From contig NZ_CP099997.1 of assembly GCF_024138145.1 (NCBI RefSeq), forward strand, positions 3,286,001 to 3,350,000: a stretch of DNA of 64,000 nt. The letters are read 5' to 3'. Below the pieces are notes generated by a model. The model searched no databases and was not told the origin of the DNA. It saw nothing but the letters and a program-made list of their open reading frames with translations. Within the stretch, counting starts at the first letter, position 1. Every line of letters begins with the position of its first letter. Shown here one piece after another: positions 1 to 64,000 of the stretch. This stretch comes from Natronosalvus halobius (GTDB lineage Archaea; Halobacteriota; Halobacteria; Halobacteriales; Natrialbaceae). The position numbers were made by a program, and so were the translations under genes.

Positions 1-1209
1 CTGGGTCATCGAGAGTTCGAACTCGGACGTCTGTACGAGGTCCGCTTCCTTCTGAGCCTCGATCATCTGCCGGGCCTCGTCGAACTGGTCGGCGAGTTCG
101 TCGTCGACGTCGTCGAGGGACTCGGCGATTTCGATGACGCCCAGGACGACCTGGTCGTAGTTGTGGATCTCGGTATTCCAGTCGATGACGACCGTCGAGC
201 CGTCCTGCTCGGCGGAGAACTGGAGTTGCTCGATGTGCAACTCGGCGAGGCGGTCGGCGATCGCTCGTGCCTCGGTTTCGTCGAGGTCGAGTTCGGGATC
301 GTTCTGGAGTTCCATCGCGATCATGTCGGCAACCTGGTCGTTGATGCCGGTGAAGGTAACCGAATACTCGAGGTCGACTGTCGCCGACTCGCCGTTGTCG
401 TCGTAGCTGTAGGACTCGAGCGTGAGGTCGTAATCCCCGCCGAAGTTCATCGCGACGGACTGGAACTGGCGGTCGAGGGCGGCGCGTGCGTCCTCCTCGG
501 TGGCCCAGTTGTCCTGCTCGTAGTCGCTGAGCGCTCGCGTTTCGCTCACTGAGAGGTCGTACTGGTCGTCGCTCTGGGTAAGCGTCATGTCGATGGTGAA
601 GTCACCCTCTCCAGCGGGGGTTCCGCTGTCGACGGTCATCGTCCCCGAGGACTCGAACGTCGTCGCGGTGGTTCTGGTCTGTGCGGAGATGTCGACCGAT
701 TCCTCCGCTTCGACGTAGTTACTCTCGTTGATTACCATCGCGAGGTTGGCGTTCGCCGCGTAGGTGGTTCGAGACTGTTCGAGGTTGACGTCGGCGCTGA
801 ACTCGTCGTAGGCGTCGACGTCTCGGAACGTGAGGTCGGCCGAACTCGTGACCGACTCGGGGGACATTCGGAACGACGCGTCCCCGACCATGCCGAGTTC
901 CTCGCTGACGTTCTCGTCCATCTCGGTGAAGTCGGCGCCGTAGAGGGCGTGCATGAGCCCCGTCTGGGTCTCGATACCGAACGTGCCAGAGACGGCCTCC
1001 GCGTCGGGGTCGTCCGAGGTCTCCTCGTAGACGAGCACGGCGTCGCCGTTCTCGGAGACGTAAACCTCGTCTGCTTCGTCGGGGTTTGCGTCGAATTCTT
1101 CCTGCGTCGACGCGCCTGTAGACTGCGTCGCCGCGATCGCCGTCGCTCCCAGACTCGCAACGAGAAAGAGCGACAGCACTAGTGCACCAATTTGTTTCTT
1201 GCGCATCAT
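1..1209 (-). CDS. Exported acidic protein of unknown function, 3' end missing
   Basis: The reverse frame is open from an ATG pair at 1209/1206 to the window edge, so about 403 codons are visible and the C-terminus lies outside. It begins MMRKKQIGALVLSLFLVASL followed by a small-residue stretch ending ...AIAA, a typical Sec signal peptide. The mature part is very acidic and rich in Thr, Ser and beta-prone stretches, with repeated segments built around Asp/Glu, as in secreted haloarchaeal surface proteins. A TATA-like stretch lies about 30 nt upstream (near 1238-1246), which supports the start. I do not recognise the family, and an anchor or sorting signal cannot be judged because the C-terminus is missing. 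Confidence 0.75.
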   Translation of the reverse strand, partial: MMRKKQIGALVLSLFLVASLGATAIAATQSTGASTQEEFDANPDEADEVYVSENGDAVLVYEETSDDPDAEAVSGTFGIETQTGLMHALYGADFTEMDENVSEELGMVGDASFRMSPESVTSSADLTFRDVDAYDEFSADVNLEQSRTTYAANANLAMVINESNYVEAEESVDISAQTRTTATTFESSGTMTVDSGTPAGEGDFTIDMTLTQSDDQYDLSVSETRALSDYEQDNWATEEDARAALDRQFQSVAMNFGGDYDLTLESYSYDDNGESATVDLEYSVTFTGINDQVADMIAMELQNDPELDLDETEARAIADRLAELHIEQLQFSAEQDGSTVVIDWNTEIHNYDQVVLGVIEIAESLDDVDDELADQFDEARQMIEAQKEADLVQTSEFELSMTQ

Positions 1210-1348
1210 ACCTACTGGTAAGGTGGACACTTCATACGCATAATAGTTTCTGTGTCCGCTTGTTAGCAGATAACAATATTTGCCAGCGAAGACCGACGAT
1301 GATTCGTCGGGCTTTTGGCCGCTGACGCCCCATTCGCGAGTAACACCC

Positions 1349-2596
1349 GTGGCCCGCTATCACATCGAGACCTACGGCTGTACGTCCAATCGCGGCGAGA
1401 GCCGCGAGATCGAGCGGCGCCTCCGTGATGCGGGCCACTATCGCGTCGACGACCCGGAGACGGCCGACGTTGCCATCCTCAACACCTGTACCGTCGTCGA
1501 GAAGACCGAGCGAAACATGCTCGAGCGAGCCACGGAACTGAGCGAGGAGACCGCCGACCTGTTCGTCACCGGCTGTATGGCCCTCGCCCAGGGCGAGGAG
1601 TTCGCCACCCTCGATGCGCAGGTCCTCCACTGGGACGAGGTTCCGACCGCGGTCACCAACGGCGAGTGTCCCACGACGACGCCCGACGCCGAGCCGATCC
1701 TTGACGGCGTTATCGGTATCCTCCCCATCGCGCGCGGCTGTATGTCCGACTGCTCGTACTGCATCACGAAGCACGCGACGGGGAAAATCGAGTCGCCGCC
1801 GATCGAGGAGAACGTCGAGAAGGCGCGCGCGCTCGTCCACGCGGGGGCGAAAGAGATCCGGATCACCGGCCAGGACACCGGCGTCTACGGCTGGGACACC
1901 GGCGAACGCAAACTGCACGAACTCCTCGAGCGAATCTGTGCCATCGACGGAGACTTTCGCGTGCGCGTCGGGATGGCCAACCCGAAGGGTGTCCACGGCA
2001 TTCGCGAGGAACTCGCCGACGTCTTCGCGTCGAACGACGAACTCTACGACTTCCTGCACGCGCCCGTACAGTCGGGTAGCGACGACGTCCTCGGGGACAT
2101 GCGCCGCCAGCACCAGGTCAGCGAGTACCTCGAGGTCGTCGAAACGTTCGAGGAGGCGCTCGGCTACTGGACGCTCTCGACGGACTTCATCGTCGGCTTC
2201 CCGACCGAGACCGACCACGATCACGAGCAGTCGATGGCCCTCCTGCGGGAGACCCAGCCCGAGAAGATCAACGTCACCCGGTTCTCGAAGCGACCCGGCA
2301 CCGACGCCGCGGAGATGAAGGGCCTCGGCGGCACGATCAAGAAGGAGCGCTCGAAGACGATGTCCGAACTCAAACTCGAGATCGTCGGCGCCGCCTACGA
2401 AGGGATGGTCGGCGACACTCGCGAGGACGTCCTGGTCGTCGAGGAGGGGACGGGCGACTCCGTGAAGTGTCGCGATTCCGCGTACCGCCAGCTCATCGTC
2501 CGCAACGCCGGCGAGTACGGCCTCGAGCCCGGGCAGTTCGTCGACCTCGAGGTGACGAGCGCGAACACCGTGTACGCGTTCGCCGAGCCGGTCTGA
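1349..2596 (+). CDS. Archaeal threonylcarbamoyladenosine tRNA methylthiotransferase (MiaB-like radical SAM)
   Basis: Predicted to add a methylthio group to t6A at position 37 of ANN-decoding tRNAs, using two iron-sulfur clusters. The N-terminal methylthiotransferase domain starts ARYHIETYGCTSNRGE and has further conserved Cys in NTCTVV and VTGCMA. The radical SAM motif RGCMSDCSYC (CxxxCxxC) is near residue 130, and a TRAM-like domain closes the protein. The length of 415 aa fits the archaeal MiaB-like/CDKAL1 group. I chose the GTG at 1349: the frame is also open from an ATG at 1280, but the residues in between do not look like the family and a TATA-like stretch at 1271-1278 would place that ATG upstream of transcription. 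It stands alone, divergent from the exported protein. Confidence 0.88.
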   Translation: MARYHIETYGCTSNRGESREIERRLRDAGHYRVDDPETADVAILNTCTVVEKTERNMLERATELSEETADLFVTGCMALAQGEEFATLDAQVLHWDEVPTAVTNGECPTTTPDAEPILDGVIGILPIARGCMSDCSYCITKHATGKIESPPIEENVEKARALVHAGAKEIRITGQDTGVYGWDTGERKLHELLERICAIDGDFRVRVGMANPKGVHGIREELADVFASNDELYDFLHAPVQSGSDDVLGDMRRQHQVSEYLEVVETFEEALGYWTLSTDFIVGFPTETDHDHEQSMALLRETQPEKINVTRFSKRPGTDAAEMKGLGGTIKKERSKTMSELKLEIVGAAYEGMVGDTREDVLVVEEGTGDSVKCRDSAYRQLIVRNAGEYGLEPGQFVDLEVTSANTVYAFAEPV

Positions 2597-2616
2597 GCGC
2601 GGGTTTGGGACTCAAC

Positions 2617-2662
2617 CCCTTAATCGTCTTCTCAAGAGACCCTTAACCGTCTTCTCGAGAGC
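2617..2662. repeat. Two tandem 23-bp imperfect repeats
   Basis: Copies at 2617-2639 and 2640-2662 share about 20 of 23 positions; each begins CCCTTAA and carries CGTCTTCTC followed by AGAG. They lie right after the methylthiotransferase stop and about 150 bp before the aldehyde dehydrogenase. They could be a duplicated promoter-proximal element or part of the upstream gene's 3' end. Nothing else was seen in the 219-bp gap. Confidence 0.5.
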
Positions 2663-2815
2663 CTCGACAGCTGCGGTGCCCGTTTCGGCAGCCGATGACG
2701 CGATCAATTGTTTCACCGATTTTGGGATTTTTCGAGCGAACAGTCACCAGGTGGGGCTCTTTGGTCCTCGGGCTGGTAGGGTACCAGACCGTGCGACGCG
2801 GTCGGAGACACGACA

Positions 2816-4213
2816 ATGGACAGCATCAATCCGGCGACGGGCGAGGTGGTCGAAACGTACGATGATCACACTGCGGACGACGTCGACTCCATCCTCGAGG
2901 AGTCGGCGGACGCTATAGACGCCTGGGCGGAGACGCCCATCACCGATCGACAGCAGTTACTCGAGCGTGCAGCCGAGATCCTGCGTGATCGTGAAGACCA
3001 GTACGCCGAGTTGATCACCCACGAGATGGGGAAACCGATCTCGGAGTCCCGGGCGGAAGTCGAGAAGTGTGCCTGGGTCTGTGAGTACTACGCCGAACGG
3101 GCGGGCGAGTTCCTCGCGGATCGGGTTATCGGGAGCGAACCCAACGCACGGACGTTCGTCTCCTACGAACCGCTCGGAGCGGTGCTCGCGGTGATGCCCT
3201 GGAACTTCCCGTTCTGGCAGGTGTTCCGATTCGCCGCGCCCCACCTCACGGCGGGCAACGTCGGTCTGCTCAAGCACGCCTCGAACGTACCGGGGTGCGC
3301 GCTGGCGATCGAGGACGTCTTCCGGGAGGCTGGTTACCCGGAGGGCGTCTTCTCGACGCTGCTGGTAGACTCCGAGAAGATGGAGGACGTGATCCGGGAC
3401 GACCGTCTCGACGCACTGACGCTCACGGGGAGCGAGGGCGCGGGACGCATTGTCGCCGAACAGGCCGGGAGCGAGTTGAAAAAGCACGTCCTCGAACTCG
3501 GCGGGAGCGACCCGTTCGTCGTGTGCGATGACGCCGACCTCGACGCGGCGGCCGAAACCGGCGTCGCTGCCCGAACGATTAACTCCGGTCAGTCCTGTAT
3601 CGCCGCCAAGCGGTTCATCGTCGTCGACGCCGTCTTCGAGGACTTCCTCGACCGGTTCGTCCAGGAGATGGAGGCCCTCGAGGTGGGTGACCCGACGGAC
3701 TCGGACACCCAGGTTGGCCCGCAGGCCCGCGAGGACCTCGTGGAGGACCTCCAAGAGCAGGTCGAAGCGAGCGTCGACGCCGGTGCCGACCTCGCGTGTG
3801 GCGGCGACCCGATGGACCGCGAGGGCTGGTACTACCCGCCGACGGTGCTCGTGGAACCGCCCGCGGACAGTCCCGCAGCGACCGAGGAGGTGTTCGGCCC
3901 GGTCGCGGCGGTGTTCCGCGCCGAGGACGAGGCCGACGCGATCGAGATGGCCAACGACATCCACTACGGACTCGGCGCCTCGGTATGGACGAACGACCTA
4001 GAGCGCGGCGAAGGACTCGCTCGCGAGATCGATGCCGGCTGCGTGTTTGTCAACGAACTCGTCAAATCCGATCCGCGGGTGCCCTTCGGCGGCGTGAAAG
4101 CGTCGGGATACGGCCGGGAACTCGGGAAGGAAGGGATCCACGAGTTCGTCAATCGAAAGACCGTGTGGGTCCAGTCGCCTGGTGACGAAGACGATGCGGT
4201 TCCCACGGAGTGA
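2816..4213 (+). CDS. NAD(P)-dependent aldehyde dehydrogenase, succinate-semialdehyde type
   Basis: Member of the aldehyde dehydrogenase superfamily, closest by eye to succinate-semialdehyde dehydrogenases (GabD-like), which oxidise an aldehyde to its acid with NAD(P)+. It begins MDSINPATGEVVETY. The cofactor region PWNFPFWQ, the general-base Glu in LELGGSDP (E227) and the nucleophile in SGQSCIAAKR (C261) are all present, with the usual spacing of 34 residues. At 465 aa it is full length for the family. Its stop overlaps the GTG start of the next gene (GTGA at 4210-4213), implying translational coupling with the ThDP enzyme. The exact substrate is inferred; other short semialdehydes are possible. 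Confidence 0.85.
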   Translation: MDSINPATGEVVETYDDHTADDVDSILEESADAIDAWAETPITDRQQLLERAAEILRDREDQYAELITHEMGKPISESRAEVEKCAWVCEYYAERAGEFLADRVIGSEPNARTFVSYEPLGAVLAVMPWNFPFWQVFRFAAPHLTAGNVGLLKHASNVPGCALAIEDVFREAGYPEGVFSTLLVDSEKMEDVIRDDRLDALTLTGSEGAGRIVAEQAGSELKKHVLELGGSDPFVVCDDADLDAAAETGVAARTINSGQSCIAAKRFIVVDAVFEDFLDRFVQEMEALEVGDPTDSDTQVGPQAREDLVEDLQEQVEASVDAGADLACGGDPMDREGWYYPPTVLVEPPADSPAATEEVFGPVAAVFRAEDEADAIEMANDIHYGLGASVWTNDLERGEGLAREIDAGCVFVNELVKSDPRVPFGGVKASGYGRELGKEGIHEFVNRKTVWVQSPGDEDDAVPTE

Positions 4214-5823
4214 GTCCCGTGTCCACCGCATCCGACCTGCTCGTGGCCTGTCTCGAGGCAGAGGGCGTCGAGCACGTCTTCGGGCTTCCCGGTGAAGAAA
4301 TCGAGGACCTCCTGTTCTCGCTCCGGGAGTCGTCGATAACGTTCGTCCCGACCCGCCACGAACAGGGCGCGGCGTTCATGGCCGACGTACACGGCCGATT
4401 AACCGGCGAGGCGGGCGTCTGCCTCTCGACACTCGGGCCAGGCGCGACCAACCTCGTCACCGGGGTCGCGGACGCTCACCTGGACAAGAGTCCGGTCGTC
4501 GCGATCACTGGCCAGGGCGGTCTGGAACGGCTCCACAAGGAGAGTCATCAGGCGCTCGAGGTGGTCGACATCTTCGAGCCGATCGTCAAGTGGAACGCTC
4601 AGCTGACTGCCCCGGAGATCGTCCCCGAATCTATCCGCAAGGCGTTCAAACTCGCCGAGTATGAGAAACCGGGAGCAACCCACCTCGAGTTCCCCGAGGA
4701 CGTCGCCGGCGAATTCATCGACGCCAGTCCGATCCCCCAGCACGATCAGGTTCGTCGACCCGACCCGGATACGGAATCGGCGGCACGAGCGGCCCGGACG
4801 ATCGAGGCGGCCGAGCGCCCGATCCTCCTCGCTGGTAACGGTGCGGTGCGGACCCGTGCGTCCGACCGACTGCGCGCGTTCGTCGATCGTCTCGACATTC
4901 CAGTCGTCGCGACGTACATGGGGAAGGGAGCGATCTCCGACCGCGAACCAGCGTCGCTCCTGACGCTCGACTCCGGCCCGGACGAGGAGGCTGCCCGTGC
5001 CATCGAACTGGCCGACTGCGTCGTTGCCGTCGGGTACGACATCGCCGAACACGACCCGGCAGCGTGGAACCCCGACCTCGAAACGGCGGTCGTCCACGTC
5101 GATCACGAACCAGCCGAGGTGTACCGCCACTACAACCCCGAGGTGGAGATCGTCGCCGACGTCGGTGCGTCCCTCGAGGCGATCGGCGAGCACCTTTCTG
5201 CGGGCGCCTGCTCGCTGTGGTGTGCCGACCGACACGACCGGATCATCGAGCACGTTTCCGCGGCGCCGGAGGCGGACGACCCCGTCACCGTCAGGAGTAC
5301 ACTTCCCCTGCTTCGCGAGGCGATGGCCGACGAAGACGTACTGGTCTCGGACGTGGGGAACCACAAGCTCGCGATTGCACAGAATTACCCGACCTACGAG
5401 CCCAATACCTGCGTCATCTCCAACGGTCTGGCGAGCATGGGTATTGCCGTACCGGGCGCACTCGCGGCCGATCTCACCGTGGACGCGAACGTAGTCGCCG
5501 CGACTGGCGACGGCGGCTTTCTGATGAACGCGGCAGAGATCGAGACCGCGACGCGCCTCGGCTGTGCGTTCACCATCGTCGTGTTCACCGACGACGATTA
5601 CGGACTCATCTCCGCACAACAGGTCGACCATCGAGGAGAGTCCACCGGAACGACGCTCTCCAATCCCGACTTCGTCGCTTTCGCCGAGAGCTTCGGGATC
5701 GACGCCCGTGGCCCCGAGACGTGGGACGAGATCGATCGGGCGTTCGCGGAAGCGGTCCCCTCTGACGACCTGACCCTGATCGAGGTGCGTCTGGACGCGT
5801 TACGTCCGGGCTCGAGCGGGTGA
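4210..5823 (+). CDS. Thiamine-diphosphate enzyme of the acetolactate synthase large-subunit family
   Basis: A 537-aa protein with the three-domain layout of acetolactate synthase-like enzymes. The N-terminal pyrimidine-binding domain has the cofactor-activating Glu in TRHEQGAAFMADVHGR, then comes a central domain, then a C-terminal pyrophosphate domain with GDGGFLMNAAEIETAT. The metal-binding segment normally ending in N-N reads VVFTDDDYGLI, so its usual Asn pair is replaced by Thr/Asp, which makes a classical branched-chain role uncertain. It starts at GTG 4210, overlapping the dehydrogenase stop; a second GTG at 4219 is possible. The coupled dehydrogenase suggests that one enzyme makes or uses an aldehyde or 2-oxo acid for the other. 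No regulatory small subunit (ilvN) lies nearby. Confidence 0.82.
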   Translation: MSPVSTASDLLVACLEAEGVEHVFGLPGEEIEDLLFSLRESSITFVPTRHEQGAAFMADVHGRLTGEAGVCLSTLGPGATNLVTGVADAHLDKSPVVAITGQGGLERLHKESHQALEVVDIFEPIVKWNAQLTAPEIVPESIRKAFKLAEYEKPGATHLEFPEDVAGEFIDASPIPQHDQVRRPDPDTESAARAARTIEAAERPILLAGNGAVRTRASDRLRAFVDRLDIPVVATYMGKGAISDREPASLLTLDSGPDEEAARAIELADCVVAVGYDIAEHDPAAWNPDLETAVVHVDHEPAEVYRHYNPEVEIVADVGASLEAIGEHLSAGACSLWCADRHDRIIEHVSAAPEADDPVTVRSTLPLLREAMADEDVLVSDVGNHKLAIAQNYPTYEPNTCVISNGLASMGIAVPGALAADLTVDANVVAATGDGGFLMNAAEIETATRLGCAFTIVVFTDDDYGLISAQQVDHRGESTGTTLSNPDFVAFAESFGIDARGPETWDEIDRAFAEAVPSDDLTLIEVRLDALRPGSSG

Positions 5824-5851
5824 TCGTCGCCTGCGGAATCGCTCGAGGCGG

Positions 5852-6397
5852 CTATTCGAACGCAAATCGAACCGCACTCGAGTCGTCCAGGACACGTGCC
5901 CCTTCCTGGACGGCGAAGGCTTCGTGGACGAGGGCGTACGTCTCCTCGAGTGCCTCGACGATGACCGTGGTATCGCTCAAGACGGGCATGAAGTTAGTGT
6001 CGCCCTGCCACCGCGGGACGACGTGAGTGTGCAGGTGGTCGCCGATCGAGCCGCCCGCTCCCTCACCCAGGTTCAGCCCAGCGTTGAATCCGTCCGGCTC
6101 CAGGGCACTCTCGAGGGCGTCGAACGTGCGCTGTTTCAGGCGAGCATGGTCGAGCAGTTCTTCGTCCGTGAGTTCGGTATAGTCGCCAGTGTGGCGGTGG
6201 GGGATCACCATGACGTGCCCGGGGTTGTACGGGGCGTTGTTCAGCAATACGAAGGCGTGGTCGCTCCGGGCGACGAGGCGGTTTTCCCGTTCGTCTTCCC
6301 ACTCGGGAAGTTCACAGAAGACGCACTCGTCGACGTTCGGATTTTGCTCCTCGCGCCTGATCCACTCTATTCGCCACGGCGCAAAGATCCGGTCCAT
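5852..6397 (-). CDS. HIT-family nucleotide hydrolase/transferase
   Basis: The histidine-triad motif is clear as DHLHTHVVPRW (HxHxHxx), where the middle His is the catalytic nucleophile acting on nucleoside phosphoramidates or dinucleotide polyphosphates. An N-terminal CVFCELP pair together with downstream His residues suggests the zinc-binding subset of HIT proteins. The protein is 181 aa if it starts at MDRIFAPWRIEWI; the longer open frame to 6457 adds 20 residues that do not look like the family. It is convergent with the ThDP enzyme (29-bp gap). The substrate is not predictable; an Ap4A hydrolase-like role is the usual guess. Confidence 0.85.
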   Translation of the reverse strand: MDRIFAPWRIEWIRREEQNPNVDECVFCELPEWEDERENRLVARSDHAFVLLNNAPYNPGHVMVIPHRHTGDYTELTDEELLDHARLKQRTFDALESALEPDGFNAGLNLGEGAGGSIGDHLHTHVVPRWQGDTNFMPVLSDTTVIVEALEETYALVHEAFAVQEGARVLDDSSAVRFAFE

Positions 6398-6543
6398 ACG
6401 GGTTCCACTCGAGACGAACTGAAAGAGGTGTCGAGAGGAGGGGCGAGCGGTGAGCAATGCGAGGACAAACGGCTCGATTCCGCTATTGTGACGTGTTGGC
6501 CGTTCTCACGGGTTCTATCGGTAATCCAAACTTACACTTCTGT

Positions 6544-6564
6544 CACGAATTTCAGGAATTCGTG
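6544..6564. promoter_or_regulatory. Perfect 8-bp inverted repeat
   Basis: CACGAATT (6544-6551) and AATTCGTG (6557-6564) are exact reverse complements separated by TCAGG. It lies about 150 bp upstream of each flanking start, so it is too far out for a leaderless core promoter. It may be an operator or a hairpin in a longer leader. Confidence 0.45.
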
Positions 6565-6679
6565 AAATAATCGATAAGCAATGAGTTTGAACTGTATAAA
6601 ACGGTCTCGGCCCTTATTATGGTCTGTATAATCCCCTGCTTGCGGTTTTCTCGACTCAGATTCCGAAATGAAACCGGGC

Positions 6680-6691
6680 TTTAATACTTAT
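6680..6691 (+). promoter_or_regulatory. TATA-like box for the zinc-ribbon gene
   Basis: The stretch TTTAATACTTAT ends about 20 nt before the ATG at 6711, the spacing expected for a leaderless haloarchaeal transcript. Confidence 0.5.
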
Positions 6692-6710
6692 CTAACGGAA
6701 GAACCTCTCA

Positions 6711-6911
6711 ATGGCAACGACTGACAACTCATTCAACGGATTGACCGAGTACTGCAAGGACTGCGACCTGGACACGCTACACGAAGTCAACGTGCAGATC
6801 CGCACCGAGAGCCTCAAAAAAGAGAACGCGCAGTTTTCCCGCGAACCCTACCGCGTCACCGAGTGCCAGCGCTGTGGAACGCGCTCGAGCCAACGGATGA
6901 ACAACGCCTAA
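6711..6911 (+). CDS. Small zinc beta-ribbon protein
   Basis: A 66-aa protein with two CxxC pairs (YCKDCD near the N-terminus and ECQRCG near the C-terminus), spaced to bind one zinc in a ribbon fold. The protein is otherwise hydrophilic, and its tail (CGTRSSQRMNNA) carries basic residues. Small haloarchaeal zinc-ribbon proteins of this kind are widespread and mostly uncharacterised. The function is unknown; nucleic-acid or protein binding is plausible. Well-placed TATA-like box about 25 nt upstream; stands alone. Confidence 0.8.
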   Translation: MATTDNSFNGLTEYCKDCDLDTLHEVNVQIRTESLKKENAQFSREPYRVTECQRCGTRSSQRMNNA

Positions 6912-7040
6912 ACACTGGCGTCCGGTGACCCCCTGGTCCCCATTTCCTTTTCCCTCTCGTTGTGTTCTGCGTACGACCGCTTACCGGTCGGTCAACAGGC
7001 GGTTCGAGGCGAGTGTCTCGGGGCTCGACCCCGAGGCAGT

Positions 7041-7943
7041 TCACTGATCGGCCGTCGTGACTTCACACCCGTTTTCGGTGACGATGACGGTGTGTTCTTT
7101 CTGACTGACCAGACAGCCCTCGTCCTCCTTGAGCACGGGGTAGCCGTGGACCACGTTCTGGCGCTTGAGCCGACGAAGCGCCATCTCGGGGCGGTCGGTC
7201 TCGAGCCAGCGGGTCGCAAACGGCAGGGTTCGGAATTCCTCGGTGATCTGTGCGAGCGCGTCTCGCGCCTGTCGATTGCGAACCGACGCCTCTCGCTCGA
7301 GCGAGTAAATCTCCTCGCTCGAGCCCTCGGTCACCTTCCCGCCACCGTCGGTCGCGAACGGTTCGATGGCGACGACGTCACCCACCTCGAGGGTCGTCCC
7401 CTGGGAGACAGCCCGGTTGGGGATGTTTGGGCTGGTGTGTTGTTCCCAGTGACCCAGGCCGTGACCGGTGAGGTTGACCACGGGGTTGTAGCCGTAGCCG
7501 TCGATGACTTCCTCGATTTCGGCGCCGATGTCGCCGGTGTTCACGCCGGGTTCGACGAGGTCGAGGGCGGCCTCGAGGGCCTGCTCTGAGGCCTCCGCGA
7601 GTTCGGGATTCCCGGAGAGGTCGACCGTGATGGCGGTGTCGGCGAGCCAGCCGTCGATGTGGACGCCGATGTCGAGGTTGATCATCTCCTCGCCGAAGGT
7701 CGACTCGTCGTCGATGGTCGGCGTGCGGTGGGCCGCCTCCTCGTCGATGGAGATGTTGACGGGGAAGGCTGGCTGTCCGCCGAGTTCCCTGATACGGTCT
7801 TCGGCGTACTCGGCGACCTCGAGGTGGCTCACGCCGACTTCGACGCGGTCGGCGGCTTCCTGACGGACCTGGGCGAGGATCGCCCCGGCTTCGCGATGCT
7901 TCTCGTACTGTTCGGCCTCGAGGTCGACCGCGCTGTCGCTCAT
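7041..7943 (-). CDS. map: Methionine aminopeptidase, type II
   Basis: Removes the initiator Met from nascent proteins. The five metal ligands of the pita-bread fold are visible: Asp in NLDIGVHIDGW, Asp in ADTAITV, His in GHGLGHW, Glu in AIEPFATDG and Glu in SQKEHTVIV. An inserted helical region between the last two Glu ligands marks the archaeal/eukaryotic type II class. The length of 300 aa is usual for archaeal Map. A TATA-like box (CTTTTTATCG on the minus strand, near 7964-7973) sits about 25 nt before the ATG, supporting this start and a leaderless transcript. No operon partner is apparent. Confidence 0.95.
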   Translation of the reverse strand: MSDSAVDLEAEQYEKHREAGAILAQVRQEAADRVEVGVSHLEVAEYAEDRIRELGGQPAFPVNISIDEEAAHRTPTIDDESTFGEEMINLDIGVHIDGWLADTAITVDLSGNPELAEASEQALEAALDLVEPGVNTGDIGAEIEEVIDGYGYNPVVNLTGHGLGHWEQHTSPNIPNRAVSQGTTLEVGDVVAIEPFATDGGGKVTEGSSEEIYSLEREASVRNRQARDALAQITEEFRTLPFATRWLETDRPEMALRRLKRQNVVHGYPVLKEDEGCLVSQKEHTVIVTENGCEVTTADQ

Positions 7944-8102
7944 GCCGTGTGCTTGTGCGGGTCGATAAAAAGAGATTGCGTCACGTCTCGGCGCGAGTCC
8001 GTCACCGATTGGGCCCGATCCAATTTCGTCTCACGCCGGTTATACCGTCCCGATTCGATCTCGTCGTACGTCGGTCACCGCCCCGATCCGATCGACGGCG
8101 CA

Positions 8103-8315
8103 CTAGGCCGGGGTTCGCCCGCCCCGGACCAGTTTAAGCACGCCCTGGGCGAGCATCCCGAGCATCGTCCACTTCCAGGCGAGTGCGGCGAGGACGAGCA
8201 GTCCTGCCGCCCTGATTCGGCGGCCGTTCTTGAACGCCCGTTTCGCCTCCGCGGCGACCGAGAGGACTGTCAGCGATCGAGCCGCTTTCGAGCCGAGGAG
8301 TCGTTTGAGTACCAT
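8103..8315 (-). CDS. Small membrane protein, unknown
   Basis: A 70-aa basic protein (MVLKRLLGSKAARSL...) with a hydrophobic stretch around AAGLLVLAALAWKW and a second near the C-terminus (MLGMLAQGVLKL). The positive charge is unusual for a haloarchaeal proteome. It lies between map and the DUF368 gene, all on the minus strand, 61 bp downstream of the DUF368 stop, so cotranscription with DUF368 is possible. No family was recognised. The coding call rests on strand context and composition. Confidence 0.55.
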   Translation of the reverse strand: MVLKRLLGSKAARSLTVLSVAAEAKRAFKNGRRIRAAGLLVLAALAWKWTMLGMLAQGVLKLVRGGRTPA

Positions 8316-8376
8316 ACCCTCTCTATCTTTCGAGGCGGGTTACTTCGCGTGCCGGGATGTGCAAGCTATCGCGGAA

Positions 8377-9336
8377 TTACTCCGGGTCGAAGCCGCCCAC
8401 GAGTCGGTCGAGCGCGAAGAGCGCGAGTGCCCCGACGAGGGTCCAGACGGCGGCCAGCACGATCGTATCGGCCGTCCAGGTATGCGTCTCGCCGATGTTG
8501 TGCAGCGGGGCGGGCGTCGAGCCGGCGATGAGGCTCACCAGAAACAGTAGCGTCGTGTTTCGGTGTCGGTCGAGCGCCGCTCGGACGATGCGCGCGACGC
8601 TCAGCAGGCCGACCAGCCCGCCAGCGACGAATAGAACCACCGTGGTTCCAGGAGCGATGACGGCCTCGAGCGAACCCCCACCGACGAGACCGGCGATTCC
8701 CGAGAGAAACGCGCTCAGTTCGCCCGAGAGGAAGACGTACTGGCCGAGCAGAATCAGGATGAGCGACCCGGAGACGCCCGGCAGGATCATCGCGCTGATG
8801 GCGAGGGCACCGGCGAAGACGATGGTGATCGCACCGCTTCCCGGCAACTCGAGGACGTTCGCTGCGATGAGCAATGCGAGCGACGCGCCCGCGATGGCCG
8901 CGAGTACGTCCGTCCGCGTCCGAACCCGGAGCTCACGGTAGAGGACGATCGCGGATGCCCCGATGAGCCCCGTGAAGAAACCAAAGAGGGCGACGGGATG
9001 CGATTCCGCGAGCGACGCCACCGCGCTGGCGATGAGCGCGACGGCAGTTACTGCGCCGATGCCGAGCGGGAGGAGGAAGCCGACGTCCATCTCGAGGAGC
9101 GCCTCCCTGGCCGAGTTGCGGTTTCCCGGACGAACGCCGTTGAGCACGGTCCAGATACGACTTGGGGTGATCGACGTGATCGCCGCGATCAACCGACCGT
9201 AGAACCCGAGGAGGAGGGCGATCGTTCCGCCGGAGACGCCAGGGAGGGCGTCCGCCGTTCCCATGCAGAGCCCGTAGGCGTAGATTCGGAACATCGACAG
9301 GCGCTCGACGAGGCGCTCGTCGACGCTATAGCCCAC
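8377..9336 (-). CDS. DUF368 membrane protein, PopT-type polyprenyl-phosphate transporter
   Basis: A 319-aa polytopic membrane protein. The family signature GTADALPGVSGGTIALLLG lies near the N-terminus, and a second related motif ISAMILPGVSGSLILILLG lies in the second half, matching the inverted-repeat architecture of DUF368. Bacterial DUF368 proteins (PopT) have been reported to return undecaprenyl phosphate across the membrane; in an archaeon the natural substrate would be dolichyl phosphate, the carrier for AglB-type N-glycosylation and S-layer sugars. That archaeal role is inference. The start is a GTG at 9336; an ATG at 9294 is an alternative. Eight to ten membrane helices are likely. Confidence 0.85.
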   Translation of the reverse strand: MGYSVDERLVERLSMFRIYAYGLCMGTADALPGVSGGTIALLLGFYGRLIAAITSITPSRIWTVLNGVRPGNRNSAREALLEMDVGFLLPLGIGAVTAVALIASAVASLAESHPVALFGFFTGLIGASAIVLYRELRVRTRTDVLAAIAGASLALLIAANVLELPGSGAITIVFAGALAISAMILPGVSGSLILILLGQYVFLSGELSAFLSGIAGLVGGGSLEAVIAPGTTVVLFVAGGLVGLLSVARIVRAALDRHRNTTLLFLVSLIAGSTPAPLHNIGETHTWTADTIVLAAVWTLVGALALFALDRLVGGFDPE

Positions 9337-9511
9337 GCCGCGTCACCTCGAGGGCGCGTGGCGCTCGCCGGACGGTCGTCGAGGCTGACGATTCGCGGGG
9401 CCGTTTGGCGTCCATTACAGGTTCGTACCGCGGGGAGCCCCTAAAACGGTTCTACTCGCCACGGTTCCTGCGGGCTGCGATCGGCCACTCGGACTCGAGC
9501 GTCGACGGCCG

Positions 9512-12052
9512 TCACTCGTTGGCGCTCGAACTCGCTGCACTTCCGGTTCCCGTATAGTCGCTCCCGATTACCTCGCGCAAACGTTCGGCGGTTACTTCGC
9601 CGACGCCGTCTGCCTCCCGCAACTCGTCCTCGCTCGCGATCATCACCGCCTCGACGGTCCCGAAGGTCTCGAGCAGCGAGCGAGCAGTCACCGGACCGAC
9701 GTCGGCGATCGAGGAGACGACGTACTCCTGTTGCTCGCTCAGGGTCTTTGCGCCCTTCTCCCCGTGGACGGACACCTCGCGGTTCGAGAGCTGTTGTTCT
9801 CGCTTGGCGATCGTCGCGAGCAACTCCGTCGTATCGTCCTCGCTCTCGCTCCGGAGTATGCTCGCCCCGAAGTCGACCGCCAGACTGGAGAGCGCTCCTC
9901 GAATCGCGTTCGGGTGGACGTCGCGCTGTTCGTACAGGCCCTCGCCCTCGACGATGACGACCGGGCGGGAGTAGTGACGGGCCATCGCGCCCACCTGCTC
10001 GAACACCGAACGGTCGCCCCCGACGAGCGAGTCGACGAAGTCAGCCACCGACTTTCGCTCGACCACCACGCGGTCCGAGCAGACGTAGTCGCCGACGTCG
10101 AGCGTCTCCAGACGGATTTCGATTTCCTCGCGCCTCGAAAGTTCGCGGGCGATGTTGGCGTCCATCTCGCGCTGGTCGGCGACGATTTCGACCGCGTCGC
10201 CCTCGGCGCTGGGTTCGTGAGTTTCGACCGTCGCGGCTTCTTCGTCGACTGCGTCAGTCTCGCCGGTGGCGTCCCCGTCCACCGCTTCGCCCTTGTCGCC
10301 CTTGTCGCCCTCGTCGCCTTCATCGCTCCCGTCACTCGAGTCGGTCGCCTCGCCAACGAAATCCTGCAGTCCAGGTTGGCTGCTCACTTCCTGACTCCCA
10401 CTCGAGGTGTCGCTCTTCGGTGCAGATTTTTCCCCGCGCGAGCCCGCGGACGCCCCGGTGTCGAACGCCTCGAGGGACTGCTGAGCGTCGTCGAGTTCGG
10501 ACTCGAGGTCGTTCGCCATCCCCTTGAGTTCCCGAAGTTCGCTCTCCATTTCCTTCTCGCGACGCCTCGAGATCCAGAAGTAGGCCTCGTCACGGGTGTC
10601 TTCGGCCATCAGGACGACGACGCGTCCCTCCGCCTGGCGGCCGGTCCGACCCTTGCGCTGGATCGACCGGATCGCGGTCGGGACGGGTTCGTAAAAGAGC
10701 ACGAGGTCGACCTCGGGGACGTCCAGCCCCTCCTCGGCGACCGACGTCGAAACCAGGACCTCGAACTCGCCGGCTCGGAAGTCGTCCAGGACCTCCTGTT
10801 GTTGCTTCTGGGTCATCCCGTCGCTGCCCTCGCGGTCGCCCTGGCCGACGAAGCGCTTCGCGTCGAAACTCGTGTCCAGGAACTCGGTCAGCGCCTCGGC
10901 CGTGTCCCTGGATTCGGTGAAGATGATGACGCGCTCGCCGCCTTCAAGCCCCAGCGTCTCCGCGAGCAGCATCCGCGTCTTGCGATACTTGGGGTGGAGT
11001 TCGTCGTAGGACTCGGCTCGTCGCATCGCCTCTCGCACCCGGGGATCGCTCACCAGCCGCTGGCTCGCCTTCGAGGCGCCGGAGCTGCGGGCCTGGTTGC
11101 GCTGGCGCTCGAAGTACCGCCGCAGCGCCTCGACGCTCTGGGTCTCCACGAGGGTGACGGCCTGACGAAGTTTCATCACCTCCGCGTGGACGGACATTCC
11201 CTTGAACCCCTCCGACTGGTCGTTGTTGATCAGTTTCTGTAACTCCGCGCGCATTCGGTTGAGGTCCTTCTGGGACTGGTCGGGCTGGGTCGACCTGGCG
11301 ACCCCCAGTTCTTTGAGCTTCTCGAGACGTTCCGTGATCACCTCGTTCAGGGCGTCCCTGATTTCGATGACGTCGTCGGGAAGCTGAATGCGTTCCCACT
11401 CGACGTCGGTGTCGTGGGTAAACTCCGCGACGTCGGCGTCGTCCTCGGTCATCACCTCGACCTCTCGCAGTCCGAGATTCGAGCACACCTCCAGGATGGC
11501 CTCCTCGTCGCCGCCTGGGGAGGCGCTCATCCCCGTGACGAGCGGGTCCGTGGCGTCGGCGTGGTAGCGCTCGGCGATGTAGTTGTAGGCGTAGTCGCCG
11601 GTGGCGCGGTGGCACTCGTCGAAGGTGCAGTGAGTAACGTCCGCGAGGGAGATGCGAGAGCCCACGAGGTCGTTCTCGATCACCTGCGGCGTCGCCATGA
11701 TCACGGTCGCGTCGTCCCATAGCGCCGCGCGGTCGTCGGGACTGACGTCACCGGTGAAGACGACGATCTCCTCGTCGGGGATCTGGAGGGCTTCGCGGTA
11801 GAAGTCGGCGTGTTGCTGGACGAGGGGTTTCGTCGGCGCGAGCATCAGGGACTTGCCACCGGCCTCGTCGAGGCGTCGGGCGGTCACGAGCAGGCTCACC
11901 GTCGTCTTGCCGAGTCCGGTGGGCAGACAGACGAGGGTGTGGTCGTTCGCCGCGGTGCCGGCGAGTTTTAGCTGGTAGAGACGCCGCTCGAGGAAGTCCG
12001 GTTCGAGCAGCGGGTGGTCGATGGAGGGCGTTCCCTCGTCCGTCGCGGCCAT
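9512..12052 (-). CDS. hef: Hef: archaeal FANCM/XPF-type helicase-nuclease
   Basis: An 846-aa protein that remodels and cuts stalled or branched replication forks. The N-terminal SF2 helicase has Walker A LPTGLGKTT, Walker B FDECH, motif III SASPGG and a C-terminal RecA lobe with GRTGRQAEGR. An acidic low-complexity linker follows (about residues 540-620, rich in SDGSDEGD). The C-terminal XPF nuclease carries VERKSVADF (ERKxxxD), preceded by the conserved IVADQRE, and tandem helix-hairpin-helix elements end the protein (GPVTARSLLETFG, EADGVGEVTAERL). All catalytic residues are present, so both activities should be intact. It is divergent from tspO. Confidence 0.95.
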   Translation of the reverse strand: MAATDEGTPSIDHPLLEPDFLERRLYQLKLAGTAANDHTLVCLPTGLGKTTVSLLVTARRLDEAGGKSLMLAPTKPLVQQHADFYREALQIPDEEIVVFTGDVSPDDRAALWDDATVIMATPQVIENDLVGSRISLADVTHCTFDECHRATGDYAYNYIAERYHADATDPLVTGMSASPGGDEEAILEVCSNLGLREVEVMTEDDADVAEFTHDTDVEWERIQLPDDVIEIRDALNEVITERLEKLKELGVARSTQPDQSQKDLNRMRAELQKLINNDQSEGFKGMSVHAEVMKLRQAVTLVETQSVEALRRYFERQRNQARSSGASKASQRLVSDPRVREAMRRAESYDELHPKYRKTRMLLAETLGLEGGERVIIFTESRDTAEALTEFLDTSFDAKRFVGQGDREGSDGMTQKQQQEVLDDFRAGEFEVLVSTSVAEEGLDVPEVDLVLFYEPVPTAIRSIQRKGRTGRQAEGRVVVLMAEDTRDEAYFWISRRREKEMESELRELKGMANDLESELDDAQQSLEAFDTGASAGSRGEKSAPKSDTSSGSQEVSSQPGLQDFVGEATDSSDGSDEGDEGDKGDKGEAVDGDATGETDAVDEEAATVETHEPSAEGDAVEIVADQREMDANIARELSRREEIEIRLETLDVGDYVCSDRVVVERKSVADFVDSLVGGDRSVFEQVGAMARHYSRPVVIVEGEGLYEQRDVHPNAIRGALSSLAVDFGASILRSESEDDTTELLATIAKREQQLSNREVSVHGEKGAKTLSEQQEYVVSSIADVGPVTARSLLETFGTVEAVMIASEDELREADGVGEVTAERLREVIGSDYTGTGSAASSSANE

Positions 12053-12177
12053 TGCCCCCGATTCGGGGCGGGATCGGTTAAGGGTTCTCGTACCGCGGTG
12101 AAAGTGAACGAGGAGGTTCCTGACTCGCTCTTTATCGACGCACCTCTTCTAACTGCCTGGCGGGCGTGTGATCAGGT

Positions 12178-12705
12178 ATGGATGAAACGGGAACGATGGA
12201 CGGCACCCATCGCGGCGGAATCTCCCTCCGATCGCTCTCGCGAGGCGACGTCCTCGAGGCCCTGGCGTTCGTAATTGGCGTCAACGTCGTCGGCGGGCTC
12301 CCCGCGGTGCTCGGCGGCCCCGACAGCGCCTGGTTCGAGAGCCTCGAGAAACCCACTTATTACCCGCCCGAACTCGCGTTCCCGGTCGTCTGGACCCTCC
12401 TCTTCACCCTGATGGGGCTCGCTCTGTGGCTGGTGTGGCGGTCCTCGAGGGACGGCCGACGGCTGGCTCTCGGACTGTTCGCCGTTCAGATGGCGTTCAA
12501 CGTTTCCTGGACGCCGGTGTTCTTCCAGCTCGAGGAGGTCGCGGCGGCGCTCGCCGTCATCGTCATCCTCTGGGTTCTCCTCGTCGTGACCATCGAGGCG
12601 TTTCGACGGGTCGACCGGCGTGCAGCCGCGTTGCTGGTTCCGTACCTCGCCTGGGTGACGTTTGCCGCCGCTCTGAACTACGGTATCTGGCGGCTGAACG
12701 CCTGA
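12178..12705 (+). CDS. TspO/MBR family membrane protein
   Basis: A 175-aa protein with five predicted helices after a short hydrophilic N-terminus. Family hallmarks include the ligand-loop region WFESLEKPTYYPPELAFPVVWTLLF, the conserved aromatic stretch MAFNVSWTPVFF and the terminal LNYGIWRLN. TspO proteins bind tetrapyrroles and other hydrophobic ligands, and in prokaryotes often respond to oxygen, light or stress. It is divergent from hef, with a TATA-like CTTTATCG near 12129. The start could be moved to the ATG codon seven residues further in. No partner genes point to a specific ligand. Confidence 0.9.
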   Translation: MDETGTMDGTHRGGISLRSLSRGDVLEALAFVIGVNVVGGLPAVLGGPDSAWFESLEKPTYYPPELAFPVVWTLLFTLMGLALWLVWRSSRDGRRLALGLFAVQMAFNVSWTPVFFQLEEVAAALAVIVILWVLLVVTIEAFRRVDRRAAALLVPYLAWVTFAAALNYGIWRLNA

Positions 12706-12774
12706 GGGGCCGAGACTCGAGATCACCGGAGTGCGATCTATCGCCTCCAACCTGGTTATCCATTTCCTGTCGAG

Positions 12775-13218
12775 TCAGTTTCGAGTCGATTTACCGCCCG
12801 TGTCGACGGGCGCGTCGTGGGCCTCGGACGCCCGCACCCGATCGCTGGCGTACGCGAGCGCGCGTTCGAAGGTCGCCGGGCCGTCGTACGCCGCCTCGAA
12901 GAGCGACATGAACCGACGGGCAAGTTCGTCGCACCTGGGGAAGCGAAAGACGGAGCGAATCGTCCGCGATGTGGACTCGAGGCCCTCACCGGCGGGACCA
13001 TCGGACGACGCGAGTTCGGGATAGGTCGTCGTGGTGATCGTGTACCCCGGCTGGTCGTCGCCGTCGATGGAGGCGGGAGCGACCCGCGCGCGCAGGTCCT
13101 CCGATTCGTGGCGGTACGTGACGTAGGCCATCTCGTGGTCGCTCGTCGCTGCCGTGTACCGTCTGTGGGTCTCGACGCGCCAGCCCACTGGCGGGTCCTC
13201 GAGTTCCTCTTCGGTCAT
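12775..13218 (-). CDS. Conserved-looking haloarchaeal protein, unknown
   Basis: A 147-aa soluble acidic protein beginning MTEEELEDPPVGWRVETHRRY. Its first half is rich in beta-prone residues (MAYVTYRHE, YTITTTTYPEL), and the second half has an amphipathic helix around RFPRCDELARRFMSLFEAAY. No catalytic motif or metal site stands out, and the family was not recognised. It is transcribed on its own strand between the plus-strand tspO and larE. Composition and an uninterrupted reading frame support coding, but the function is open. Confidence 0.65.
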   Translation of the reverse strand: MTEEELEDPPVGWRVETHRRYTAATSDHEMAYVTYRHESEDLRARVAPASIDGDDQPGYTITTTTYPELASSDGPAGEGLESTSRTIRSVFRFPRCDELARRFMSLFEAAYDGPATFERALAYASDRVRASEAHDAPVDTGGKSTRN

Positions 13219-13368
13219 CGTCCACTGAAACGACGGGAACTACCACGTCCGTATCGACTCGAGCAATATTACCGGACTAACGTCCTACCTTCCGACGCAT
13301 GTCTGGTGCTACTGGCGTAGAAGGGGAAATTTGTGTACGTATGTCCGGGAGTAACGAGTCGATTTGGA

Positions 13369-14280
13369 CTATCGGTCGTTCGCCCGCGGATACTCCGCCG
13401 CGAACACGTCCTCCACCAGCGGTTCGCCGTCGGCGGCGTTCGCCGCGGCGTCGGGTTCCGCCGGGCTGTCCGCGGCAGGACTCACACTCCCCGTCCGATA
13501 GCCGTGGAGGTCGAGGGTGACGTGATCGAATCCGAGTTCGAGCAGGGGGTCGCGGATCGACTCGACGAACGCCGAGTCGAGGGCGTCCTCGAGTTCGTCC
13601 GGATCGATTTCGATGCGAGCGAGGCCGTCGTGGTCGCGCACGCGAAAGCCCTCGAATCCCCACTGGTGGACCAGCGCCTCGGCGCGCTCGATCCGCGAGA
13701 GGCGGTCCTCGGTGACCGACAGCCCCGTCGGAATTCGCGAGGAGAGACAGGCCATCGACGGCTTGTCCGCCACGGAGAGACCGTAGGCGTCGGCCAGTTC
13801 CCTGACTTCCGACTTCGAGAGGTCGTGGGCGAGCAGCGGTGAGTGGACCTCGAGTTCCTCGACGGCGCGCAGGCCAGGTCGGTGGCCGGCGCCGGGGTCG
13901 TCCGCGTTGGTCCCGTCACAGACCGTCTCGATACCGAGTTCGCGGGCCTTCTCGAGCATCTTCCCCAGGCGCATCGTTCGACAGTGGTAACACCGGTCCT
14001 CGTCGTTCGCGACGAAGGCGTCGCTGTCGAGTTCTGAGAACTCGACGACTTCGTGGCGGATGCCGATTTCGTCGGCGACGCGTTTCGCGTCCTGGAGCTC
14101 CGATTCGGGGAGAGTCTCGCTCTTCGCCGTGCAGGCGACCGCGTCCTCGCCGAGGGCCTCGTGGGCGAGAGCCGCGACCGTGCTCGAGTCGACGCCGCCG
14201 GAGAAGGCGACCAGGACGCCGTCGTGGGTACCGAGGTCGTCGACGGCGGCCGCGCGTTTTGCCTCGAGGTCGAGGGTCAT
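13369..14280 (-). CDS. larE: LarE-like ATP-dependent sulfur transferase
   Basis: LarE thiolates a pyridinium dicarboxylate precursor of the nickel-pincer cofactor of lactate racemase-type enzymes, either by sacrificing a cysteine sulfur or through a [4Fe-4S] cluster. The PP-loop reads SGGVDSS (about residues 27-33). RCYHCRTMRLGKM supplies a CxxC pair, and the active-site Cys is in SMACLSSRIPTG. The CxxC plus this third Cys resembles the cluster-binding subclass (inference). At 303 aa it is slightly longer than usual, with an acidic/Ala-rich tail. No larA, larB or larC lies in the window, so it is either an orphan or serves a distant operon. A perfect palindrome precedes the start. Confidence 0.88.
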   Translation of the reverse strand: MTLDLEAKRAAAVDDLGTHDGVLVAFSGGVDSSTVAALAHEALGEDAVACTAKSETLPESELQDAKRVADEIGIRHEVVEFSELDSDAFVANDEDRCYHCRTMRLGKMLEKARELGIETVCDGTNADDPGAGHRPGLRAVEELEVHSPLLAHDLSKSEVRELADAYGLSVADKPSMACLSSRIPTGLSVTEDRLSRIERAEALVHQWGFEGFRVRDHDGLARIEIDPDELEDALDSAFVESIRDPLLELGFDHVTLDLHGYRTGSVSPAADSPAEPDAAANAADGEPLVEDVFAAEYPRANDR

Positions 14281-14288
14281 AGCCCTCG

Positions 14289-14307
14289 TTTGGCCCCGAG
14301 GGCCAAA
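14289..14307. promoter_or_regulatory. Perfect 8-bp-arm palindrome in front of larE
   Basis: TTTGGCCC (14289-14296) and GGGCCAAA (14300-14307) are exact reverse complements around CGA. The element is 9-27 nt upstream of the larE ATG at 14280, where the core promoter and transcription start should be. A dimeric repressor bound there would block transcription. Confidence 0.6.
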
Positions 14308-14518
14308 AGCGCGTTGTCACGAACGGAGGTGCGGTTACACGATTTTCGGCTACTGGTTGTTTTCTTCGATTCGAACTGCTATTCACGCTCGCCCGCTGGA
14401 TAAACGTCGCGTTCACAATTCCGGCGTCGAATTTTGAACAAGGCCGTCTCGCGATGGCAGTAGTCAAACTAGGTTAAAAGCGATATGATTAACAGGGGTC
14501 GAATCGTGGTATACTCAA

Positions 14519-15676
14519 ATGCCGACTCGAGAACTTCCGGCGAATGCGCCGGGCTATTATCGCGAGTCGCATCCACACCCGTACTATATCCCGGAGAAAC
14601 TCCCCTTTTCCACAGCGGTTCCTGTTGACGACGAACTCACGAACCTTCTCGCAGACGCGTCCTTTCAACTCGGTCGCCTCGACGGGATCAGTCCAACCGT
14701 CGACTTTGCACCGGTCCTCTACACGTCTCTCGTCCGACTCGAAGCCGTCGAAACCGCTGAGATAGAGGGTGCTGACGTCGACGTGGACGAGGTCTACGCC
14801 TACCACACGCGTACCAGTGCAGGCACAAACGTCGACACGAGCAAAGACCTCCAGGAAGTTCTGAATGCCGAACGTGCACTTCGGGACGGGTTCAACGCAA
14901 TCAAACACGGCGATTCGATAACGCTCGAACTCCTCCAGTCACTCCACGAGTCGCTCCTCGAAAACGTCCGCAATGAAGACGAAGCAGTCGGGGAATGGCG
15001 AACCACAGATGTTCACCTCCCTGCCCCACGTTCTGGCAAGCCACCGTTCGTTCCGCCGCCGCACCAGGACGTTCCTGGTCTTATGGACTCTCTCGAGGCG
15101 TACATTCAGATGGGCGGCCAACATCACCCACTCGTCGACCTCGCAATTACGCACTACCAGTTCGAGACGATCCATCCCTGTGAGGACGGGAACGGACGGC
15201 TTGGCCGTATCCTCATCGTGTTGCAACTCTGTGCTGATGGCTACCTGGACGAGCCATACCTCTACCCGAGCGCCTACTTCAATCGTAACAAACAACAATA
15301 CGTCGAACGGATGCGCGCCGTGAGTGAAAACGGGGAGTGGCGTGACTGGATCGCGTTCTTTATCGAGGGTATCGAAGTACAGGCTCGGAACTCGTATCAG
15401 CGGACGGTGAACCTGATGGAGCTTCAACATGACTACGAACGACGGTACCCGCACCAAAAAGCGAGTCATCGCCTCGCGCGAGGTGTATTCGACATGCCAT
15501 ACTTCACGGCTAGCGAGGTCCAGAATCGGTTCGACGTCAGTCGCCAAACCGCATACAACGCCATCGAGGAGTTAGTATCCGAGGGTGTTCTCGTCGAGAC
15601 GACCGGGAATCAGCGAAACCAGGAGTACAAAGCAGTCGACGTCTTCGACATCCTCGAGGGAACACCGAATCACTAG
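14519..15676 (+). CDS. Fic domain AMP-transferase-like protein with built-in inhibitory motif
   Basis: A 385-aa protein. The Fic active-site loop is HPCEDGNGRLGR at H219-R230; the catalytic His and the phosphate-binding GNGR are intact, but the usual Phe after HP is Cys. An N-terminal inhibitory helix motif fitting [S/T]xxxE[G/N] is present as TAEIEG (T79-G84), which defines class II Fic proteins in which the Glu blocks ATP binding. The C-terminus has a winged-helix stretch (FTASEVQNRFDVSRQTAYNAIEELVSEGVL). It probably transfers AMP to an unknown target or acts as a toxin-like regulator. The surrounding DNA is more AT-rich than the neighbours and the gene stands alone, hinting at transfer. 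Confidence 0.92.
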   Translation: MPTRELPANAPGYYRESHPHPYYIPEKLPFSTAVPVDDELTNLLADASFQLGRLDGISPTVDFAPVLYTSLVRLEAVETAEIEGADVDVDEVYAYHTRTSAGTNVDTSKDLQEVLNAERALRDGFNAIKHGDSITLELLQSLHESLLENVRNEDEAVGEWRTTDVHLPAPRSGKPPFVPPPHQDVPGLMDSLEAYIQMGGQHHPLVDLAITHYQFETIHPCEDGNGRLGRILIVLQLCADGYLDEPYLYPSAYFNRNKQQYVERMRAVSENGEWRDWIAFFIEGIEVQARNSYQRTVNLMELQHDYERRYPHQKASHRLARGVFDMPYFTASEVQNRFDVSRQTAYNAIEELVSEGVLVETTGNQRNQEYKAVDVFDILEGTPNH

Positions 15677-15817
15677 CCGAACCGACGAATCGAACACCGT
15701 GCAGACGACTGAACACGAGACTCGTTTCGGCGATACAACGAGCTTCGAATCACTTCGATTCTCCAGTCAAACCTCGGGTGGGTAGCTGGGATGCACGACG
15801 ATGCTACCTGTGGTGAG

Positions 15818-16471
15818 TCATAAGACATCACCGCGAACCGTCGCCCCTGCCTGCTCGTCCCGCCAGGCGTGGACCGCCTCCGCGGCCTCCCGGGCCTCCG
15901 CGTCGTCCATCCCGAGCATCTCGAGCGCGCCCGACAGCGTGGGAAACGCTAGTTCGCTGTTTCGCACCTTCTCGAGGGCGTCGTCGCTGTGAACCCCGTC
16001 GGACCAGAGACAGACGCCTCGCGGGTCGAGCAGCTGGGTGTAGTCCTCGCGCAAACGCGCGCCGCGCAGGCGCTGGGTCACGTTGTCCTCGAACCGGGCG
16101 TTGCAGACCTCGAGGTGGACTGGTTCGTCGTCGGCGAGCAACTGGGCGGCGAGACACTTCTCGGGGGCGGCGTGGCCGTTCGCGTTGGCCCGGAGGTACT
16201 CCGGATGGGCGCGGGCCCACTCGGCCCGAACCGATTTGCCGACGCCCCTGACGCCGTGGCTCTCCTCGAACTCGGCTTCTGCCTCGGGTTCGTCGCGCAT
16301 CAGTACGTCCTTCGTCAGGTAGACGTCCAGACGGTCGACGGGGTCGAGGCCGAGCGCTAGGTCGCCGTAAATCCACACCTCGCGGACGGGAACTGGCAGT
16401 GGTTCCGAGTCGACGGTCTCGAGGATCGCCTCCACCCTGTCGACGGCGTCGTCCCGGCTGAATCCGCTCAT
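15818..16471 (-). CDS. Uncharacterised haloarchaeal protein, possible nucleotidyltransferase-like fold
   Basis: A 217-aa acidic protein starting MSGFSRDDAVDRVEAILE. The frame is open upstream to 16558, but those residues are Arg-rich and unlike the rest. The segment VREVWIYGDLALGLDPVDRLDVYL vaguely recalls the G-[GS]-x-A-x-G-[DN]-x-x-S-D-[LIV]-D pattern of minimal nucleotidyltransferases, including the paired acidic residues, but the match is partial and unproven. A C-terminal helix-rich region ends VHAWRDEQAGATVRGDVL. Conserved hypothetical proteins of this look occur in haloarchaea. It is followed at 96 bp by the DUF4442 gene upstream on the same strand, so the two may be cotranscribed. Confidence 0.7.
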   Translation of the reverse strand: MSGFSRDDAVDRVEAILETVDSEPLPVPVREVWIYGDLALGLDPVDRLDVYLTKDVLMRDEPEAEAEFEESHGVRGVGKSVRAEWARAHPEYLRANANGHAAPEKCLAAQLLADDEPVHLEVCNARFEDNVTQRLRGARLREDYTQLLDPRGVCLWSDGVHSDDALEKVRNSELAFPTLSGALEMLGMDDAEAREAAEAVHAWRDEQAGATVRGDVL

Positions 16472-16566
16472 AGTTCGAGGTTGGGTCGAGTCGGGCAAAA
16501 CGGTTTTCCTCGACCTGCGCCGATCAGCGAACAGCGAACTCGTTCGCTCGCCCCGCAAACGTCTGT

Positions 16567-17034
16567 TTACGCTCGTTTGGACTCGTCGGTCCCGACGTAC
16601 ACTTCCTTCTCGGCTCTCGCGTGACGGGTGCCGTCCGCGGCAACGATGTCGACCGCGTAGGTCCGGGTCGTCGAGGACTCGGTCTCGAGGATCGACTCGA
16701 TTTCCTCGAGTTCCGCGTCCGAGAGCCGGAACCTGGCGTACAGCGTCTCTTTGGCCGGCTTCTCGAACTCGATGGTGGCCCTTCTGTCCCAGACGACGTA
16801 GGAGTCCTCGAGTGCCTGGACGAGCATCATCGCGTAGATCGGATCGATCGCGGCGTAGATGCTCCCGCCGAAGGTCGTCCCAAAGACGTTCTTCGTCCGC
16901 CAGCTACGCGGGATCGAGACGCGGACCTCCTGCCAGTCGCTCGCGATGTACCGAACCCGGCCGCCGGCGAGTCGGTAGGCCGGAAAGAGGTTGAAGCGAT
17001 AGCGCGCGAGTTTCGTCCGGAGGGATTCGGGCAT
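16567..17034 (-). CDS. DUF4442 hotdog-fold protein, thioesterase-like
   Basis: A 155-aa protein from MPESLRTKLARYRFNLFPAY. The family features are the N-terminal amphipathic helix, an RVRYIASDWQEVRVSIP strand, and the hotdog core NVFGTTFGGSIYAAIDPIYAMMLVQAL, where the Gly-Gly-Ser turn starts the long helix. DUF4442 proteins are hotdog proteins related to acyl-CoA thioesterases and are usually annotated from structure only. The catalytic residue is not obvious; the Asp in the central helix is a candidate. The longer frame to 17133 includes Arg/Thr-rich residues unlike the family. It is divergent from the hydrolase gene. Confidence 0.82.
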   Translation of the reverse strand: MPESLRTKLARYRFNLFPAYRLAGGRVRYIASDWQEVRVSIPRSWRTKNVFGTTFGGSIYAAIDPIYAMMLVQALEDSYVVWDRRATIEFEKPAKETLYARFRLSDAELEEIESILETESSTTRTYAVDIVAADGTRHARAEKEVYVGTDESKRA

Positions 17035-17156
17035 TGCGTGCGTATTCGGTCTTGGGGGAGCCGACGTAGCGGCTTCGGTTTCTCGTCTCGATGTCCCTCT
17101 GCGCTCGTTGCGGACAGCGTATGCTTTTGTCACTTCCCGACGAATGGACAGGCGAG

Positions 17157-17978
17157 ATGCGCCATCGAATCTTCAACGACGAGGGTGAGGAGGACCTCGT
17201 CTTCGTCATGGGCTTCGGGAATCGCTGGACTCACGAGAACGTCAGCTGGCTCGTCGGGACGCTCGCCAACGCCGGTTACCGCGTCCACGCGTTCGAGTTG
17301 CCCACCAACATCGAGGACTTCAAAGCCGACTGGCTCGAGCCCGTCGCCGAGTACGTCGTCGACCTCGAGGAGTACCAGCTCCTCGCCCACAGCGCGGGCT
17401 CGCTCGTCGCCCAGGCGCTCGACGGCGCGGACAACCACGTCTACCTGAGTCCGTGGTGGGGGTACAACGAGCGGGTTCCCGGCCCGGTCCTCGACCTCGT
17501 CTCCCAGATACCGACGAGCGCCCCGTTTCTCCCGCGTGGCGAGGCCGGCAGGTCGGCCATCGGTGACCTCGCGACGGACCACCAGCTCGCAACGAGCCCG
17601 AAGTGGGTCTCGCCGTCGTTCGTCCGGGAGACGCGGCGCGCCCAGGACGACCTCCTGGCGATCGACCACGACGCCGTCGTCTTCTGTTCGCTCAAAGACC
17701 CTATTATCGACCACCAGCCCATCGGCGAGCGGGTGCCACCCGAACACGTGGTCCTCTACGACGGCGGTCACGAGCTGTTCTCCTCGAGTGTCCGCGACCA
17801 GTACGTCGGCCTCCTGTTGACTGCGCTCGAGGGTGGAGCCGACGCGATCGAAGCGGCCCACGGGATCTACACGCTCGAAGCGTCGGACGACCGTGGCGAC
17901 GCCGTCGACGCCGACGCTGGTGGCGATTCTGGTACCGACGCCGACGACGAAGCCGACGCCGTCGACGCGACCAACTAG
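17157..17978 (+). CDS. Alpha/beta-hydrolase-fold protein with acidic tail
   Basis: A 273-aa protein if started at MRHRIFNDEGEEDLVFV. An alpha/beta-hydrolase core is suggested by VFVMGFGNRWTHENVSWLV (strand and oxyanion region), the nucleophile elbow LLAHSAGSLVAQ (Ser in A-H-S-A-G instead of G-x-S-x-G), Asp in SLKDPIIDH and His in DGGHELF, a complete Ser-Asp-His triad. The last 35 residues are a low-complexity Asp/Ala/Gly tail, probably disordered. A TATA-like TATGCTTTTG near 17119-17128 fits a leaderless start at 17157; upstream in-frame ATGs exist at 17091 and 17121. The substrate is unknown. Confidence 0.75.
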   Translation: MRHRIFNDEGEEDLVFVMGFGNRWTHENVSWLVGTLANAGYRVHAFELPTNIEDFKADWLEPVAEYVVDLEEYQLLAHSAGSLVAQALDGADNHVYLSPWWGYNERVPGPVLDLVSQIPTSAPFLPRGEAGRSAIGDLATDHQLATSPKWVSPSFVRETRRAQDDLLAIDHDAVVFCSLKDPIIDHQPIGERVPPEHVVLYDGGHELFSSSVRDQYVGLLLTALEGGADAIEAAHGIYTLEASDDRGDAVDADAGGDSGTDADDEADAVDATN

Positions 17979-17992
17979 ACATTGCAGTCAGC

Positions 17993-18050
17993 GAAGAGCG
18001 ACCAGTTTCAACCAGGGAAGAGCGACCAGTTACAGTCGGCGAGGAGCGAA
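17993..18050. repeat. 24-bp degenerate tandem repeat, about 2.4 copies
   Basis: GAAGAGCGACCAGTT occurs at 17993-18007 and exactly again at 18017-18031; a third, degraded copy starts at 18041 (GAGGAGCGAA). The array fills the gap between the hydrolase stop and the ncsA start, so it is non-coding and would lie just upstream of ncsA or in its leader. Confidence 0.6.
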
Positions 18051-18084
18051 ACGCGTTTCCCCCCGAACCCGCTACCTCGAGTCG

Positions 18085-19053
18085 ATGAACTGCAACCGGT
18101 GCGACGGCGAGGCGGTGATGCACGCCGCCTACTCGGGGGCGCACCTCTGTGAAGCCCACTTCCTCGAGTCCGTCGACAAGCGGGTTCGGCGTCGGATTCG
18201 CCGCGACGACCTGGTCCCGCGAGACGCTAGTCCCGAGAACCCCCAGACGTGGGTAATCGGCCTCTCGGGCGGGAAAGACAGCGTCGTCCTGACTCAGATC
18301 CTCTCGGAGACCTTCGCCGAAGACCCCCGGATCGAACTCGTCTGTCTCACGATCCACGAAGGAATCGAGGGCTACCGCGACGAGAGTCTGGCGGCCTGTC
18401 TCGAGCTGACCGAGGATCTCGACATTCGCCACGAGGTTGTGAGCTACGAAGAGGAGTTCGACGTCCGCATGGATCACGTCGTCGAGGACGACCCCGAAAA
18501 CATGGCCGCTTGCGCCTACTGCGGCGTCTTCCGACGCGACCTCCTCGAGAAGTACGCCGACCGCTTCGGCGCCGACCTGATGCTCACCGGCCACAACCTC
18601 GACGACGAGGCCCAGACGGCCCTGATGAACTTCCTGGAGGGCGACGTCTCCCAGATCGCCAAGCACTTCGACGCGAGTCTCGGCCCGCTCGACGAACGCC
18701 GTGACCAGGACAACTTCGTTCCCCGGGCCAAACCCCTCCGTGACGTCCCCGAGAAAGAGGTCGCCCTCTACGCTCACCTCCGGGATCTTCCTGCCCACAT
18801 CACCGAGTGCCCCCACTCGAGCGAGGCCTACCGCGGCGAGATCCAGCGACTCCTCTACGATCTCGAGGAAAATCACCCCGGAACGCGCCACTCCATCCTC
18901 TCGGGCTACGAGGAACTCGCCGGCATCGTCGCGGATCGCTACGACGAAGACGGCGACGACGCCGACCTCCAGGCGTGTACCGAGTGCGGGTCGACGACGA
19001 CACGGGCGATCTGTCGGAAGTGCTCGCTGCTCGAGTCGATCCACGCCGTTTGA
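18085..19053 (+). CDS. ncsA: NcsA/Ctu1-type tRNA 2-thiolation enzyme
   Basis: A 322-aa ATP-dependent thiolase expected to make 2-thiouridine at wobble U34 of tRNAs, in haloarchaea with a ubiquitin-like SAMP as sulfur carrier. It has an N-terminal zinc ribbon (CNRCDGEAV...LCEAHF), the PP-loop GLSGGKDSVVL, a catalytic Cys region MAACAYCGVFRR, the conserved GHNLDDEAQT and a C-terminal zinc ribbon (CTECGSTTTRAICRKC). The frame stays open upstream into the preceding gene, but MNCNRCDGEA at 18085 is the natural start. It is convergent with ftsZ2; the same ncsA/ftsZ2/cdrS/cdrL gene order is known from Haloferax volcanii. Confidence 0.93.
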   Translation: MNCNRCDGEAVMHAAYSGAHLCEAHFLESVDKRVRRRIRRDDLVPRDASPENPQTWVIGLSGGKDSVVLTQILSETFAEDPRIELVCLTIHEGIEGYRDESLAACLELTEDLDIRHEVVSYEEEFDVRMDHVVEDDPENMAACAYCGVFRRDLLEKYADRFGADLMLTGHNLDDEAQTALMNFLEGDVSQIAKHFDASLGPLDERRDQDNFVPRAKPLRDVPEKEVALYAHLRDLPAHITECPHSSEAYRGEIQRLLYDLEENHPGTRHSILSGYEELAGIVADRYDEDGDDADLQACTECGSTTTRAICRKCSLLESIHAV

Positions 19054-19382
19054 GTTCTTTCGAGAACGCTCTCGACGTATTACGTCGTCGTACTCGGCAG
19101 TTCCCGTTTTCACTCTCGTTAATGGCGTCTCGAGAGCGGCTAGCGGTGCTCGCGGATCGCTTGCCGTGTAGATAGTGTCACGCCGAGCGTCGCCACTCGA
19201 GGGCGTGAAAGCGTCGGTCGGCCAGAGTGGTGTGTCTGGTGTGGTGTCCCGCGGCGGCGGTGTGTCAATGCCGCCGCAGGCGGCCGACCGATGTGTCGTG
19301 ATTGGTGATCGCGATCGCGTTGGTGTGTCGTCGCGATTGCAGTGTCGTTTCGGCTCGAACGATCGAACAGTTGAACGCCGTG
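19054..19382. other. Convergent intergenic region with phased TGTGTC repeats
   Basis: This 329-bp stretch lies between the ncsA and ftsZ2 stops. TGTGTC occurs at 19231, 19261, 19292 and 19324, spacings of 30, 31 and 32 bp, close to three helical turns each. The shorter GTGTC also appears at 19244 and 19342, and a strong hairpin lies inside (19251-19277). No protein gene or recognisable RNA family was found. It could contain transcript ends for both genes, protein-binding sites, or a structured RNA. Confidence 0.55.
19251..19277. repeat. Perfect GC-rich hairpin, 8-bp stem
   Basis: GCGGCGGC (19251-19258) and GCCGCCGC (19270-19277) are exact reverse complements with an 11-nt loop. It lies about 105 bp beyond the ftsZ2 stop and about 200 bp beyond ncsA. 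There is no following T-run, so it is not a standard intrinsic terminator; it may protect 3' ends. Confidence 0.5.
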
Positions 19383-20624
19383 TTAGCGGATGACGTCGAC
19401 GCCGTTGTTCCGCTCGACCTGGTCGCGGCCGCCGTCGCTCTGGGCACCGAAACTCGAACTCGAGCCCGAGTGGGAGCGCGAACTCGAGCGACGCCCGCCC
19501 GAACCCCGCTCCTGTGTCTGCGAGACGTTCTGACTCGCGTCGAAGTCCGCCTCGGTCACGCCCTCCAGGCTGGCGCGGGATTTGTCGGCCTGTTTCTGCG
19601 TACTCGGGCCGAGCACCTGCGCGCTCTGGACGCCGGTCATGATCGCCATGACCCGCACCTTGCCCTTGTAGCTCTCCTGGATCCGGGCGCCCCAGATCAC
19701 GTTCGCCGAGGCCTCGAGGCGCTCGGTGATGTTGTCGGCGATCCCCTCGGCCTCCTTCAGCGTGAGGTCGGGGCCGCCGGTAATGTGGACCAGTCCGCCG
19801 GAGGCGCCGCGATAGTCGACGTCCAATAGCGGATGGTTCATCGCGTCGCGGACGACCTCCTCGGTCTTGTTCTTGTCCTGGGTCTCCCCCACGAGCATCA
19901 CCGCGACGCCGCCCTGATTCATGATCGTGGACATGTCCGCGTAGTCCAGGTTGATCAGGCTCGGCTGGGTGATCGTCTCGGAGATGCCTTTGACGGTCTC
20001 GGCGATGATCTGGTCCATCACCGAGAACGCCTTCCCGATCGGCAGATTCGGGACGTAATCGAGCAGCCGGTTGTTGTCCAGGACGATGATCGAGTCGGCC
20101 TGCTCGCGCAGCTTCTCGAGGCCTTCCTCGGCCTTGACCGTGCGGGCGCGTTCGACGTTGAACGGCGTCGAGACCATCCCGACGACGATGGCGCCCTGTT
20201 CTTTGGCGATCTTCGAGGCGACGGGTGCGGCACCGGTGCCGGTACCGCCACCCATGCCGGCCGTGACGAAGACGAGGTCCGCGTCTCCGAGGACCTCCTT
20301 GATCGTACCCTGGGCCATCTCGGTGGCACGCTCGCCCATCGAGGGGTCGCCGCCGGCACCCAGTCCGTTCGTGAGCGACTTGCCCACGAGGATTTTGGTG
20401 TCGGCCTCGATCATCTTCAGGTGCTGTTTGTCGGTGTTGATCGCGATGGTCTCCGCGCCTTCGACACCGATGTTGTACAGCCGGTTGATCGTATTGTTAC
20501 CGGCTCCACCGCACCCGATGATGACGATCCGGGGCTCCCCGAACTCGTCGTCATCGAGGGACCCGTCCATGTTCTTGGCCTCTTCCTCCGCGTTTTCGAG
20601 GGCGTCTTGCACGATGTCCTGCAT
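19383..20624 (-). CDS. ftsZ2: Cell division tubulin FtsZ2
   Basis: A 413-aa FtsZ. The GTP-binding residues are present: GCGGAGNNT near the N-terminus, the tubulin signature [10 protein letters not shown], and the catalytic T7 loop NLDYADM (NxDxxD). The extended N-terminus [20 protein letters not shown] and the position beside cdrS identify it as FtsZ2, the paralogue required for constriction in Haloferax, rather than FtsZ1. After the globular domain comes a Ser/Gly-rich linker and a conserved C-terminal peptide (NNGVDVIR) of the type that binds SepF. The start lies 2 nt after the cdrS stop, so the two genes form a tight operon controlled from the region upstream of cdrS. Confidence 0.96.
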
Positions 20625-20626
20625 CG

Positions 20627-20806
20627 TTACACCTTCGCCCAGCCGCGTTTACCCGGCTGTTCGTGGCGACCCTCGTACTGGTCGTTGATCATTTCTCGGA
20701 CGGCCGAACGGATAGCTTCACTCCGGTTTGGAAACTCCCCCGTCTCGACCAGCTGTTCGACTTCTTCGATCTGCTGTTTCGGAATTCGCAGTGTCACACG
20801 CTCCAT
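20627..20806 (-). CDS. cdrS: CdrS, short ribbon-helix-helix cell-division regulator
   Basis: A 59-aa gene read directly from the sequence: [20 protein letters not shown], then [20 protein letters not shown], ending in a short basic tail (KRGWAKV). The N-terminal strand VTLRIP and two helices with the N-R-S-E-A-I-R turn form a canonical ribbon-helix-helix DNA-binding fold. Position 2 nt upstream of ftsZ2 and the RHH fold match CdrS, shown in haloarchaea to control ftsZ2 and other division genes. The ATG at 20806 is the only plausible start. It is cotranscribed with ftsZ2 and probably acts at the repeated heptamers upstream (inference). Confidence 0.93.
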
Positions 20807-21021
20807 TATTGTATTCCCCGTATTGGGTAAGACGGTGCGCGCCCCTGTCAGACGCGGCGTGTCTTACACGTCGAATCGGCCGCATTCGGGCGATTCCCGG
20901 GTGACTTCCACCCGCTGTAAGACAACCGTCTTACGCGACTGTAGCCAACAGGCTGGTGGGTATTAAAACTATCGGCGACGGTGACCGTCCATGTCTTACA
21001 ACAGTGTTGCTTGTATGACGG
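20807..21021. promoter_or_regulatory. cdrS-ftsZ2 promoter region with five GTCTTAC/GTAAGAC sites
   Basis: The heptamer GTAAGAC or its complement GTCTTAC occurs at 20827-20833, 20861-20867, 20917-20923, 20928-20934 and 20993-20999. The third and fourth form an inverted pair with a 4-bp spacer, and the second sits in a larger palindrome (CGTGT-CTT-ACACG, 20858-20870). A minus-strand TATA-like TTTTAATA at 20962-20969 lies between site five and the pair, giving a likely start near 20936 and a leader of about 130 nt. Repeated short inverted heptamers suit ribbon-helix-helix dimers; CdrL and CdrS flank the region. Confidence 0.7.
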
Positions 21022-21025
21022 TCAC
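20981..21025. repeat. 9-bp perfect inverted repeat across the cdrL stop
   Basis: GTGACCGTC (20981-20989) and GACGGTCAC (21017-21025) are exact complements, with a 27-nt loop that contains one GTCTTAC site. The right arm covers the cdrL stop codon. It could form the 3' end of the cdrL transcript or part of an operator complex. Confidence 0.5.
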
Positions 21026-21642
21026 GACTGATTCGACTCGAGCACGTCCGCTGCCGGCGTTCGACGGCCACAGCTCGGGCAGAACGCCCAGTCCGATCGC
21101 ACCTCGTCCCCGCAGTCACAGAAGACGCGGTGGGTTGCCTTCTCCCCGCAGTTGGGGCAGAAGACGTGTTCGGACTCGAGTCCCGTTCCACACTGGCCAC
21201 ATGCGCTCGCGCCTCGAGCGGGACGGTCCTCGACCGAACGCGCCGGCTGATCTCGCGTCGAGCCGTTCGAGGTGCCTGTGTGGTCGGCCGCGCGCGTCTC
21301 CTCATCCATTGCTGGAGCGGGAGTGAATTCGGTCTCGCGTGCACGCGTCGCCTCGACGCCCTCGAGCGCGATGGAGACGTTGACGTCCTGGCCGCTCGAC
21401 GACTGACGAGCGGACAATCGCCGCTCGAGTAGGGAGTCGATCCGTTCCTCGAGCAAGGCGTCGAGGCTGTCGTCCGGAGCGTCGGCGCGAGCGTCGTCGG
21501 TCGGACGGGCGTCGACACCGTCTGTCGGCTGCTCGTCCAGGAACGCTCGGAGTGCCTCGCGCATGACCTCGCTCTTCGAGGCATCGAAGGCCTCGAGTTC
21601 GGCGACGAGGTCGTCGTCCGCGCGGAACGTGATCTTTCCCAT
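21022..21642 (-). CDS. cdrL: CdrL, ribbon-helix-helix regulator with zinc ribbons
   Basis: A 206-aa protein. The N-terminus GKITFRADDDLVAELEAFDASKSEVMREALRAFL is a ribbon-helix-helix DNA-binding unit. A long acidic, Ala/Arg-rich linker follows. The C-terminus has two zinc-binding modules: CGQCG...FCPNCG and CDCG...FCPSCG. This layout and its location upstream of cdrS-ftsZ2 match CdrL, the long cell-division regulator of Haloferax. A minus-strand TATA-like TTATAATATGG at 21661-21671 stands about 20-28 nt before the ATG, so the transcript is probably leaderless. A palindrome related to the cdrS-region sites lies further upstream at 21706. Confidence 0.92.
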   Translation of the reverse strand: MGKITFRADDDLVAELEAFDASKSEVMREALRAFLDEQPTDGVDARPTDDARADAPDDSLDALLEERIDSLLERRLSARQSSSGQDVNVSIALEGVEATRARETEFTPAPAMDEETRAADHTGTSNGSTRDQPARSVEDRPARGASACGQCGTGLESEHVFCPNCGEKATHRVFCDCGDEVRSDWAFCPSCGRRTPAADVLESNQS

Positions 21643-21705
21643 GGTCGATTCAGTTACCGACCATATTATAACTCATCCTATATGAAACTTCCCACGCGTC
21701 CGACG

Positions 21706-21718
21706 CGTGTCTCACACG
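21706..21718. promoter_or_regulatory. CGTGT-CTC-ACACG palindrome upstream of cdrL and tRNA-Tyr
   Basis: A perfect 5-bp-arm inverted repeat that differs in one central base from CGTGT-CTT-ACACG at 20858-20870 in the cdrS promoter region. It lies about 35 bp upstream of the cdrL TATA-like box and about 15 bp from the tRNA-Tyr TATA-like box. It may be an autoregulatory site for CdrL. Confidence 0.5.
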
Positions 21719-21766
21719 CCGCGAATAATAACCCTTATACCGCCTTCGTCTGCTACGTACGAGTGA

Positions 21767-21840
21767 CCGCTCTTAGCTCAGCCTGGTAGAGCAGTCGACT
21801 GTAGATCGACTTGCCCCCCGTTCAAATCGGGGAGAGCGGA
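21767..21840 (+). tRNA. tRNA-Tyr (GTA anticodon)
   Basis: A 74-nt cloverleaf. The acceptor stem CCGCTCT pairs with AGAGCGG, with discriminator A at 21840. The D-arm contains AGCTCAGCCTGGTAGAGC. The anticodon stem GTCGA/TCGAC encloses the loop CTGTAGA, giving anticodon GTA. The T-arm is CCCCG-TTCAAAT-CGGGG. No intron is present and the CCA end is not encoded. A TATA-like CCCTTATACC at 21732-21741 lies about 26 nt upstream of the first base. Confidence 0.97.
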
Positions 21841-21978
21841 CTTCTTCGTCGAGCGGATCACGTTCGACCGACAGGAGCGATTTCGATACCACGTCGAGAC
21901 GTTGCTCCCGAAAATGACTGCTCGAGTGCTCTCCTCCGTATCCAGGAGCTACGTTTTTCAGATGAACGTTTACGACGA

Positions 21979-23322
21979 TTAGGACGGCCGAAGCTGCACG
22001 ATTGCATCGTCGCGCTCGAGCGGGAACGGCTCGTGGGCCATCCCGTCGCGGTTCGAGGTCCCGAGGAGGACGCTCCCGTCCGGGGCCTGCGTGACGGTCC
22101 GGACTCGTCCGAATTCGTTCTCGAGAAGGTGATGGGCGGTTACGGTGTAGGCGTCGTCGAGCCAGGGGGCGTCAAACCGCTGTGCGTCGTCGTCCTGGAA
22201 CGGACCCTCGGCGTCCGCGTCGGACGACCGGAGCGAGAGGACGGCGAGAGACTGGCGCTGTAGCGTCCCGACCAGGAGGCGGTCGCGCCACTCGGGGATG
22301 GCGTCACCAGTGTACCGAACGCACGCGCTGGGTGCCCACGTGTCGTCCGGCCCGGTGTTGACGAGCGGCGGCGCGACGTCCTCGTGGGCGTCGTAGGACT
22401 CGTACTCGGGGTCGTCGGGACCGCCCTGGACGTCCGGCCAGCCGTAGTTCGCGCCGGGCCGGAGGACGGTCACCTCGTCGCGGCCGTTCGGCCCGTGGTC
22501 GACGCAAACGGGCGTGTCGTCGGCGAGCCAGGCGATTCCCTGCGGGTTGCGGTGTCCGTAGGAGAACACCCGGGGGTCGGCGCCGTCGATGTCGGGATTG
22601 TCCGGTGAAGGCTCGCCGTCCGCCGTCAGCCTGAGGACCGTCCCGCCGAGGCTCCCGGGGTCCTGTGCAGGCGTTTTCTCGGCGGTCCCGGCCGTGACCC
22701 AGAGCGCTCCGTCGGGACCGAACGTGATCTCGCCGCCGATTGTGTGGTCCCCGGCGATGCCCTCCAGGAGCACCTCGTGGGTCGCCTCTGGATCGCTCGA
22801 TTCGGCGTCGAATCGACCGACGCGGTTTGCCCCGCCCACGTTGTAATACAGGTAGACGTACGCAGGATTCGGGTACGATGGGTGGATGGCGATCCCCTGG
22901 ATCGACTCGCCTGGCCACTCCTGTCGTTGCTCGTCGGGAACGTCGCCCACCCGTATCGGATCGTCGGCTGTCTCGAGCAGCGTCTCCGCGTCCAGGCGCA
23001 GCAATCGTCCCGCGCGTTCGGAGACGAAGACCTCGTCGGTGGGCGTAAACGCGATCTCCCAGGGGACTTCGAGGTCGACGAGCAGCGGCTTGGGGTCGAC
23101 GTCGGCCTCGAGCGGCGATTGGGGTGATTCGTCGCCAGAATCGTTCGAGGGCCCGGTTTCGACGGTTTCGTCCCCGTCGTGCTCTCGCTCCCCGCCTTCA
23201 TCTTCATCCGGTCGTGACTCGTCGGCGCTGTCGGGCATCGAACAACCGACGAGCGCGGTGCTAGCGGCCGCAGTTGCAGTGAGCAGATGGCGACGGGAGA
23301 GTCGACTCGGCCGATCAAACAT
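21979..23322 (-). CDS. PQQ-type (soluble glucose dehydrogenase-like) sugar dehydrogenase, Tat lipoprotein
   Basis: A 447-aa exported beta-propeller protein. The N-terminus has a Tat motif and lipobox (RLSRRHLLTATAAASTALVGC), followed by an acidic low-complexity spacer of about 45 residues. The catalytic domain shows DHTIGGEITFGPDGALWVTAG, SYGHRNPQGIAWL and PGANYGWPDVQGG, typical of the glucose/sorbosone dehydrogenase family, which oxidises aldoses with PQQ. Starting at MFDRPSRL (23322) places the twin arginines correctly; the frame is open to 23418. No PQQ synthesis genes are in the window, so cofactor supply is uncertain, and related proteins may have other roles. It is convergent with the tRNA. 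Confidence 0.87.
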   Translation of the reverse strand: MFDRPSRLSRRHLLTATAAASTALVGCSMPDSADESRPDEDEGGEREHDGDETVETGPSNDSGDESPQSPLEADVDPKPLLVDLEVPWEIAFTPTDEVFVSERAGRLLRLDAETLLETADDPIRVGDVPDEQRQEWPGESIQGIAIHPSYPNPAYVYLYYNVGGANRVGRFDAESSDPEATHEVLLEGIAGDHTIGGEITFGPDGALWVTAGTAEKTPAQDPGSLGGTVLRLTADGEPSPDNPDIDGADPRVFSYGHRNPQGIAWLADDTPVCVDHGPNGRDEVTVLRPGANYGWPDVQGGPDDPEYESYDAHEDVAPPLVNTGPDDTWAPSACVRYTGDAIPEWRDRLLVGTLQRQSLAVLSLRSSDADAEGPFQDDDAQRFDAPWLDDAYTVTAHHLLENEFGRVRTVTQAPDGSVLLGTSNRDGMAHEPFPLERDDAIVQLRPS

Positions 23323-23453
23323 TTCGTGACCGTTTGGCCTCGAGATAAATAGCTCCGGTGAGGGTGAAGGTGTCACGACCTCGAGGATGAATTCCGACGG
23401 GTAGACGCGATCCGACAAATCGGGCTACTCGGCGAACTCCCGAACCCGACCGC

Positions 23454-24119
23454 CTACCGCACGATCTGCGGAATCGCGTCCAGGCCTGCCACTTCGTAGG
23501 TGGCGCCCTCCGAAAGTTCGACGTCCCGACAGTGGTCTCGTCGAACGAACACCGAGTCCATTCCCGCCCGGTGGGCGGCGAGTACGTCGCTCTCGCTGTC
23601 TCCGACGTAGAGCGCACGGTCGGCCTCGACGTCGAGGTCGGCCAGCGCCCGCTCGAGGTAGTGTCCGTTCGGCTTTTGCAACGCCAGGCTCTCGAGGGTC
23701 TTCTCCCGGCCGTAATACGTCTCGAACAGGTGCTCGAGGTCGAAGTACTCGAGGACGAACTCGATCGTAGTGTGGTGATTGTTGCTGACGATCCCACAGG
23801 GATGGTCGAGTGTCTCGACCGCTTCGATGTCGTCGTACGGTCCGCGCGTTCCGTCCCTGAACCGGTGAAACTGGGATCGTTCGTCGTGATCCTCCCACGT
23901 CCGCCAGAACGGCTCCGGCTCGAGGTCGTACCGGCGACAGAGTTCCCGGACCCGCTCGGCGGGGACGCCGTCACAGAGTTCGTCGACGATCGCTCGGTCG
24001 ACGGTTTCGACGCCCATCGCTTCGAACGCGGCCGTCGTGGCCTCCGCCTGGACGTCGTCGGTCGGCGGGTGCACGAGCACGCCGTCACTGTCGAAGATGA
24101 CTGCGTCGTAGGCTGTCAC
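23454..24119 (-). CDS. HAD-superfamily phosphatase
   Basis: A 221-aa hydrolase of the phosphoglycolate-phosphatase/beta-phosphoglucomutase-like group. Motif I is FDSDGVL (nucleophile D10, acid/base D12), motif II is IVSNNHHTT, the motif III Lys lies in LALQKPNGHYL and motif IV is YVGDSESDVLAA. A four-helix cap is inserted after motif I (about residues 18-85). The substrate is not evident. The gene is convergent with the DUF5789-like gene only by distance; its start at 24119 lies 126 bp from that gene on the opposite strand, so the two are divergent. Confidence 0.88.
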   Translation of the reverse strand: MTAYDAVIFDSDGVLVHPPTDDVQAEATTAAFEAMGVETVDRAIVDELCDGVPAERVRELCRRYDLEPEPFWRTWEDHDERSQFHRFRDGTRGPYDDIEAVETLDHPCGIVSNNHHTTIEFVLEYFDLEHLFETYYGREKTLESLALQKPNGHYLERALADLDVEADRALYVGDSESDVLAAHRAGMDSVFVRRDHCRDVELSEGATYEVAGLDAIPQIVR

Positions 24120-24245
24120 TCGCGAACGTGTTCACTGGAATCACCTGATCGTTTCGGTCTCCCGAGACGCGCGATTCGCTGCCGTCCGGCTACCCCCGCA
24201 GTCGCCAGCCGACCGCTTTTTCCGCCGCTCGTGGTAGCGGCGACC

Positions 24246-24695
24246 ATGAGTGACCAGCCACCAGATGCCGATTCGAGTGCGGGTTCCGGCCAGGGCGACC
24301 CCGACCCCGGTCCTGATCCCGACCCCGATCCCGAACGCGTCCAGGAGCGCGCGCGAGAGCGCCAGTCGTCCCGGGCCGAGTCGACCGAGGACGTCCTGGA
24401 GACCGTCGAAACGCACCTGGGCGACCTCGAGTATCCCGTCTCGAGCGAGGAAATCGCGGCCGAGTACGGAAGTGAACCGATCGACCTGCCCAACGAGACC
24501 GAGACGATGGGGAGCGTCTTCGATCGGTTGGCCGGCGAGACCTACGACACGCCCGAGGAGGCCAGAGAGGCGATTTTCGGGCAGCTTACCGGCGAGGCGG
24601 GCGGGCGAACAGAGGCGAACCCGGAGCGCGACCTCGAGTCGCTGGATGAGGCGGAACAGGGGTCGCCGAGCGAGAGCGGAGGCAGTGGTCTCTGA
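24246..24695 (+). CDS. Haloarchaeal DUF5789-like protein
   Basis: A 149-aa very acidic protein. The N-terminal 45 residues are a low-complexity Asp-Pro tract (DPDPGPDPDPDPE). The conserved core follows: DVLETVETHLGDLEYPVSSEEIAAEYGSEPIDLPN and then SVFDRLAGETYDTPEEAREAIFGQLTGEA, which looks like a small helical domain of the kind annotated DUF5789 in haloarchaea (name recalled, not checked). The function is unknown. The ATG at 24246 is chosen because the upstream open frame overlaps the HAD gene antisense. Confidence 0.75.
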   Translation: MSDQPPDADSSAGSGQGDPDPGPDPDPDPERVQERARERQSSRAESTEDVLETVETHLGDLEYPVSSEEIAAEYGSEPIDLPNETETMGSVFDRLAGETYDTPEEAREAIFGQLTGEAGGRTEANPERDLESLDEAEQGSPSESGGSGL

Positions 24696-24712
24696 TTGGT
24701 CGAGTAGGGCCC

Positions 24713-24746
24713 GTCGGCCACCCCGTCTCGTCGGCCACTCCGTCTC
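24713..24746. repeat. 17-bp tandem duplication
   Basis: GTCGGCCACCCCGTCTC at 24713-24729 is followed directly by the same unit with one change at 24730-24746, then a shorter degenerate piece ending at 24760. It lies in the short gap after the DUF5789-like gene. It is probably replication slippage. Confidence 0.55.
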
Positions 24747-24865
24747 GTTCATACCGTCTCGTTCGCCGAAGACCGAGACGACGCCACCGTCCACCGTCAT
24801 CCATTTTGAGTGTTTCGAGCGACGAGCGTCGCGGCTCCCGGACCCGCAACCGTCTCAGGACGTGT

Positions 24866-25477
24866 CTACTCGTCGCCTCTCGGCATCCTCGAGAGCCACA
24901 GCCAGCCGGCGACCAGGGGGGCGTGGATCGTCGCGAGCGGGTAGGCGGTTCGATTGGGGTCGACTCCGAACCCGGCGGCCAGTCCGACGGCGGCGACGCC
25001 GACGAGTGCGATCAGGCCGGCCGTGACCCGCCGGTCGGCGGGAAAGCCGACGGCTCGAGCGCCGGCCCAGCAGAGCGCGAGCGCGTAGGCGAGACTCCCG
25101 AGCGGCCAGTAGCGGAGGAACGAGGGCGTCGGTCCTGGTTGGTCGAGAAACGTCGGCAGGAGGGTGACGTGCCCGGTCTCGAGGACGACCGTTCCCCAGG
25201 GAAAGAGCAGCGTCGTCCCGCTGGTTTGGATGACGACCCAGGGAACGACACCGAGGGACAGCAGGGCGAGCCAGCGGACGATTCGATTGCGGCGATTCTG
25301 GCCATCCGTCTCCGATTTCTGACTCGTGTTGTCGCCTGCTTCGCCCGACCTGTTCACCTCGTCCGACTCGTCGACGGACGCCACGTTACCGGCCACCTCG
25401 GCAACCCCGCGCCTACTAGCACGTTCAGAACGGCCGTACGCCCGACGTTTCCCGCCCGTGATCGTTCGTCTCAGCAC
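24866..25477 (-). CDS. Multi-pass membrane protein, haloarchaeal, unknown
   Basis: A frame of up to 203 aa. After a hydrophilic, charged N-terminus of about 60 residues come four hydrophobic segments: IVRWLALLSLGVVPWVVIQ, a segment around LLFPWGTVVL, SLAYALALCWAGARAV and GLIALVGVAAVGLAAGFGV, and then a last one near the C-terminus (HAPLVAGWLWLSRMP). This resembles the small haloarchaeal membrane family labelled TIGR04206 (from memory). The start is uncertain: GTG codons about 28 and 32 codons in would remove the basic leader. The function is unknown. Confidence 0.68.
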   Translation of the reverse strand: MLRRTITGGKRRAYGRSERASRRGVAEVAGNVASVDESDEVNRSGEAGDNTSQKSETDGQNRRNRIVRWLALLSLGVVPWVVIQTSGTTLLFPWGTVVLETGHVTLLPTFLDQPGPTPSFLRYWPLGSLAYALALCWAGARAVGFPADRRVTAGLIALVGVAAVGLAAGFGVDPNRTAYPLATIHAPLVAGWLWLSRMPRGDE

Positions 25478-25563
25478 GCTCGAGCGTCCGTGGCGCGGCG
25501 AAAAAAGCGTGGCGACCGCTCGCGACCGGAGAACTCATCACGTCGTGCCTGTACGAGTGGCGC

Positions 25564-26205
25564 ATGTCGACGATCCTCGTGACGGGCTACGAACCGTTCG
25601 GCGAGTTCGAAACGAATCCGGCGCGCCAACTAGCCACAGCGCTCGACGGCACCCGAGTGGCGGGAGCAACCCTTGTCGGGCGCGAACTCCCGGTAGCCTT
25701 CGACCGGGCGCGTCCCGCGCTCGTCGAACACATCGAGCGCCACGACCCGACGCTGGTCGTCTCGCTCGGTCTGGCCGCCGGCAGACCCGCGCTCTCGCTC
25801 GAGCGCGTGGGTATCAACCTCCGTGACACCGCGGGGACGCCGGACAACGACCACCGCTCGGTCCTGGACGACCCGGTCGACGTCGGGGGACCGGACGCGT
25901 ACTTCTCGACGCTCCCGGTTCGTGAGATGCAAACGGCCATGCGCGAGGCCGGCGTTCCGACGACGCTGTCGACGTCGGCGGGCACCCACCTCTGTAACGA
26001 TATCCTCTACGCGACGCGTCGATACGTCGAGACGAACGACCTCGAGACCCGGTCGGGGTTCGTCCACGTCCCGCTGAGTCACGAGCAGGCAGCCACCCGC
26101 GAGACCACGCAGCCGAGCATGGCGCTCGAGACGATGCGACGCGGGATTGAGGTCGAATTGAAGACGGCACTCGGGATCGGTCTCGAGACGGCACTCGAGG
26201 AGTGA
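25564..26205 (+). CDS. pcp: Pyroglutamyl-peptidase I (C15 cysteine peptidase)
   Basis: A 213-aa cytosolic peptidase that removes N-terminal pyroglutamate. The catalytic triad aligns with the classical numbering: E80 in SLERVGIN, C144 in GTHLCNDILY and H168 in FVHVPLS. The N-terminal motif ILVTGYEPFGEFETNP is also diagnostic. The length is typical. It stands alone between the membrane protein (divergent) and threonine synthase, 215 bp before the latter. It probably recycles peptides that carry cyclised N-terminal Gln/Glu; the strongly acidic proteome would supply such substrates (inference). Confidence 0.94.
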   Translation: MSTILVTGYEPFGEFETNPARQLATALDGTRVAGATLVGRELPVAFDRARPALVEHIERHDPTLVVSLGLAAGRPALSLERVGINLRDTAGTPDNDHRSVLDDPVDVGGPDAYFSTLPVREMQTAMREAGVPTTLSTSAGTHLCNDILYATRRYVETNDLETRSGFVHVPLSHEQAATRETTQPSMALETMRRGIEVELKTALGIGLETALEE

Positions 26206-26419
26206 ACCGCACCCGCTGCTACACATTTGATATAGCGACCCAGCGTATATCTGCGCCACATCTTCCGCTCGCGGGTTCACCTCTCGAGGCACTCCTGGAC
26301 GCTCAGACGGTGAGCGTGGGCGACGAACGAGGGCAATGGACGCCGATTTCGTCCGACTGCTAATGGCGCCGTCCCGGGAAGTCTTCGTCCTCCAGGCCGA
26401 ACGGCCGATAATGCCTCCG

Positions 26420-27583
26420 ATGCGCGTCTGCTACGCCTGCGAACGAACGTTCGAGACCCCTCGAGCCCGGTGTGACTGTGGTGAACCGCTGTGGCGGCCC
26501 ATCGAGCCACTCGAGAGCTGTCCCTCGGACGCTGGCTCGAGCGGGCGATCGATCTGGCGGTACGACGCTGTGCTCCCGGCGAGCCAGCCGACGGGCGACC
26601 TCGAGGCCGGCGGTGCGGCGGTCTGGCGAAGCCGCTCCCTCGAAAGCTACGCTGGAGCGAACGTCTGGCTCGCCGACGAGGGACGAAACCCGACGGGGAG
26701 CTTCAAGGATCGAGGAAGCGCTGTCGGCGTCGCGGCCACCCTCGAGGCCGGAATCGATCGCGTCGGGACCGTCTCCCACGGCAACATGGCGTCGAGTGTG
26801 GCGGCACACGCGGCGGCCGCCGGGATCGACTGCACCGTCCTGGTCCCTGCGGACATCGCCGAGGAGCGAATCCGGGCCATCGCCCGGTTCGACCCGCAAA
26901 TCGTCCGCGTCCATGGTGACTACGGCCGACTGTATTACGACGCCCTCGAACTCGGGCGAAGGCACGGAATCCAGTTCCTCAACTCCGACGTTCCGCTCCG
27001 GGTCGCGGGCCAGAAGACGCTCGCGTTCGACCTCCTGGAGACCGTTCCCTCGCTGGACGCCATCGTCCTCCCGGTCAGCAGCGGCGGCAACGCGAGCGCG
27101 GTCTGGAAGGGGCTCCTGGAGTTACGCGCCGGCGGATTACTCGAGTCGCTGCCGCGATTGTACCTGATCCAGGCGGCGGCCTGCGATCCGATCGCGGCGG
27201 CGTATCGGTCAGATCGAGAGCGCGTCGATCCCGCTTCGGGCGTGAAAGAGACTGTCGCCTATTCCATCGCCAACGCCGACCCGCCAAGCGGGACCCGTGC
27301 GCTTGCGGCCGTTCGCGACACCGACGGCGCCGCCCTCTCGGTCGACGACGACGCGATCCTCGAGGCCCAGGACCGCCTCGCTCGCGACGCTGGTGTGCGC
27401 GTCGAACCCGCCTCGGCAACTACGGTAGCGGGGCTTCGCCGACTGACCGAGCGCGGAGACGTCGGCCCGGACGAGACGGTCGCCTGTGTACTGACCGGGC
27501 GCGGCTACGGCGGCGAGGGCGAGCTTCCGTCGGCGCCAGTCGTCGACCGGGAGGACCTCGAGTCGTCGCTCGACTCCGAGTGA
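26420..27583 (+). CDS. thrC: Threonine synthase
   Basis: PLP enzyme converting O-phosphohomoserine to threonine. The N-terminus has a zinc-ribbon-like element (VCYACERTFETPRARCDCGEP). The PLP-binding Lys is in NPTGSFKDRGSAVGV, the phosphate-binding loop is LPVSSGGNASAVW, and the C-terminus has CVLTGRGYGGEG. The protein is about 387 aa. I chose the ATG at 26420 just before the zinc ribbon; in-frame ATGs at 26411 and 26336 would add 3 or 28 residues without family resemblance. No other homoserine-pathway genes are adjacent. Confidence 0.9.
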   Translation: MRVCYACERTFETPRARCDCGEPLWRPIEPLESCPSDAGSSGRSIWRYDAVLPASQPTGDLEAGGAAVWRSRSLESYAGANVWLADEGRNPTGSFKDRGSAVGVAATLEAGIDRVGTVSHGNMASSVAAHAAAAGIDCTVLVPADIAEERIRAIARFDPQIVRVHGDYGRLYYDALELGRRHGIQFLNSDVPLRVAGQKTLAFDLLETVPSLDAIVLPVSSGGNASAVWKGLLELRAGGLLESLPRLYLIQAAACDPIAAAYRSDRERVDPASGVKETVAYSIANADPPSGTRALAAVRDTDGAALSVDDDAILEAQDRLARDAGVRVEPASATTVAGLRRLTERGDVGPDETVACVLTGRGYGGEGELPSAPVVDREDLESSLDSE

Positions 27584-27687
27584 GGTACTGGCGACGCCGA
27601 TCCGAGCGTGTGACGGCGCTGTGGAGGCAGGCCGCGAGAGAGCAAGCGTACATAATACTCTTATTACCGGACGGTGTACGCCCGGGT

Positions 27688-27981
27688 ATGGCAGACAAAC
27701 CGACCTCCGGTGAGATTTTCGGTGTCCCGTACAACTTCGAGCGACCGAGTTTCGGCCGAATGCTCTCGTCGTACTGGCAACCCGGTGAGGGAATGCTCGT
27801 CGAGAAGCCCTTCGGCGTCGGCTACACGCTCAACCTGGCCAACTGGCGCTCCTGGATCGTCGTCGTCATCGCGGGCGCGTTGCTCTGGCAGGAACAGTCG
27901 CCGTCGTCGGATTCGGAGTCGGATTCGGAGTCGGCGATCGATCCGGTCGAAGTGATCGTCGACGACGAGAGCGACGACTGA
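27688..27981 (+). CDS. Small single-span membrane protein, DUF5808-like
   Basis: A 97-aa protein. The conserved N-terminal part MADKPTSGEIFGVPYNFERP is followed by FGRMLSSYWQPGEGMLVEKP and GVGYTLNLANWRS, then one transmembrane helix (WIVVVIAGALLW) and an acidic Ser-Asp-Glu tail. The family resembles what is annotated DUF5808 (name recalled, not verified). The tail is encoded by a 12-bp tandem duplication (27910-27933). An AT-rich TATA-like stretch at 27650-27664 lies upstream. The function is unknown. Confidence 0.72.
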   Translation: MADKPTSGEIFGVPYNFERPSFGRMLSSYWQPGEGMLVEKPFGVGYTLNLANWRSWIVVVIAGALLWQEQSPSSDSESDSESAIDPVEVIVDDESDD

Positions 27982-28095
27982 GCGGTCTTAGCACTTCTCG
28001 ACCGTTTCCGTTCGTTCGAGCCGCGAGTTCGAGCGTCAGATTCGGTGCTCGAATGTCGAAAGCTCCGGTGCTCGACCCTCGAATCGCGCGTCGGC

Positions 28096-28917
28096 TCAGG
28101 CCTCGAGTGCGCGGTCGCGAACCCAGCCTTCGGCGCCGAACTTCCGCTCGGCCAGGTCGGCCGCAGCCTCGAGTTCCGCGGCCCGCCACTCGCCCTCCTC
28201 GGCGTCACACCACCCACCGAGCGCGTTGGCGAGGTAGTCGACGGCCTCCTCGCGGTCGATTCCCGCCTGTTCGCGGATGCTCGTGACGCGGTCCGTAAAC
28301 GTCTCCGGCTCGACGTCCGCGGCGAAGACGCCGACGTGGGTTTCAGGCTCGATGTCGAAACTCAGCGAGCCGTGCTGGATGACGACGTCGCGCTGGCGGT
28401 ACTGGGCGTTGCCGCTGATTTTCTTCGTCTCGGACTCGCTCGCGGGGGCCACCACGTCGTGAGCGGGGTGGATGTCCCGGAGATAACACGATGGGCGGTA
28501 GATGGCCTCCTGTTTCGACTCCGCGAAGTCGGCGTCGACGCCCATCCGCGAGAACGCCTCCAGGATGGGTTCACAGAACATGGCGTAACAGTCCATCAGG
28601 TCGCCGGGGACTTCCGCGGCCGGGGCGACGATGGTGTAGGAGATGTCCGCGACGGCGTCGTGGTAGATGCCGCCGCCGCCGGTCTGCCGTCGGGTGACGT
28701 CGATTCCGTGTTCCTCGCAGAAATCCCAGTCGACGGTGTCGGGTTCCTGCTGGTAGCCCAGCGAGAGCGTGCTGGGTTCCCAGTCGTAGACCCGAACGGT
28801 ACGCAGGTCGTCCTCGAGCGCCGTTCGCGCGGCGATTTCTTCGAGGGACATCTGGGTCGCTCCGTCCCTGGGGTCGTCCCTGATCAGGCGCCACTCGCGG
28901 TCGACGAGGTCGGTCAT
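28096..28917 (-). CDS. Lipoate-protein ligase A-like protein
   Basis: A 273-aa member of the biotin/lipoate A/B ligase fold. Family motifs are RRQTGGGGIYHD (substrate and AMP loop), DISYTIVAP, and KKISGNAQYRQRDVVIQHGSL, which contains the catalytic Lys. A C-terminal helical region ends the protein. It likely attaches lipoate or octanoate to 2-oxoacid dehydrogenase E2 or a GcvH-like protein; a ligase (ATP-dependent) or octanoyl-transfer role cannot be separated by eye. I started at MTDLVDREWRL; the frame is open 7 codons further. It is divergent from the metal transporter operon. Confidence 0.88.
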   Translation of the reverse strand: MTDLVDREWRLIRDDPRDGATQMSLEEIAARTALEDDLRTVRVYDWEPSTLSLGYQQEPDTVDWDFCEEHGIDVTRRQTGGGGIYHDAVADISYTIVAPAAEVPGDLMDCYAMFCEPILEAFSRMGVDADFAESKQEAIYRPSCYLRDIHPAHDVVAPASESETKKISGNAQYRQRDVVIQHGSLSFDIEPETHVGVFAADVEPETFTDRVTSIREQAGIDREEAVDYLANALGGWCDAEEGEWRAAELEAAADLAERKFGAEGWVRDRALEA

Positions 28918-29016
28918 ACCCGTGTGCTCGTCGGCCACCGAGAAATGGATTCCGACGTGCGATCACTGTCGACCGTCGGCTGTCGACCACCGACGAATCC
29001 CTACACAAGCACCCGG

Positions 29017-29032
29017 TTTAGATCCGTCTAAA
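29017..29032. promoter_or_regulatory. TTTAGA-N4-TCTAAA palindrome upstream of the metal ABC operon
   Basis: TTTAGA (29017-29022) and TCTAAA (29027-29032) are exact complements around TCCG, 53-68 bp before the transporter start and upstream of its TATA-like box. The layout resembles metal-dependent DtxR-family operators (two short arms around a 4-bp core), so a metal-sensing repressor or activator is likely. Confidence 0.55.
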
Positions 29033-29049
29033 AATCGAGTTCGGTAGTA

Positions 29050-29064
29050 ACTATTTTATAGTTT
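29050..29064. promoter_or_regulatory. AACTAT-TTT-ATAGTT palindrome overlapping the TATA box
   Basis: AACTAT (29050-29055) and ATAGTT (29059-29064) are exact complements around TTT and include the TATA-like core TTTTATAG, 21-35 bp before the ATG at 29085. A wider pair GTAGTA (29045-29050) / TACTAC (29071-29076) surrounds it. The element is either a TATA box with chance symmetry or a repressor site that blocks TBP. Confidence 0.5.
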
Positions 29065-29084
29065 GTAGGTACTACGTCCCGACA

Positions 29085-30149
29085 ATGAGCGAGCGATTAC
29101 GGTCGTCGGACGGACCCTCGATTTCCCGTCGTCAGGCACTCGCGAGCGGCGCTGGCGCCCTCGTCACCGGAACTGCGGGCTGTCTCGCGGGCGTCAGAGG
29201 GAGTCCGTCGGGGAACGAGGACGGGTCGCCGGTCGTCGCGGCGTCGTTTTTCAGCTTCTACGACTTCGGGCGCAAGGTGGCGGAGAATACGCCTGTCCAG
29301 GTGACGAACCTGGTTCCGACCGGCCTCCACGGCCACGGCTGGGAACCGGACGCAAGCATCACGCGCGACATCATCGAGGCGGACGCGTTCATCCACGTCG
29401 GCGCCGACTTCCAGCCCTGGGCCGACCGGGCGATTCAGACGCTGGAGGACGACGGGGTCGACACGGCGTTGATCAATGCCCGCGAGGGCATCGAACTGGT
29501 CTCGCTGGCGGCCAGCCTGGACCCGGAAGAGGAGGGCGTCGGCGACGGACGGGGTCTGGATCCGCACTTCTGGCTCGATCCCCAGCGAGCGAAGCGCTCC
29601 GTCGACAATATCGCCGACGGCCTGATCGAGGTCGCCCCCGACCACGAGGAGACGCTCCTGGCGAACGCCGAGGCGTACAAGGCTGACGTCCTGGATCGGA
29701 TCGACGCGGACTACGAGCGAATCTTCGAGACGGCTTCGCGGGACGTGGTCCAGCTCGCGGCCCACAACGCGTTCCAGTACGTCGGCGTTCGCTACGGCGT
29801 CGAGATGCGGCCGCTGGTCACGAACCTCGCCGCGAGCGGGAACGTCGCCCCGAGCGACATCGTCGCGGCCAAGAAGACCATCGAGGAGAACGACATCGAG
29901 TACATCGGTGCCGCGGTCTTCGAGACGCGCAAACCGGCCGAGCAGTTGCTCGCGGAGACGCCCGTCGAGGCCTACTTCCCCGTGACGCCGTACGCCGGCG
30001 TCTACGAGGAGTGGGTCGACGCGGGCTGGGGGTACGAAGAGATCGCGTACAACATCAACATGCCCACGTTCAACGTCGTTCTCGGCAACGAACCGCCGGA
30101 CGAGGCCGGACCGGACGGCTGGGCCGACGAGTGGCGAAACTTCGAGTGA
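29085..30149 (+). CDS. Metal ABC transporter substrate-binding lipoprotein (ZnuA-like)
   Basis: A 354-aa cluster A-I substrate-binding protein for zinc or manganese. The N-terminus has a Tat motif (SISRRQALASGAGA) and lipobox (TAGC) for membrane anchoring. Metal-ligand motifs are GLHGHGWEPD, DPHFWLDPQRAKRSV and AAHNAFQYVGVRYG, plus a late Asp/Glu. The His-rich loop common in bacterial ZnuA is absent. It is first of three genes; the ATP-binding gene starts 5 nt after its stop. Two palindromes in the promoter point to metal-responsive control. Zinc is favoured, manganese is the alternative. Confidence 0.9.
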   Translation: MSERLRSSDGPSISRRQALASGAGALVTGTAGCLAGVRGSPSGNEDGSPVVAASFFSFYDFGRKVAENTPVQVTNLVPTGLHGHGWEPDASITRDIIEADAFIHVGADFQPWADRAIQTLEDDGVDTALINAREGIELVSLAASLDPEEEGVGDGRGLDPHFWLDPQRAKRSVDNIADGLIEVAPDHEETLLANAEAYKADVLDRIDADYERIFETASRDVVQLAAHNAFQYVGVRYGVEMRPLVTNLAASGNVAPSDIVAAKKTIEENDIEYIGAAVFETRKPAEQLLAETPVEAYFPVTPYAGVYEEWVDAGWGYEEIAYNINMPTFNVVLGNEPPDEAGPDGWADEWRNFE

Positions 30150-30154
30150 GAGCA

Positions 30155-30940
30155 ATGCACACGACACCCACCCAGGAACCCTCTACGAACGCTGTCGGCG
30201 TGGAGGCGCCCGTCATCGAACTCGCTGACGTCGACTTCGGATACGCGTCGACGCCGGTCGTCGAGGACGTCTCGCTTCGCGTCGACCCCGGCGAGTACGT
30301 TGCCATCGTCGGCCCGAACGGCTCCGGGAAGTCGACGCTCATGCGACTCGCACTCGGATTACTCCAGCCGGACCGGGGCACCGCACGCCTGTTCGACGAA
30401 CCCGCCCACCGCTTCGACGACGGCGCTCGAGTCGGCTACGTCGCCCAGCGGGCGAGCGCCTCGACGGAGATGCCGATCACGGTTCGCGAGGTCGTGAAGA
30501 TGGGCCGGTTCCCTCACGTTCGCTTCGGTCGCCTGGACGAGGCGGACTGGGCAATCGTCGACCGCGCCCTCGAGACGGTCGGAATGCACGCGTTCGCCGA
30601 CCGGCGGATCACGAACCTCTCCGGGGGCCAGCGCCAGCGAGCGTTCATCGCGCGGGCGCTCGCGGGCGAGGCGGACCTGCTCGTCCTGGACGAGCCGACC
30701 GTCGGCGTCGACGCCGAATCGGTCGAGGCGTTCTACGACCTGCTCGAATCGCTCAACGATTCGGGGATCACCGTCCTCCTGATCGAACACGACCTGGGCG
30801 CGGTGACCGCCCACGCCGACCGGATCGTCTGTCTCAACCGCGAGGTGTACTTCGACGGGACGGCGGAGGCGTTCGTCGAGAGCGACGCGCTCGGCCGGGC
30901 GTTCGGGGCGGCAGCGGCCATCGTGGGTGACCGCCGATGA
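30155..30940 (+). CDS. Metal ABC transporter ATP-binding protein (ZnuC-like)
   Basis: A 261-aa ATPase. Walker A is GPNGSGKST, the Q-loop is YVAQRASAS, the signature motif is LSGGQRQR, Walker B is LLVLDEP, and the switch His is in LIEHDLG. It couples ATP hydrolysis to import through the downstream permease. The ATG at 30155 follows the substrate-binding gene by 5 nt; the frame is open further upstream, but that part overlaps coding sequence. The last codons overlap the permease start (ATGA at 30937-30940). Confidence 0.93.
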   Translation: MHTTPTQEPSTNAVGVEAPVIELADVDFGYASTPVVEDVSLRVDPGEYVAIVGPNGSGKSTLMRLALGLLQPDRGTARLFDEPAHRFDDGARVGYVAQRASASTEMPITVREVVKMGRFPHVRFGRLDEADWAIVDRALETVGMHAFADRRITNLSGGQRQRAFIARALAGEADLLVLDEPTVGVDAESVEAFYDLLESLNDSGITVLLIEHDLGAVTAHADRIVCLNREVYFDGTAEAFVESDALGRAFGAAAAIVGDRR

Positions 30941-31974
30941 GTGGACTGGCCGCCGGCCCGTTGCAGTCGAGCCCTCTCAACTCGCTGCAATCGGGGCCCG
31001 TCGACGTCGCCCTCGAACCGCTGTACTGGCTGCTCGAGGCGTGGTACTGGCTCCTGTCCCAGCTGTACTACGTTACGGGGCTCGAGATGATTCACCCCGA
31101 GTACGCGTTCATGCACCGGGCGATCCTGGTCGGCCTCTGCATCGGCGTGATGGCCCCGCTCATCGGCACCTTCCTGGTCCACCGCCAGCTCGCGCTCATC
31201 GGCGATGCCCTCGCACACACCGCGTTTGCGGGCGTCGCGGTCGGCCTGTTCGTCAACGCGACCCTGTCGTTCTCGGTGTCGCCGTACCTGACGGCCATCG
31301 TCGTCGCGGTGATCGCCGCGTTGTTCATCGAACTCATCTCAGAGTACACCGACGCCTACAACGACGTCTCGATGGCGATTGTCCTCTCGACGGGGTTCGC
31401 CCTCGGGACGGTGCTCATCAGCCTCAACGCGGGCGGGCTCACCGTGTCGATCGACCAGTACCTCTTCGGGAACCTCTCGACGGTGTCGGCCGAAAACGCG
31501 GTCCTCCTGCTCGTGTTGTTCGCCGTCGTCGTCGGCACGGTCGCGCTCACCCGCAATCAACTGCTGTACGTCACCTTCGACGAAGTGGCCGCCGAGGTCG
31601 CGGGGATTCCCGTGCGCTGGTACAATCGCGTGATGGTGATGCTTACCGCGCTGGTCGTCGTCGGCGCGATGCAGATCATGGGCGTCATCCTCGTGGCAGC
31701 GATGCTGGTCGTCCCCGTCGCCGGCGCCTCGCAGGTCGCACGAAGCTTCTCACAGGCGCTGCTGGCGTCGGTCGTTCTCGCCGAACTCGCCGTCGTCATC
31801 GGTATCGGGGTCGCGTACTACGCCGAGGCGACCGCCGGCGGCGTCGTCGTGCTGGTCGCCGTCGCCATCTACGTCGGCTGTGTCGGCCTCGGCAAGCTCT
31901 TCACCGGAACCCACCGCGAGGAGTCGGTGACGGACGTCGACGCGATCGACGGCGACGGGGCCTCGCTCGAGTGA
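30937..31974 (+). CDS. Metal ABC transporter permease (ZnuB-like)
   Basis: A 345-aa inner-membrane protein with about eight to nine helices, e.g. AILVGLCIGVMAPLIGTFLV, ALIGDALAHTAFAGVAVGL and IMGVILVAAMLVVPVAGA. The GDALAHTAFAGVA segment is the family's cytoplasmic coupling region. The N-terminal extension of about 45 residues before the first core helix is longer than in bacterial ZnuB and itself carries a hydrophobic patch. It overlaps the ATPase gene by 4 nt. The C-terminal tail is acidic. No metal-sensor gene follows in the window. Confidence 0.92.
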   Translation: MSGLAAGPLQSSPLNSLQSGPVDVALEPLYWLLEAWYWLLSQLYYVTGLEMIHPEYAFMHRAILVGLCIGVMAPLIGTFLVHRQLALIGDALAHTAFAGVAVGLFVNATLSFSVSPYLTAIVVAVIAALFIELISEYTDAYNDVSMAIVLSTGFALGTVLISLNAGGLTVSIDQYLFGNLSTVSAENAVLLLVLFAVVVGTVALTRNQLLYVTFDEVAAEVAGIPVRWYNRVMVMLTALVVVGAMQIMGVILVAAMLVVPVAGASQVARSFSQALLASVVLAELAVVIGIGVAYYAEATAGGVVVLVAVAIYVGCVGLGKLFTGTHREESVTDVDAIDGDGASLE

Positions 31975-32082
31975 CGGCTCGATCGCTGAACCCGGAACGC
32001 TCCCAGGTGGGCCACCTCGAGCGGTTTCGCCCGGTCGCTCGACCACTATAGGTTTATACACCTGGCTCTAGGTCTTGGCGTA

Positions 32083-34929
32083 ATGGAATCGCCAGGTTCG
32101 GCTCCGAACTGCACTCGAGCGGACGTCCAACGCGTGTTTTCGCGGCTTGAGGAGCCCTCGATGCCGATTTCGGCCACCGAAGTCGCCGACGAGCTGGAGT
32201 GCTCCCTGGAGTCTGCCCGTCGAACCCTGTCTGAACTCGTCGAACGAGGCACACTCCGGTCGAAGCGAATCGATGAGTCAACTCGAGTCTGGTGGCGCTC
32301 GAGCGACGCTGAGCGTTCCGATGGGCGAACGGATCGAGAGAAGTTCAGCGCCTTCGTCACCGCCGTTGAGGATTACGCCATCTTCATGCTCGACCCCGAT
32401 GGCACCGTCGCCAGCTGGAACGACGGGGCGGAACGGATCAAGGGCTACGACGAAGCCGATATCGTCGGCGAGCACTTCTCCGCGTTCTACACCGACGACG
32501 ACACTGCCGCCAGCGTTCCCGAGCGAAACCTCGAGCGGGCGACCACCGAGGGCCGCGTCCAGGACGAGGGCTGGCGCGTTCGCGAGGACGGCTCTCTCTT
32601 CTGGGCCAACGTCACCATTACGGCACTTCACGACGAGGGGACGCTTCGTGGATTCACCAAGGTCACTCGCGACATGACCGAGCGTCGAGACTACGAACAA
32701 CGGCTGCAACGGGAACGCGACTTCACCGCCCAAGTGCTCGAGACCGTCCCGGTCGGGATTCTCGTGAGCACGCCCGACGGCGACTTCACCCGGGCGAACA
32801 GGCGAGTCCTGGACTGGCTCAGTGCCGAGGCGTCGTCGTTCACCGACCACGACTACGACCACGACCACGAGACGTGGGACGTCTACGATGCCGCCGGCGA
32901 GCAGATCCCGTTCGAGGACTGGCCCTTGATGCAGGTCGTCGAAACCGGCGAGCCAGTTTTTGGCTACCAGTGCCAGATCGACTCGCCGGCACGCGGTCGG
33001 CGGTGGGTATCGATCAACGCCGCACCGATCGACGACGGCGACGACGACCGAGTCGTCTTCTCCGTCGAGGACGTCACCGAGCAGCACGAACGCGAACAGC
33101 AACTCCGTCGCGAGCGCGACCAGACCGAGCAACTCCTGCGGACGGTGCCGATCCCCATCGGCGTCTGGAACGCCGACGGGGAGACGGTGATGGCGAACCG
33201 GCGAGCCCAGGAAATCCTCGACGTTTCCGAACAGGAATTCCTCGACGATCCCGCCGGCGCCGGTCGGTGGAGACTCTACGATCCTGATGGGAACCCGATC
33301 GACTCGACCGAAACGCCGTCCGCGCGCGCTGCAGCGACCGGCGAACCGGTTCGCAACGACGAAGTCGTCGTCGAAATGCCTGACGGCGATCGCATCCACC
33401 TGCACGTGAACGCCGCGCCGGTGCTCGATCCCGATGGGAACGTCGAACGAACCATCGTCGCCGGCGAGGACATCACCGACCTCAAGGATCGAGAACACCA
33501 GCTGGAACGACGGAAGTCGGAACTCGAGACCGAACTGAGCGAAATCCTCGGTCGAATCACCGACGCGTTCTACGCGCTCGACGACGAGTGGCGGTTCACG
33601 CACGTCAACGAGCGCGCTGAAGAGTTAATCGACTTCGAGGATCAGGGACTGGTCGGCGAGCACGTCTGGGAGGTCTTCGACTGGGTCACGAACACGCGTC
33701 TTCGCGACGAGTACGAACGGGCGATGGAGACACAGGAACCGACCTCGTTCGAGTTCCACTACCCCGACCCGCTAGACGCGTGGCTAGACATACACGTCTA
33801 TCCGTCGGAGACAGGCCTTTCGGTCTACTTCCGGGACGCCACCGAACGGAAAGAGCGCGAGCGCCAGCTCGAGGAGTCCGAACGGCGCTACCGCACGCTC
33901 GTCGAACATTTCCCGAACGGCGCCGTCGCGCTCGTTGACGAGCACCTCCGCTACCAGACGATTGGTGGCACGCCGCTCGACGGGGCGGACGTCGCGGTCG
34001 GGTCCGGATTCGGAGCACCGGTCGAGGACGTCCTCCCCACGCCGCTCAAGGACGAACTCGTGCCGCGATACGAGGCCGCGCTCGAGGGGGAGCCCAGCTC
34101 TTTCGAAATCGAACTCGGCGAGCAAGTCTACCAGCTCCAGACGGTCCCGATTCGCGACGAGAGCGGGGACGTCTTCGCAGCCCTCGGAATGTCCCAGGAC
34201 ATCACCGAGCGCCGAACGTACGAGCGAAAACTCGAGGCGTCGAACGAACGCCTCGAGCAGTTTGCCTACGCGGCCAGCCACGACCTGCAGGAACCCCTGC
34301 GGATGGTCTCCAGTTACCTGCAGCTAATCGAGCGCCGATACGGCGACGACCTCGACGAAGACGGCGAGGAGTTCCTGGAATTCGCCGTCGACGGGGCCGA
34401 ACGCATGCGCGAGATGATCGATGGGCTCCTCGAGTACTCGAGAGTGGAAACCCAGGGGAACGCGTTCGAGCCCGTCGACCTCGAGACGGTTCTTTCGGAG
34501 GCGCGAGCCGACCTCCGGTTCCCCATCGAGGAGAGCGGAGCCGACGTCACGGCGGACTCCCTCCCCCGCATCGAGGGCGATCCGACCCAGTTGCGCCAGG
34601 TGTTCCAGAACCTGCTGAGCAACGCGATCGAGTACAGCGGCGACGAACCGCCCCGCGTGCACGTCGCTGTCGAGCGGACCGGTGACGTCTGGGAGGTGTC
34701 AGTTCGCGACCAGGGAATCGGCATCGACCCCGACGACACCGACCGGATCTTCGAGGTGTTCCAGCGCCTCCACAGTCAGGAGGAACACGCCGGAACGGGG
34801 ATTGGACTCGCGCTCTGTCGACGGATCGTCGAGCGCCACGGCGGGACGATTCGGGTCGAATCGGCCCCCGAAGAGGGTGCGACGTTCTCCTTTACGCTCC
34901 CAGCGGCGGACGGCGCCGTCCAGGACTGA
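32083..34929 (+). CDS. Multi-PAS sensor histidine kinase with N-terminal winged-helix-like domain
   Basis: A 948-aa soluble kinase. Residues 1-80 look like a winged helix (PISATEVADELECSLESARRTLSELVERGTLRSKRI). Five PAS-type units follow, beginning near residues 85, 207, 341, 472 and 594 and separated by coiled linkers (ERxxYEQRL, REQQLRRERD). The HisKA helix FAYAASHDLQEPLRMVSSYL carries the phosphoacceptor H733. The HATPase domain has the N-box (NLLSNAIEY), the G1 box (DQGIGIDPDD) and the G2 box (GTGIGLALCRRIVERHGG). There is no membrane segment, so signals are cytosolic (redox, light or ligand). A TATA-like stretch near 32047-32057 fits a leaderless ATG. No response regulator is adjacent. 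Confidence 0.93.
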   Translation: MESPGSAPNCTRADVQRVFSRLEEPSMPISATEVADELECSLESARRTLSELVERGTLRSKRIDESTRVWWRSSDAERSDGRTDREKFSAFVTAVEDYAIFMLDPDGTVASWNDGAERIKGYDEADIVGEHFSAFYTDDDTAASVPERNLERATTEGRVQDEGWRVREDGSLFWANVTITALHDEGTLRGFTKVTRDMTERRDYEQRLQRERDFTAQVLETVPVGILVSTPDGDFTRANRRVLDWLSAEASSFTDHDYDHDHETWDVYDAAGEQIPFEDWPLMQVVETGEPVFGYQCQIDSPARGRRWVSINAAPIDDGDDDRVVFSVEDVTEQHEREQQLRRERDQTEQLLRTVPIPIGVWNADGETVMANRRAQEILDVSEQEFLDDPAGAGRWRLYDPDGNPIDSTETPSARAAATGEPVRNDEVVVEMPDGDRIHLHVNAAPVLDPDGNVERTIVAGEDITDLKDREHQLERRKSELETELSEILGRITDAFYALDDEWRFTHVNERAEELIDFEDQGLVGEHVWEVFDWVTNTRLRDEYERAMETQEPTSFEFHYPDPLDAWLDIHVYPSETGLSVYFRDATERKERERQLEESERRYRTLVEHFPNGAVALVDEHLRYQTIGGTPLDGADVAVGSGFGAPVEDVLPTPLKDELVPRYEAALEGEPSSFEIELGEQVYQLQTVPIRDESGDVFAALGMSQDITERRTYERKLEASNERLEQFAYAASHDLQEPLRMVSSYLQLIERRYGDDLDEDGEEFLEFAVDGAERMREMIDGLLEYSRVETQGNAFEPVDLETVLSEARADLRFPIEESGADVTADSLPRIEGDPTQLRQVFQNLLSNAIEYSGDEPPRVHVAVERTGDVWEVSVRDQGIGIDPDDTDRIFEVFQRLHSQEEHAGTGIGLALCRRIVERHGGTIRVESAPEEGATFSFTLPAADGAVQD

Positions 34930-35266
34930 TCGGACGTCCCTTTCTCGAGACGAATCCTTCTTTCGCGACGAGATTTACACTCTCGCGACGGATCCTCTCT
35001 CCCGACGGATCCTCTCTCGCGCGATTCCGGTGATCAGCCGTTCGGTCGAATTTCCGCTCCTGCTCGCTGAATCATGGTCTTCTCGATCCACACCGGCTCT
35101 CGAACGCCGAGATCCGGTGACCAGGGCGCTCCGCCGCGAGCCACTCGACGAGCCAAGATCACTGGGTGAAACGGGATTTCATACAGCTACATACAGTTTA
35201 TCACGTGGCACCCGGGCCGCTCGAGCGGTTGTGAGCACTTTTACGTCCACGGCGGCTACGGCGCCC
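34930..35266. other. Intergenic region before rio2
   Basis: This 337-bp stretch holds a 17-bp tandem duplication (34986-35019), two ATACAG hexamers (35181 and 35191) in an AT-rich patch near 35180-35204, and a TATA-like CACTTTTACG near 35236-35245, about 22-31 nt before the rio2 ATG. A plus-strand frame stays open across it, but its composition is not protein-like and it starts antisense-shifted inside the kinase gene. No gene was recognised. Confidence 0.55.
34986..35019. repeat. 17-bp tandem duplication
   Basis: CGACGGATCCTCTCTCC (34986-35002) is followed by CGACGGATCCTCTCTCG (35003-35019), identical at 16 of 17 positions. It is non-coding and lies downstream of the PAS kinase gene. Confidence 0.55.
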
Positions 35267-36169
35267 ATGGTGCGGAACGTCGCCGAGCTGTTGGCAGAAC
35301 TCGAGGCCGAGGACTTCTATCTCCTCTCGGGAATCGAGCAGGGAATGCGCTTCTCGGAGTGGGTCCAGCGCGAGAAGCTGTCGAACTTCTCGGGGCTCAC
35401 CCCTGAGAATGTGGACTACCGCCTCGAGCGCTGTCTCAAGCGCGGGCTGGTAGAGAAAAAGACGATCCAGTACGAGGGGTACACCCTCCAATTCGAGGGC
35501 TACGACGCCCTGGCCCTCCGGGCGCTGGTCGAGCGGGATACGATCTCGGAGTTCGGCGCCCCACTGGGCGTCGGCAAGGAGAGCGACGTCTACGAGGTCA
35601 AATCCTACAAACCGCTGGCCCTGAAGTACCACCGGGAGGGCTATACCAACTTCCGGGAGGTCAACCGCGAGCGCGATTACACCTCGGAGAATCAGCACGT
35701 CTCCTGGCTCTACACTGCTCGAAAAGCCGCCGAACGGGAGTTCGACGCCCTCGAGACGCTGTATCCCGATGTCTCGGTTCCCCAACCGATCGACCAGAAC
35801 CGACACGCCATCGTGATGGAGAAGATGCCGGGGGTAGAGCTCTCGCGAACCCGGTTCGAGGACAACCAGGTGCTGGGGGTGCTCGAGTTACTCTTGCGAG
35901 AACTCTCACGCGCGTACGAGGCGGGGTACGTTCACGCGGACATGAGCGAGTACAACGTGTTCGTCGCCGAGGAGGGGGTGACGATCTTCGACTGGCCACA
36001 GGCGGTGCCGACCGATCACGAACACGCCCGCGAGTTCCTGGATCGCGACCTCGCGAACCTGGTGGGGTACTTCCGGCGAAAGTACCCGTCAGTCGTCCCC
36101 GAGGACCTCGAGAGCAACGCGATCGCTGCCGAGATCGCTGCCGGAGAGTTCGATTCGTTGTCTGTGTAG
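35267..36169 (+). CDS. rio2: Rio2-type atypical serine kinase/ATPase
   Basis: A 300-aa protein expected to act in maturation of the small ribosomal subunit. The N-terminal winged helix (FSEWVQREKLSNFSGLTPENVDYRL) defines Rio2 rather than Rio1. The kinase part has the P-loop GVGKESDVY, the Lys in LALKYHREG, the catalytic loop YVHADMSEYNVF (HxDxSxxN) and the metal-binding Asp in IFDWPQAV. I started at MVRNVAELLAELEAEDFYLL, with a TATA-like box about 25 nt upstream. It is convergent with the flavoprotein gene. Confidence 0.93.
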   Translation: MVRNVAELLAELEAEDFYLLSGIEQGMRFSEWVQREKLSNFSGLTPENVDYRLERCLKRGLVEKKTIQYEGYTLQFEGYDALALRALVERDTISEFGAPLGVGKESDVYEVKSYKPLALKYHREGYTNFREVNRERDYTSENQHVSWLYTARKAAEREFDALETLYPDVSVPQPIDQNRHAIVMEKMPGVELSRTRFEDNQVLGVLELLLRELSRAYEAGYVHADMSEYNVFVAEEGVTIFDWPQAVPTDHEHAREFLDRDLANLVGYFRRKYPSVVPEDLESNAIAAEIAAGEFDSLSV

Positions 36170-36277
36170 GGCCCATATACTCTATGATGCTATAGGTAAT
36201 TGGGGCGTCGATCGAAGAGCATCCCCGTCACAGATGCTCTGAAGACGCCCTCAAATCCGTTCGAGCCCGAAAACCGC

Positions 36278-37696
36278 CTACTCGAGTTCTGCTGCTGCCT
36301 CTCGAAACAGGCCGTCCAGAATCTCTGGCGTGGTCGGGTGGTACGCCCGGTCCGGAATCTCACGGACGTCGAGACCCATCTCGACGATGACCTGCATCGT
36401 TTTGGCCATCACGTCGGCGTGGAGGTGCAGTCCCTGGTAACCGAGTACGGTCCCGTCGCGAGCACTGACGACCAGCGTGGCGACGCCCTCCGGGTGGTTC
36501 TTGGTCTTGAAGACGCCGTCGTCGGACGCCTCCCTCGAGACCACGACCGCGTCCATCGCCGAATCCGCGGCGGTGTCCGGGGTGTGGCCGACGCGAGCCA
36601 CCGGATAGGTGCCCAGGCCCGAAAAGATGACGTGGTGGGGAACGTTCGTGTAGGGCTCGGGGTCGTCGCTTCGAGCGTGGCGCAGAACGTTCTTTCCGGC
36701 GGCGAAGCCCTGTTCCTTGGCGACGTGGAGAATCGGTTCGCGGCCGTTGGCGTCCCCGACGACGAACGTGCGCTCGTCCTCGGCGGCCTGCATCGTCGGC
36801 GTGACCCAGCCCTGCTCCGGTTCCAGGGGCGTATGCTCGAGCCCGAGACCGTCGACGTTCGGACGACGACCGGTGAAGACGTAGAGTTGATCGGCCTCCA
36901 GGACGTCCTCGGTGCCGTTGCGATCGACCGTGAGCCGAACGCCGCCGTCAGTCGTCGGCTCGAGGCGCTTCTCGTCGGTGTTCGTCAGAATCTCGACGTC
37001 GAACTGGTCGCGGTAGATGTCGAGGATCGCGTCGCCGTATGCGTCCTCAAACTCCTCGAGCGGCCGGTCGTCGTGTTCGATCACGGTGAGGTCGACGCCG
37101 CCGACCTCGCTGAGATAAGGAGCGAGTTCGAGGCCGATGTAGCCAAAGCCCATCACGATCCCCGAGTCGGGAAACGACGTCGCGTCGAGGACGTCCGCGC
37201 TCGAGCAGTAGTCGACGTCTTCGATGCCGGGCGTGTCGGGAACGTTGAGCGTCGAGCCAGTCGCGACCACGACGTAGTCGGGTTCGATCGTGCGGTCGCC
37301 GACGGCGAGCGTACGGTCGTCGACGAACCTGGCGCGCTCGTGGAGAAATTCGACGTCGTCACGGTCGGCGAGGTCGTGGACGTGATTTCGTCGATGTTCG
37401 GCGAACCCGTGGACGTGCTCGTCCTTCTGGGCGACGACCGCCTCGGGGTCGACTGCCGGCGCGCCCTCGAGTCGGCCATCGTGTCGCGCCTGGTAGCGGT
37501 GCTGGGCAGCCGAGAGGACGTCCTTCGAGGGCATGCAACCCCGGAGAATGCAGAGACCGCCGCCGGGGTCGCCGTCGTCGATCAACGTCAGTTCGAGGTC
37601 GGTTTCCGATTCCCCGACGCGCTCGAGCAACTCGTCGGCGGCGGCGACGCCTGCGCTCCCGTAAGCGCCGACGATCGCGACATGGAGACTGTCCAT
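36278..37696 (-). CDS. Flavin-dependent pyridine nucleotide-disulfide oxidoreductase (dihydrolipoyl dehydrogenase-like)
   Basis: A 472-aa class I oxidoreductase. The redox disulfide is GGLCILRGCMPSK (CxxxxC). The second Rossmann motif is normal (GFGYIGLELAPYL), the FAD motif is TFVVGDANGR, and the C-terminus has a His-Glu dyad region (YHPTTPEIL). The first FAD-binding motif is odd: VAIVGAYGSAGVAAAD rather than GxGxxG. Dihydrolipoamide, mercuric and CoA-disulfide reductases share this fold. The nearby lipoate-ligase gene (8 kb away) is not linked. The substrate stays open; there are no 2-oxoacid dehydrogenase genes beside it. Confidence 0.82.
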   Translation of the reverse strand: MDSLHVAIVGAYGSAGVAAADELLERVGESETDLELTLIDDGDPGGGLCILRGCMPSKDVLSAAQHRYQARHDGRLEGAPAVDPEAVVAQKDEHVHGFAEHRRNHVHDLADRDDVEFLHERARFVDDRTLAVGDRTIEPDYVVVATGSTLNVPDTPGIEDVDYCSSADVLDATSFPDSGIVMGFGYIGLELAPYLSEVGGVDLTVIEHDDRPLEEFEDAYGDAILDIYRDQFDVEILTNTDEKRLEPTTDGGVRLTVDRNGTEDVLEADQLYVFTGRRPNVDGLGLEHTPLEPEQGWVTPTMQAAEDERTFVVGDANGREPILHVAKEQGFAAGKNVLRHARSDDPEPYTNVPHHVIFSGLGTYPVARVGHTPDTAADSAMDAVVVSREASDDGVFKTKNHPEGVATLVVSARDGTVLGYQGLHLHADVMAKTMQVIVEMGLDVREIPDRAYHPTTPEILDGLFREAAAELE

Positions 37697-37800
37697 ATCG
37701 GCGAAACGGTGGCTTCCCCAATAGGCGTTCGTGCGGTCGTGCGTGGAGGGCTCACTGGCGACAAGAAAGGACGTTTTCGAGAACGGGCACGAAGTCGAGT

Positions 37801-38970
37801 CTAGCGTCGAAGCCTGGCTACGACACCCGTCCCGAGGAGCCCGAGGAGTGCGCCGAGAGCCCCGAACCCGGGGAGACCGTCGCTTTCGGCGCTCGAGCCA
37901 GTGTCGTCGTCGCTGCTGCCATCGTCGGCACCCGAGCCGTCGATCGACGCGGTTCGCTCCGAGAAGTGGTTGAACGCGACGTAGACGGTTGCCGTGGCCT
38001 CAGCCTCGGCGTGCTGGCTCACCATGTACGCGGATTCTTCGCCACCGATTGCACTCTCGAGTTCGGAGTGGGAGGACGCCTGGGCGGCAGCCTCGCCGTC
38101 GACGCGAACCTCGAGGTCTTCGAGCGTCCCGACGGTCTCTTCCTCGACCGTCGTCATGACGATCGTCCCCTCCTCGATGGCGCGGTCGACGGTGACGTCG
38201 ACGCGGCGTTCGCCCTCCTGTTTGGCCTCGAGCGTCAGGTCTTCGCCGTAGGTGACCGCGTCGGCGACGGTTTCGCCGTCTCGTTGCTCGACGTAGACCT
38301 CGGCGGCGGCCGAGCCGTCGGCGATGAGTTGCTCCTGGGACTTCGTCTCGTCGGTGCGCTCGCCGTCCGCGTAGGACCGGAAGACGAGCGTCGACTCGCC
38401 CTCGAGGCTGGCCGCGACGTTGCCCTCCTCGTTGACAGTCACGTCGCCGTCGCCGATCACGAGGAAGACGCCGTTGCGCTCGTCGCCCTCGACGAAGACG
38501 CGCTCGCCGTCGCCCTCGGCGCTGGCCTGGACGTTCTCGCCGAGCTGTGCTTCGACGACCTGGGCGTCGCCACCGGCCCGGACGACGAGAATCCCGCGTT
38601 CGTTGTCGTGTGCCGACAACGTTGCGCCGCTCTCGGATTCGATTCGCGTTTTCGTCTGTGACTCGGCGCTTACCGAGAGGCCGGCGCCCTCGAGGCTCAC
38701 GACGGTCCCGAGGTCGATACCGGCGCCGCCGCCGACGCCGGCGTTGCTTTGAGAGTCGACGGCGACCGAGGAGAACACGGTCTCGCCGCCGACAGCGTAG
38801 TTCGTCAGCGCGCTCCCCGAAGCCTCGAACTCGAGATGGCTTCCCGCGTACGTCTCGCTTTGGGTGGTCGCACTCGATTCGGTCGAACTCGCACCGACCC
38901 CGGCTGCGGCGACGAGACTGATAGCGAGCATCGCCGTGATGAGGACGGTTACGACTGCATTTCGATTCAT
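37801..38970 (-). CDS. Exported surface protein with PGF-CTERM sorting signal
   Basis: A 389-aa protein. The N-terminal signal peptide is NRNAVVTVLITAMLAISLVAAAGVGA. The body is rich in Val, Ser and acidic residues with short repeated beta stretches, suggesting a beta-rich extracellular fold. A Ser/Asp-rich spacer then leads to LPGFGALGALLGLLGTGVVARLRR, i.e. the PGF motif, a hydrophobic helix and a basic tail, the substrate signal of archaeosortase ArtA. It is expected to be cleaved and lipid-anchored near the S-layer. I chose the ATG at 38970 because a TATA-like CCTTTTATGG lies about 25-30 nt upstream; the frame is open to 39045. Confidence 0.88.
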   Translation of the reverse strand: MNRNAVVTVLITAMLAISLVAAAGVGASSTESSATTQSETYAGSHLEFEASGSALTNYAVGGETVFSSVAVDSQSNAGVGGGAGIDLGTVVSLEGAGLSVSAESQTKTRIESESGATLSAHDNERGILVVRAGGDAQVVEAQLGENVQASAEGDGERVFVEGDERNGVFLVIGDGDVTVNEEGNVAASLEGESTLVFRSYADGERTDETKSQEQLIADGSAAAEVYVEQRDGETVADAVTYGEDLTLEAKQEGERRVDVTVDRAIEEGTIVMTTVEEETVGTLEDLEVRVDGEAAAQASSHSELESAIGGEESAYMVSQHAEAEATATVYVAFNHFSERTASIDGSGADDGSSDDDTGSSAESDGLPGFGALGALLGLLGTGVVARLRR

Positions 38971-39127
38971 TTCATCTGATCCGTTCGCCCGCACCATAAA
39001 AGGGGTTCTGACAGAGCCGTCCAATCGAACGGGGTCGAAAATCACCTCGAGTGCGTCCAGGAGGCTCGATTCACGATGCTCGATCCTCGATTCACGACGT
39101 TCAACGGTGCGGGCGGGAGAGAGGGTG

Positions 39128-40081
39128 TCAGCGAGAGATCGACTCGGCGCTGTCGGCGACGACCGCGTCGACCTCCGCTTTCGTGACGAGGGCGGCGTCG
39201 CCCGGAATCGTCCGCTTCAGGGCGGCCGTCGCGGCGGCGTACTCGAGTGCCCGACCGACGTCGTCGCCGGAAAGCCGGCGAGCGATGAACGCGCCCGTAA
39301 AGGCGTCGCCGGTGCCGATGGGGTCGTGCGTCTCGGTCTCGTAGGCGTCGTGGTCGTGGACGACGTTGTCGTGCCAGGCGAGCGCGCCCTGGTCGCCGCG
39401 GGTGACGACGACCGTCCGGAAGTCGAACTGGGAGCCGAGCTTGTGGGCGAGCTGACGGGGGTCGCCCTCGTACCCGAGTACGGTGCGGGCGTCGCGGGCC
39501 GCGATCACGAGCACGTCGATCCCGGGGAACAGTTTCGTCAGGGTGTCTCGCGCCTCCTCGGGCGACCAGAGTTTCCGCCGGTAGTTGAAGTCAAAGGCGG
39601 TGGTCGTGTCGTTCTGTCGCGCTGCCTTCAGGAGCTGTGCCGTGGTCTCCCGGAGCGTCGGCGACAGCGCAGGGGTGATGCCCGACGTGAAGAAGACGCG
39701 AGCGTCCCGGATGAGGTCGATGTCGAACTCCTGGGGCTTGGCGGTCGTGACCGCGGCCTCCGATCGGTCGTAGACGACGTTTGTCCCGCGGGGCTTGCCC
39801 CCGTGTTCGAGGTAGTACGTCCCCTGGCGGCCCTCGTCGCTCCAGACGACGTCGGTGTCGATGCCGTACTGCTGGAGTTCGCCGACGACGCGTCGGCCCA
39901 GCGGCGAATCGGGAAGCTTCGAGGTCCAGGTGGAGACGGCGCCGAGTCGCTCGGCGGCGACGGCGACGTTGCTCTCGGCGCCCGCCGCGCGGACCTCGAA
40001 CTCGCTCGCGGTCTCGAGGCGTTCGTGCCCGGGCGGCGAGAGGCGGAGCATCGTCTCGCCGAAGGTGACGAGGTCGCTCAC
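39128..40081 (-). CDS. kdgK: 2-keto-3-deoxygluconate kinase, PfkB family
   Basis: A 317-aa sugar kinase of the semi-phosphorylative Entner-Doudoroff pathway used by haloarchaea for glucose (and galactose) breakdown. The N-terminal motif [20 protein letters not shown] is typical of KDG kinases, [15 protein letters not shown] is PfkB signature 1, and [13 protein letters not shown] carries the catalytic Asp and anion hole. It starts at GTG 40081, which overlaps the stop of a 16-residue leader ORF (GTGA). Transcription probably begins about 50 nt upstream. No other pathway gene is in the window. Confidence 0.9.
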
Positions 40082-40128
40082 GCGTCTCCCTCCCGGGTCG
40101 GTCGGTCGGCGGTGAATCGCTGGCTCAT
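40078..40128 (-). CDS. Possible 16-aa leader peptide overlapping the kdgK start
   Basis: ATG at 40128 opens a 17-codon frame reading [16 protein letters not shown], whose TGA overlaps the kdgK GTG start (GTGA). A minus-strand TATA-like CTTATAG at 40152-40158 sits about 24-30 nt before this ATG, so a leaderless transcript would begin at the leader ORF rather than at kdgK. It may couple or attenuate kdgK translation. Too short to prove from one sequence. Confidence 0.4.
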
Positions 40129-40151
40129 GGTCGCAAAACGGAGGGGCGTGC

Positions 40152-40158
40152 TATAAGT
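40152..40158 (-). promoter_or_regulatory. TATA-like box for kdgK
   Basis: CTTATAG on the minus strand (flanked as CAACTTATAG) is the only TATA-like element in the 95-bp gap between kdgK and rtcA. Its spacing fits a start at about 40128. Confidence 0.5.
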
Positions 40159-40176
40159 TGTGTCGTTGGTGGCATC

Positions 40177-41307
40177 TCACTCGAGTTCCGAACCGGCGAC
40201 CAGGAGGGTCGACCCGTCGTCGTTCTTCCAGCGCTCGAGGTCGAGATCGAAGTCGGAGTCGGAGTCGGAGCCAAACGCCTCGAGCAGTCGCAGGCTCGTC
40301 TCGACGTGCTCGGTTACGGCGGGAATCCGCAGGCGGCCGCCGCCGAGAACGAGGAAGTCGAGGAGCTGATCGGCGAGGTGGGCGTCGACGCTTCCGTTCC
40401 CCTCGAGGAACGTGACGGCGGCATTGGCGGCTTCCTCCCCGACGCGTTCGGCCGGTTTGCCGGGTTCGCCGAGTGAGGAAAAGCCAGCTCGGGAATGGGA
40501 TGTCAACGTGGTCGCCGGCGAGTCGTCGGCGAACTCGAACTCGAGACCCAGCACGATCACCGAACCTGGACAGGCGCTCTCGGCCGTCGTCTCGACGCGC
40601 TCGCGGACCTCGACATTCGCACCATCCGCACCGATCCGGTTTCGCAACCGCTCGAGGGCACCCTCAGCCTGCCGTTGTGCGACGTCGGCGTCAGCCAGTG
40701 CGGCGGCTTCGGTGGAGTAGACGCGCACGCCCGCGAGGTCGCCCCGGGTCTCGAAATCGAGCAGTTCGAATCGCGAGGGAGCGAGGTGAAGTCGCAGTCG
40801 GCCGCCGCCCACGGGATAGAAGCCGCGACGGTCCACATCGAGGGCGGCCTGCAGGCCGTGTCGCCGGAGAAGCGGGAGTTTGACGTAGCGCAGGTAGTCC
40901 ACGGGCGGTGACCAGGTGACATCCGTCCCGCCCGTGGCGGTCAGGGTGAGCGGCGACTCGAGACGGGTGGCCAGGGGAAGCACCGCGTCGAAGAGGAGCG
41001 TGAGGCTACCGGCGGTACCGACGTCGACGGCGTATTCCCCGCCCGAAATTTCGACTGCGCCGTCGCCGCCCGTTCCCGTACGGGGGTCGAACTCGACCGT
41101 CTCGGACTCGAGTTCGGCCCCCGAGACCTCGGCGTCGGTGATCGCCGCCATCGTCTCCAGGACGGCCAGGTGCTGATTGGCGAGCCCCGGATTCGGCCGG
41201 TCGCCGCGGACGTGCTCGAGACGAACGGACTCGCCGGTGAGCGCCGAGAGGGTGAGCGCCCGCCGGAGGAACTGGCCGCCGGCGTCGTGCCCGTCGAGGG
41301 TGTGCAT
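40177..41307 (-). CDS. rtcA: RNA 3'-terminal phosphate cyclase
   Basis: A 376-aa ATP-dependent enzyme that converts RNA 3'-phosphates to 2',3'-cyclic ends through an adenylated His. Family motifs are GGQFLRRALTLSALTG near the N-terminus, RPNPGLANQHLAV, and the late SVDAHLADQLLDFLVLGGG carrying the catalytic His. The start at 41307 (MHTLDGHDAGGQF) is at the family position; the longer upstream frame is unrelated. The C-terminus carries an acidic Ser-Asp run encoded by a GAGTCG-type hexanucleotide repeat (about 40251-40270). The partner ligase RtcB is not in the window. Confidence 0.9.
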   Translation of the reverse strand: MHTLDGHDAGGQFLRRALTLSALTGESVRLEHVRGDRPNPGLANQHLAVLETMAAITDAEVSGAELESETVEFDPRTGTGGDGAVEISGGEYAVDVGTAGSLTLLFDAVLPLATRLESPLTLTATGGTDVTWSPPVDYLRYVKLPLLRRHGLQAALDVDRRGFYPVGGGRLRLHLAPSRFELLDFETRGDLAGVRVYSTEAAALADADVAQRQAEGALERLRNRIGADGANVEVRERVETTAESACPGSVIVLGLEFEFADDSPATTLTSHSRAGFSSLGEPGKPAERVGEEAANAAVTFLEGNGSVDAHLADQLLDFLVLGGGRLRIPAVTEHVETSLRLLEAFGSDSDSDFDLDLERWKNDDGSTLLVAGSELE

Positions 41308-41561
41308 ACCTGCGTGGTCGAGTGCGGCGTGGAAAGGTCTTCTCGTGGTGTGCCAGGTCGCGTGGTGTGCCACGGCGCATCCGTGGGACTCGCTCGAGTG
41401 AGATGGACACGATAGGTCCAGACGAACGCGAGCGACTGGGTCGAATGGAACAACGGTACCGGTGCACGCTGGTGAAGCCGCGAATCTCTCTCGAGCCCCG
41501 TTCGCGATGAAAGCTTCCGGAACCTGAACCGTTAGGTCGCTTGAGTCGAGAGAGAAGAGGC

Positions 41562-42848
41562 ATGCGAGGCTGGCGCGACCCACTCACTCGCCGATGGATC
41601 CTCTGGGGGACCCTCGGCGTCGTCTTCTTGCTCGTGAACGTCTACCGGCTGTCGACGGCCGTCCTCGCCGAGGAACTGATGGCCGGCTTTCGGACTACGG
41701 GCGCCCAACTGGGAACCCTCCACGCGATCTTCTTCTGGATCTACGCGCTCATGCAATTGCCGACGGGGATCCTGGCCGATCGAATCGGCCCGCGACGAAC
41801 GGCGGCTGCGGGCGGGCTCGTGATGAACGTCGGCGCGATCTGGTTCGCGCTGGCCACCAGCTACGCGGGGGCGCTGATCGCCCGCGGACTCGTCGGCCTC
41901 GGGGCGAGCGTGATCTTCGTCTGCATCCTCCGGTTCTGTGCCAGCTGGTTCCGGGCCGACGAGTTCGCCACCCTCAGCGGCCTCAGCTTCGCGGTTTCGG
42001 GCGTCGGCGGCGTCCTCGCGACCACGCCGCTCGCGATCGCCGCGGAATCGGCGGGCTGGCGGACGACCGTCGGCGCGCTCGGGGTCTTCGGCGTCGCATT
42101 CAGTGTCGTCGTCTACGTGGTCGTTCGGGACACACCCGAACGGGCCGGCTTCGAGCCCATCGAGGGCGTGCCCGGCCAGCCGACGCTCTCGACGGCCGCC
42201 GTCGTCCGCCACGTCCGTACCGTGCTATCCGATCGGGTCACCTGGGTCGCCAGCATCATGCTCTTCTGCACCTCCGGGCTCAACCTGACGCTGTTCGGCC
42301 TCTGGGGCGTCCCGTACGTCGTTCAAACCTACGACGTCTCCGTGACCCACGCCTCGCTCTACACCCTCGCCGGCGGCGTCGGCATGATCGTCGGCCCGCC
42401 ATCGATCGGCTGGGTGTCCGACCGCCTCGAGCGCCGCGTCGAGTTGATGGTCGTCGGCGCCGTCCTCTACGTGGCTTCGCTCGGTCTCGTCGCCGCGCTG
42501 GGGCGACCGCCGATCGCCGTCGTCGGCGTCGTCTTCTTCGTCGCGGGCGTCCTGCTCGGCGCGTTCGTCCTCGGGTATCCGCTGGTGAAAGACCGCCACG
42601 ACGCGAGCGCGAGCGGCATCTCGACCAGCGTGATCAACGGCGCGGCCTTCTTCGGCGCTGCCGTGCTCCCGACGGCGATGGGGTTCGCCCTGGACACCTA
42701 CTGGACGGGCGAACTCGAGGCCGGCGTTCGCGTCTACACCGCGACCGGCTACCGGATGGCGTTCGTGATCGCGACCGCTGCGGCCGTCGTCGCGCTCGCG
42801 TGTACACTCTGGTTGTACCGGTACGCGGCGGACGGGTCGAGCGTCTGA
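41562..42848 (+). CDS. Major facilitator superfamily transporter
   Basis: A 428-aa protein with 12 predicted helices. The loop 2-3 signature is present as GILADRIGPRRTAA, and a related sequence GWVSDRLERRVELM occurs in the second half, as expected of the two six-helix bundles. It begins MRGWRDPLTRRWILWGTLGVVF. The substrate cannot be read from the sequence; the group resembles organic-anion or nitrate/sugar carriers only generally. It is divergent from rtcA, with 254 bp between the starts in which I see no gene. Confidence 0.87.
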   Translation: MRGWRDPLTRRWILWGTLGVVFLLVNVYRLSTAVLAEELMAGFRTTGAQLGTLHAIFFWIYALMQLPTGILADRIGPRRTAAAGGLVMNVGAIWFALATSYAGALIARGLVGLGASVIFVCILRFCASWFRADEFATLSGLSFAVSGVGGVLATTPLAIAAESAGWRTTVGALGVFGVAFSVVVYVVVRDTPERAGFEPIEGVPGQPTLSTAAVVRHVRTVLSDRVTWVASIMLFCTSGLNLTLFGLWGVPYVVQTYDVSVTHASLYTLAGGVGMIVGPPSIGWVSDRLERRVELMVVGAVLYVASLGLVAALGRPPIAVVGVVFFVAGVLLGAFVLGYPLVKDRHDASASGISTSVINGAAFFGAAVLPTAMGFALDTYWTGELEAGVRVYTATGYRMAFVIATAAAVVALACTLWLYRYAADGSSV

Positions 42849-42991
42849 CGGCCCGAGCGATTAGTACCTTTCCAGGCGTCGACCGTTGCGTGAAACCGGA
42901 TGAACGCTATCGCTATCGGTTTCACCCATCTGTTCGGCCTGGAACGCTACTAGCCACACAATTTTTCGTCTTTGCCCTCTGACAAGCCATC

Positions 42992-43540
42992 GTGACCGAC
43001 TCGAGCCGCCACCGATCTACTCACTTCGTCCGACCCGCACGCCTCGAAGACGCCCGTGTGATCCGGGCCGTCGCCCGCGAGAGCTGGCACGCCGCGTACG
43101 ACGACCTCCTCGGCCCCGACACCGTCGAGACGGTGACCGACGAGTGGTACGCGCTCGAGGGACTTCGCGAGTCGATCGAGACGGGGGACAGCCACCTGTT
43201 CGTCGCCCCCGACTCGACTAACGGCGAGGCGGATCGAACCGACGAACTCGCCGGCTTCGTCCACGTCGGTCAGTGGCCGGACGAACCCACCGTCGGCCAC
43301 CTCGCTCGCCTCTACGTTCACTCGAGCCACTGGGGACGGGGGCTGGGAACGGTGCTCTGTGAGCGCGGAGAACGAGCGCTCGAAGACGACGGCTACAGCC
43401 GGATTCGCCTCGAAGTGTTCGCGAAGAACGAGCGTGCGATCGACTTTTACGAGGGTCGAGGGTACGAACCCGTCGCCGAGATGGTCGAAGAACTCGAGGG
43501 CGAGACGTATCGGGTGTCGCTGCTCGAGCGCTCGCTGTGA
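42992..43540 (+). CDS. GNAT-family N-acetyltransferase
   Basis: A 182-aa acetyl-CoA-dependent acetyltransferase. The N-terminal strand-helix FVRPARLEDARVIRAVARESWHAAY is typical. The acetyl-CoA pyrophosphate loop lies after LARLYVHSSHWGRGLGTVL (Q/R-x-x-G-x-G/A form: RGLGT). The C-terminal strand is IRLEVFAKNERAIDFYEGRGYEPV. The start is GTG 42992; no closer ATG is present. It could modify a small molecule or a protein N-terminus; the substrate is unknown. It is convergent with the RNase gene. Confidence 0.88.
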   Translation: MTDSSRHRSTHFVRPARLEDARVIRAVARESWHAAYDDLLGPDTVETVTDEWYALEGLRESIETGDSHLFVAPDSTNGEADRTDELAGFVHVGQWPDEPTVGHLARLYVHSSHWGRGLGTVLCERGERALEDDGYSRIRLEVFAKNERAIDFYEGRGYEPVAEMVEELEGETYRVSLLERSL

Positions 43541-43564
43541 GTTCGTAACCGCGTTTTCCGCGAT

Positions 43565-44863
43565 TTAGAGCGTCTTGTCTGCCTCGTCCTCTTCGACGAT
43601 CTCGAGCCCGCGGTTGTTCACTGCCATCGGATCGAGGCCGACCTCCTGGAGGAACCCCTTGTACTCGCGCTCGCAGGTCTCGGCGGCCTTCTGCTTGTCG
43701 CTGGCGCGATCACAGAGGGCGACGAGGTTCTCCGGGACGTCGTTCTGGTAAACGATCCAGTGGTTGATCAGGTCCGAGAGGCGGCGGATGGGGCTCGTGA
43801 AGTGGCCGTAAATCTCGAAGTTGAGCGCGTGGTGGCCGCCGAACGGGTCGTTCATGTACTTCGCGCGGGGCATCACCTTCATCACCGCCCACTGGATCTT
43901 GTCGAGCTGGCGACCCGGCGCGGTCTCGAGGGTCGCATTAACTGCTTTGCGGGGTTCGTCCCAGGTGTCGCCGGGGATGGAGACGCCGTCGAGGTCCTGG
44001 ATCTCCTGAAGGGCCTTCGACCACTCGTCGGGCGTCGGCTGGGGGTGGACGCGGTACATGGCCTCGACGCCGCGCGACCACATGAGTTCGTGCGTGACGG
44101 CCTTGTTGGCCTTGAGCATGCACTCCTCGATGATGGTGTGGGCGCGGTCACGGCTGGGGTTCAGGACGAGGGAGCCGTCCTCCTTGCGGATCTCGTGCAT
44201 CTCGTTGGCGACCTCGTAGACGAGTTTGTTTTCCTCGTGCAACGGCGCGTCGGGATCCTCGAGTCGGTTCTCGGCCTGAGAGTAGGTGAGCCGTTCGTCC
44301 GACTCGATGACGGACTTGTAGATGTCGATCGACTCGTAGCTCAGGGTCTCCTTGTCGAGGTGCATCTCGACGGTGTGGGCCAGTCGCTCCTCGTTGGGGA
44401 CGAGCGAGCAGACCGACTCAGCCAGCACCGGCGGCAGCATGTGGATGGTGTAGGCGGGCAGGTAGACCGTGTTGCCGCGCTCGACCGCCTCGTTCCACAT
44501 CTCGGATTCGGGGTGGACGTAGTGGGTTACGTCCGCGATGTGGACCCAGAGGACGTACTCGTCCTCGCGCTCTTCGATCGAGAGCGCGTCGTCGAAGTCC
44601 TGGGCGTCGATGGGGTCGGTCGTCCACGTCGTCATCTCGCGGAGGTCGCGCCGGTGCTCGAGTTCCGCGTCGATGTCTGCCTGTGGATCCTCGGTCAACT
44701 CCTTGGCCTCCTCGAGGACGCTCGCGGGGAACTCGTCGCGAATCTCGAACTTCTCGAAGAGGTCCTCGCGCTTGTTCTCGAGGTGGCGGGCCAGGTCCTC
44801 GGAGATCTGGACGGGACCTTGCCCCTCGGCCGTGCCGGCTGCGGCCTGTGCGTCGTCGCTCAT
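43565..44863 (-). CDS. RNase R/RNB-family 3'-5' exoribonuclease
   Basis: A 432-aa RNB-domain nuclease. The catalytic metal site is TTDPIDAQDFDDALS with the clustered Asp residues, followed by VLWVHIADVTHYVHPES and the late motif HFTSPIRRLSDLINH. There is only a short N-terminal region (about 85 residues) and no visible cold-shock or C-terminal S1 domains, in line with the short RNase R-like enzymes of haloarchaea, which are among the few archaea with this family. It starts at MSDDAQAAAG (44863). It probably degrades mRNA fragments. Confidence 0.92.
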   Translation of the reverse strand: MSDDAQAAAGTAEGQGPVQISEDLARHLENKREDLFEKFEIRDEFPASVLEEAKELTEDPQADIDAELEHRRDLREMTTWTTDPIDAQDFDDALSIEEREDEYVLWVHIADVTHYVHPESEMWNEAVERGNTVYLPAYTIHMLPPVLAESVCSLVPNEERLAHTVEMHLDKETLSYESIDIYKSVIESDERLTYSQAENRLEDPDAPLHEENKLVYEVANEMHEIRKEDGSLVLNPSRDRAHTIIEECMLKANKAVTHELMWSRGVEAMYRVHPQPTPDEWSKALQEIQDLDGVSIPGDTWDEPRKAVNATLETAPGRQLDKIQWAVMKVMPRAKYMNDPFGGHHALNFEIYGHFTSPIRRLSDLINHWIVYQNDVPENLVALCDRASDKQKAAETCEREYKGFLQEVGLDPMAVNNRGLEIVEEDEADKTL

Positions 44864-45121
44864 ACCCTCGGCTACGAACAGGAGTGCCAAAGTCGTGTCG
44901 GGACGCGTGCGTGGTGGTTCGCGGCAGCCGCGAGCCGACGTCGTCGAGGAACTGAACGCGTCCAGGACTACCGGTACCGATCAGTACTTGGTTCGCTCCA
45001 GTTCTCGATTCACTCCGGGAGTTTCAAGTGGGTGACAACGCATATTACGTCGTATGTTGCTCTCTTTTCGCCGGAAACCCGAGAACAGTCAAAGGCTACT
45101 TACCGATAGGCATCGAGGTAC

Positions 45122-46615
45122 ATGACGATGAGTCAGAAGGCAGATCGAAGCCGTCAGCAGGAATTGCGGACGGGGAAACCCGCCACCGTCGATTCGCTGA
45201 CCCTGGAAAGCGGACTGGAGGCGCTTCGGTCGAGCCCAGCGTTTCACGGGACGGTCGAACCGCTCGACGGGCTCGACGACCTCGAAACCTGCGAGCACAT
45301 CGCGCTGTTCTACCGGACCCGCGAGGAACGGTTCGCCACCGTTACCCCGTTTATTCGACAGGGTATCGAGCGCGGTGAGCGGGTCATGTACGTCATCGAC
45401 GACCTCCCGAAGTCCGCTATCCTCGCGGAACTCCGCGGCGGCGACGTCGACGTGGACGCGGCCCTCGAGTCGGGCCAGCTGACGTTTCACACGCTCGAAG
45501 AGACCTATCTGCGGTCCGGGCGCTTCGATCCCGACGACATGCTCGAGGTGTACGCCGACGCGATCGAGGAAGCGAAGGAGGAGTACCCGGCGCTTCGCGT
45601 CACCGCGAACACGAACTTCATCCTGGACGAGTACGCGACCCTCGAGGACTTCATGGCCTACGAGAGCCGCGTCAACGACCTCTTTCGCGGCGAGGACTGC
45701 ATCGCGCTCTGTCACTACGATTGCGAGCGCATCCCACCGGAGACGCTCGTCGACGTCGTTCGAACACACCCGCACCTGGTGTACGAAGATACCGTCTGTC
45801 ACAACTTCTACTACACGCCGCCGGAGGAGTTCTTCGAACCCGACGAACCCACCCGCGACGTCGAGCGAATGCTGAACACGCTGGTCGACCGCGCCAGAGC
45901 GCGGTCCGAACTCAACGAGACAGTCGCGGAACTGGAGGAATCCAACGAGCGACTCAAACGGTTCGCGTACGTCGCATCGCACGACTTACAGGAGCCGCTG
46001 CGGATGATCTCGAGCTATCTCCAGTTGCTCGACTCTCGCTACGCGGACGACCTGGACGAGGAGGCACAGGAGTACATCGACTTCGCCGTGGACGGCTCCG
46101 ACCGGATGCGGGAGATGGTCAACGGGTTGCTCGCGTACTCGCGAATCGACATGGACGAGGCGGACTTCGAGCGGGTCGAGTGCGACGACGTCGTCGACGA
46201 CGTGCTGACCGATCTGCAGGTGCAGATCGACGAGACCGACGCTGCAGTCGACGTCGAGGCGTTACCCGCGGTCTGCGGCGAAGTCCACCAGCTCGAGCAA
46301 CTGTTCTCGAACCTGGTCTCGAACGCGATCAAGTACAGTGGCGACGAGGTGCCCCGGATCGAGATCACCGGCGAGAAACGGGGTGACCGCTGTGTCTTCT
46401 CGGTCACCGACGACGGAATCGGTATCGATCCGGAGTACGTCGACCAGATCTTCGATATTTTCAACCGACTCCACTCGAACGACGAGTTCCAGGGGACCGG
46501 TATTGGTCTCTCACTGTGTCGAAAGATCGTCGATCACCACGGCGGTGACATCTGGGTCGACTCGGAACCGGACGACGGCACGACGTTTTACTTCACTCTT
46601 CCCGCGGCGGCGTAG
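45122..46615 (+). CDS. MEDS-domain sensor histidine kinase
   Basis: A 497-aa soluble kinase. The N-terminal region (about residues 55-235) resembles the MEDS/DcmR sensory domain (HIALFYRTREERFATVTPFI, GERVMYVIDD), found in halo- and methanogenic archaea and linked to hydrocarbon or redox-derivative sensing. A coiled-coil linker leads to HisKA, FAYVASHDLQEPLRMISSYL, with phosphoacceptor H287. The ATPase domain has NLVSNAIKYS, DDGIGIDPEY and GTGIGLSLCRKIVDHHGG. The response regulator gene follows 61 bp downstream and is its likely partner. A TATA-like ACTTACCG near 45098 fits a leaderless start. Confidence 0.92.
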   Translation: MTMSQKADRSRQQELRTGKPATVDSLTLESGLEALRSSPAFHGTVEPLDGLDDLETCEHIALFYRTREERFATVTPFIRQGIERGERVMYVIDDLPKSAILAELRGGDVDVDAALESGQLTFHTLEETYLRSGRFDPDDMLEVYADAIEEAKEEYPALRVTANTNFILDEYATLEDFMAYESRVNDLFRGEDCIALCHYDCERIPPETLVDVVRTHPHLVYEDTVCHNFYYTPPEEFFEPDEPTRDVERMLNTLVDRARARSELNETVAELEESNERLKRFAYVASHDLQEPLRMISSYLQLLDSRYADDLDEEAQEYIDFAVDGSDRMREMVNGLLAYSRIDMDEADFERVECDDVVDDVLTDLQVQIDETDAAVDVEALPAVCGEVHQLEQLFSNLVSNAIKYSGDEVPRIEITGEKRGDRCVFSVTDDGIGIDPEYVDQIFDIFNRLHSNDEFQGTGIGLSLCRKIVDHHGGDIWVDSEPDDGTTFYFTLPAAA

Positions 46616-46676
46616 CTCCGTTCACAGGTTTACAGGCTCAGTAGTTCCAAATTCACAAGCTCACAGGATTTCAGCA

Positions 46677-47138
46677 ATGACCGAGGAACCGTTCGACATC
46701 CTGGTAATCGAGGACAACCCCGGCGACGTTCGGCTCATCGAGAACGGATTCGACGAGAGCGACGTCTCCCGTTCGCTGACCGTCGTCACCGACGGGGCGG
46801 AAGCACTCGACTACCTCTATCGACGGAACGGCTTCGAATCCGCGGCGAAACCGGACCTCGTGCTGTTGGATCTGAACGTGCCGAAACTGACCGGAAACGC
46901 GGTGCTCGAGCGGATTACCGACGACCCCGACTTTCGTCCGACGCCGATACTCGTTCTCTCGGGATCCCAGTCAGACGACCACGTTCTGGAGACCTATCAG
47001 CTTGGAGCGGACGGGTACTTCGTCAAACCGGTGGACCCGCACGAGTTCATCTCGCTCGTCAAAACGATCGGAGATTCGCTGGCCTCTCCCGGGTCGCTCC
47101 CTTCGGGGGAGTTCGCCGACATCGACCGGCCCTCGTGA
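46677..47138 (+). CDS. Single-domain response regulator
   Basis: A 153-aa receiver protein. The acidic pocket is VIEDNPGDV, the phosphoacceptor Asp is in LVLLDLNVPKLTG, the Thr/Ser switch is ILVLSGSQS and the Lys is in GYFVKPVDP. There is no output domain, as in Rcp1/CheY-type regulators that work by protein contact. It lies 61 bp after the MEDS kinase and is probably phosphorylated by it. The tail after residue 140 is short and disordered-looking. Confidence 0.92.
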   Translation: MTEEPFDILVIEDNPGDVRLIENGFDESDVSRSLTVVTDGAEALDYLYRRNGFESAAKPDLVLLDLNVPKLTGNAVLERITDDPDFRPTPILVLSGSQSDDHVLETYQLGADGYFVKPVDPHEFISLVKTIGDSLASPGSLPSGEFADIDRPS

Positions 47139-47341
47139 GCCACGCCGAGTAAACGTTCGCCTACCTGACTGTTTGTACTTGCCACGCTCGAGCACCGACT
47201 ACGACCCCTCACGTCCAACTACAATGTTTATAGTAATATGCCACGTACAGAAACGACCGTCTTCCGGCTCTCTCGAGCCGATCGACCAGTTCACGAGTAA
47301 CACGTTGGAATTTATATGTTATCAGCAGAGAGTATTCGGCG

Positions 47342-48316
47342 ATGACGACGATTGCCCTCCAGGACGTCGCGAAACGCTACGGCGACGTCACCGCGCTGGC
47401 CGGCATCGACCTCGCGGTCGAGTCCGGCGAGGTCTTCGGCTTTCTGGGCCCGAACGGGGCCGGCAAGTCGACGACCATCGACATCCTCATGCGCTACACC
47501 CACCCCTCGAGCGGGCGGGTCGAAGTGCTCGGTCACGACGTGACGAGTGACCCGGTCTCGGTGCGAGAGCGGACCGGCATCCTTCCAGAGGGGTACGCTC
47601 CCTTCGAGACGATGACCGGCCGCCAGCACCTCGAGTACGCCATCGCGGCCAACGACGCCGACGACGACCCCGACGTCCTGCTCGAGCGCGTGGACGTGGC
47701 CCACGCGGCCGACCGCAAGGCCATCGGCTACTCGAAGGGGATGACCCAGCGGCTGGGCCTGGCGATGGCGCTGGTCGGCGACCCCGAACTCCTGATCCTG
47801 GACGAGCCCTCGACCGGGCTCGACCCCCACGGCGTCCGACTGATGCGCCAGATCGTTCGCGAGGAGCGTGATCGGGGGGCGACGGTCTTCTTCTCGAGTC
47901 ACATCTTAGAGCAGGTCGAGGCCGTCGCCGACCGGGTCGGCATCCTCCGGCAGGGCTCGCTGATCGCCGTCGACACTATCGATGGGCTCCGTTCGGCCAA
48001 CGAGAGCGATGGCGAACTCGTCGTCGAACTCGATCTCGAAAGGGACGAACGGAGCGAGAAACTAGCCGCCGGCGAGGGTGTCTCCGGAATTGGTGCTGGC
48101 GTCACCTTCGAACCGGTCGTCGCGGCCGTCGACTCCCTCGCGGGCGTCTCCTCGGTGCGCCGGGACGGCGATGCGCTCGTGGTCGCCTGTACGACGGAGG
48201 CGAAACTCGACGTCCTGGACACGATTCGTGAGCAGGGAGCGACGATAACCGACTTTTCGACCGCTGAGACGTCCCTCGAGGAACTGTTCGTCTCCTACAC
48301 GGAGGGAGACCGATGA
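47342..48316 (+). CDS. ABC-2 type transporter ATP-binding protein
   Basis: A 324-aa ATPase. Walker A is GPNGAGKST, the signature is YSKGMTQRLGLA (the usual S-G-G-Q/Q-R region in its ABC-2 form), Walker B is LLILDEPSTGLDP and the switch is FFSSHIL. A C-terminal extension of about 100 residues follows, as in exporters of the drug/NosF type. It overlaps the permease gene by 4 nt (ATGA at 48313-48316). A TATA-like AATTTATATG at 47309-47318 lies about 25 nt before the ATG, so the operon starts here. The substrate is unknown. Confidence 0.92.
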   Translation: MTTIALQDVAKRYGDVTALAGIDLAVESGEVFGFLGPNGAGKSTTIDILMRYTHPSSGRVEVLGHDVTSDPVSVRERTGILPEGYAPFETMTGRQHLEYAIAANDADDDPDVLLERVDVAHAADRKAIGYSKGMTQRLGLAMALVGDPELLILDEPSTGLDPHGVRLMRQIVREERDRGATVFFSSHILEQVEAVADRVGILRQGSLIAVDTIDGLRSANESDGELVVELDLERDERSEKLAAGEGVSGIGAGVTFEPVVAAVDSLAGVSSVRRDGDALVVACTTEAKLDVLDTIREQGATITDFSTAETSLEELFVSYTEGDR

Positions 48317-49128
48317 ACTGGCGACTGCTCGCGAGCAAGGAGTTCGGCGACGCGATTCGAAACTATCAGTTGTACGCGATGGCGGCGCTCTTCGGGCTCA
48401 TCTTCGGGGTTTTCGGCTACATTCACGTGCGTAACGTGCGACGCGCTCGCGTTCACGAATACCTCTCGGCGCCCGAACCGATCGAGTTCGTCACGATACT
48501 CTCGTTGCTCTGTATCGTGTTGATTCCGGCCGCCGGGCTGATGCTCTCGTACGAGGCCATCGTCAAGCGACGCGACGGCGGCCAGTTAACCCTCCTACTG
48601 GGGATGCCCCACGACCGACGCGACGTCGTAATCGGGTCGCTGGTGGGGCGGTACCTGGTGTTCCTCGCGCCGTTACTCCTCGGTGTCGTCATCGCGGTCG
48701 CGATTCTCTTTGGGTTCGGCGCGACGATTCCGCTAACGGCGCTGGCCGGATTCACGCTCGCCACCGCCGGTCTGGGACTGGCCTACGTCGCCATCGGCAT
48801 CGGCCTTTCGGGACTGCTCCGATCGCCTTCCTGGGCCGCCGTCTGTGCCTTCGGCGTGTTCATGCTGTTCGTCTTCGTCTGGCGGGTGGTCCCCGACGGC
48901 GTCGTTTACCTGGTCTCGGGGCTCGAGTTCCCCGACGAACTCCCGTGGTGGCGCCCCTACGTGGCGACGCTCTCCCCGAGCGTGGCCTACGAACGGGTGC
49001 TCGACGCCTACGTGTTCGACCGGGCCGGCGAGGACGCGCCAACGGCGTTCGGCGTGGCGGTCTTGCTCGCCTGGGCGATACTCGCACCGCTGGCGGGGTA
49101 TCTGCAGTTCGACCGGACGGACCTCTAG
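48313..49128 (+). CDS. ABC-2 type transporter permease
   Basis: A 271-aa membrane protein with six predicted helices, including YAMAALFGLIFGVFGYI, FVTILSLLCIVLIPAAGLML, YLVFLAPLLLGVVIAVAILF and AILAPLAGYLQF. The IPAAGLMLSYEAIVKRRDGGQLTLLLGMPHDR segment is the characteristic inner loop linking helix 2 to the ATPase contact. It is translationally coupled to the ATPase. Close relatives are annotated as NosY-like or drug exporters; the function here is undefined, with no cargo gene in the operon. Confidence 0.9.
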   Translation: MNWRLLASKEFGDAIRNYQLYAMAALFGLIFGVFGYIHVRNVRRARVHEYLSAPEPIEFVTILSLLCIVLIPAAGLMLSYEAIVKRRDGGQLTLLLGMPHDRRDVVIGSLVGRYLVFLAPLLLGVVIAVAILFGFGATIPLTALAGFTLATAGLGLAYVAIGIGLSGLLRSPSWAAVCAFGVFMLFVFVWRVVPDGVVYLVSGLEFPDELPWWRPYVATLSPSVAYERVLDAYVFDRAGEDAPTAFGVAVLLAWAILAPLAGYLQFDRTDL

Positions 49129-49171
49129 CGGTCCACGCACACCGACCTGTGACCGTCTGCGTGGCCCGCGA

Positions 49172-49459
49172 TCACCGCTCCTCAACCCGCCGGCGCTCCT
49201 CGAGCGAACACACATACCGCCGCAAAAACGCCTCCTGGGAGTGCTCGCCGGCCTCCAGGTCGGTGAGCTGGGCCTCGAGACCCTCGCGGCCGTACCGACA
49301 GAGGTCGCCGTCGCAGGGTTTACAGAAGTACTCGAACGTTTTGCCCTCGCGTTCCCAGCGGTTGCCGTACTTGTCGTACTCGCGGGCCTCGGATCGCGGG
49401 ACCGTCTCGCCGCAGGCGATGCAGGTTACCGTCTCCGTTCGCCACCGGGAGAGCCACAT
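49172..49459 (-). CDS. Small zinc-finger protein, unknown
   Basis: A 95-aa hydrophilic protein. Two CxxC pairs (TCIACGETV near the N-terminus and FCKPCDGDL in the middle) can bind one zinc. Between them is a charged stretch EYDKYGNRWEREGKTFE, and an Arg/Glu-rich helix ends the protein. This layout is common in haloarchaea. It is convergent with the ABC permease (43-bp gap). Nucleic-acid binding is plausible; no direct evidence. Confidence 0.72.
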   Translation of the reverse strand: MWLSRWRTETVTCIACGETVPRSEAREYDKYGNRWEREGKTFEYFCKPCDGDLCRYGREGLEAQLTDLEAGEHSQEAFLRRYVCSLEERRRVEER

Positions 49460-49600
49460 ACGTCGGCTATCAGCGTGCGCCTACTTAGCAATTCTCACGG
49501 TGGGCGTGACGGTCACGTGCGGCGACCGAGAGACGGCAACGTCGTGGTCGACCTACCTTCGAACGGGCGTTTTATAGCCGACGTCGCCGTGGTGGCGCGT

Positions 49601-50080
49601 ATGCAGGTCAAATCGCGACACCACCTCCGCAGCGATGCCATCTCTGAGATCGATACGGCCGTGTCCAACCGTCTCGGCGTCACGCTCGCGGGCGACACCT
49701 ACGAGCGCGTCGAGTTCGAAGACAGCGACTGGGAGGTCGTCCTGGTCGACGGCGCTCCGGAAATCGCTTACTTCGACGACGAGCCGTTCCTGACCGTTCG
49801 CGGGGCGAACGCCTACGACCCCGACTACCGGATCGTGACCGTCGACGCGGGCGCAGTCTCGTTCGTCTCCGACGGCGCGGACGTGATGCGCCCGGGAATC
49901 ACCGAAGCCGACGCCGAAATCTCTGAGGGGGACCTCGTGTTGATCGCCGAGGAGTCCCACGGCAAGGTGCTGGCGATCGGGCGCGCTCGCATCTCGGGGA
50001 CGGAAATGGTTGGCGACGAGGGGAAGGTCGTCGACTCGCTGCACCACGTTGGCGACGACCTCTACTCGTTTTCTGGGTAG
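49601..50080 (+). CDS. PUA-domain RNA-binding protein
   Basis: A 159-aa protein with a C-terminal PUA fold, recognisable from VDAGAVSFVSDGADVMRPGITEADAEISEGDLVLIAEE and GKVLAIGRARISGTEM (the beta-barrel with its Gly-rich turns). The N-terminal half, MQVKSRHHLRSDAISEIDTAV, resembles the pre-PUA domain of archaeal proteins related to MCT-1/Tma20. That family joins translation or ribosome recycling in eukaryotes. A TATA-like GTTTTATAGC at 49569-49578 is well placed for a leaderless start. Confidence 0.82.
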   Translation: MQVKSRHHLRSDAISEIDTAVSNRLGVTLAGDTYERVEFEDSDWEVVLVDGAPEIAYFDDEPFLTVRGANAYDPDYRIVTVDAGAVSFVSDGADVMRPGITEADAEISEGDLVLIAEESHGKVLAIGRARISGTEMVGDEGKVVDSLHHVGDDLYSFSG

Positions 50081-50204
50081 CGCTCGGTCTATTCGCGTTT
50101 GCGGGCTGCTTACGTACTCCCAATCCTCGAGTCATGGTGGTCTAAACGCTCGAGGCAAGGTACTTCCAACCCTCGAGCGACGGTACTCTCTCTCGAGAAA
50201 CGAC

Positions 50205-50918
50205 TCACTCCTCGCCCGCGTCGATGTCGTCTTCCTCGTAGGCGTCGCCGTACTTCTCGAGCGTCGTTTCGTACCCCTCTCGAGCCAGGTCAAAGGTCTC
50301 CTGGAGGTCCGCGATCGGTTCGAGGGTCGCGTCGACTCGGAGGTCGTCGTAGAACGGTTCGAGTTCGCGCTCCTCGGTCGTCGCGACGCGGACGGCCGCA
50401 CTCTGGACGCGTAGTTCCTCGCGCTTGTCGCCTCCTTCGGCGTGACCGGCGGCGAGGGCGTCGATCAGGCGTTCGGCGAGCGGGGCGTCGTCGTCCCTCG
50501 AGTCCGCGTAGGCCGCTGCGGTCGCCTCGATCACGGACTCCCCGGTCAGGAGGTTGCCGGCGACCGTGTAGCCATCGCCGCCCGTGTGTCCGTACCAGTC
50601 CTTGCAGTCCTCCCCCGAGAACGTGAACTCGCCGTCGCGGTCGACGCCGTGGAGCTGGCGGTTCGAGGCCCCCTCGTCCGCGTTGAGCAGGGCCTCGAGG
50701 GCGTCCTCGACGGCGAGTCCGTCGTCGACGTACTGGATTCCCCGCCGACCGAGGTCGATGTTCACCAGGCTCTGGGTGGCGACGGCCCCGTTCTCGCTGA
50801 CGAACGGGCAGAGGGTACCGACGCCGGGAAGCCGGGTTGTCACCGCGACGCCGAAGCGGTCGTGTTCCTCGCCGTCGTCGTCCTCGTACGTCTCGTGGAC
50901 GCAGATGCTGAACGTCAT
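50205..50918 (-). CDS. DUF1028 family protein
   Basis: A 237-aa protein starting MTFSICVHETYEDDDGEEHDRF. Characteristic parts are FGVAVTTRLPGVGTLCPFV, a GAVATQSLVNIDLGRRGIQYVDDGL segment, and a central region (DCKDWYGHTGGDGYTVAGNLLTG) matching DUF1028, which has an Ntn-hydrolase-like fold and an unproven activity. The N-terminal residue after Met is Thr, a residue type that could serve as a nucleophile in Ntn hydrolases if Met is removed (inference). It is divergent from neither neighbour and stands alone. Confidence 0.85.
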   Translation of the reverse strand: MTFSICVHETYEDDDGEEHDRFGVAVTTRLPGVGTLCPFVSENGAVATQSLVNIDLGRRGIQYVDDGLAVEDALEALLNADEGASNRQLHGVDRDGEFTFSGEDCKDWYGHTGGDGYTVAGNLLTGESVIEATAAAYADSRDDDAPLAERLIDALAAGHAEGGDKREELRVQSAAVRVATTEERELEPFYDDLRVDATLEPIADLQETFDLAREGYETTLEKYGDAYEEDDIDAGEE

Positions 50919-51013
50919 GTCGTCCGGGGGCACGTACTCCGCCGGCAAAAAGGGGCGTCTCCCGGCAGTTTGCGAGGCCAAATGTGGCCTCGACAGACCC
51001 GGAGTATCAGTTA

Positions 51014-52525
51014 TCAGTACGCCTGGCTGTCGCTCGTTTCGTTGCCCGCGGCGTCCGTCACAGTCACCCGGACGCTGTCGGGACTGTCACGCGTCCGCAG
51101 GTCGTCCTCGCCCGAGGCGCTCGAACCGCTGACACTCGTCGTCTGACTGTCCAGGACGCTGGTGCCCGAGAGGAGTTCCGTCGTAACGCTCGCGAGATCG
51201 CCGTCGGCGTCCGAGACGGACCAGGTGACGCTGGCGCGCGACCAGGGACCGCTCGAGCTTGTGGAGACGGCGAACTGGTCGATGGCGGGTGCGGTGTCAC
51301 CATCACCGCCGTCGCCGCCGTCGCCATCGTCGCCGCCGTCACCACCATCGAGTCCGAGCGAGTTCGCGACGTTCAGCCGACCCGCGCCTTGCTCGTTGCT
51401 GGCCAGGCCGACGTCCTCGGCACCGTCCGTCAGCAATTGGCGGACGTTTGCGGGGTCCTCGCCGGCACCGATCAGGGTCGCGGCCGCGCCGGCGACGTGA
51501 GGGCAGGCCATCGAAGTCCCGGAGAACTGGGCGTAGTCGCTGCGCGGGATCGACGAGAGGACGTCGACGCCGGGAGCGGCAATCTCGACCTCCGGTCCGG
51601 TCGAGGAGAAGTCCGCGAGGTCGTCGTTGGAATCGGTCGCGGAGACGGCGACGACCTCGTCGTACGCGGCGGGGTAGCCGACGCAGTCGGAACAGGGTCC
51701 GTCGTTTCCGGCCGCCGCGACGATGACCTTCCCCTGCTGGTCGGCGTACTGACAGGCGTCGCGAACGACGCTCGAGTCGCTACCGCCGAGGCTCATGCTC
51801 AACACGTCGATCTGGCTGTGGTCGGCGGCCCACTCGATACCCGCGGCGATGCTGTCGTACGAGCCACCGCCCGAACAGTCCAGTACCTTGACCGCGTGCA
51901 GGGTGGCGTCCGGGGCGACGCCGATGACGCCCAGCCCGTTGTCGGCCGCAGCGGCCGTCCCCGCACAGTGGCTCCCGTGATCGTTGTCGTCGTCCCAGAC
52001 CTCCAGGCACTCGCTGATGTCGTTGCCGCCGCCGAAGGGACCACCGCCGCATCCGGTGTCACACTCCGCGTCGCCCGCGGCCCAGCCGTCGCCGAGGTTC
52101 TCCGAGAGCGTCTCGTGCTGGGCGTCGATTCCGGTGTCGATAATCGCGATGTTCGCGCCGGCGCCGGTTTCGCCGTTGTCGATCGCCACGTCGGCGTCTA
52201 CCAGGTCGATGCCGTACGGCGTCGTCTGCTCGAGGGCGTGCATCCGACCGTTTTGCTCGATGTAGCGAACGTCCGGATTGTTCTCGAGCGCTTCGATAGC
52301 CTGCTCGGAGAACCGTCCCGAGATGGCTTTGCCGACGTCGCCGAACTCGAGTTCGAGCCGAACGCTGTTGGCTCGCTCGCTGGCGACATCGAATCCGCTG
52401 TTGGCTCGCAGTCCGACGATGTATTCGTCGCCCTGTCCGGATACCTGTCCGGCCAGTGCCGTCGCGGCGACTCCGGCTCCGACTCCTCGCAGTAGCGTTC
52501 GTCGTGAAACGTGTTCCCGTGACAT
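51014..52525 (-). CDS. Tat-exported subtilisin-family protease (halolysin-like)
   Basis: A 503-aa S8 serine protease. A Tat signal (VSRRTLLRGVGAGVAATALA) is followed by an inhibitor I9-like propeptide (about residues 31-100). The catalytic residues are D130 (IAIIDTGID), H183 (NDHGSHCAG), N274 (oxyanion, AAGNDG) and S338 (GTSMACPHV). The catalytic domain contains at least nine Cys residues, far more than most haloarchaeal proteins. A Gly-Asp linker (about residues 395-415) leads to an Ig-like C-terminal domain with Ser/Thr-rich strands. It is expected to be secreted folded. The upstream DNA is very AT-rich with a TATA-like CTTTTATAAGC near 52563-52573. Confidence 0.93.
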   Translation of the reverse strand: MSREHVSRRTLLRGVGAGVAATALAGQVSGQGDEYIVGLRANSGFDVASERANSVRLELEFGDVGKAISGRFSEQAIEALENNPDVRYIEQNGRMHALEQTTPYGIDLVDADVAIDNGETGAGANIAIIDTGIDAQHETLSENLGDGWAAGDAECDTGCGGGPFGGGNDISECLEVWDDDNDHGSHCAGTAAAADNGLGVIGVAPDATLHAVKVLDCSGGGSYDSIAAGIEWAADHSQIDVLSMSLGGSDSSVVRDACQYADQQGKVIVAAAGNDGPCSDCVGYPAAYDEVVAVSATDSNDDLADFSSTGPEVEIAAPGVDVLSSIPRSDYAQFSGTSMACPHVAGAAATLIGAGEDPANVRQLLTDGAEDVGLASNEQGAGRLNVANSLGLDGGDGGDDGDGGDGGDGDTAPAIDQFAVSTSSSGPWSRASVTWSVSDADGDLASVTTELLSGTSVLDSQTTSVSGSSASGEDDLRTRDSPDSVRVTVTDAAGNETSDSQAY

Positions 52526-52733
52526 GGTATTATCAACCACGGTTACACTCACCATACCTTAGCTTATAAAAGTTCTTATAATAATTCGAAAAATAAACTC
52601 TACTTGATAGTCGAATAACAATTCGGTGAATTGCGACAAGTTGGTATTGCTGTTACCGAATCGGGGAGGACCGTGAAGTCGCGAGACAGCGTCTGACGTA
52701 AGAACTATACTCCAGCGCGGGACCATTGACGCT

Positions 52734-53090
52734 ATGGGATTAATGAGCAAGATCCTCGGCAGCGGGCAGACGCGCACCGCCGACGAGTACGTCGAACTCG
52801 ACCTCGACGACGTCACACCGTCGACCGGGGACGCCGGTATGTCCGTCCACATCGCCGAAATCGGGGGGCAGGTCGACGCCATCGACATCAAGGACGCCGT
52901 CTACGACGGCGACATCGTCATCGCCGACATCACCCGTCTACGCACCAAGGACAGCACGACTGAACACATCGTCGACGAACTCCGGCAGGTCGCCCGCGAG
53001 GTCGACGGCGACATCGTCCAGAAAGGTGACGACCAGCTCATCATCACCCCGACCGGGATTCGGATCGGACGGGAGAAACTGGGCCGGTAA
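52734..53090 (+). CDS. sepF: Archaeal SepF, membrane anchor for FtsZ
   Basis: A 118-aa protein. The short N-terminal amphipathic helix MGLMSKILG is the membrane-targeting sequence, followed by an acidic linker. The core DAGMSVHIAEIGGQVDAIDIKDAVYDGDIVIADITRLRT...VDGDIVQKGDDQLIITPTGIRI is the SepF domain that dimerises and binds the FtsZ C-terminal peptide. In Haloferax, SepF is essential and recruits FtsZ2 to the division site. A TATA-like AACTATACT near 52703-52711 lies about 23-31 nt upstream. It is divergent from the subtilase. Confidence 0.95.
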   Translation: MGLMSKILGSGQTRTADEYVELDLDDVTPSTGDAGMSVHIAEIGGQVDAIDIKDAVYDGDIVIADITRLRTKDSTTEHIVDELRQVAREVDGDIVQKGDDQLIITPTGIRIGREKLGR

Positions 53091-53186
53091 GGATCCAGGT
53101 CGTTTTCGCTTCTCGAGATAACGTCGTGAGTGACTACTCGAGTCACGTAGCTCGACTCGAGGTCAAACTCACCGCAAATGCCTGAT

Positions 53187-53930
53187 TTACCGGCTCTCCG
53201 TAGCCGCCGAACCGTCGGCTTCACTCTCGAGTCGCTCTGCCGCAAGATCGCGATCCTCGGGATAGCCCACGTCGATCCGCCAACCGTCCATCCGAATTGC
53301 GTCGATAGTGCGCCCCGACTGGATCAGCAGGTCGATCGCGTCGGGGAGTTCGTACTCGCCCCGGTCGGAGGGCTGGACGAGGTGGCAGGCGTGGAAGATC
53401 GCCGGTGTAAACGTGTAAAAGCCCGTCATCACCAGATTCGACGGCGGATCGTCCGGTTTCTCCATCACCTCGACGACCTCGCCGTACTCGTTCGTGTCCA
53501 GGACGCCGTACCTCGAGGCCTCCTCGTAGGGTACCTCCTCGACGAGGAAGGCCGCGTCGGCGCGATCTTCTCGCTGGCGGTTGATCACGTCCCCGAGGTT
53601 GCTCCGGAAGACGTTATCCCCGAGCATCAGAACGAAGTCGTCGTCGACGTGCGGTTCGGCCTGGAGGATAGCGTGAGCGAGGCCCAACTGTTCGCGCTGG
53701 TGGGCGTACGTGATTGGGACGCCGTCGTAGGCGTCCCCGTAGCGCTCGATAATCTGTTCTTTCATGTGGCCGACGACGACGATTAGCTCGGTGACGCCGA
53801 TCTCGAGGAGGTTGTCGAATACGTCCTGGACGAGGGGCGTGCCGTCGACTTCTACGAGGGCCTTGGGCTTGTCGTCTGTGAGGGGCTGTAACCGGGTGCC
53901 TTTGCCGGCTGCGAGGACCACTGCTTGCAT
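53187..53930 (-). CDS. aglF: Sugar nucleotidyltransferase, AglF-like
   Basis: A 247-aa enzyme that activates a hexose-1-phosphate to a UDP- or dTDP-sugar. The nucleotide loop is MQAVVLAAGKGTRLQPLTDDKPKALV, the metal-binding Asp is in LMLGDNVFR, and the substrate motif is EKPDDPPSNLVMTGFYTF. It is close by eye to haloarchaeal AglF, which supplies UDP-sugar precursors for N-glycan assembly; the agl context at 54-59 kb supports this. The start is MQAVVL (53930); the frame runs nine codons further. It is convergent with sepF. A dTDP-glucose function (RmlA-like) is the alternative. Confidence 0.75.
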   Translation of the reverse strand: MQAVVLAAGKGTRLQPLTDDKPKALVEVDGTPLVQDVFDNLLEIGVTELIVVVGHMKEQIIERYGDAYDGVPITYAHQREQLGLAHAILQAEPHVDDDFVLMLGDNVFRSNLGDVINRQREDRADAAFLVEEVPYEEASRYGVLDTNEYGEVVEVMEKPDDPPSNLVMTGFYTFTPAIFHACHLVQPSDRGEYELPDAIDLLIQSGRTIDAIRMDGWRIDVGYPEDRDLAAERLESEADGSAATESR

Positions 53931-54080
53931 GGGAAAACGGATCCTGTCCGCGCACATATAAGTTTGGAGGTTGCAGAGGGGGAGAGCCCGTGAATTCCCC
54001 GATACGAACGTTCGAGGGTGCCTCCTGTTTCAGAGTTTTTTTTAGTCACGATTCCCTTTGAGGTGGACAGGTATCGAAGC

Positions 54081-54989
54081 ATGGTGGCCCAAACCAGTGA
54101 TGAGTTGGTCTCGATTATCGTCCCGGTATACAACGACCCGATCGGCTTACGTTCGACTCTGGATTCGCTCGTGCCCCAGGTTACGGAGTCGAACGCGTCG
54201 ATCGTCGTCGTCGACAACGATTCTACCGATCGGACGCCCTCCGTGATCGACGAATATGCCGGTATCGGCTCCGTGACTGGCCTCCGTGAAACGTCCGTCC
54301 AGTCGTCGTACGCGGCCCGTAATACCGGTATTCGAGCCACCGAGAGCAACGTTCTTGCGTTCGTCGACGCGGATATGACCGTCCCCGAGGACTGGCTCGA
54401 GTCCGCCCTCCAGATCTTCCAAGCCCAGGACGCCGACTACATGGGTTGCAACGTTGAACTCACCCTTCCAGAAAACCCGCCTCTCTCGGCCCGCTATGAC
54501 CATCACACCGGCTTCCCCATCCAACAGTACCTCGAACACCAGCACTTTGCCCCAACCTGTTGTCTGTTCGTCCGCCGCGACGTCTTCGAGAACGTCGGCC
54601 TCTTCGATCATCGGCTCGTCTCCGGCGGCGACAAGGAGTTCGGCAATCGAGTCTACGACGCTGGCTACGACCTTCACTTCGCTGACGACGCCACGATGTA
54701 CCACCCGACCAGGAACAGCCTCCGCGCCCACGTCAAGAAGGATCTCCGCGTCGGCCGTGGGCTCTGTCAGCTACAACGCTTTCACTCCGACCGCTTCGGC
54801 ACGCCGGGGATCCCGCCCCGACCAAGCGGGATCAAACGCCCCGATCGCGATCTCCCCACGAAAGACCGACTCGCCTTCGGCACGCTCTCGAGACTGTTTA
54901 CTGCCGTCCGCGGACTGGGATATTTCGAGGAGTACCTCACCGAGGATCGGCGCGGGGAGCTCGAGGGCGTTCCACGACTCGAGACGTAA
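54081..54989 (+). CDS. Glycosyltransferase family 2, N-glycosylation or surface glycan
   Basis: A 302-aa GT-A fold enzyme. The nucleotide-sugar region is LVSIIVPVYNDPIGL, the DxD-type metal site is LAFVDADMTVPEDW, and the acceptor region is LVSGGDKEFGNRVYDAGYDL. There is no obvious transmembrane helix, so it probably adds a sugar to a dolichyl-phosphate carrier on the cytosolic face. I started at MVAQTSDELVS (54081); the frame is open to 54018. An 8-T run (54036-54043) lies in the promoter region. The acceptor position cannot be assigned. Confidence 0.85.
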   Translation: MVAQTSDELVSIIVPVYNDPIGLRSTLDSLVPQVTESNASIVVVDNDSTDRTPSVIDEYAGIGSVTGLRETSVQSSYAARNTGIRATESNVLAFVDADMTVPEDWLESALQIFQAQDADYMGCNVELTLPENPPLSARYDHHTGFPIQQYLEHQHFAPTCCLFVRRDVFENVGLFDHRLVSGGDKEFGNRVYDAGYDLHFADDATMYHPTRNSLRAHVKKDLRVGRGLCQLQRFHSDRFGTPGIPPRPSGIKRPDRDLPTKDRLAFGTLSRLFTAVRGLGYFEEYLTEDRRGELEGVPRLET

Positions 54990-55031
54990 GCAGATTTTCG
55001 AGAGTAGCTACAACGGTTGAAAACGGGGCCA

Positions 55032-55997
55032 TCAGGTATCCGTTACCGCGTCACGACCGGCAACCAACTCCGACCGATCGACCTCGAGCAGCCCGTACAG
55101 ATAGCCGAAACCGACGGCTGCAGTGAAGATAAAGATCGTCACGAGCTGTTTCGCCTTCGCGCTCGAGGGCTCACGAACCAGGTTCCCGATTCGATCCGGA
55201 ACGAACTCGAGCATGAGTTGCTTCAAATAATCGTTCTTGTCTCCGGATGCCTCGGGCAACAGTAGATCCATGATTCGCTTCGAGTAGCCCTGCCAGAACG
55301 ACCGGAACACCAGCCACCGGAACTCCCCGCGGTAGTCGAACAACTTGTGGTTCACCACCGCATCGGTGTTGTAGATCACGCCCTTGCCGTACCGGTTGGC
55401 CATCCGAATACACACGGGTGCCTCGTGAGCCTGGATGTGTCGATCACCCTTTCTGCCCGTGTTCTCGTCGTAGCCTCCGACGTTCAGGAACACGTCACGT
55501 CGAAAGGAGATGTTCGAGCCGTAGGTGTTTCGCAACTCCTCCATGTGCTCGCCCATCCCACGTTCGTCGCAGCCGACGAGCCAGTAGAACTCCGCGGGGA
55601 AGAAGTCGGGCTTCTCGGTCACCCAGTCGGGCTTCGCGTGGCCCCCGACCGCGATCGCGTCGGTCTCCTCGTAGACGCGGGCCAGTTCGTCGATCCAGTT
55701 GGGTTCGGCTACGGCGTCGTCGTCGATGAACGCAACCACGTCGCCGGTCGCGATCTTCGCACCTTTCGTCCGACTGTAGGAGATGCCCTGGTTCTCGTCG
55801 TTACAGTGGAGGACGACGTTCTCGAGACCTCCGAAATCCTCCTGCACGCGGTCGAACACGGTCTCGTTCCCGTCGACGACGATCACGACCTCGAGCGGCT
55901 GGTAGGTTTGTTCGAGGACGCTCTCGACGCACTCGGAGAACACCTCGTAGCGCTCCATCGCGTACGTACAGATCACGACGGAGACCTGATCGTTCAT
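55032..55997 (-). CDS. aglG: AglG-like glycosyltransferase (dolichol-linked sugar transfer)
   Basis: A 321-aa GT2 enzyme. The N-terminus is MNDQVSVVICTYAMERYEVF, the metal site is VVAFIDDDAVAEPNW, and the acceptor region is GGYDENTGRKGDRHIQAHEAPVC. A C-terminal hydrophobic segment (LVTIFIFTAAVGFGYLYGLL) anchors it to the membrane. In Haloferax, AglG adds glucuronic acid as the second sugar of the N-glycan and its gene lies next to aglB, as here. The start at 55997 fits both the family and the promoter at 56021-56032. It is divergent from aglB. Confidence 0.87.
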   Translation of the reverse strand: MNDQVSVVICTYAMERYEVFSECVESVLEQTYQPLEVVIVVDGNETVFDRVQEDFGGLENVVLHCNDENQGISYSRTKGAKIATGDVVAFIDDDAVAEPNWIDELARVYEETDAIAVGGHAKPDWVTEKPDFFPAEFYWLVGCDERGMGEHMEELRNTYGSNISFRRDVFLNVGGYDENTGRKGDRHIQAHEAPVCIRMANRYGKGVIYNTDAVVNHKLFDYRGEFRWLVFRSFWQGYSKRIMDLLLPEASGDKNDYLKQLMLEFVPDRIGNLVREPSSAKAKQLVTIFIFTAAVGFGYLYGLLEVDRSELVAGRDAVTDT

Positions 55998-56020
55998 TGG
56001 AAACACGTTTCGTGGATTGG

Positions 56021-56032
56021 AGAATAAGCCTT
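56021..56032 (-). promoter_or_regulatory. aglG core promoter (BRE/TATA-like), twin of aglB's
   Basis: On the minus strand this reads AAGGCTTATTCT, identical to 56121-56132 on the plus strand. Its 3' end lies exactly 24 nt before the A of the aglG ATG (55997). Confidence 0.7.
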
Positions 56033-56120
56033 TTTCTTCGCGAAACACTCGTCTCGAGCCGCTGACTACATCGGCGATGGCCGTCGAGGTCCGAAACATC
56101 GGACGGTGCGAGAATATGAC

Positions 56121-56132
56121 AAGGCTTATTCT
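56121..56132 (+). promoter_or_regulatory. aglB core promoter (BRE/TATA-like), twin of aglG's
   Basis: AAGGCTTATTCT, with its 3' end exactly 24 nt before the A of the aglB ATG (56156). The same 12-mer stands at the same spacing in front of aglG on the other strand. Confidence 0.7.
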
Positions 56133-56155
56133 TGGCTTCCGTCTCGTGCACGTTA

Positions 56156-59100
56156 ATGAGTACGGAGACTGAACGTGTCGATACCGAAACCAGGTCCTCG
56201 CCGCTCCGGATCGCGAGACGATGGTATCACGTACCGCTTCTGGCGGTCGTGATGGCCTTTATGCTGTGGACTCGCCTCCGGTCGTACGATTCCGTGGCGA
56301 TGCGAAACGGGCAGCCCCGATTGTCCGGCGTCGACTCGTGGTATCACTGGCGAGCTATTCAGTGGACGGCCGAAAATTATCCGCGAACGATGCCGTTCGA
56401 AGTCTGGACGGGGTATCCAACGGGTAATTACGTCGGCCAGTTCGGGACGCTCTTCGACCAGCTCATCGTCACGGCGGCGATGGTCGTCGGTCTCGGCGAT
56501 CCGTCGACGCAGACGCTGTACACCGTATCTATCGTCGCGATTCCGCTCATGGCTGCGCTCGTCGCCATCCCGGTCTTCTACATGGGTCGTCGTCTCGGTG
56601 GGACGATCGGTGGGCTCGTCTCGGTGGTCTTACTCGCGCTCACTCCAGGATCGTTCTTCTATCGATCCGCTGCGGGCCAGCTCGACCACCACATCGGTGA
56701 GGTCCTGTTCATGGCCATCGCTGTACTCGCAATGATGGTTGCGGTTCGGAGTGCCGAACAGGACCGCCCGATCTGGGAACTCGTCGAGGCACGCGACTGG
56801 GATGCGCTTCGACGGCCGACGTTGTACAGCGTGGCGGCCGGCGTGGCGTTATCGCTCTACATCTGGATTTGGCCTGCGGGTGTCGTCCTCACTGGGATCT
56901 TTGGCGTGTTCTTCCTGGTTGCTCTCTGTCTTCAGTATCTACGAGGTGCCTCGCCGGACCACCTCGCATTCGTGGGCGTAATTAGCATGGGCTTGACGGC
57001 GATATTTACGCTCGTACTGCTCGAGGAACCGGGTTCGAGTCCGACGAGTTTCAGTTACATTCAACCGCTCGTTGCCGCTGCTGTCGCGGTGGGTTCCGCG
57101 TTCATGGCCTGGTTCGCTAGATTGTGGGACGGCCGCTCCCTGGAACGCCAGTACTATCCGGTCGCCGTTCTCGGCCTGGTTGGACTCGCGTTCCTGCTGA
57201 TGGCCGTCGTCCTACCAGATATTTTCGGGACGATCACGAGCAACCTTTCCCGTCGCCTCCTCCCCTTCGGGGAAAGCGCTACAGACCTGACGATTTCGGA
57301 GGCCCAGCCCCCGGACGACTTCACCCAGTACGCCTTCAACGAGTTCGGGGCCGCGTTCTTCACGATGCTCGGCGGACTCGCGTTCCTCGTGCTCCGCCCG
57401 CTGTTCGGTCGCGAGTGGCGCGCCGAGTACACTCTCGTGATCGTCTGGTCGCTGTTCCTGATCAGCATGGCAGCCACTCAGACCCGGTTCTCCTACTACC
57501 TCGCGATCGCGGTCGCAGTCGTCAACGCAGTCTTCGTCGCGGACATCGCTCGCCTCCTCAGCCTGGATTTCCATCGAACGGCCGACTCGATTCGCGACGT
57601 CGAGACCTATCAGGTGATTGCGATCGTCCTCGTCGTCATGATGCTGTTCATGCCCCTGCTCCCGCCGATTGCGGCCGACGGCGCTACCACCTGGGAGCGC
57701 GGTGATAACGTCGGCCCGAACGGCAACGCGATGACCTGGGACGAGTCGACCCAGTGGCTCCTCGAGAGTACACCCGAACCCGGGAACTGGGCTGGTGCGG
57801 GCAACCAGAGCGAACTCGAATACTACGGGACCTACGACCGTCCCGCCGACGGCGACTTCGACTACCCGGGTGGCGCCTACGGGGTGATGTCCTGGTGGGA
57901 CTACGGCCACCTGATCACGACCAACGGCGAGCGCATCCCGCACTCGAACCCGTTCCAGCAGAACGCCCGGTCGTCCTCGTGGTACCTGCTGGCCGAGGAG
58001 GAGTCTCACGGCGAGGCCATCCTGGACGGTATCGCCGCGGACGTTCCGGTGGTGAATCAGCCGGAAGAAGCGATCACCGCGGAACTCGAGAACGCCGACA
58101 GTGTCGACGAGGGCGAGATGCGGTACGTCATGATCGACGACGAGATGGCTGGCGGGAAGTTCAGTGCGATCACCCAGTGGACTGACCCGGCGTACAGTCG
58201 GTTCCAGACCCAGGAAACGGCAAATCTCAGCGGCCAGGAGTTCGACGTTCCGACGACGAGCGAGGCCTACCACGACACGATGCTCGCCTCGCTGTACCTC
58301 CACGATGCGGAGGGAATGGACCACTACCGTCTGGTCCACGAATCGAGTTCGTACTCGGTCGTCGGGACGCAGTTGCTGCAGACGCCGAACGGGCTGTACC
58401 CGGTGACGACGCGCTCGGGAACGTTCTTCGGAGCGCAACCGGACGACGTTTCCGCCAGGCTCGAGGAGGCCCGAGCGTTGAACCGCCCGACGGCGTTCAA
58501 CGGGTATGCGGTCGAACTTGGCGGCCGGTACTATCCCGCCTACGCCTACAACGCGTATCTGGTCTCGGACGTCAAGACTTTCGAGCGCGTCGAGGGGGCG
58601 ACGATTACCGGTTCGGTCGACGGCGAGGTCGCCGAATCCGACCGCGTCTACGCGCAGGTCGAACTCGAGACGGAGCCAGGACGAACGTTCACCTACACGC
58701 AGCAGGCCAACGTGAGCGACGACGGCACGTTCGAGCTGACGGTGCCGTATGCGACGAACGACGAGCTCGGACCGGAAGATGGCTACACGGACAGTGCAGT
58801 CGAGGCGATCGACGACGAGTACGAAATCTTCGTCGGCACGCCCGAAGACGGGGAGATCGAGCGCCAGTACCTGGGGACCACGGCGGTTCCCGAGACGGCC
58901 GTCGTGGATGGTGAAGACCTCGAGGTGACGCTCGAGGAGGGTGACGGCGAGGTCGTGCCAGACCCGGATGCAGAGGCGCAACCACCCGAAGGTGAGGACG
59001 AGAACGTGAGTGACGGAGAGAATGAGACTGACGATGACGAAATCGCCGATGACGAAGCCGACGACGGATCTGACGAGAACGGATCGGAGAACGTCACGGA

Positions 59101-59245
59101 CGACGGCAACGAGACGGAGACGGATTCAGAAGATGAGAACACGACGGGTACGGGTTCGGACGACGAAAACGCGACGAACGAAACGAACGACACGCCGGAC
59201 GCTCCTACCCTGATCGATCCGGTGGCGCCGCCGCGGGCGGACTGA
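56156..59245 (+). CDS. aglB: AglB oligosaccharyltransferase (STT3 family)
   Basis: A 1029-aa enzyme that transfers a dolichol-linked glycan to Asn in N-X-S/T sequons on the outer membrane face. The N-terminal half has about 13 membrane helices, with the first acidic metal-ligand loop GVDSWYHWRA, and the hallmark WWDYG is at W580-G584 (VMSWWDYGHL). The soluble C-terminal domain follows, ending in an acidic Glu/Asp/Asn/Thr-rich tail of about 90 residues. I chose ATG 56156 over the upstream frame because it lies 24 nt after the promoter element. It is the core of the agl cluster with aglG, the GT2 and the nucleotidyltransferase. Confidence 0.96.
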   Translation: MSTETERVDTETRSSPLRIARRWYHVPLLAVVMAFMLWTRLRSYDSVAMRNGQPRLSGVDSWYHWRAIQWTAENYPRTMPFEVWTGYPTGNYVGQFGTLFDQLIVTAAMVVGLGDPSTQTLYTVSIVAIPLMAALVAIPVFYMGRRLGGTIGGLVSVVLLALTPGSFFYRSAAGQLDHHIGEVLFMAIAVLAMMVAVRSAEQDRPIWELVEARDWDALRRPTLYSVAAGVALSLYIWIWPAGVVLTGIFGVFFLVALCLQYLRGASPDHLAFVGVISMGLTAIFTLVLLEEPGSSPTSFSYIQPLVAAAVAVGSAFMAWFARLWDGRSLERQYYPVAVLGLVGLAFLLMAVVLPDIFGTITSNLSRRLLPFGESATDLTISEAQPPDDFTQYAFNEFGAAFFTMLGGLAFLVLRPLFGREWRAEYTLVIVWSLFLISMAATQTRFSYYLAIAVAVVNAVFVADIARLLSLDFHRTADSIRDVETYQVIAIVLVVMMLFMPLLPPIAADGATTWERGDNVGPNGNAMTWDESTQWLLESTPEPGNWAGAGNQSELEYYGTYDRPADGDFDYPGGAYGVMSWWDYGHLITTNGERIPHSNPFQQNARSSSWYLLAEEESHGEAILDGIAADVPVVNQPEEAITAELENADSVDEGEMRYVMIDDEMAGGKFSAITQWTDPAYSRFQTQETANLSGQEFDVPTTSEAYHDTMLASLYLHDAEGMDHYRLVHESSSYSVVGTQLLQTPNGLYPVTTRSGTFFGAQPDDVSARLEEARALNRPTAFNGYAVELGGRYYPAYAYNAYLVSDVKTFERVEGATITGSVDGEVAESDRVYAQVELETEPGRTFTYTQQANVSDDGTFELTVPYATNDELGPEDGYTDSAVEAIDDEYEIFVGTPEDGEIERQYLGTTAVPETAVVDGEDLEVTLEEGDGEVVPDPDAEAQPPEGEDENVSDGENETDDDEIADDEADDGSDENGSENVTDDGNETETDSEDENTTGTGSDDENATNETNDTPDAPTLIDPVAPPRAD

Positions 59246-59380
59246 TCCGGGCACGATTCTACTCGAAGTGAGGCCGCGCTGTCGACTCGGGACGAACATC
59301 GCCTTGAGAGGCAGGCGTTGCCGGAACGTCGACCACCGTCGACCGCCGACGCTTTTGTGACGCGCATCGAGCAGTGAGAC

Positions 59381-60451
59381 ATGGACGATCACGATCTGCT
59401 TCGAATGACGCCCGGGCCCACGGAGGTCCCCGAACGCGTCCGCGAGCGCATGGCCGAACCGAGCCGGAACCCCGACGTCGAACCCGAGTTCGTCGACTTC
59501 TATCGCGACCTCACCGAGAAACTCGACCCGATCTACGGCGACGGCGACGTCGCCATCCTCGGCGGTGAGGGCATACTGGGGCTCGAGGCCGCGGTCGCTT
59601 CGCTGGTCGATTCTGGTGACGAGGTACTCTGTATCGCCAACGGGCTCTACGGCGAGGGCTTTGCGGACTTCGTCGACCTCTACGACGGTAAGGCGACCGT
59701 CTGCGGCGGCGACTGGCGGGAACCGATCGACGTCGACGCGGTCGAACGGGAACTCGAAACCGGCGACTACGCCGTCGCGACGATGGTCCACTGCGAGACG
59801 CCCACCGGCGTGCTCAACGACCTCGAACCGATGCTCGACCTCCTCGCCGAACACGACGTGATCAGCGTCGTCGACGCCGTTTCCTCGCTCGGGGGAACAC
59901 CGGTGCCGACCGACCGCATCGACGTCGTCCTGGGGGCGACCCAGAAGTGTTTCAGCGCGCCGCCAGGACTGACCGTCTGTGCGGTGAGCGACCGCGCCTG
60001 GGCGCGGATCGAATCCGTCGAAACGCGTTCGTTCTACGCGAGTCTCGAGCCCTGGAAGACCGTGATCCAGGACGAGTGGTTTCCCTACACCCACCTCACG
60101 GCCAACCTGCAGGCGCTCGACGCGGCGACAGATCTGCTGCTCGAGGAGGGTCTCGACTCCGTCTACGCGCGTCACGAGGCGGCCGCCGAGCGGTGTCGTG
60201 AGCGGGCCGACGACCTTGGCCTCGAGGTGTATCCCGACGACTCGCTCGCGTCGCCGACGGTCACGGCGCTCGACCTCGAGGGGCGCGCGACGGACCTCCA
60301 GGCGCAGATTCGCGAGGAACACGGTATCGTCCTCTCGACGGGTCTGGGAGATCTCGAGGACGATATCCTCAGGATCGGGCACATGGGCAACAACGCCCAG
60401 ATCGATCGGGTCGACCGAACGATGGATGCGCTCGAGGCCGCGCTCGAGTGA
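59381..60451 (+). CDS. Class V aminotransferase (serine/alanine-glyoxylate type)
   Basis: A 356-aa PLP enzyme. The N-terminal TPGPTEVPERV and GGEGILGLEAAV are typical; VHCETPTGVLND and the PLP-Asp in SVVDAVSSLGG follow. The Schiff-base Lys is K189 in GATQKCFSAPPGLTVCAVS, and the late RIGHMGNNAQID closes the fold. It resembles alanine-glyoxylate/serine-pyruvate aminotransferases and related (S)-ureidoglycine- or phosphonate-type aminotransferases; the amino donor and acceptor are unresolved. It stands alone, 135 bp downstream of aglB. Confidence 0.88.
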   Translation: MDDHDLLRMTPGPTEVPERVRERMAEPSRNPDVEPEFVDFYRDLTEKLDPIYGDGDVAILGGEGILGLEAAVASLVDSGDEVLCIANGLYGEGFADFVDLYDGKATVCGGDWREPIDVDAVERELETGDYAVATMVHCETPTGVLNDLEPMLDLLAEHDVISVVDAVSSLGGTPVPTDRIDVVLGATQKCFSAPPGLTVCAVSDRAWARIESVETRSFYASLEPWKTVIQDEWFPYTHLTANLQALDAATDLLLEEGLDSVYARHEAAAERCRERADDLGLEVYPDDSLASPTVTALDLEGRATDLQAQIREEHGIVLSTGLGDLEDDILRIGHMGNNAQIDRVDRTMDALEAALE

Positions 60452-60707
60452 CACGTGACAGCGCGTACATTCAGTGAGTTCTCCAGTTACCGGGTGAGGC
60501 CGCTCCTGGATCGATTGCCACGAGGTAGGTTTTCGTATCAAAGCCTGTTTCGCGCGTGACACGCATTAGAAGTACCGATCACCACGATATCTATTGAATC
60601 GACGCCGTAACCGTCGCTTGACTGCCACATTCTCGAAACGAATAACCACCCGGATATAATAACTTCACTATCGAGGGTGTGAATATAACCAAGTATTAAG
60701 AGTATCG

Positions 60708-60724
60708 CCCACACTCTGTGTGGG
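60708..60724. promoter_or_regulatory. CCCACAC-TCT-GTGTGGG palindrome before cstA
   Basis: CCCACAC (60708-60714) and GTGTGGG (60718-60724) are exact complements, 11-27 nt before the cstA ATG and just downstream of the TATA-like AAGTATTAAGAG. It may be an operator overlapping the transcription start or a leader hairpin. Confidence 0.55.
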
Positions 60725-60734
60725 TGGGCTTGTC

Positions 60735-62591
60735 ATGACACAGGTAATTTGGATCGTTGCCGCGGTATTGGTAACGTTTACAGTGGGGTACGTGGGGTAC
60801 TCGAGGTACCTCGCACAGTTCGTTGAACTCGACTCGAGTCGAACCACACCGGCACACAAGTACGAGGACGGCCAGGAGTACGTCCCATCGAAGAAACCGG
60901 TGTTGTTGGGCCATCACTTCTCGAGCATCGCCGGTGGTGCGCCAATCGTCGGTCCGATCACGGCGGGCGCCATCTGGGGTTGGGCGCCCGCGCTCGCGTG
61001 GGTCGCTATCGGGAATCCCCTAATGGGTGCCGTTCACGACTTCATCTCGTTGTCCGGGTCGATGCGACACGAGGGGAAGTCGATTGGCTACATCATCGGC
61101 GAGTACGTTGGCGAACGGGGCAAGGACATGTTGCTCTGGTTCGCGTTCCTCACCATCATCCTGGTGGTGGCGGTGTTCGCGCTCGTCGTGGGTATCGTCC
61201 TGAACGCGTTTCCGCAGGCGGCTACCGCGAGCCTGGTGTACATCGGGCTCGCACTGGTGTTCGGGGTGTATCTCTACCAGATGAACGCCCCGTTCATTCC
61301 CGGGACAATTCTGTTTGTCGCAGGCGTATTCGCGGGCGTCTGGGTCGGGATCCAGTACCCGCTCGCGATCTTCGAGCTGGCGGAGGGTGCCCACCCTGAG
61401 GGAACCATCGTTCTGCTCGAGGGAACGGGTTCGTGGATGCCCGGTGCCGGCACCCCCGCGCTAAACGGAAACAGCGCTGCGTGGGTCCCGGTCATCCTCG
61501 TGTACGCTGCGGTCGCCAGTGCGCTCCCAGTCTGGACGTTGCTCCAGCCGCGTGACTACCTCTCGTCGTTCCTGCTGTACGCGGGGGTCGGCGGGGCGCT
61601 GCTCGCCATCATCATCGGAACGGTCTTCGGGACGGCCTCCCAGCCGCTCGTGGTCGACAGCAGCATCGGCGCGTTCGAGGGATTCCTGGGTGTCGACGCC
61701 GTCTCGCCCTACCCACTATTCCCGCTGTTGTTCATCACGATCGCGTGCGGGACCATCAGCGGCTTCCACTCGCTCGTTTCCTCGGGAACGACGGCTAAGC
61801 AACTCAACAAGGAGAGCGACGCACGGCTCATCGGCTACGGCGGCATGCTCGGTGAGGGTCTGCTCGCCGCGACGGCGCTGTCGACGCTGGCAGTTGCTGG
61901 GCTGGCATCGGAAGCATCAGGTGGCGGTATTGGCGGCGCGCTCCCGAACTTCGCAACCGGCGGGGGAATCATCCTCACGAGTTTCGGTATCGACCCTGCA
62001 TTCGGCGCCCCGTTCATGGCGCTCGTGCTCGTGAGCTTCCTGCTCACGTCCACCGACACGGCCGCTCGCCTCGGCCGATACATGATGGAGGAAATCGTCG
62101 GCATGGTCGGAAGCGGTACCGACACCGGCTTCTCCGGCGGTGTCGGCTCGTTCGCTCGCGGTCGATACACGAATCCCGTCATCCAGATCAGCATCGCGTA
62201 CGTGCTCATCATTTCCGGTCAGTGGAACACACTGTGGGGGCTGTTCGGCGGTGCCAACCAGCTGCTCGCTGCGCTGGCCCTGCTCACTGGGACGGTCTGG
62301 CTGGCCAACTGGGACCGCTCCAAGCAACTCGTCAGCACCGGTGTCCCGATGGCCATCATGGTCGTCATTACCACCCTCGGGCTCACCTGGTTGGCACTCT
62401 ACGAGAACTTGTACGTGAACCTGCTACAAGGCGGTGCAGATGGAACCCTCGCGACCGCTTCCGCGTTCGTCCAGATGGTACTCGCCCTCGTGCTCATCTA
62501 CCTGGCGCTCTCGCTGATGCGCATCGGGTACGGGAACATCTCGAGTGCGCGGACGGGTCGCGGTCCTGCGGCGGAACCAGGCGACGACTGA
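60735..62591 (+). CDS. CstA-family carbon starvation transporter
   Basis: A 618-aa membrane protein with about 16 helices. Family features are SSRTTPAHKYEDGQEYVPSK and LLGHHFSSIAGGAPIVGPI near the N-terminus, the conserved NPLMGAVHDFISLSGSMRHEG loop, ISGFHSLVSSGTTAKQL and LTSTDTAARLGRY. CstA and BtsT/YjiY-type proteins import pyruvate or peptides when carbon is limiting. The start is ATG 60735; the frame is open five codons further (GTG at 60720). The 283-bp upstream gap contains AT-rich promoter DNA and the palindrome but no gene. The substrate is inferred from the family only. Confidence 0.93.
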   Translation: MTQVIWIVAAVLVTFTVGYVGYSRYLAQFVELDSSRTTPAHKYEDGQEYVPSKKPVLLGHHFSSIAGGAPIVGPITAGAIWGWAPALAWVAIGNPLMGAVHDFISLSGSMRHEGKSIGYIIGEYVGERGKDMLLWFAFLTIILVVAVFALVVGIVLNAFPQAATASLVYIGLALVFGVYLYQMNAPFIPGTILFVAGVFAGVWVGIQYPLAIFELAEGAHPEGTIVLLEGTGSWMPGAGTPALNGNSAAWVPVILVYAAVASALPVWTLLQPRDYLSSFLLYAGVGGALLAIIIGTVFGTASQPLVVDSSIGAFEGFLGVDAVSPYPLFPLLFITIACGTISGFHSLVSSGTTAKQLNKESDARLIGYGGMLGEGLLAATALSTLAVAGLASEASGGGIGGALPNFATGGGIILTSFGIDPAFGAPFMALVLVSFLLTSTDTAARLGRYMMEEIVGMVGSGTDTGFSGGVGSFARGRYTNPVIQISIAYVLIISGQWNTLWGLFGGANQLLAALALLTGTVWLANWDRSKQLVSTGVPMAIMVVITTLGLTWLALYENLYVNLLQGGADGTLATASAFVQMVLALVLIYLALSLMRIGYGNISSARTGRGPAAEPGDD

Positions 62592-62715
62592 ATCGAGAAA
62601 CAACTACCCCCTGCGGTCCCTGCTTTCTGCCCTCTCGAAAATCGCTACCGGATGGTCCCTCGTCCGCTGAATTATCGCCAGAATCGCTACCGGCCGGTCC
62701 GGCGTTTTGCCTCGC

Positions 62716-63333
62716 CTACCGCCAGAATCGCTTCGCGAACCGCGAGAAGACACCCTCTTCGGGTTCAGTGACGTCGTCCCAGAGTGCGAACGCCTCGGCG
62801 ACGTCGGCGACCTCGCTGGCAACGTGGTCCTCCTGGTCGGGAGCAGCGACGACGAGATTGACGTCGTAGTGGCCGTAGTAGCCGAACTTCAACAACGTTC
62901 GGTCGCGAAAGCCCGAGACGAACTCGCGGACCGCGTCCGGCAACTCGTCGGCGACGAGCACGAAACTCACGTCCGTCCCGAAGTGCTCCTCGCTGGCGAC
63001 GATCTGCTCGTCAGCCACGTCGTGGCCCAGGTCGACCAACCGCTCGAGTTCGGTGACCGTCGGGTGCGGCTCGCGGCGGGCGAAGAGGTACTCTCGGGCC
63101 TCGTGATCGGCGTACTTCAGCGATGGGTGGAAGAACTGCTTCTGATTGAGCACGCGCAACTCGCCGTAGAGGTCCCACCGCTCGCCGGCAGCGTGTCGAT
63201 CCTTCTCGAGGTCGTAGCTGTACATCAGTCGGTCGGAGACCCGATCGAAGTACTCGTCGTCCCAGTCCGGGACGGCCTCACGGATCTCGGCGGGGAGCTC
63301 CTCGGCCTCGGGGAACTGTTCGCTGTCGCTCAT
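62716..63333 (-). CDS. Hypothetical acidic protein, operon with cupin gene
   Basis: A 205-aa soluble, very acidic protein (MSDSEQFPEAEELPAEIREAVPDWDDEYFDRV). The central part has YSYDLEKDRHAAGERWDLYGELRVLNQKQF and FLFARREPHPTVTELERLVDLGHDVADEQIV, then beta strands FVLVADELP, KFGYYGHYDVNLVVAAP. No motif or family was recognised. Its ATG overlaps the stop of the upstream cupin gene (ATGA at 63330-63333), so the two are translationally coupled and probably work together. Confidence 0.72.
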   Translation of the reverse strand: MSDSEQFPEAEELPAEIREAVPDWDDEYFDRVSDRLMYSYDLEKDRHAAGERWDLYGELRVLNQKQFFHPSLKYADHEAREYLFARREPHPTVTELERLVDLGHDVADEQIVASEEHFGTDVSFVLVADELPDAVREFVSGFRDRTLLKFGYYGHYDVNLVVAAPDQEDHVASEVADVAEAFALWDDVTEPEEGVFSRFAKRFWR

Positions 63334-63734
63334 GCGTCCTCGTATTTGGGTTCGGGTTCAGGATCACGATCGTAGACGCGAGCGTCACTGTCAGCCGCCG
63401 GCGCACCAATTGCCAGGACGGTCACCGGCCCATCGGCGCCCGCCGGGTTATACGCGCGCTGGGGGTGTCCTGGATCGACGACGAACAGACGTTCCTCCGG
63501 CACCTCGTACGTCTCTTCGGGCGTCTCGACGGCGAGGTCGCCCTCGAGGACGTAAAAGGCCTCCTGCTGGGTTTCGTGATAGTGGTACGCCAGCGGCAGT
63601 TCCTCGCCCGGCGCAGCGTGAAATCGATTGATCGCCATCGTCTCGAGCCCACCCGGTTCGGACAGCTTTCGACACTCGCTCGGTCGATCAGGCGCCGGGT
63701 CGACGGCCTCCGGATCGACGATACGATATCCCAT
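63330..63734 (-). CDS. Cupin-domain protein
   Basis: A 134-aa protein starting MGYRIVDPEAVDPAPDR. The cupin barrel shows motif 1 as LPLAYHYHETQQEAFYVLEGDLAVE (two His and Glu as metal ligands) and motif 2 as VDPGHPQRAYNPAG with the last His. Single-domain cupins may be dioxygenases, isomerases or sugar-binding sensors; the target is unknown. It is coupled to the downstream hypothetical gene by a 4-nt overlap. The frame is open nine codons upstream to 63761. Confidence 0.85.
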   Translation of the reverse strand: MGYRIVDPEAVDPAPDRPSECRKLSEPGGLETMAINRFHAAPGEELPLAYHYHETQQEAFYVLEGDLAVETPEETYEVPEERLFVVDPGHPQRAYNPAGADGPVTVLAIGAPAADSDARVYDRDPEPEPKYEDA

Positions 63735-63884
63735 ACCACTCCGTATCGAGCGGGGGAGCAAATAGGCGTCGGTGATCCTGAGGGGTTCGACGATTCAAGC
63801 CCACAGTGAGGACGGCAGTACGCTTACTACTGCGGACGGCGGTACGTTTTTGCCCCTGGAACCGCTATATTGCGAACGAGACAC

Positions 63885-64000
63885 ATGGGAGAGAAACCCA
63901 CCGAATCCTGCGGCCGGTGCGCCATGTCGACGGTCGTCGACGCGACCGAGGCGGACCGTTCCGACGGGGAGCGGGCCGCTCGCGATCCGTACGCCCGCGG
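63885..64000 (+). CDS. Partial gene, CxxC N-terminus, cut by window end
   Basis: The ATG at 63885 begins MGEKPTESCGRCAMSTVVDA and stays open for 39 codons to the edge. The CGRC pair suggests a zinc- or metal-binding start. A TATA-like GCTATATTGC near 63863-63872 lies about 13-22 nt upstream. The family was not recognised from this fragment. Confidence 0.5.
   Translation, partial: MGEKPTESCGRCAMSTVVDATEADRSDGERAARDPYAR

Follow-up and report, generated by a model that had tools for sequence, protein, structure and literature searches.

The cdrS-ftsZ2 operon of Natronosalvus halobius is preceded by five exact copies of the heptamer GTAAGAC or its complement GTCTTAC, clustered in a promoter whose array is almost invariant across haloarchaea. 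We consider it fairly probable that this array is a ribbon-helix-helix (RHH) operator ancestrally read by CdrS, encoded by the operon's first gene, and that CdrL was added as a reader in haloarchaea. Under this explanation the array would be an autoregulatory switch that sets the FtsZ2 dose. All coordinates refer to the window, that is, the whole 64,000-nt stretch that was analysed.

The heptamer array and its neighboring genes

On the minus strand of the window, the gene order is cdrL, a gap of 215 bp, cdrS and ftsZ2. The second gene of the operon, ftsZ2 (19383-20624), is an ORF of 413 aa that matched the Pfam families Tubulin (9.4e-45) and FtsZ_C (9.1e-36). The first gene, cdrS (20627-20806), encodes a 59-aa RHH regulator with an RHH_1 match above the cut-off (2.5e-08), and cdrS matches were present in 192 of the 195 genomes of the order. 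On the other side of the gap, cdrL (21022-21642) encodes 206 aa, with the N-terminal RHH strand KITFRAD and a C-terminal double zinc ribbon (Pfam DZR, 1.3e-07; CdrL_M, 4e-4, below the cut-off). No Pfam RHH match was found in the window copy of CdrL, though its RHH strand is conserved. As would be expected of an RHH array, RHH proteins are thus encoded next door, CdrS by its Pfam match and CdrL by its strand. The CdrS strand M-E-R-V-T-L-R was invariant in an alignment of seven sequences, and K3, I4, T5 and R7 of CdrL were invariant in sixteen. A tRNA-Tyr gene lies divergently at 21767-21841, upstream of cdrL.

Five exact heptamers within 173 bp had been claimed in an earlier sequence-only reading, and all five were confirmed. 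Heptamer 1 (20993-20999, plus strand; GTAAGAC in the cdrS sense) is situated 5′ of the TATA box, at -193. Heptamers 2 and 3 form the core inverted pair GTAAGAC-N4-GTCTTAC (20917-20934), with one arm at 20917-20923 (minus strand) and the other at 20928-20934 (plus strand), across the predicted start site. Heptamer 4 (20861-20867, plus strand) sits in the palindrome CGTGTCTTACACG (20858-20870), and heptamer 5 (20827-20833, minus strand; GTCTTAC in the cdrS sense) is 27 bp 5′ of the cdrS ATG. The 4-bp spacer of the pair and the palindrome were also described correctly by that reading. A sixth and related heptamer, the CdrS-type variant GTCAGAC, lies within the array at 20847-20853, in the leader. 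In 20,000 dinucleotide shuffles of 20807-21021, the mean was 0.03 copies and the maximum two, so the array is indeed non-random. The minus-strand TATA-like sequence TTTTAATA is likewise present, but at 20961-20968, one base below the 20962-20969 given earlier. As the TATA box of cdrS-ftsZ2, it is a conserved TTTTATTA-like word at a fixed distance. Transcription would start in the region 20935-20941 (minus strand), some 30 bp away from the first base of the TATA box.

The heptamer is not over-represented in the window (6 copies vs 4.5 expected), and the 3.85-Mb genome has 79 copies, compared with 108 of a reversed-word control. With this background frequency, a GTAAGAC regulon elsewhere in the genome was rejected. 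The genome-wide scan for heptamer clusters that had been proposed with the sequence-only reading returned a single cluster, at the cdrS-ftsZ2 promoter; outside the array, no two genomic copies were nearer to each other than about 800 bp. The abnormality of GTAAGAC is its clustering only, not its frequency.

Conservation and geometry of the promoter

The promoter sample comprised loci from whole-genome searches and 80 loci of named records. Counted over genomes that are related by descent and not phylogenetically independent, as is also true of the promoters below, GTAAGAC-N2-7-GTCTTAC was present once, and only once, in 180 of 195 haloarchaeal genomes; for the good genomes the count was 155 of 157. 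A control pattern was found in two of the 195 genomes of the order. Outside the order, in the same phylum, the pair was at background (3/204 genomes) and the control pattern was commoner. Conservation in orthologous promoters, the point on which the sequence-only reading had staked its claim, was borne out across haloarchaea. Among 161 distinct promoters, the core pair was present in 157 and a site 18-34 bp 5′ of the ATG in 152; mid-leader sites were seen in 101, and 102 had a site upstream of TATA, in either orientation. Every one of them had at least two sites, and 126 had at least four. Over 162 distinct promoters, we counted 686 copies of GTAAGAC vs 6.0 expected. The only one-base variants clearly enriched in these were GTATGAC (12.5-fold), GTCAGAC (10-fold for this type) and GTAAAAC. 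The symmetric word GTANTAC, a candidate CdrL homodimer site, showed no enrichment in the 162 promoters and was rejected.

Two further observations were made in this sample. The Haloarculaceae-type gaps (L031-L045) have repeated CGTAAACG/GTTTAC words 5′ of the TATA box. The chromosome of Haloferacaceae archaeon XH8 has two cdrS loci (L058 and L059), one of them at a contig end; both have five-site arrays, possibly through duplication or assembly overlap.

Counted downstream from the first TATA base, the distance to the core pair is 31-35 bp in 149 of 158 promoters, and therefore the pair should cover the transcription start. A 4-bp spacer was seen in 129 of the 158 and a 5-bp spacer in 25, which places the two heptamers 11-12 bp apart, centre to centre, in 154. 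A short word at a fixed helical pitch, a mark of RHH arrays, was thus seen in the core pair, as well as in the sister array described below. Strict 11-bp phasing was not found among the outer haloarchaeal sites, the spacings of which scatter. The omega, Arc and MetJ repressors also use short words at short regular spacing, with one RHH dimer per word; they are bacterial plasmid, phage or metabolic regulators, with no known link to a tubulin homolog.

The pair is self-complementary and stands at the predicted 5′ end, so it might instead act as RNA, forming a 5′-terminal mRNA hairpin, with the leader sites as a second stem, that controls mRNA stability or translation. For ftsZ2, regulation at the post-transcriptional level has already been suggested (PMC8303175). 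We regard this explanation as very unlikely. The arms are invariant and identical, with no covariation, and the exceptions that we read break or weaken the stem, with no compensation. Promoters L015 and L057 have a flipped GTATGAC in place of the second arm, a change that would break the RNA stem and keep the protein site, and so supports an RHH operator. Leader sites disappear singly, and no known RNA family in Rfam matched. The hairpin was rejected on the broken-arm cases together with the untranscribed copies of the word 5′ of TATA in the 102 promoters noted above.

A sister word outside haloarchaea and at CdrS targets

Outside the order, the cdrS-ftsZ2 promoters (n = 17, L254-L270) have arrays of GTC[A/T]GAC at a strict 11-bp pitch, between TATA and ATG. 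They contain 36 exact copies of GTCNGAC vs 0.4 expected. When one mismatch was allowed, spacings of 11, 22, 33, 44 and 55 bp were counted 22, 30, 25, 11 and 14 times, respectively, and all other spacings were counted 0 or 1 times. No CdrL with an RHH part was found in the genomes outside the order that have this sister array; the CdrL profile gave zinc-ribbon matches only.

Of the 18 sites that ChIP-seq of CdrS revealed in Haloferax volcanii, those at ftsZ1 and dacZ lie about 50 bp upstream of the start; hisB is another target (PMC8406309). In four other Haloferax species, we found GTC[A/G]GAC-N4-GTCTGAC in the ftsZ1 promoters, GTCAGAC in the dacZ promoters and GTCAGAC in two of the four hisB promoters. 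From these orthologous promoters, rather than from the published motif logo of PMC8406309, we infer that the CdrS word is GTC-N-GAC, one base off the array word. The CdrS sites are symmetric RHH sites, and the orthologous ftsZ1 promoters resemble the core pair in having two heptamers with a 4-bp spacer. They differ in that the putative GTC-N-GAC sites lie 5′ of TATA, whereas the GTA-A-GAC array is for the most part placed across the start and within the leader, with GTC-N-GAC represented only by the single GTCAGAC at 20847-20853. For the pair GTCAGAC-N-GTCTGAC, the count per genome ranged from 0 to 10, which would be expected for a regulon word and not for a single operator.

A CdrS-type heptamer pair, GTCCGAC-GCGT-GTCTCAC, is located at 21698-21715, in front of cdrL. 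At -75 to -35 of 144 distinct cdrL promoter regions, GTC[A/T]GAC was present in 76 vs 1.0 expected, and GTAAGAC was never present. GTC[C/G]GAC was found in 30 of the 144 (2.4 expected). The distribution of these words suggests that CdrS may control cdrL, and hence a CdrS-CdrL loop is predicted. In the CdrS ChIP list of H. volcanii, cdrL is not named (PMC8406309).

Candidate readers of the array

In Halobacterium salinarum, the only reproducible CdrL ChIP-seq site is upstream of cdrS-ftsZ2, at promoter resolution (PMC7439475). It falls in the promoter studied here. The main text of that study reports no motif; the present analysis newly describes the heptamers as an array, shows how widely they are conserved and finds that they remain where CdrL is missing. 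No published description of the operator or its motif was found in the literature searched, which was mostly without subscription papers.

Until the CdrL profile search, we favoured GTAAGAC as a dedicated CdrL word at a single locus, unused by CdrS. The lone ChIP site in Halobacterium matches the once-per-genome pair, and both CdrL (PMC7439475) and the GTAAGAC pair are restricted to haloarchaea. Moreover, the invariant CdrL strand K3-T5-R7 differs from R3-T5-R7 of CdrS, and the cdrS promoter is absent from the CdrS ChIP sites in Table 1 of PMC8406309. The profile search then revealed eight finished or near-finished haloarchaeal genomes of several lineages (L191-L197 and L045) without CdrL; their best matches were 2.8e-5 or weaker, and the positive control was 1.9e-60. 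On these profile matches, CdrL is not universal in haloarchaea, contrary to PMC7439475, according to which all Halobacteria encode it. On the FtsZ2 tree, the losses of CdrL amount to five changes, at least three of them forced by supported branches. A CdrL-dependent operator would be expected to disappear with CdrL, but the core pair and the leader site are intact in all eight genomes. As the array outlasts CdrL loss, CdrL alone cannot explain it. The phased sister array, present where CdrL is missing, also speaks against a word used by CdrL only, and we now think such a word unlikely.

The sequence-only reading had assigned the array to CdrL and/or CdrS as an RHH operator. The CdrL ChIP peak, the phased sister array and the variant word at CdrS targets all support an RHH protein as the reader, and the choice of reader is narrowed, since CdrL by itself does not suffice. 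Together, the phased sister array without CdrL and the array that remains after CdrL loss suggest that CdrS was probably the original reader and that CdrL joined it later. Less probable still is that GTAAGAC is read by some unrelated factor conserved in haloarchaea. This idea would agree with lone heptamers elsewhere being at background, which leaves no regulon pointing to a known protein, and CdrS and CdrL are proposed here as readers from sequence comparison. Against it stand the CdrL ChIP peak on this very promoter (PMC7439475), the closeness of GTAAGAC to the CdrS-type word and the 11-bp geometry that they share.

The solved structures closest to CdrS are NikR proteins. The operator of Escherichia coli NikR is GTATGA-N16-TCATAC, with the half-site GTATGA (PMC7055735), and therefore an RHH dimer on an asymmetric word has a precedent. 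This half-site matches the enriched array variant GTATGAC, and the CdrS strand R3-V-T5-L-R7 resembles R-V-T-I-T of E. coli NikR. NikR differs in that it acts as a nickel-bound tetramer on half-sites separated by 16 bp; CdrS lacks a metal domain, and the spacing of the array is not that of the NikR operator.

In the explanation that we prefer, with CdrS as the ancestral reader, each heptamer (GTA-A-GAC) would bind one RHH dimer. Two of these dimers would sit on the core pair, across the start, with their centres separated by 11 bp or one helical turn, and more dimers would occupy the leader and the region 5′ of TATA. In most haloarchaea CdrL would also bind the array, as a later addition. We infer that CdrS reads GTAAGAC with one dimer per heptamer, as well as the start site and the sign of regulation. 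Since the sites cover the start and parts of the leader, negative feedback or damping would be the tentative choice for the sign. When cdrS was overexpressed in H. volcanii, FtsZ2 was about 0.7-fold (PMC8406309). In Halobacterium, deletion of cdrS lowered ftsZ2 1.3-2.2-fold (PMC7439475), a result at odds with simple repression. For H. volcanii, a monocistronic cdrS mRNA of about 250 nt has been reported, shorter than a 120-nt leader predicts, and this counts against our best explanation. The main evidence against CdrS as the reader is the missing cdrS promoter in the H. volcanii CdrS ChIP list. The one-base difference between the array word and the putative CdrS regulon word counts against it, too.

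A one-base code may also be considered, although we hold it as a tentative and rather doubtful idea. GTC-N-GAC would mark the genes switched by CdrS (ftsZ1, dacZ and cdrL), and the asymmetric GTA-A-GAC, which forms a pair once per genome, would mark the operon's own promoter. CdrS and CdrL would read the latter jointly, as mixed or competing dimers, in a closed feedback loop on the FtsZ2 dose.

How the dose of FtsZ2 is set in archaea is poorly understood, and the array would offer an exact, mutable operator for the division regulator that is most conserved in haloarchaea. Two words are separated for two circuits, and a link from CdrS to cdrL is predicted. The species without CdrL are a natural experiment to tell CdrS from CdrL. 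The conservation is high enough that experiments in H. volcanii or Halobacterium should transfer to the whole class.
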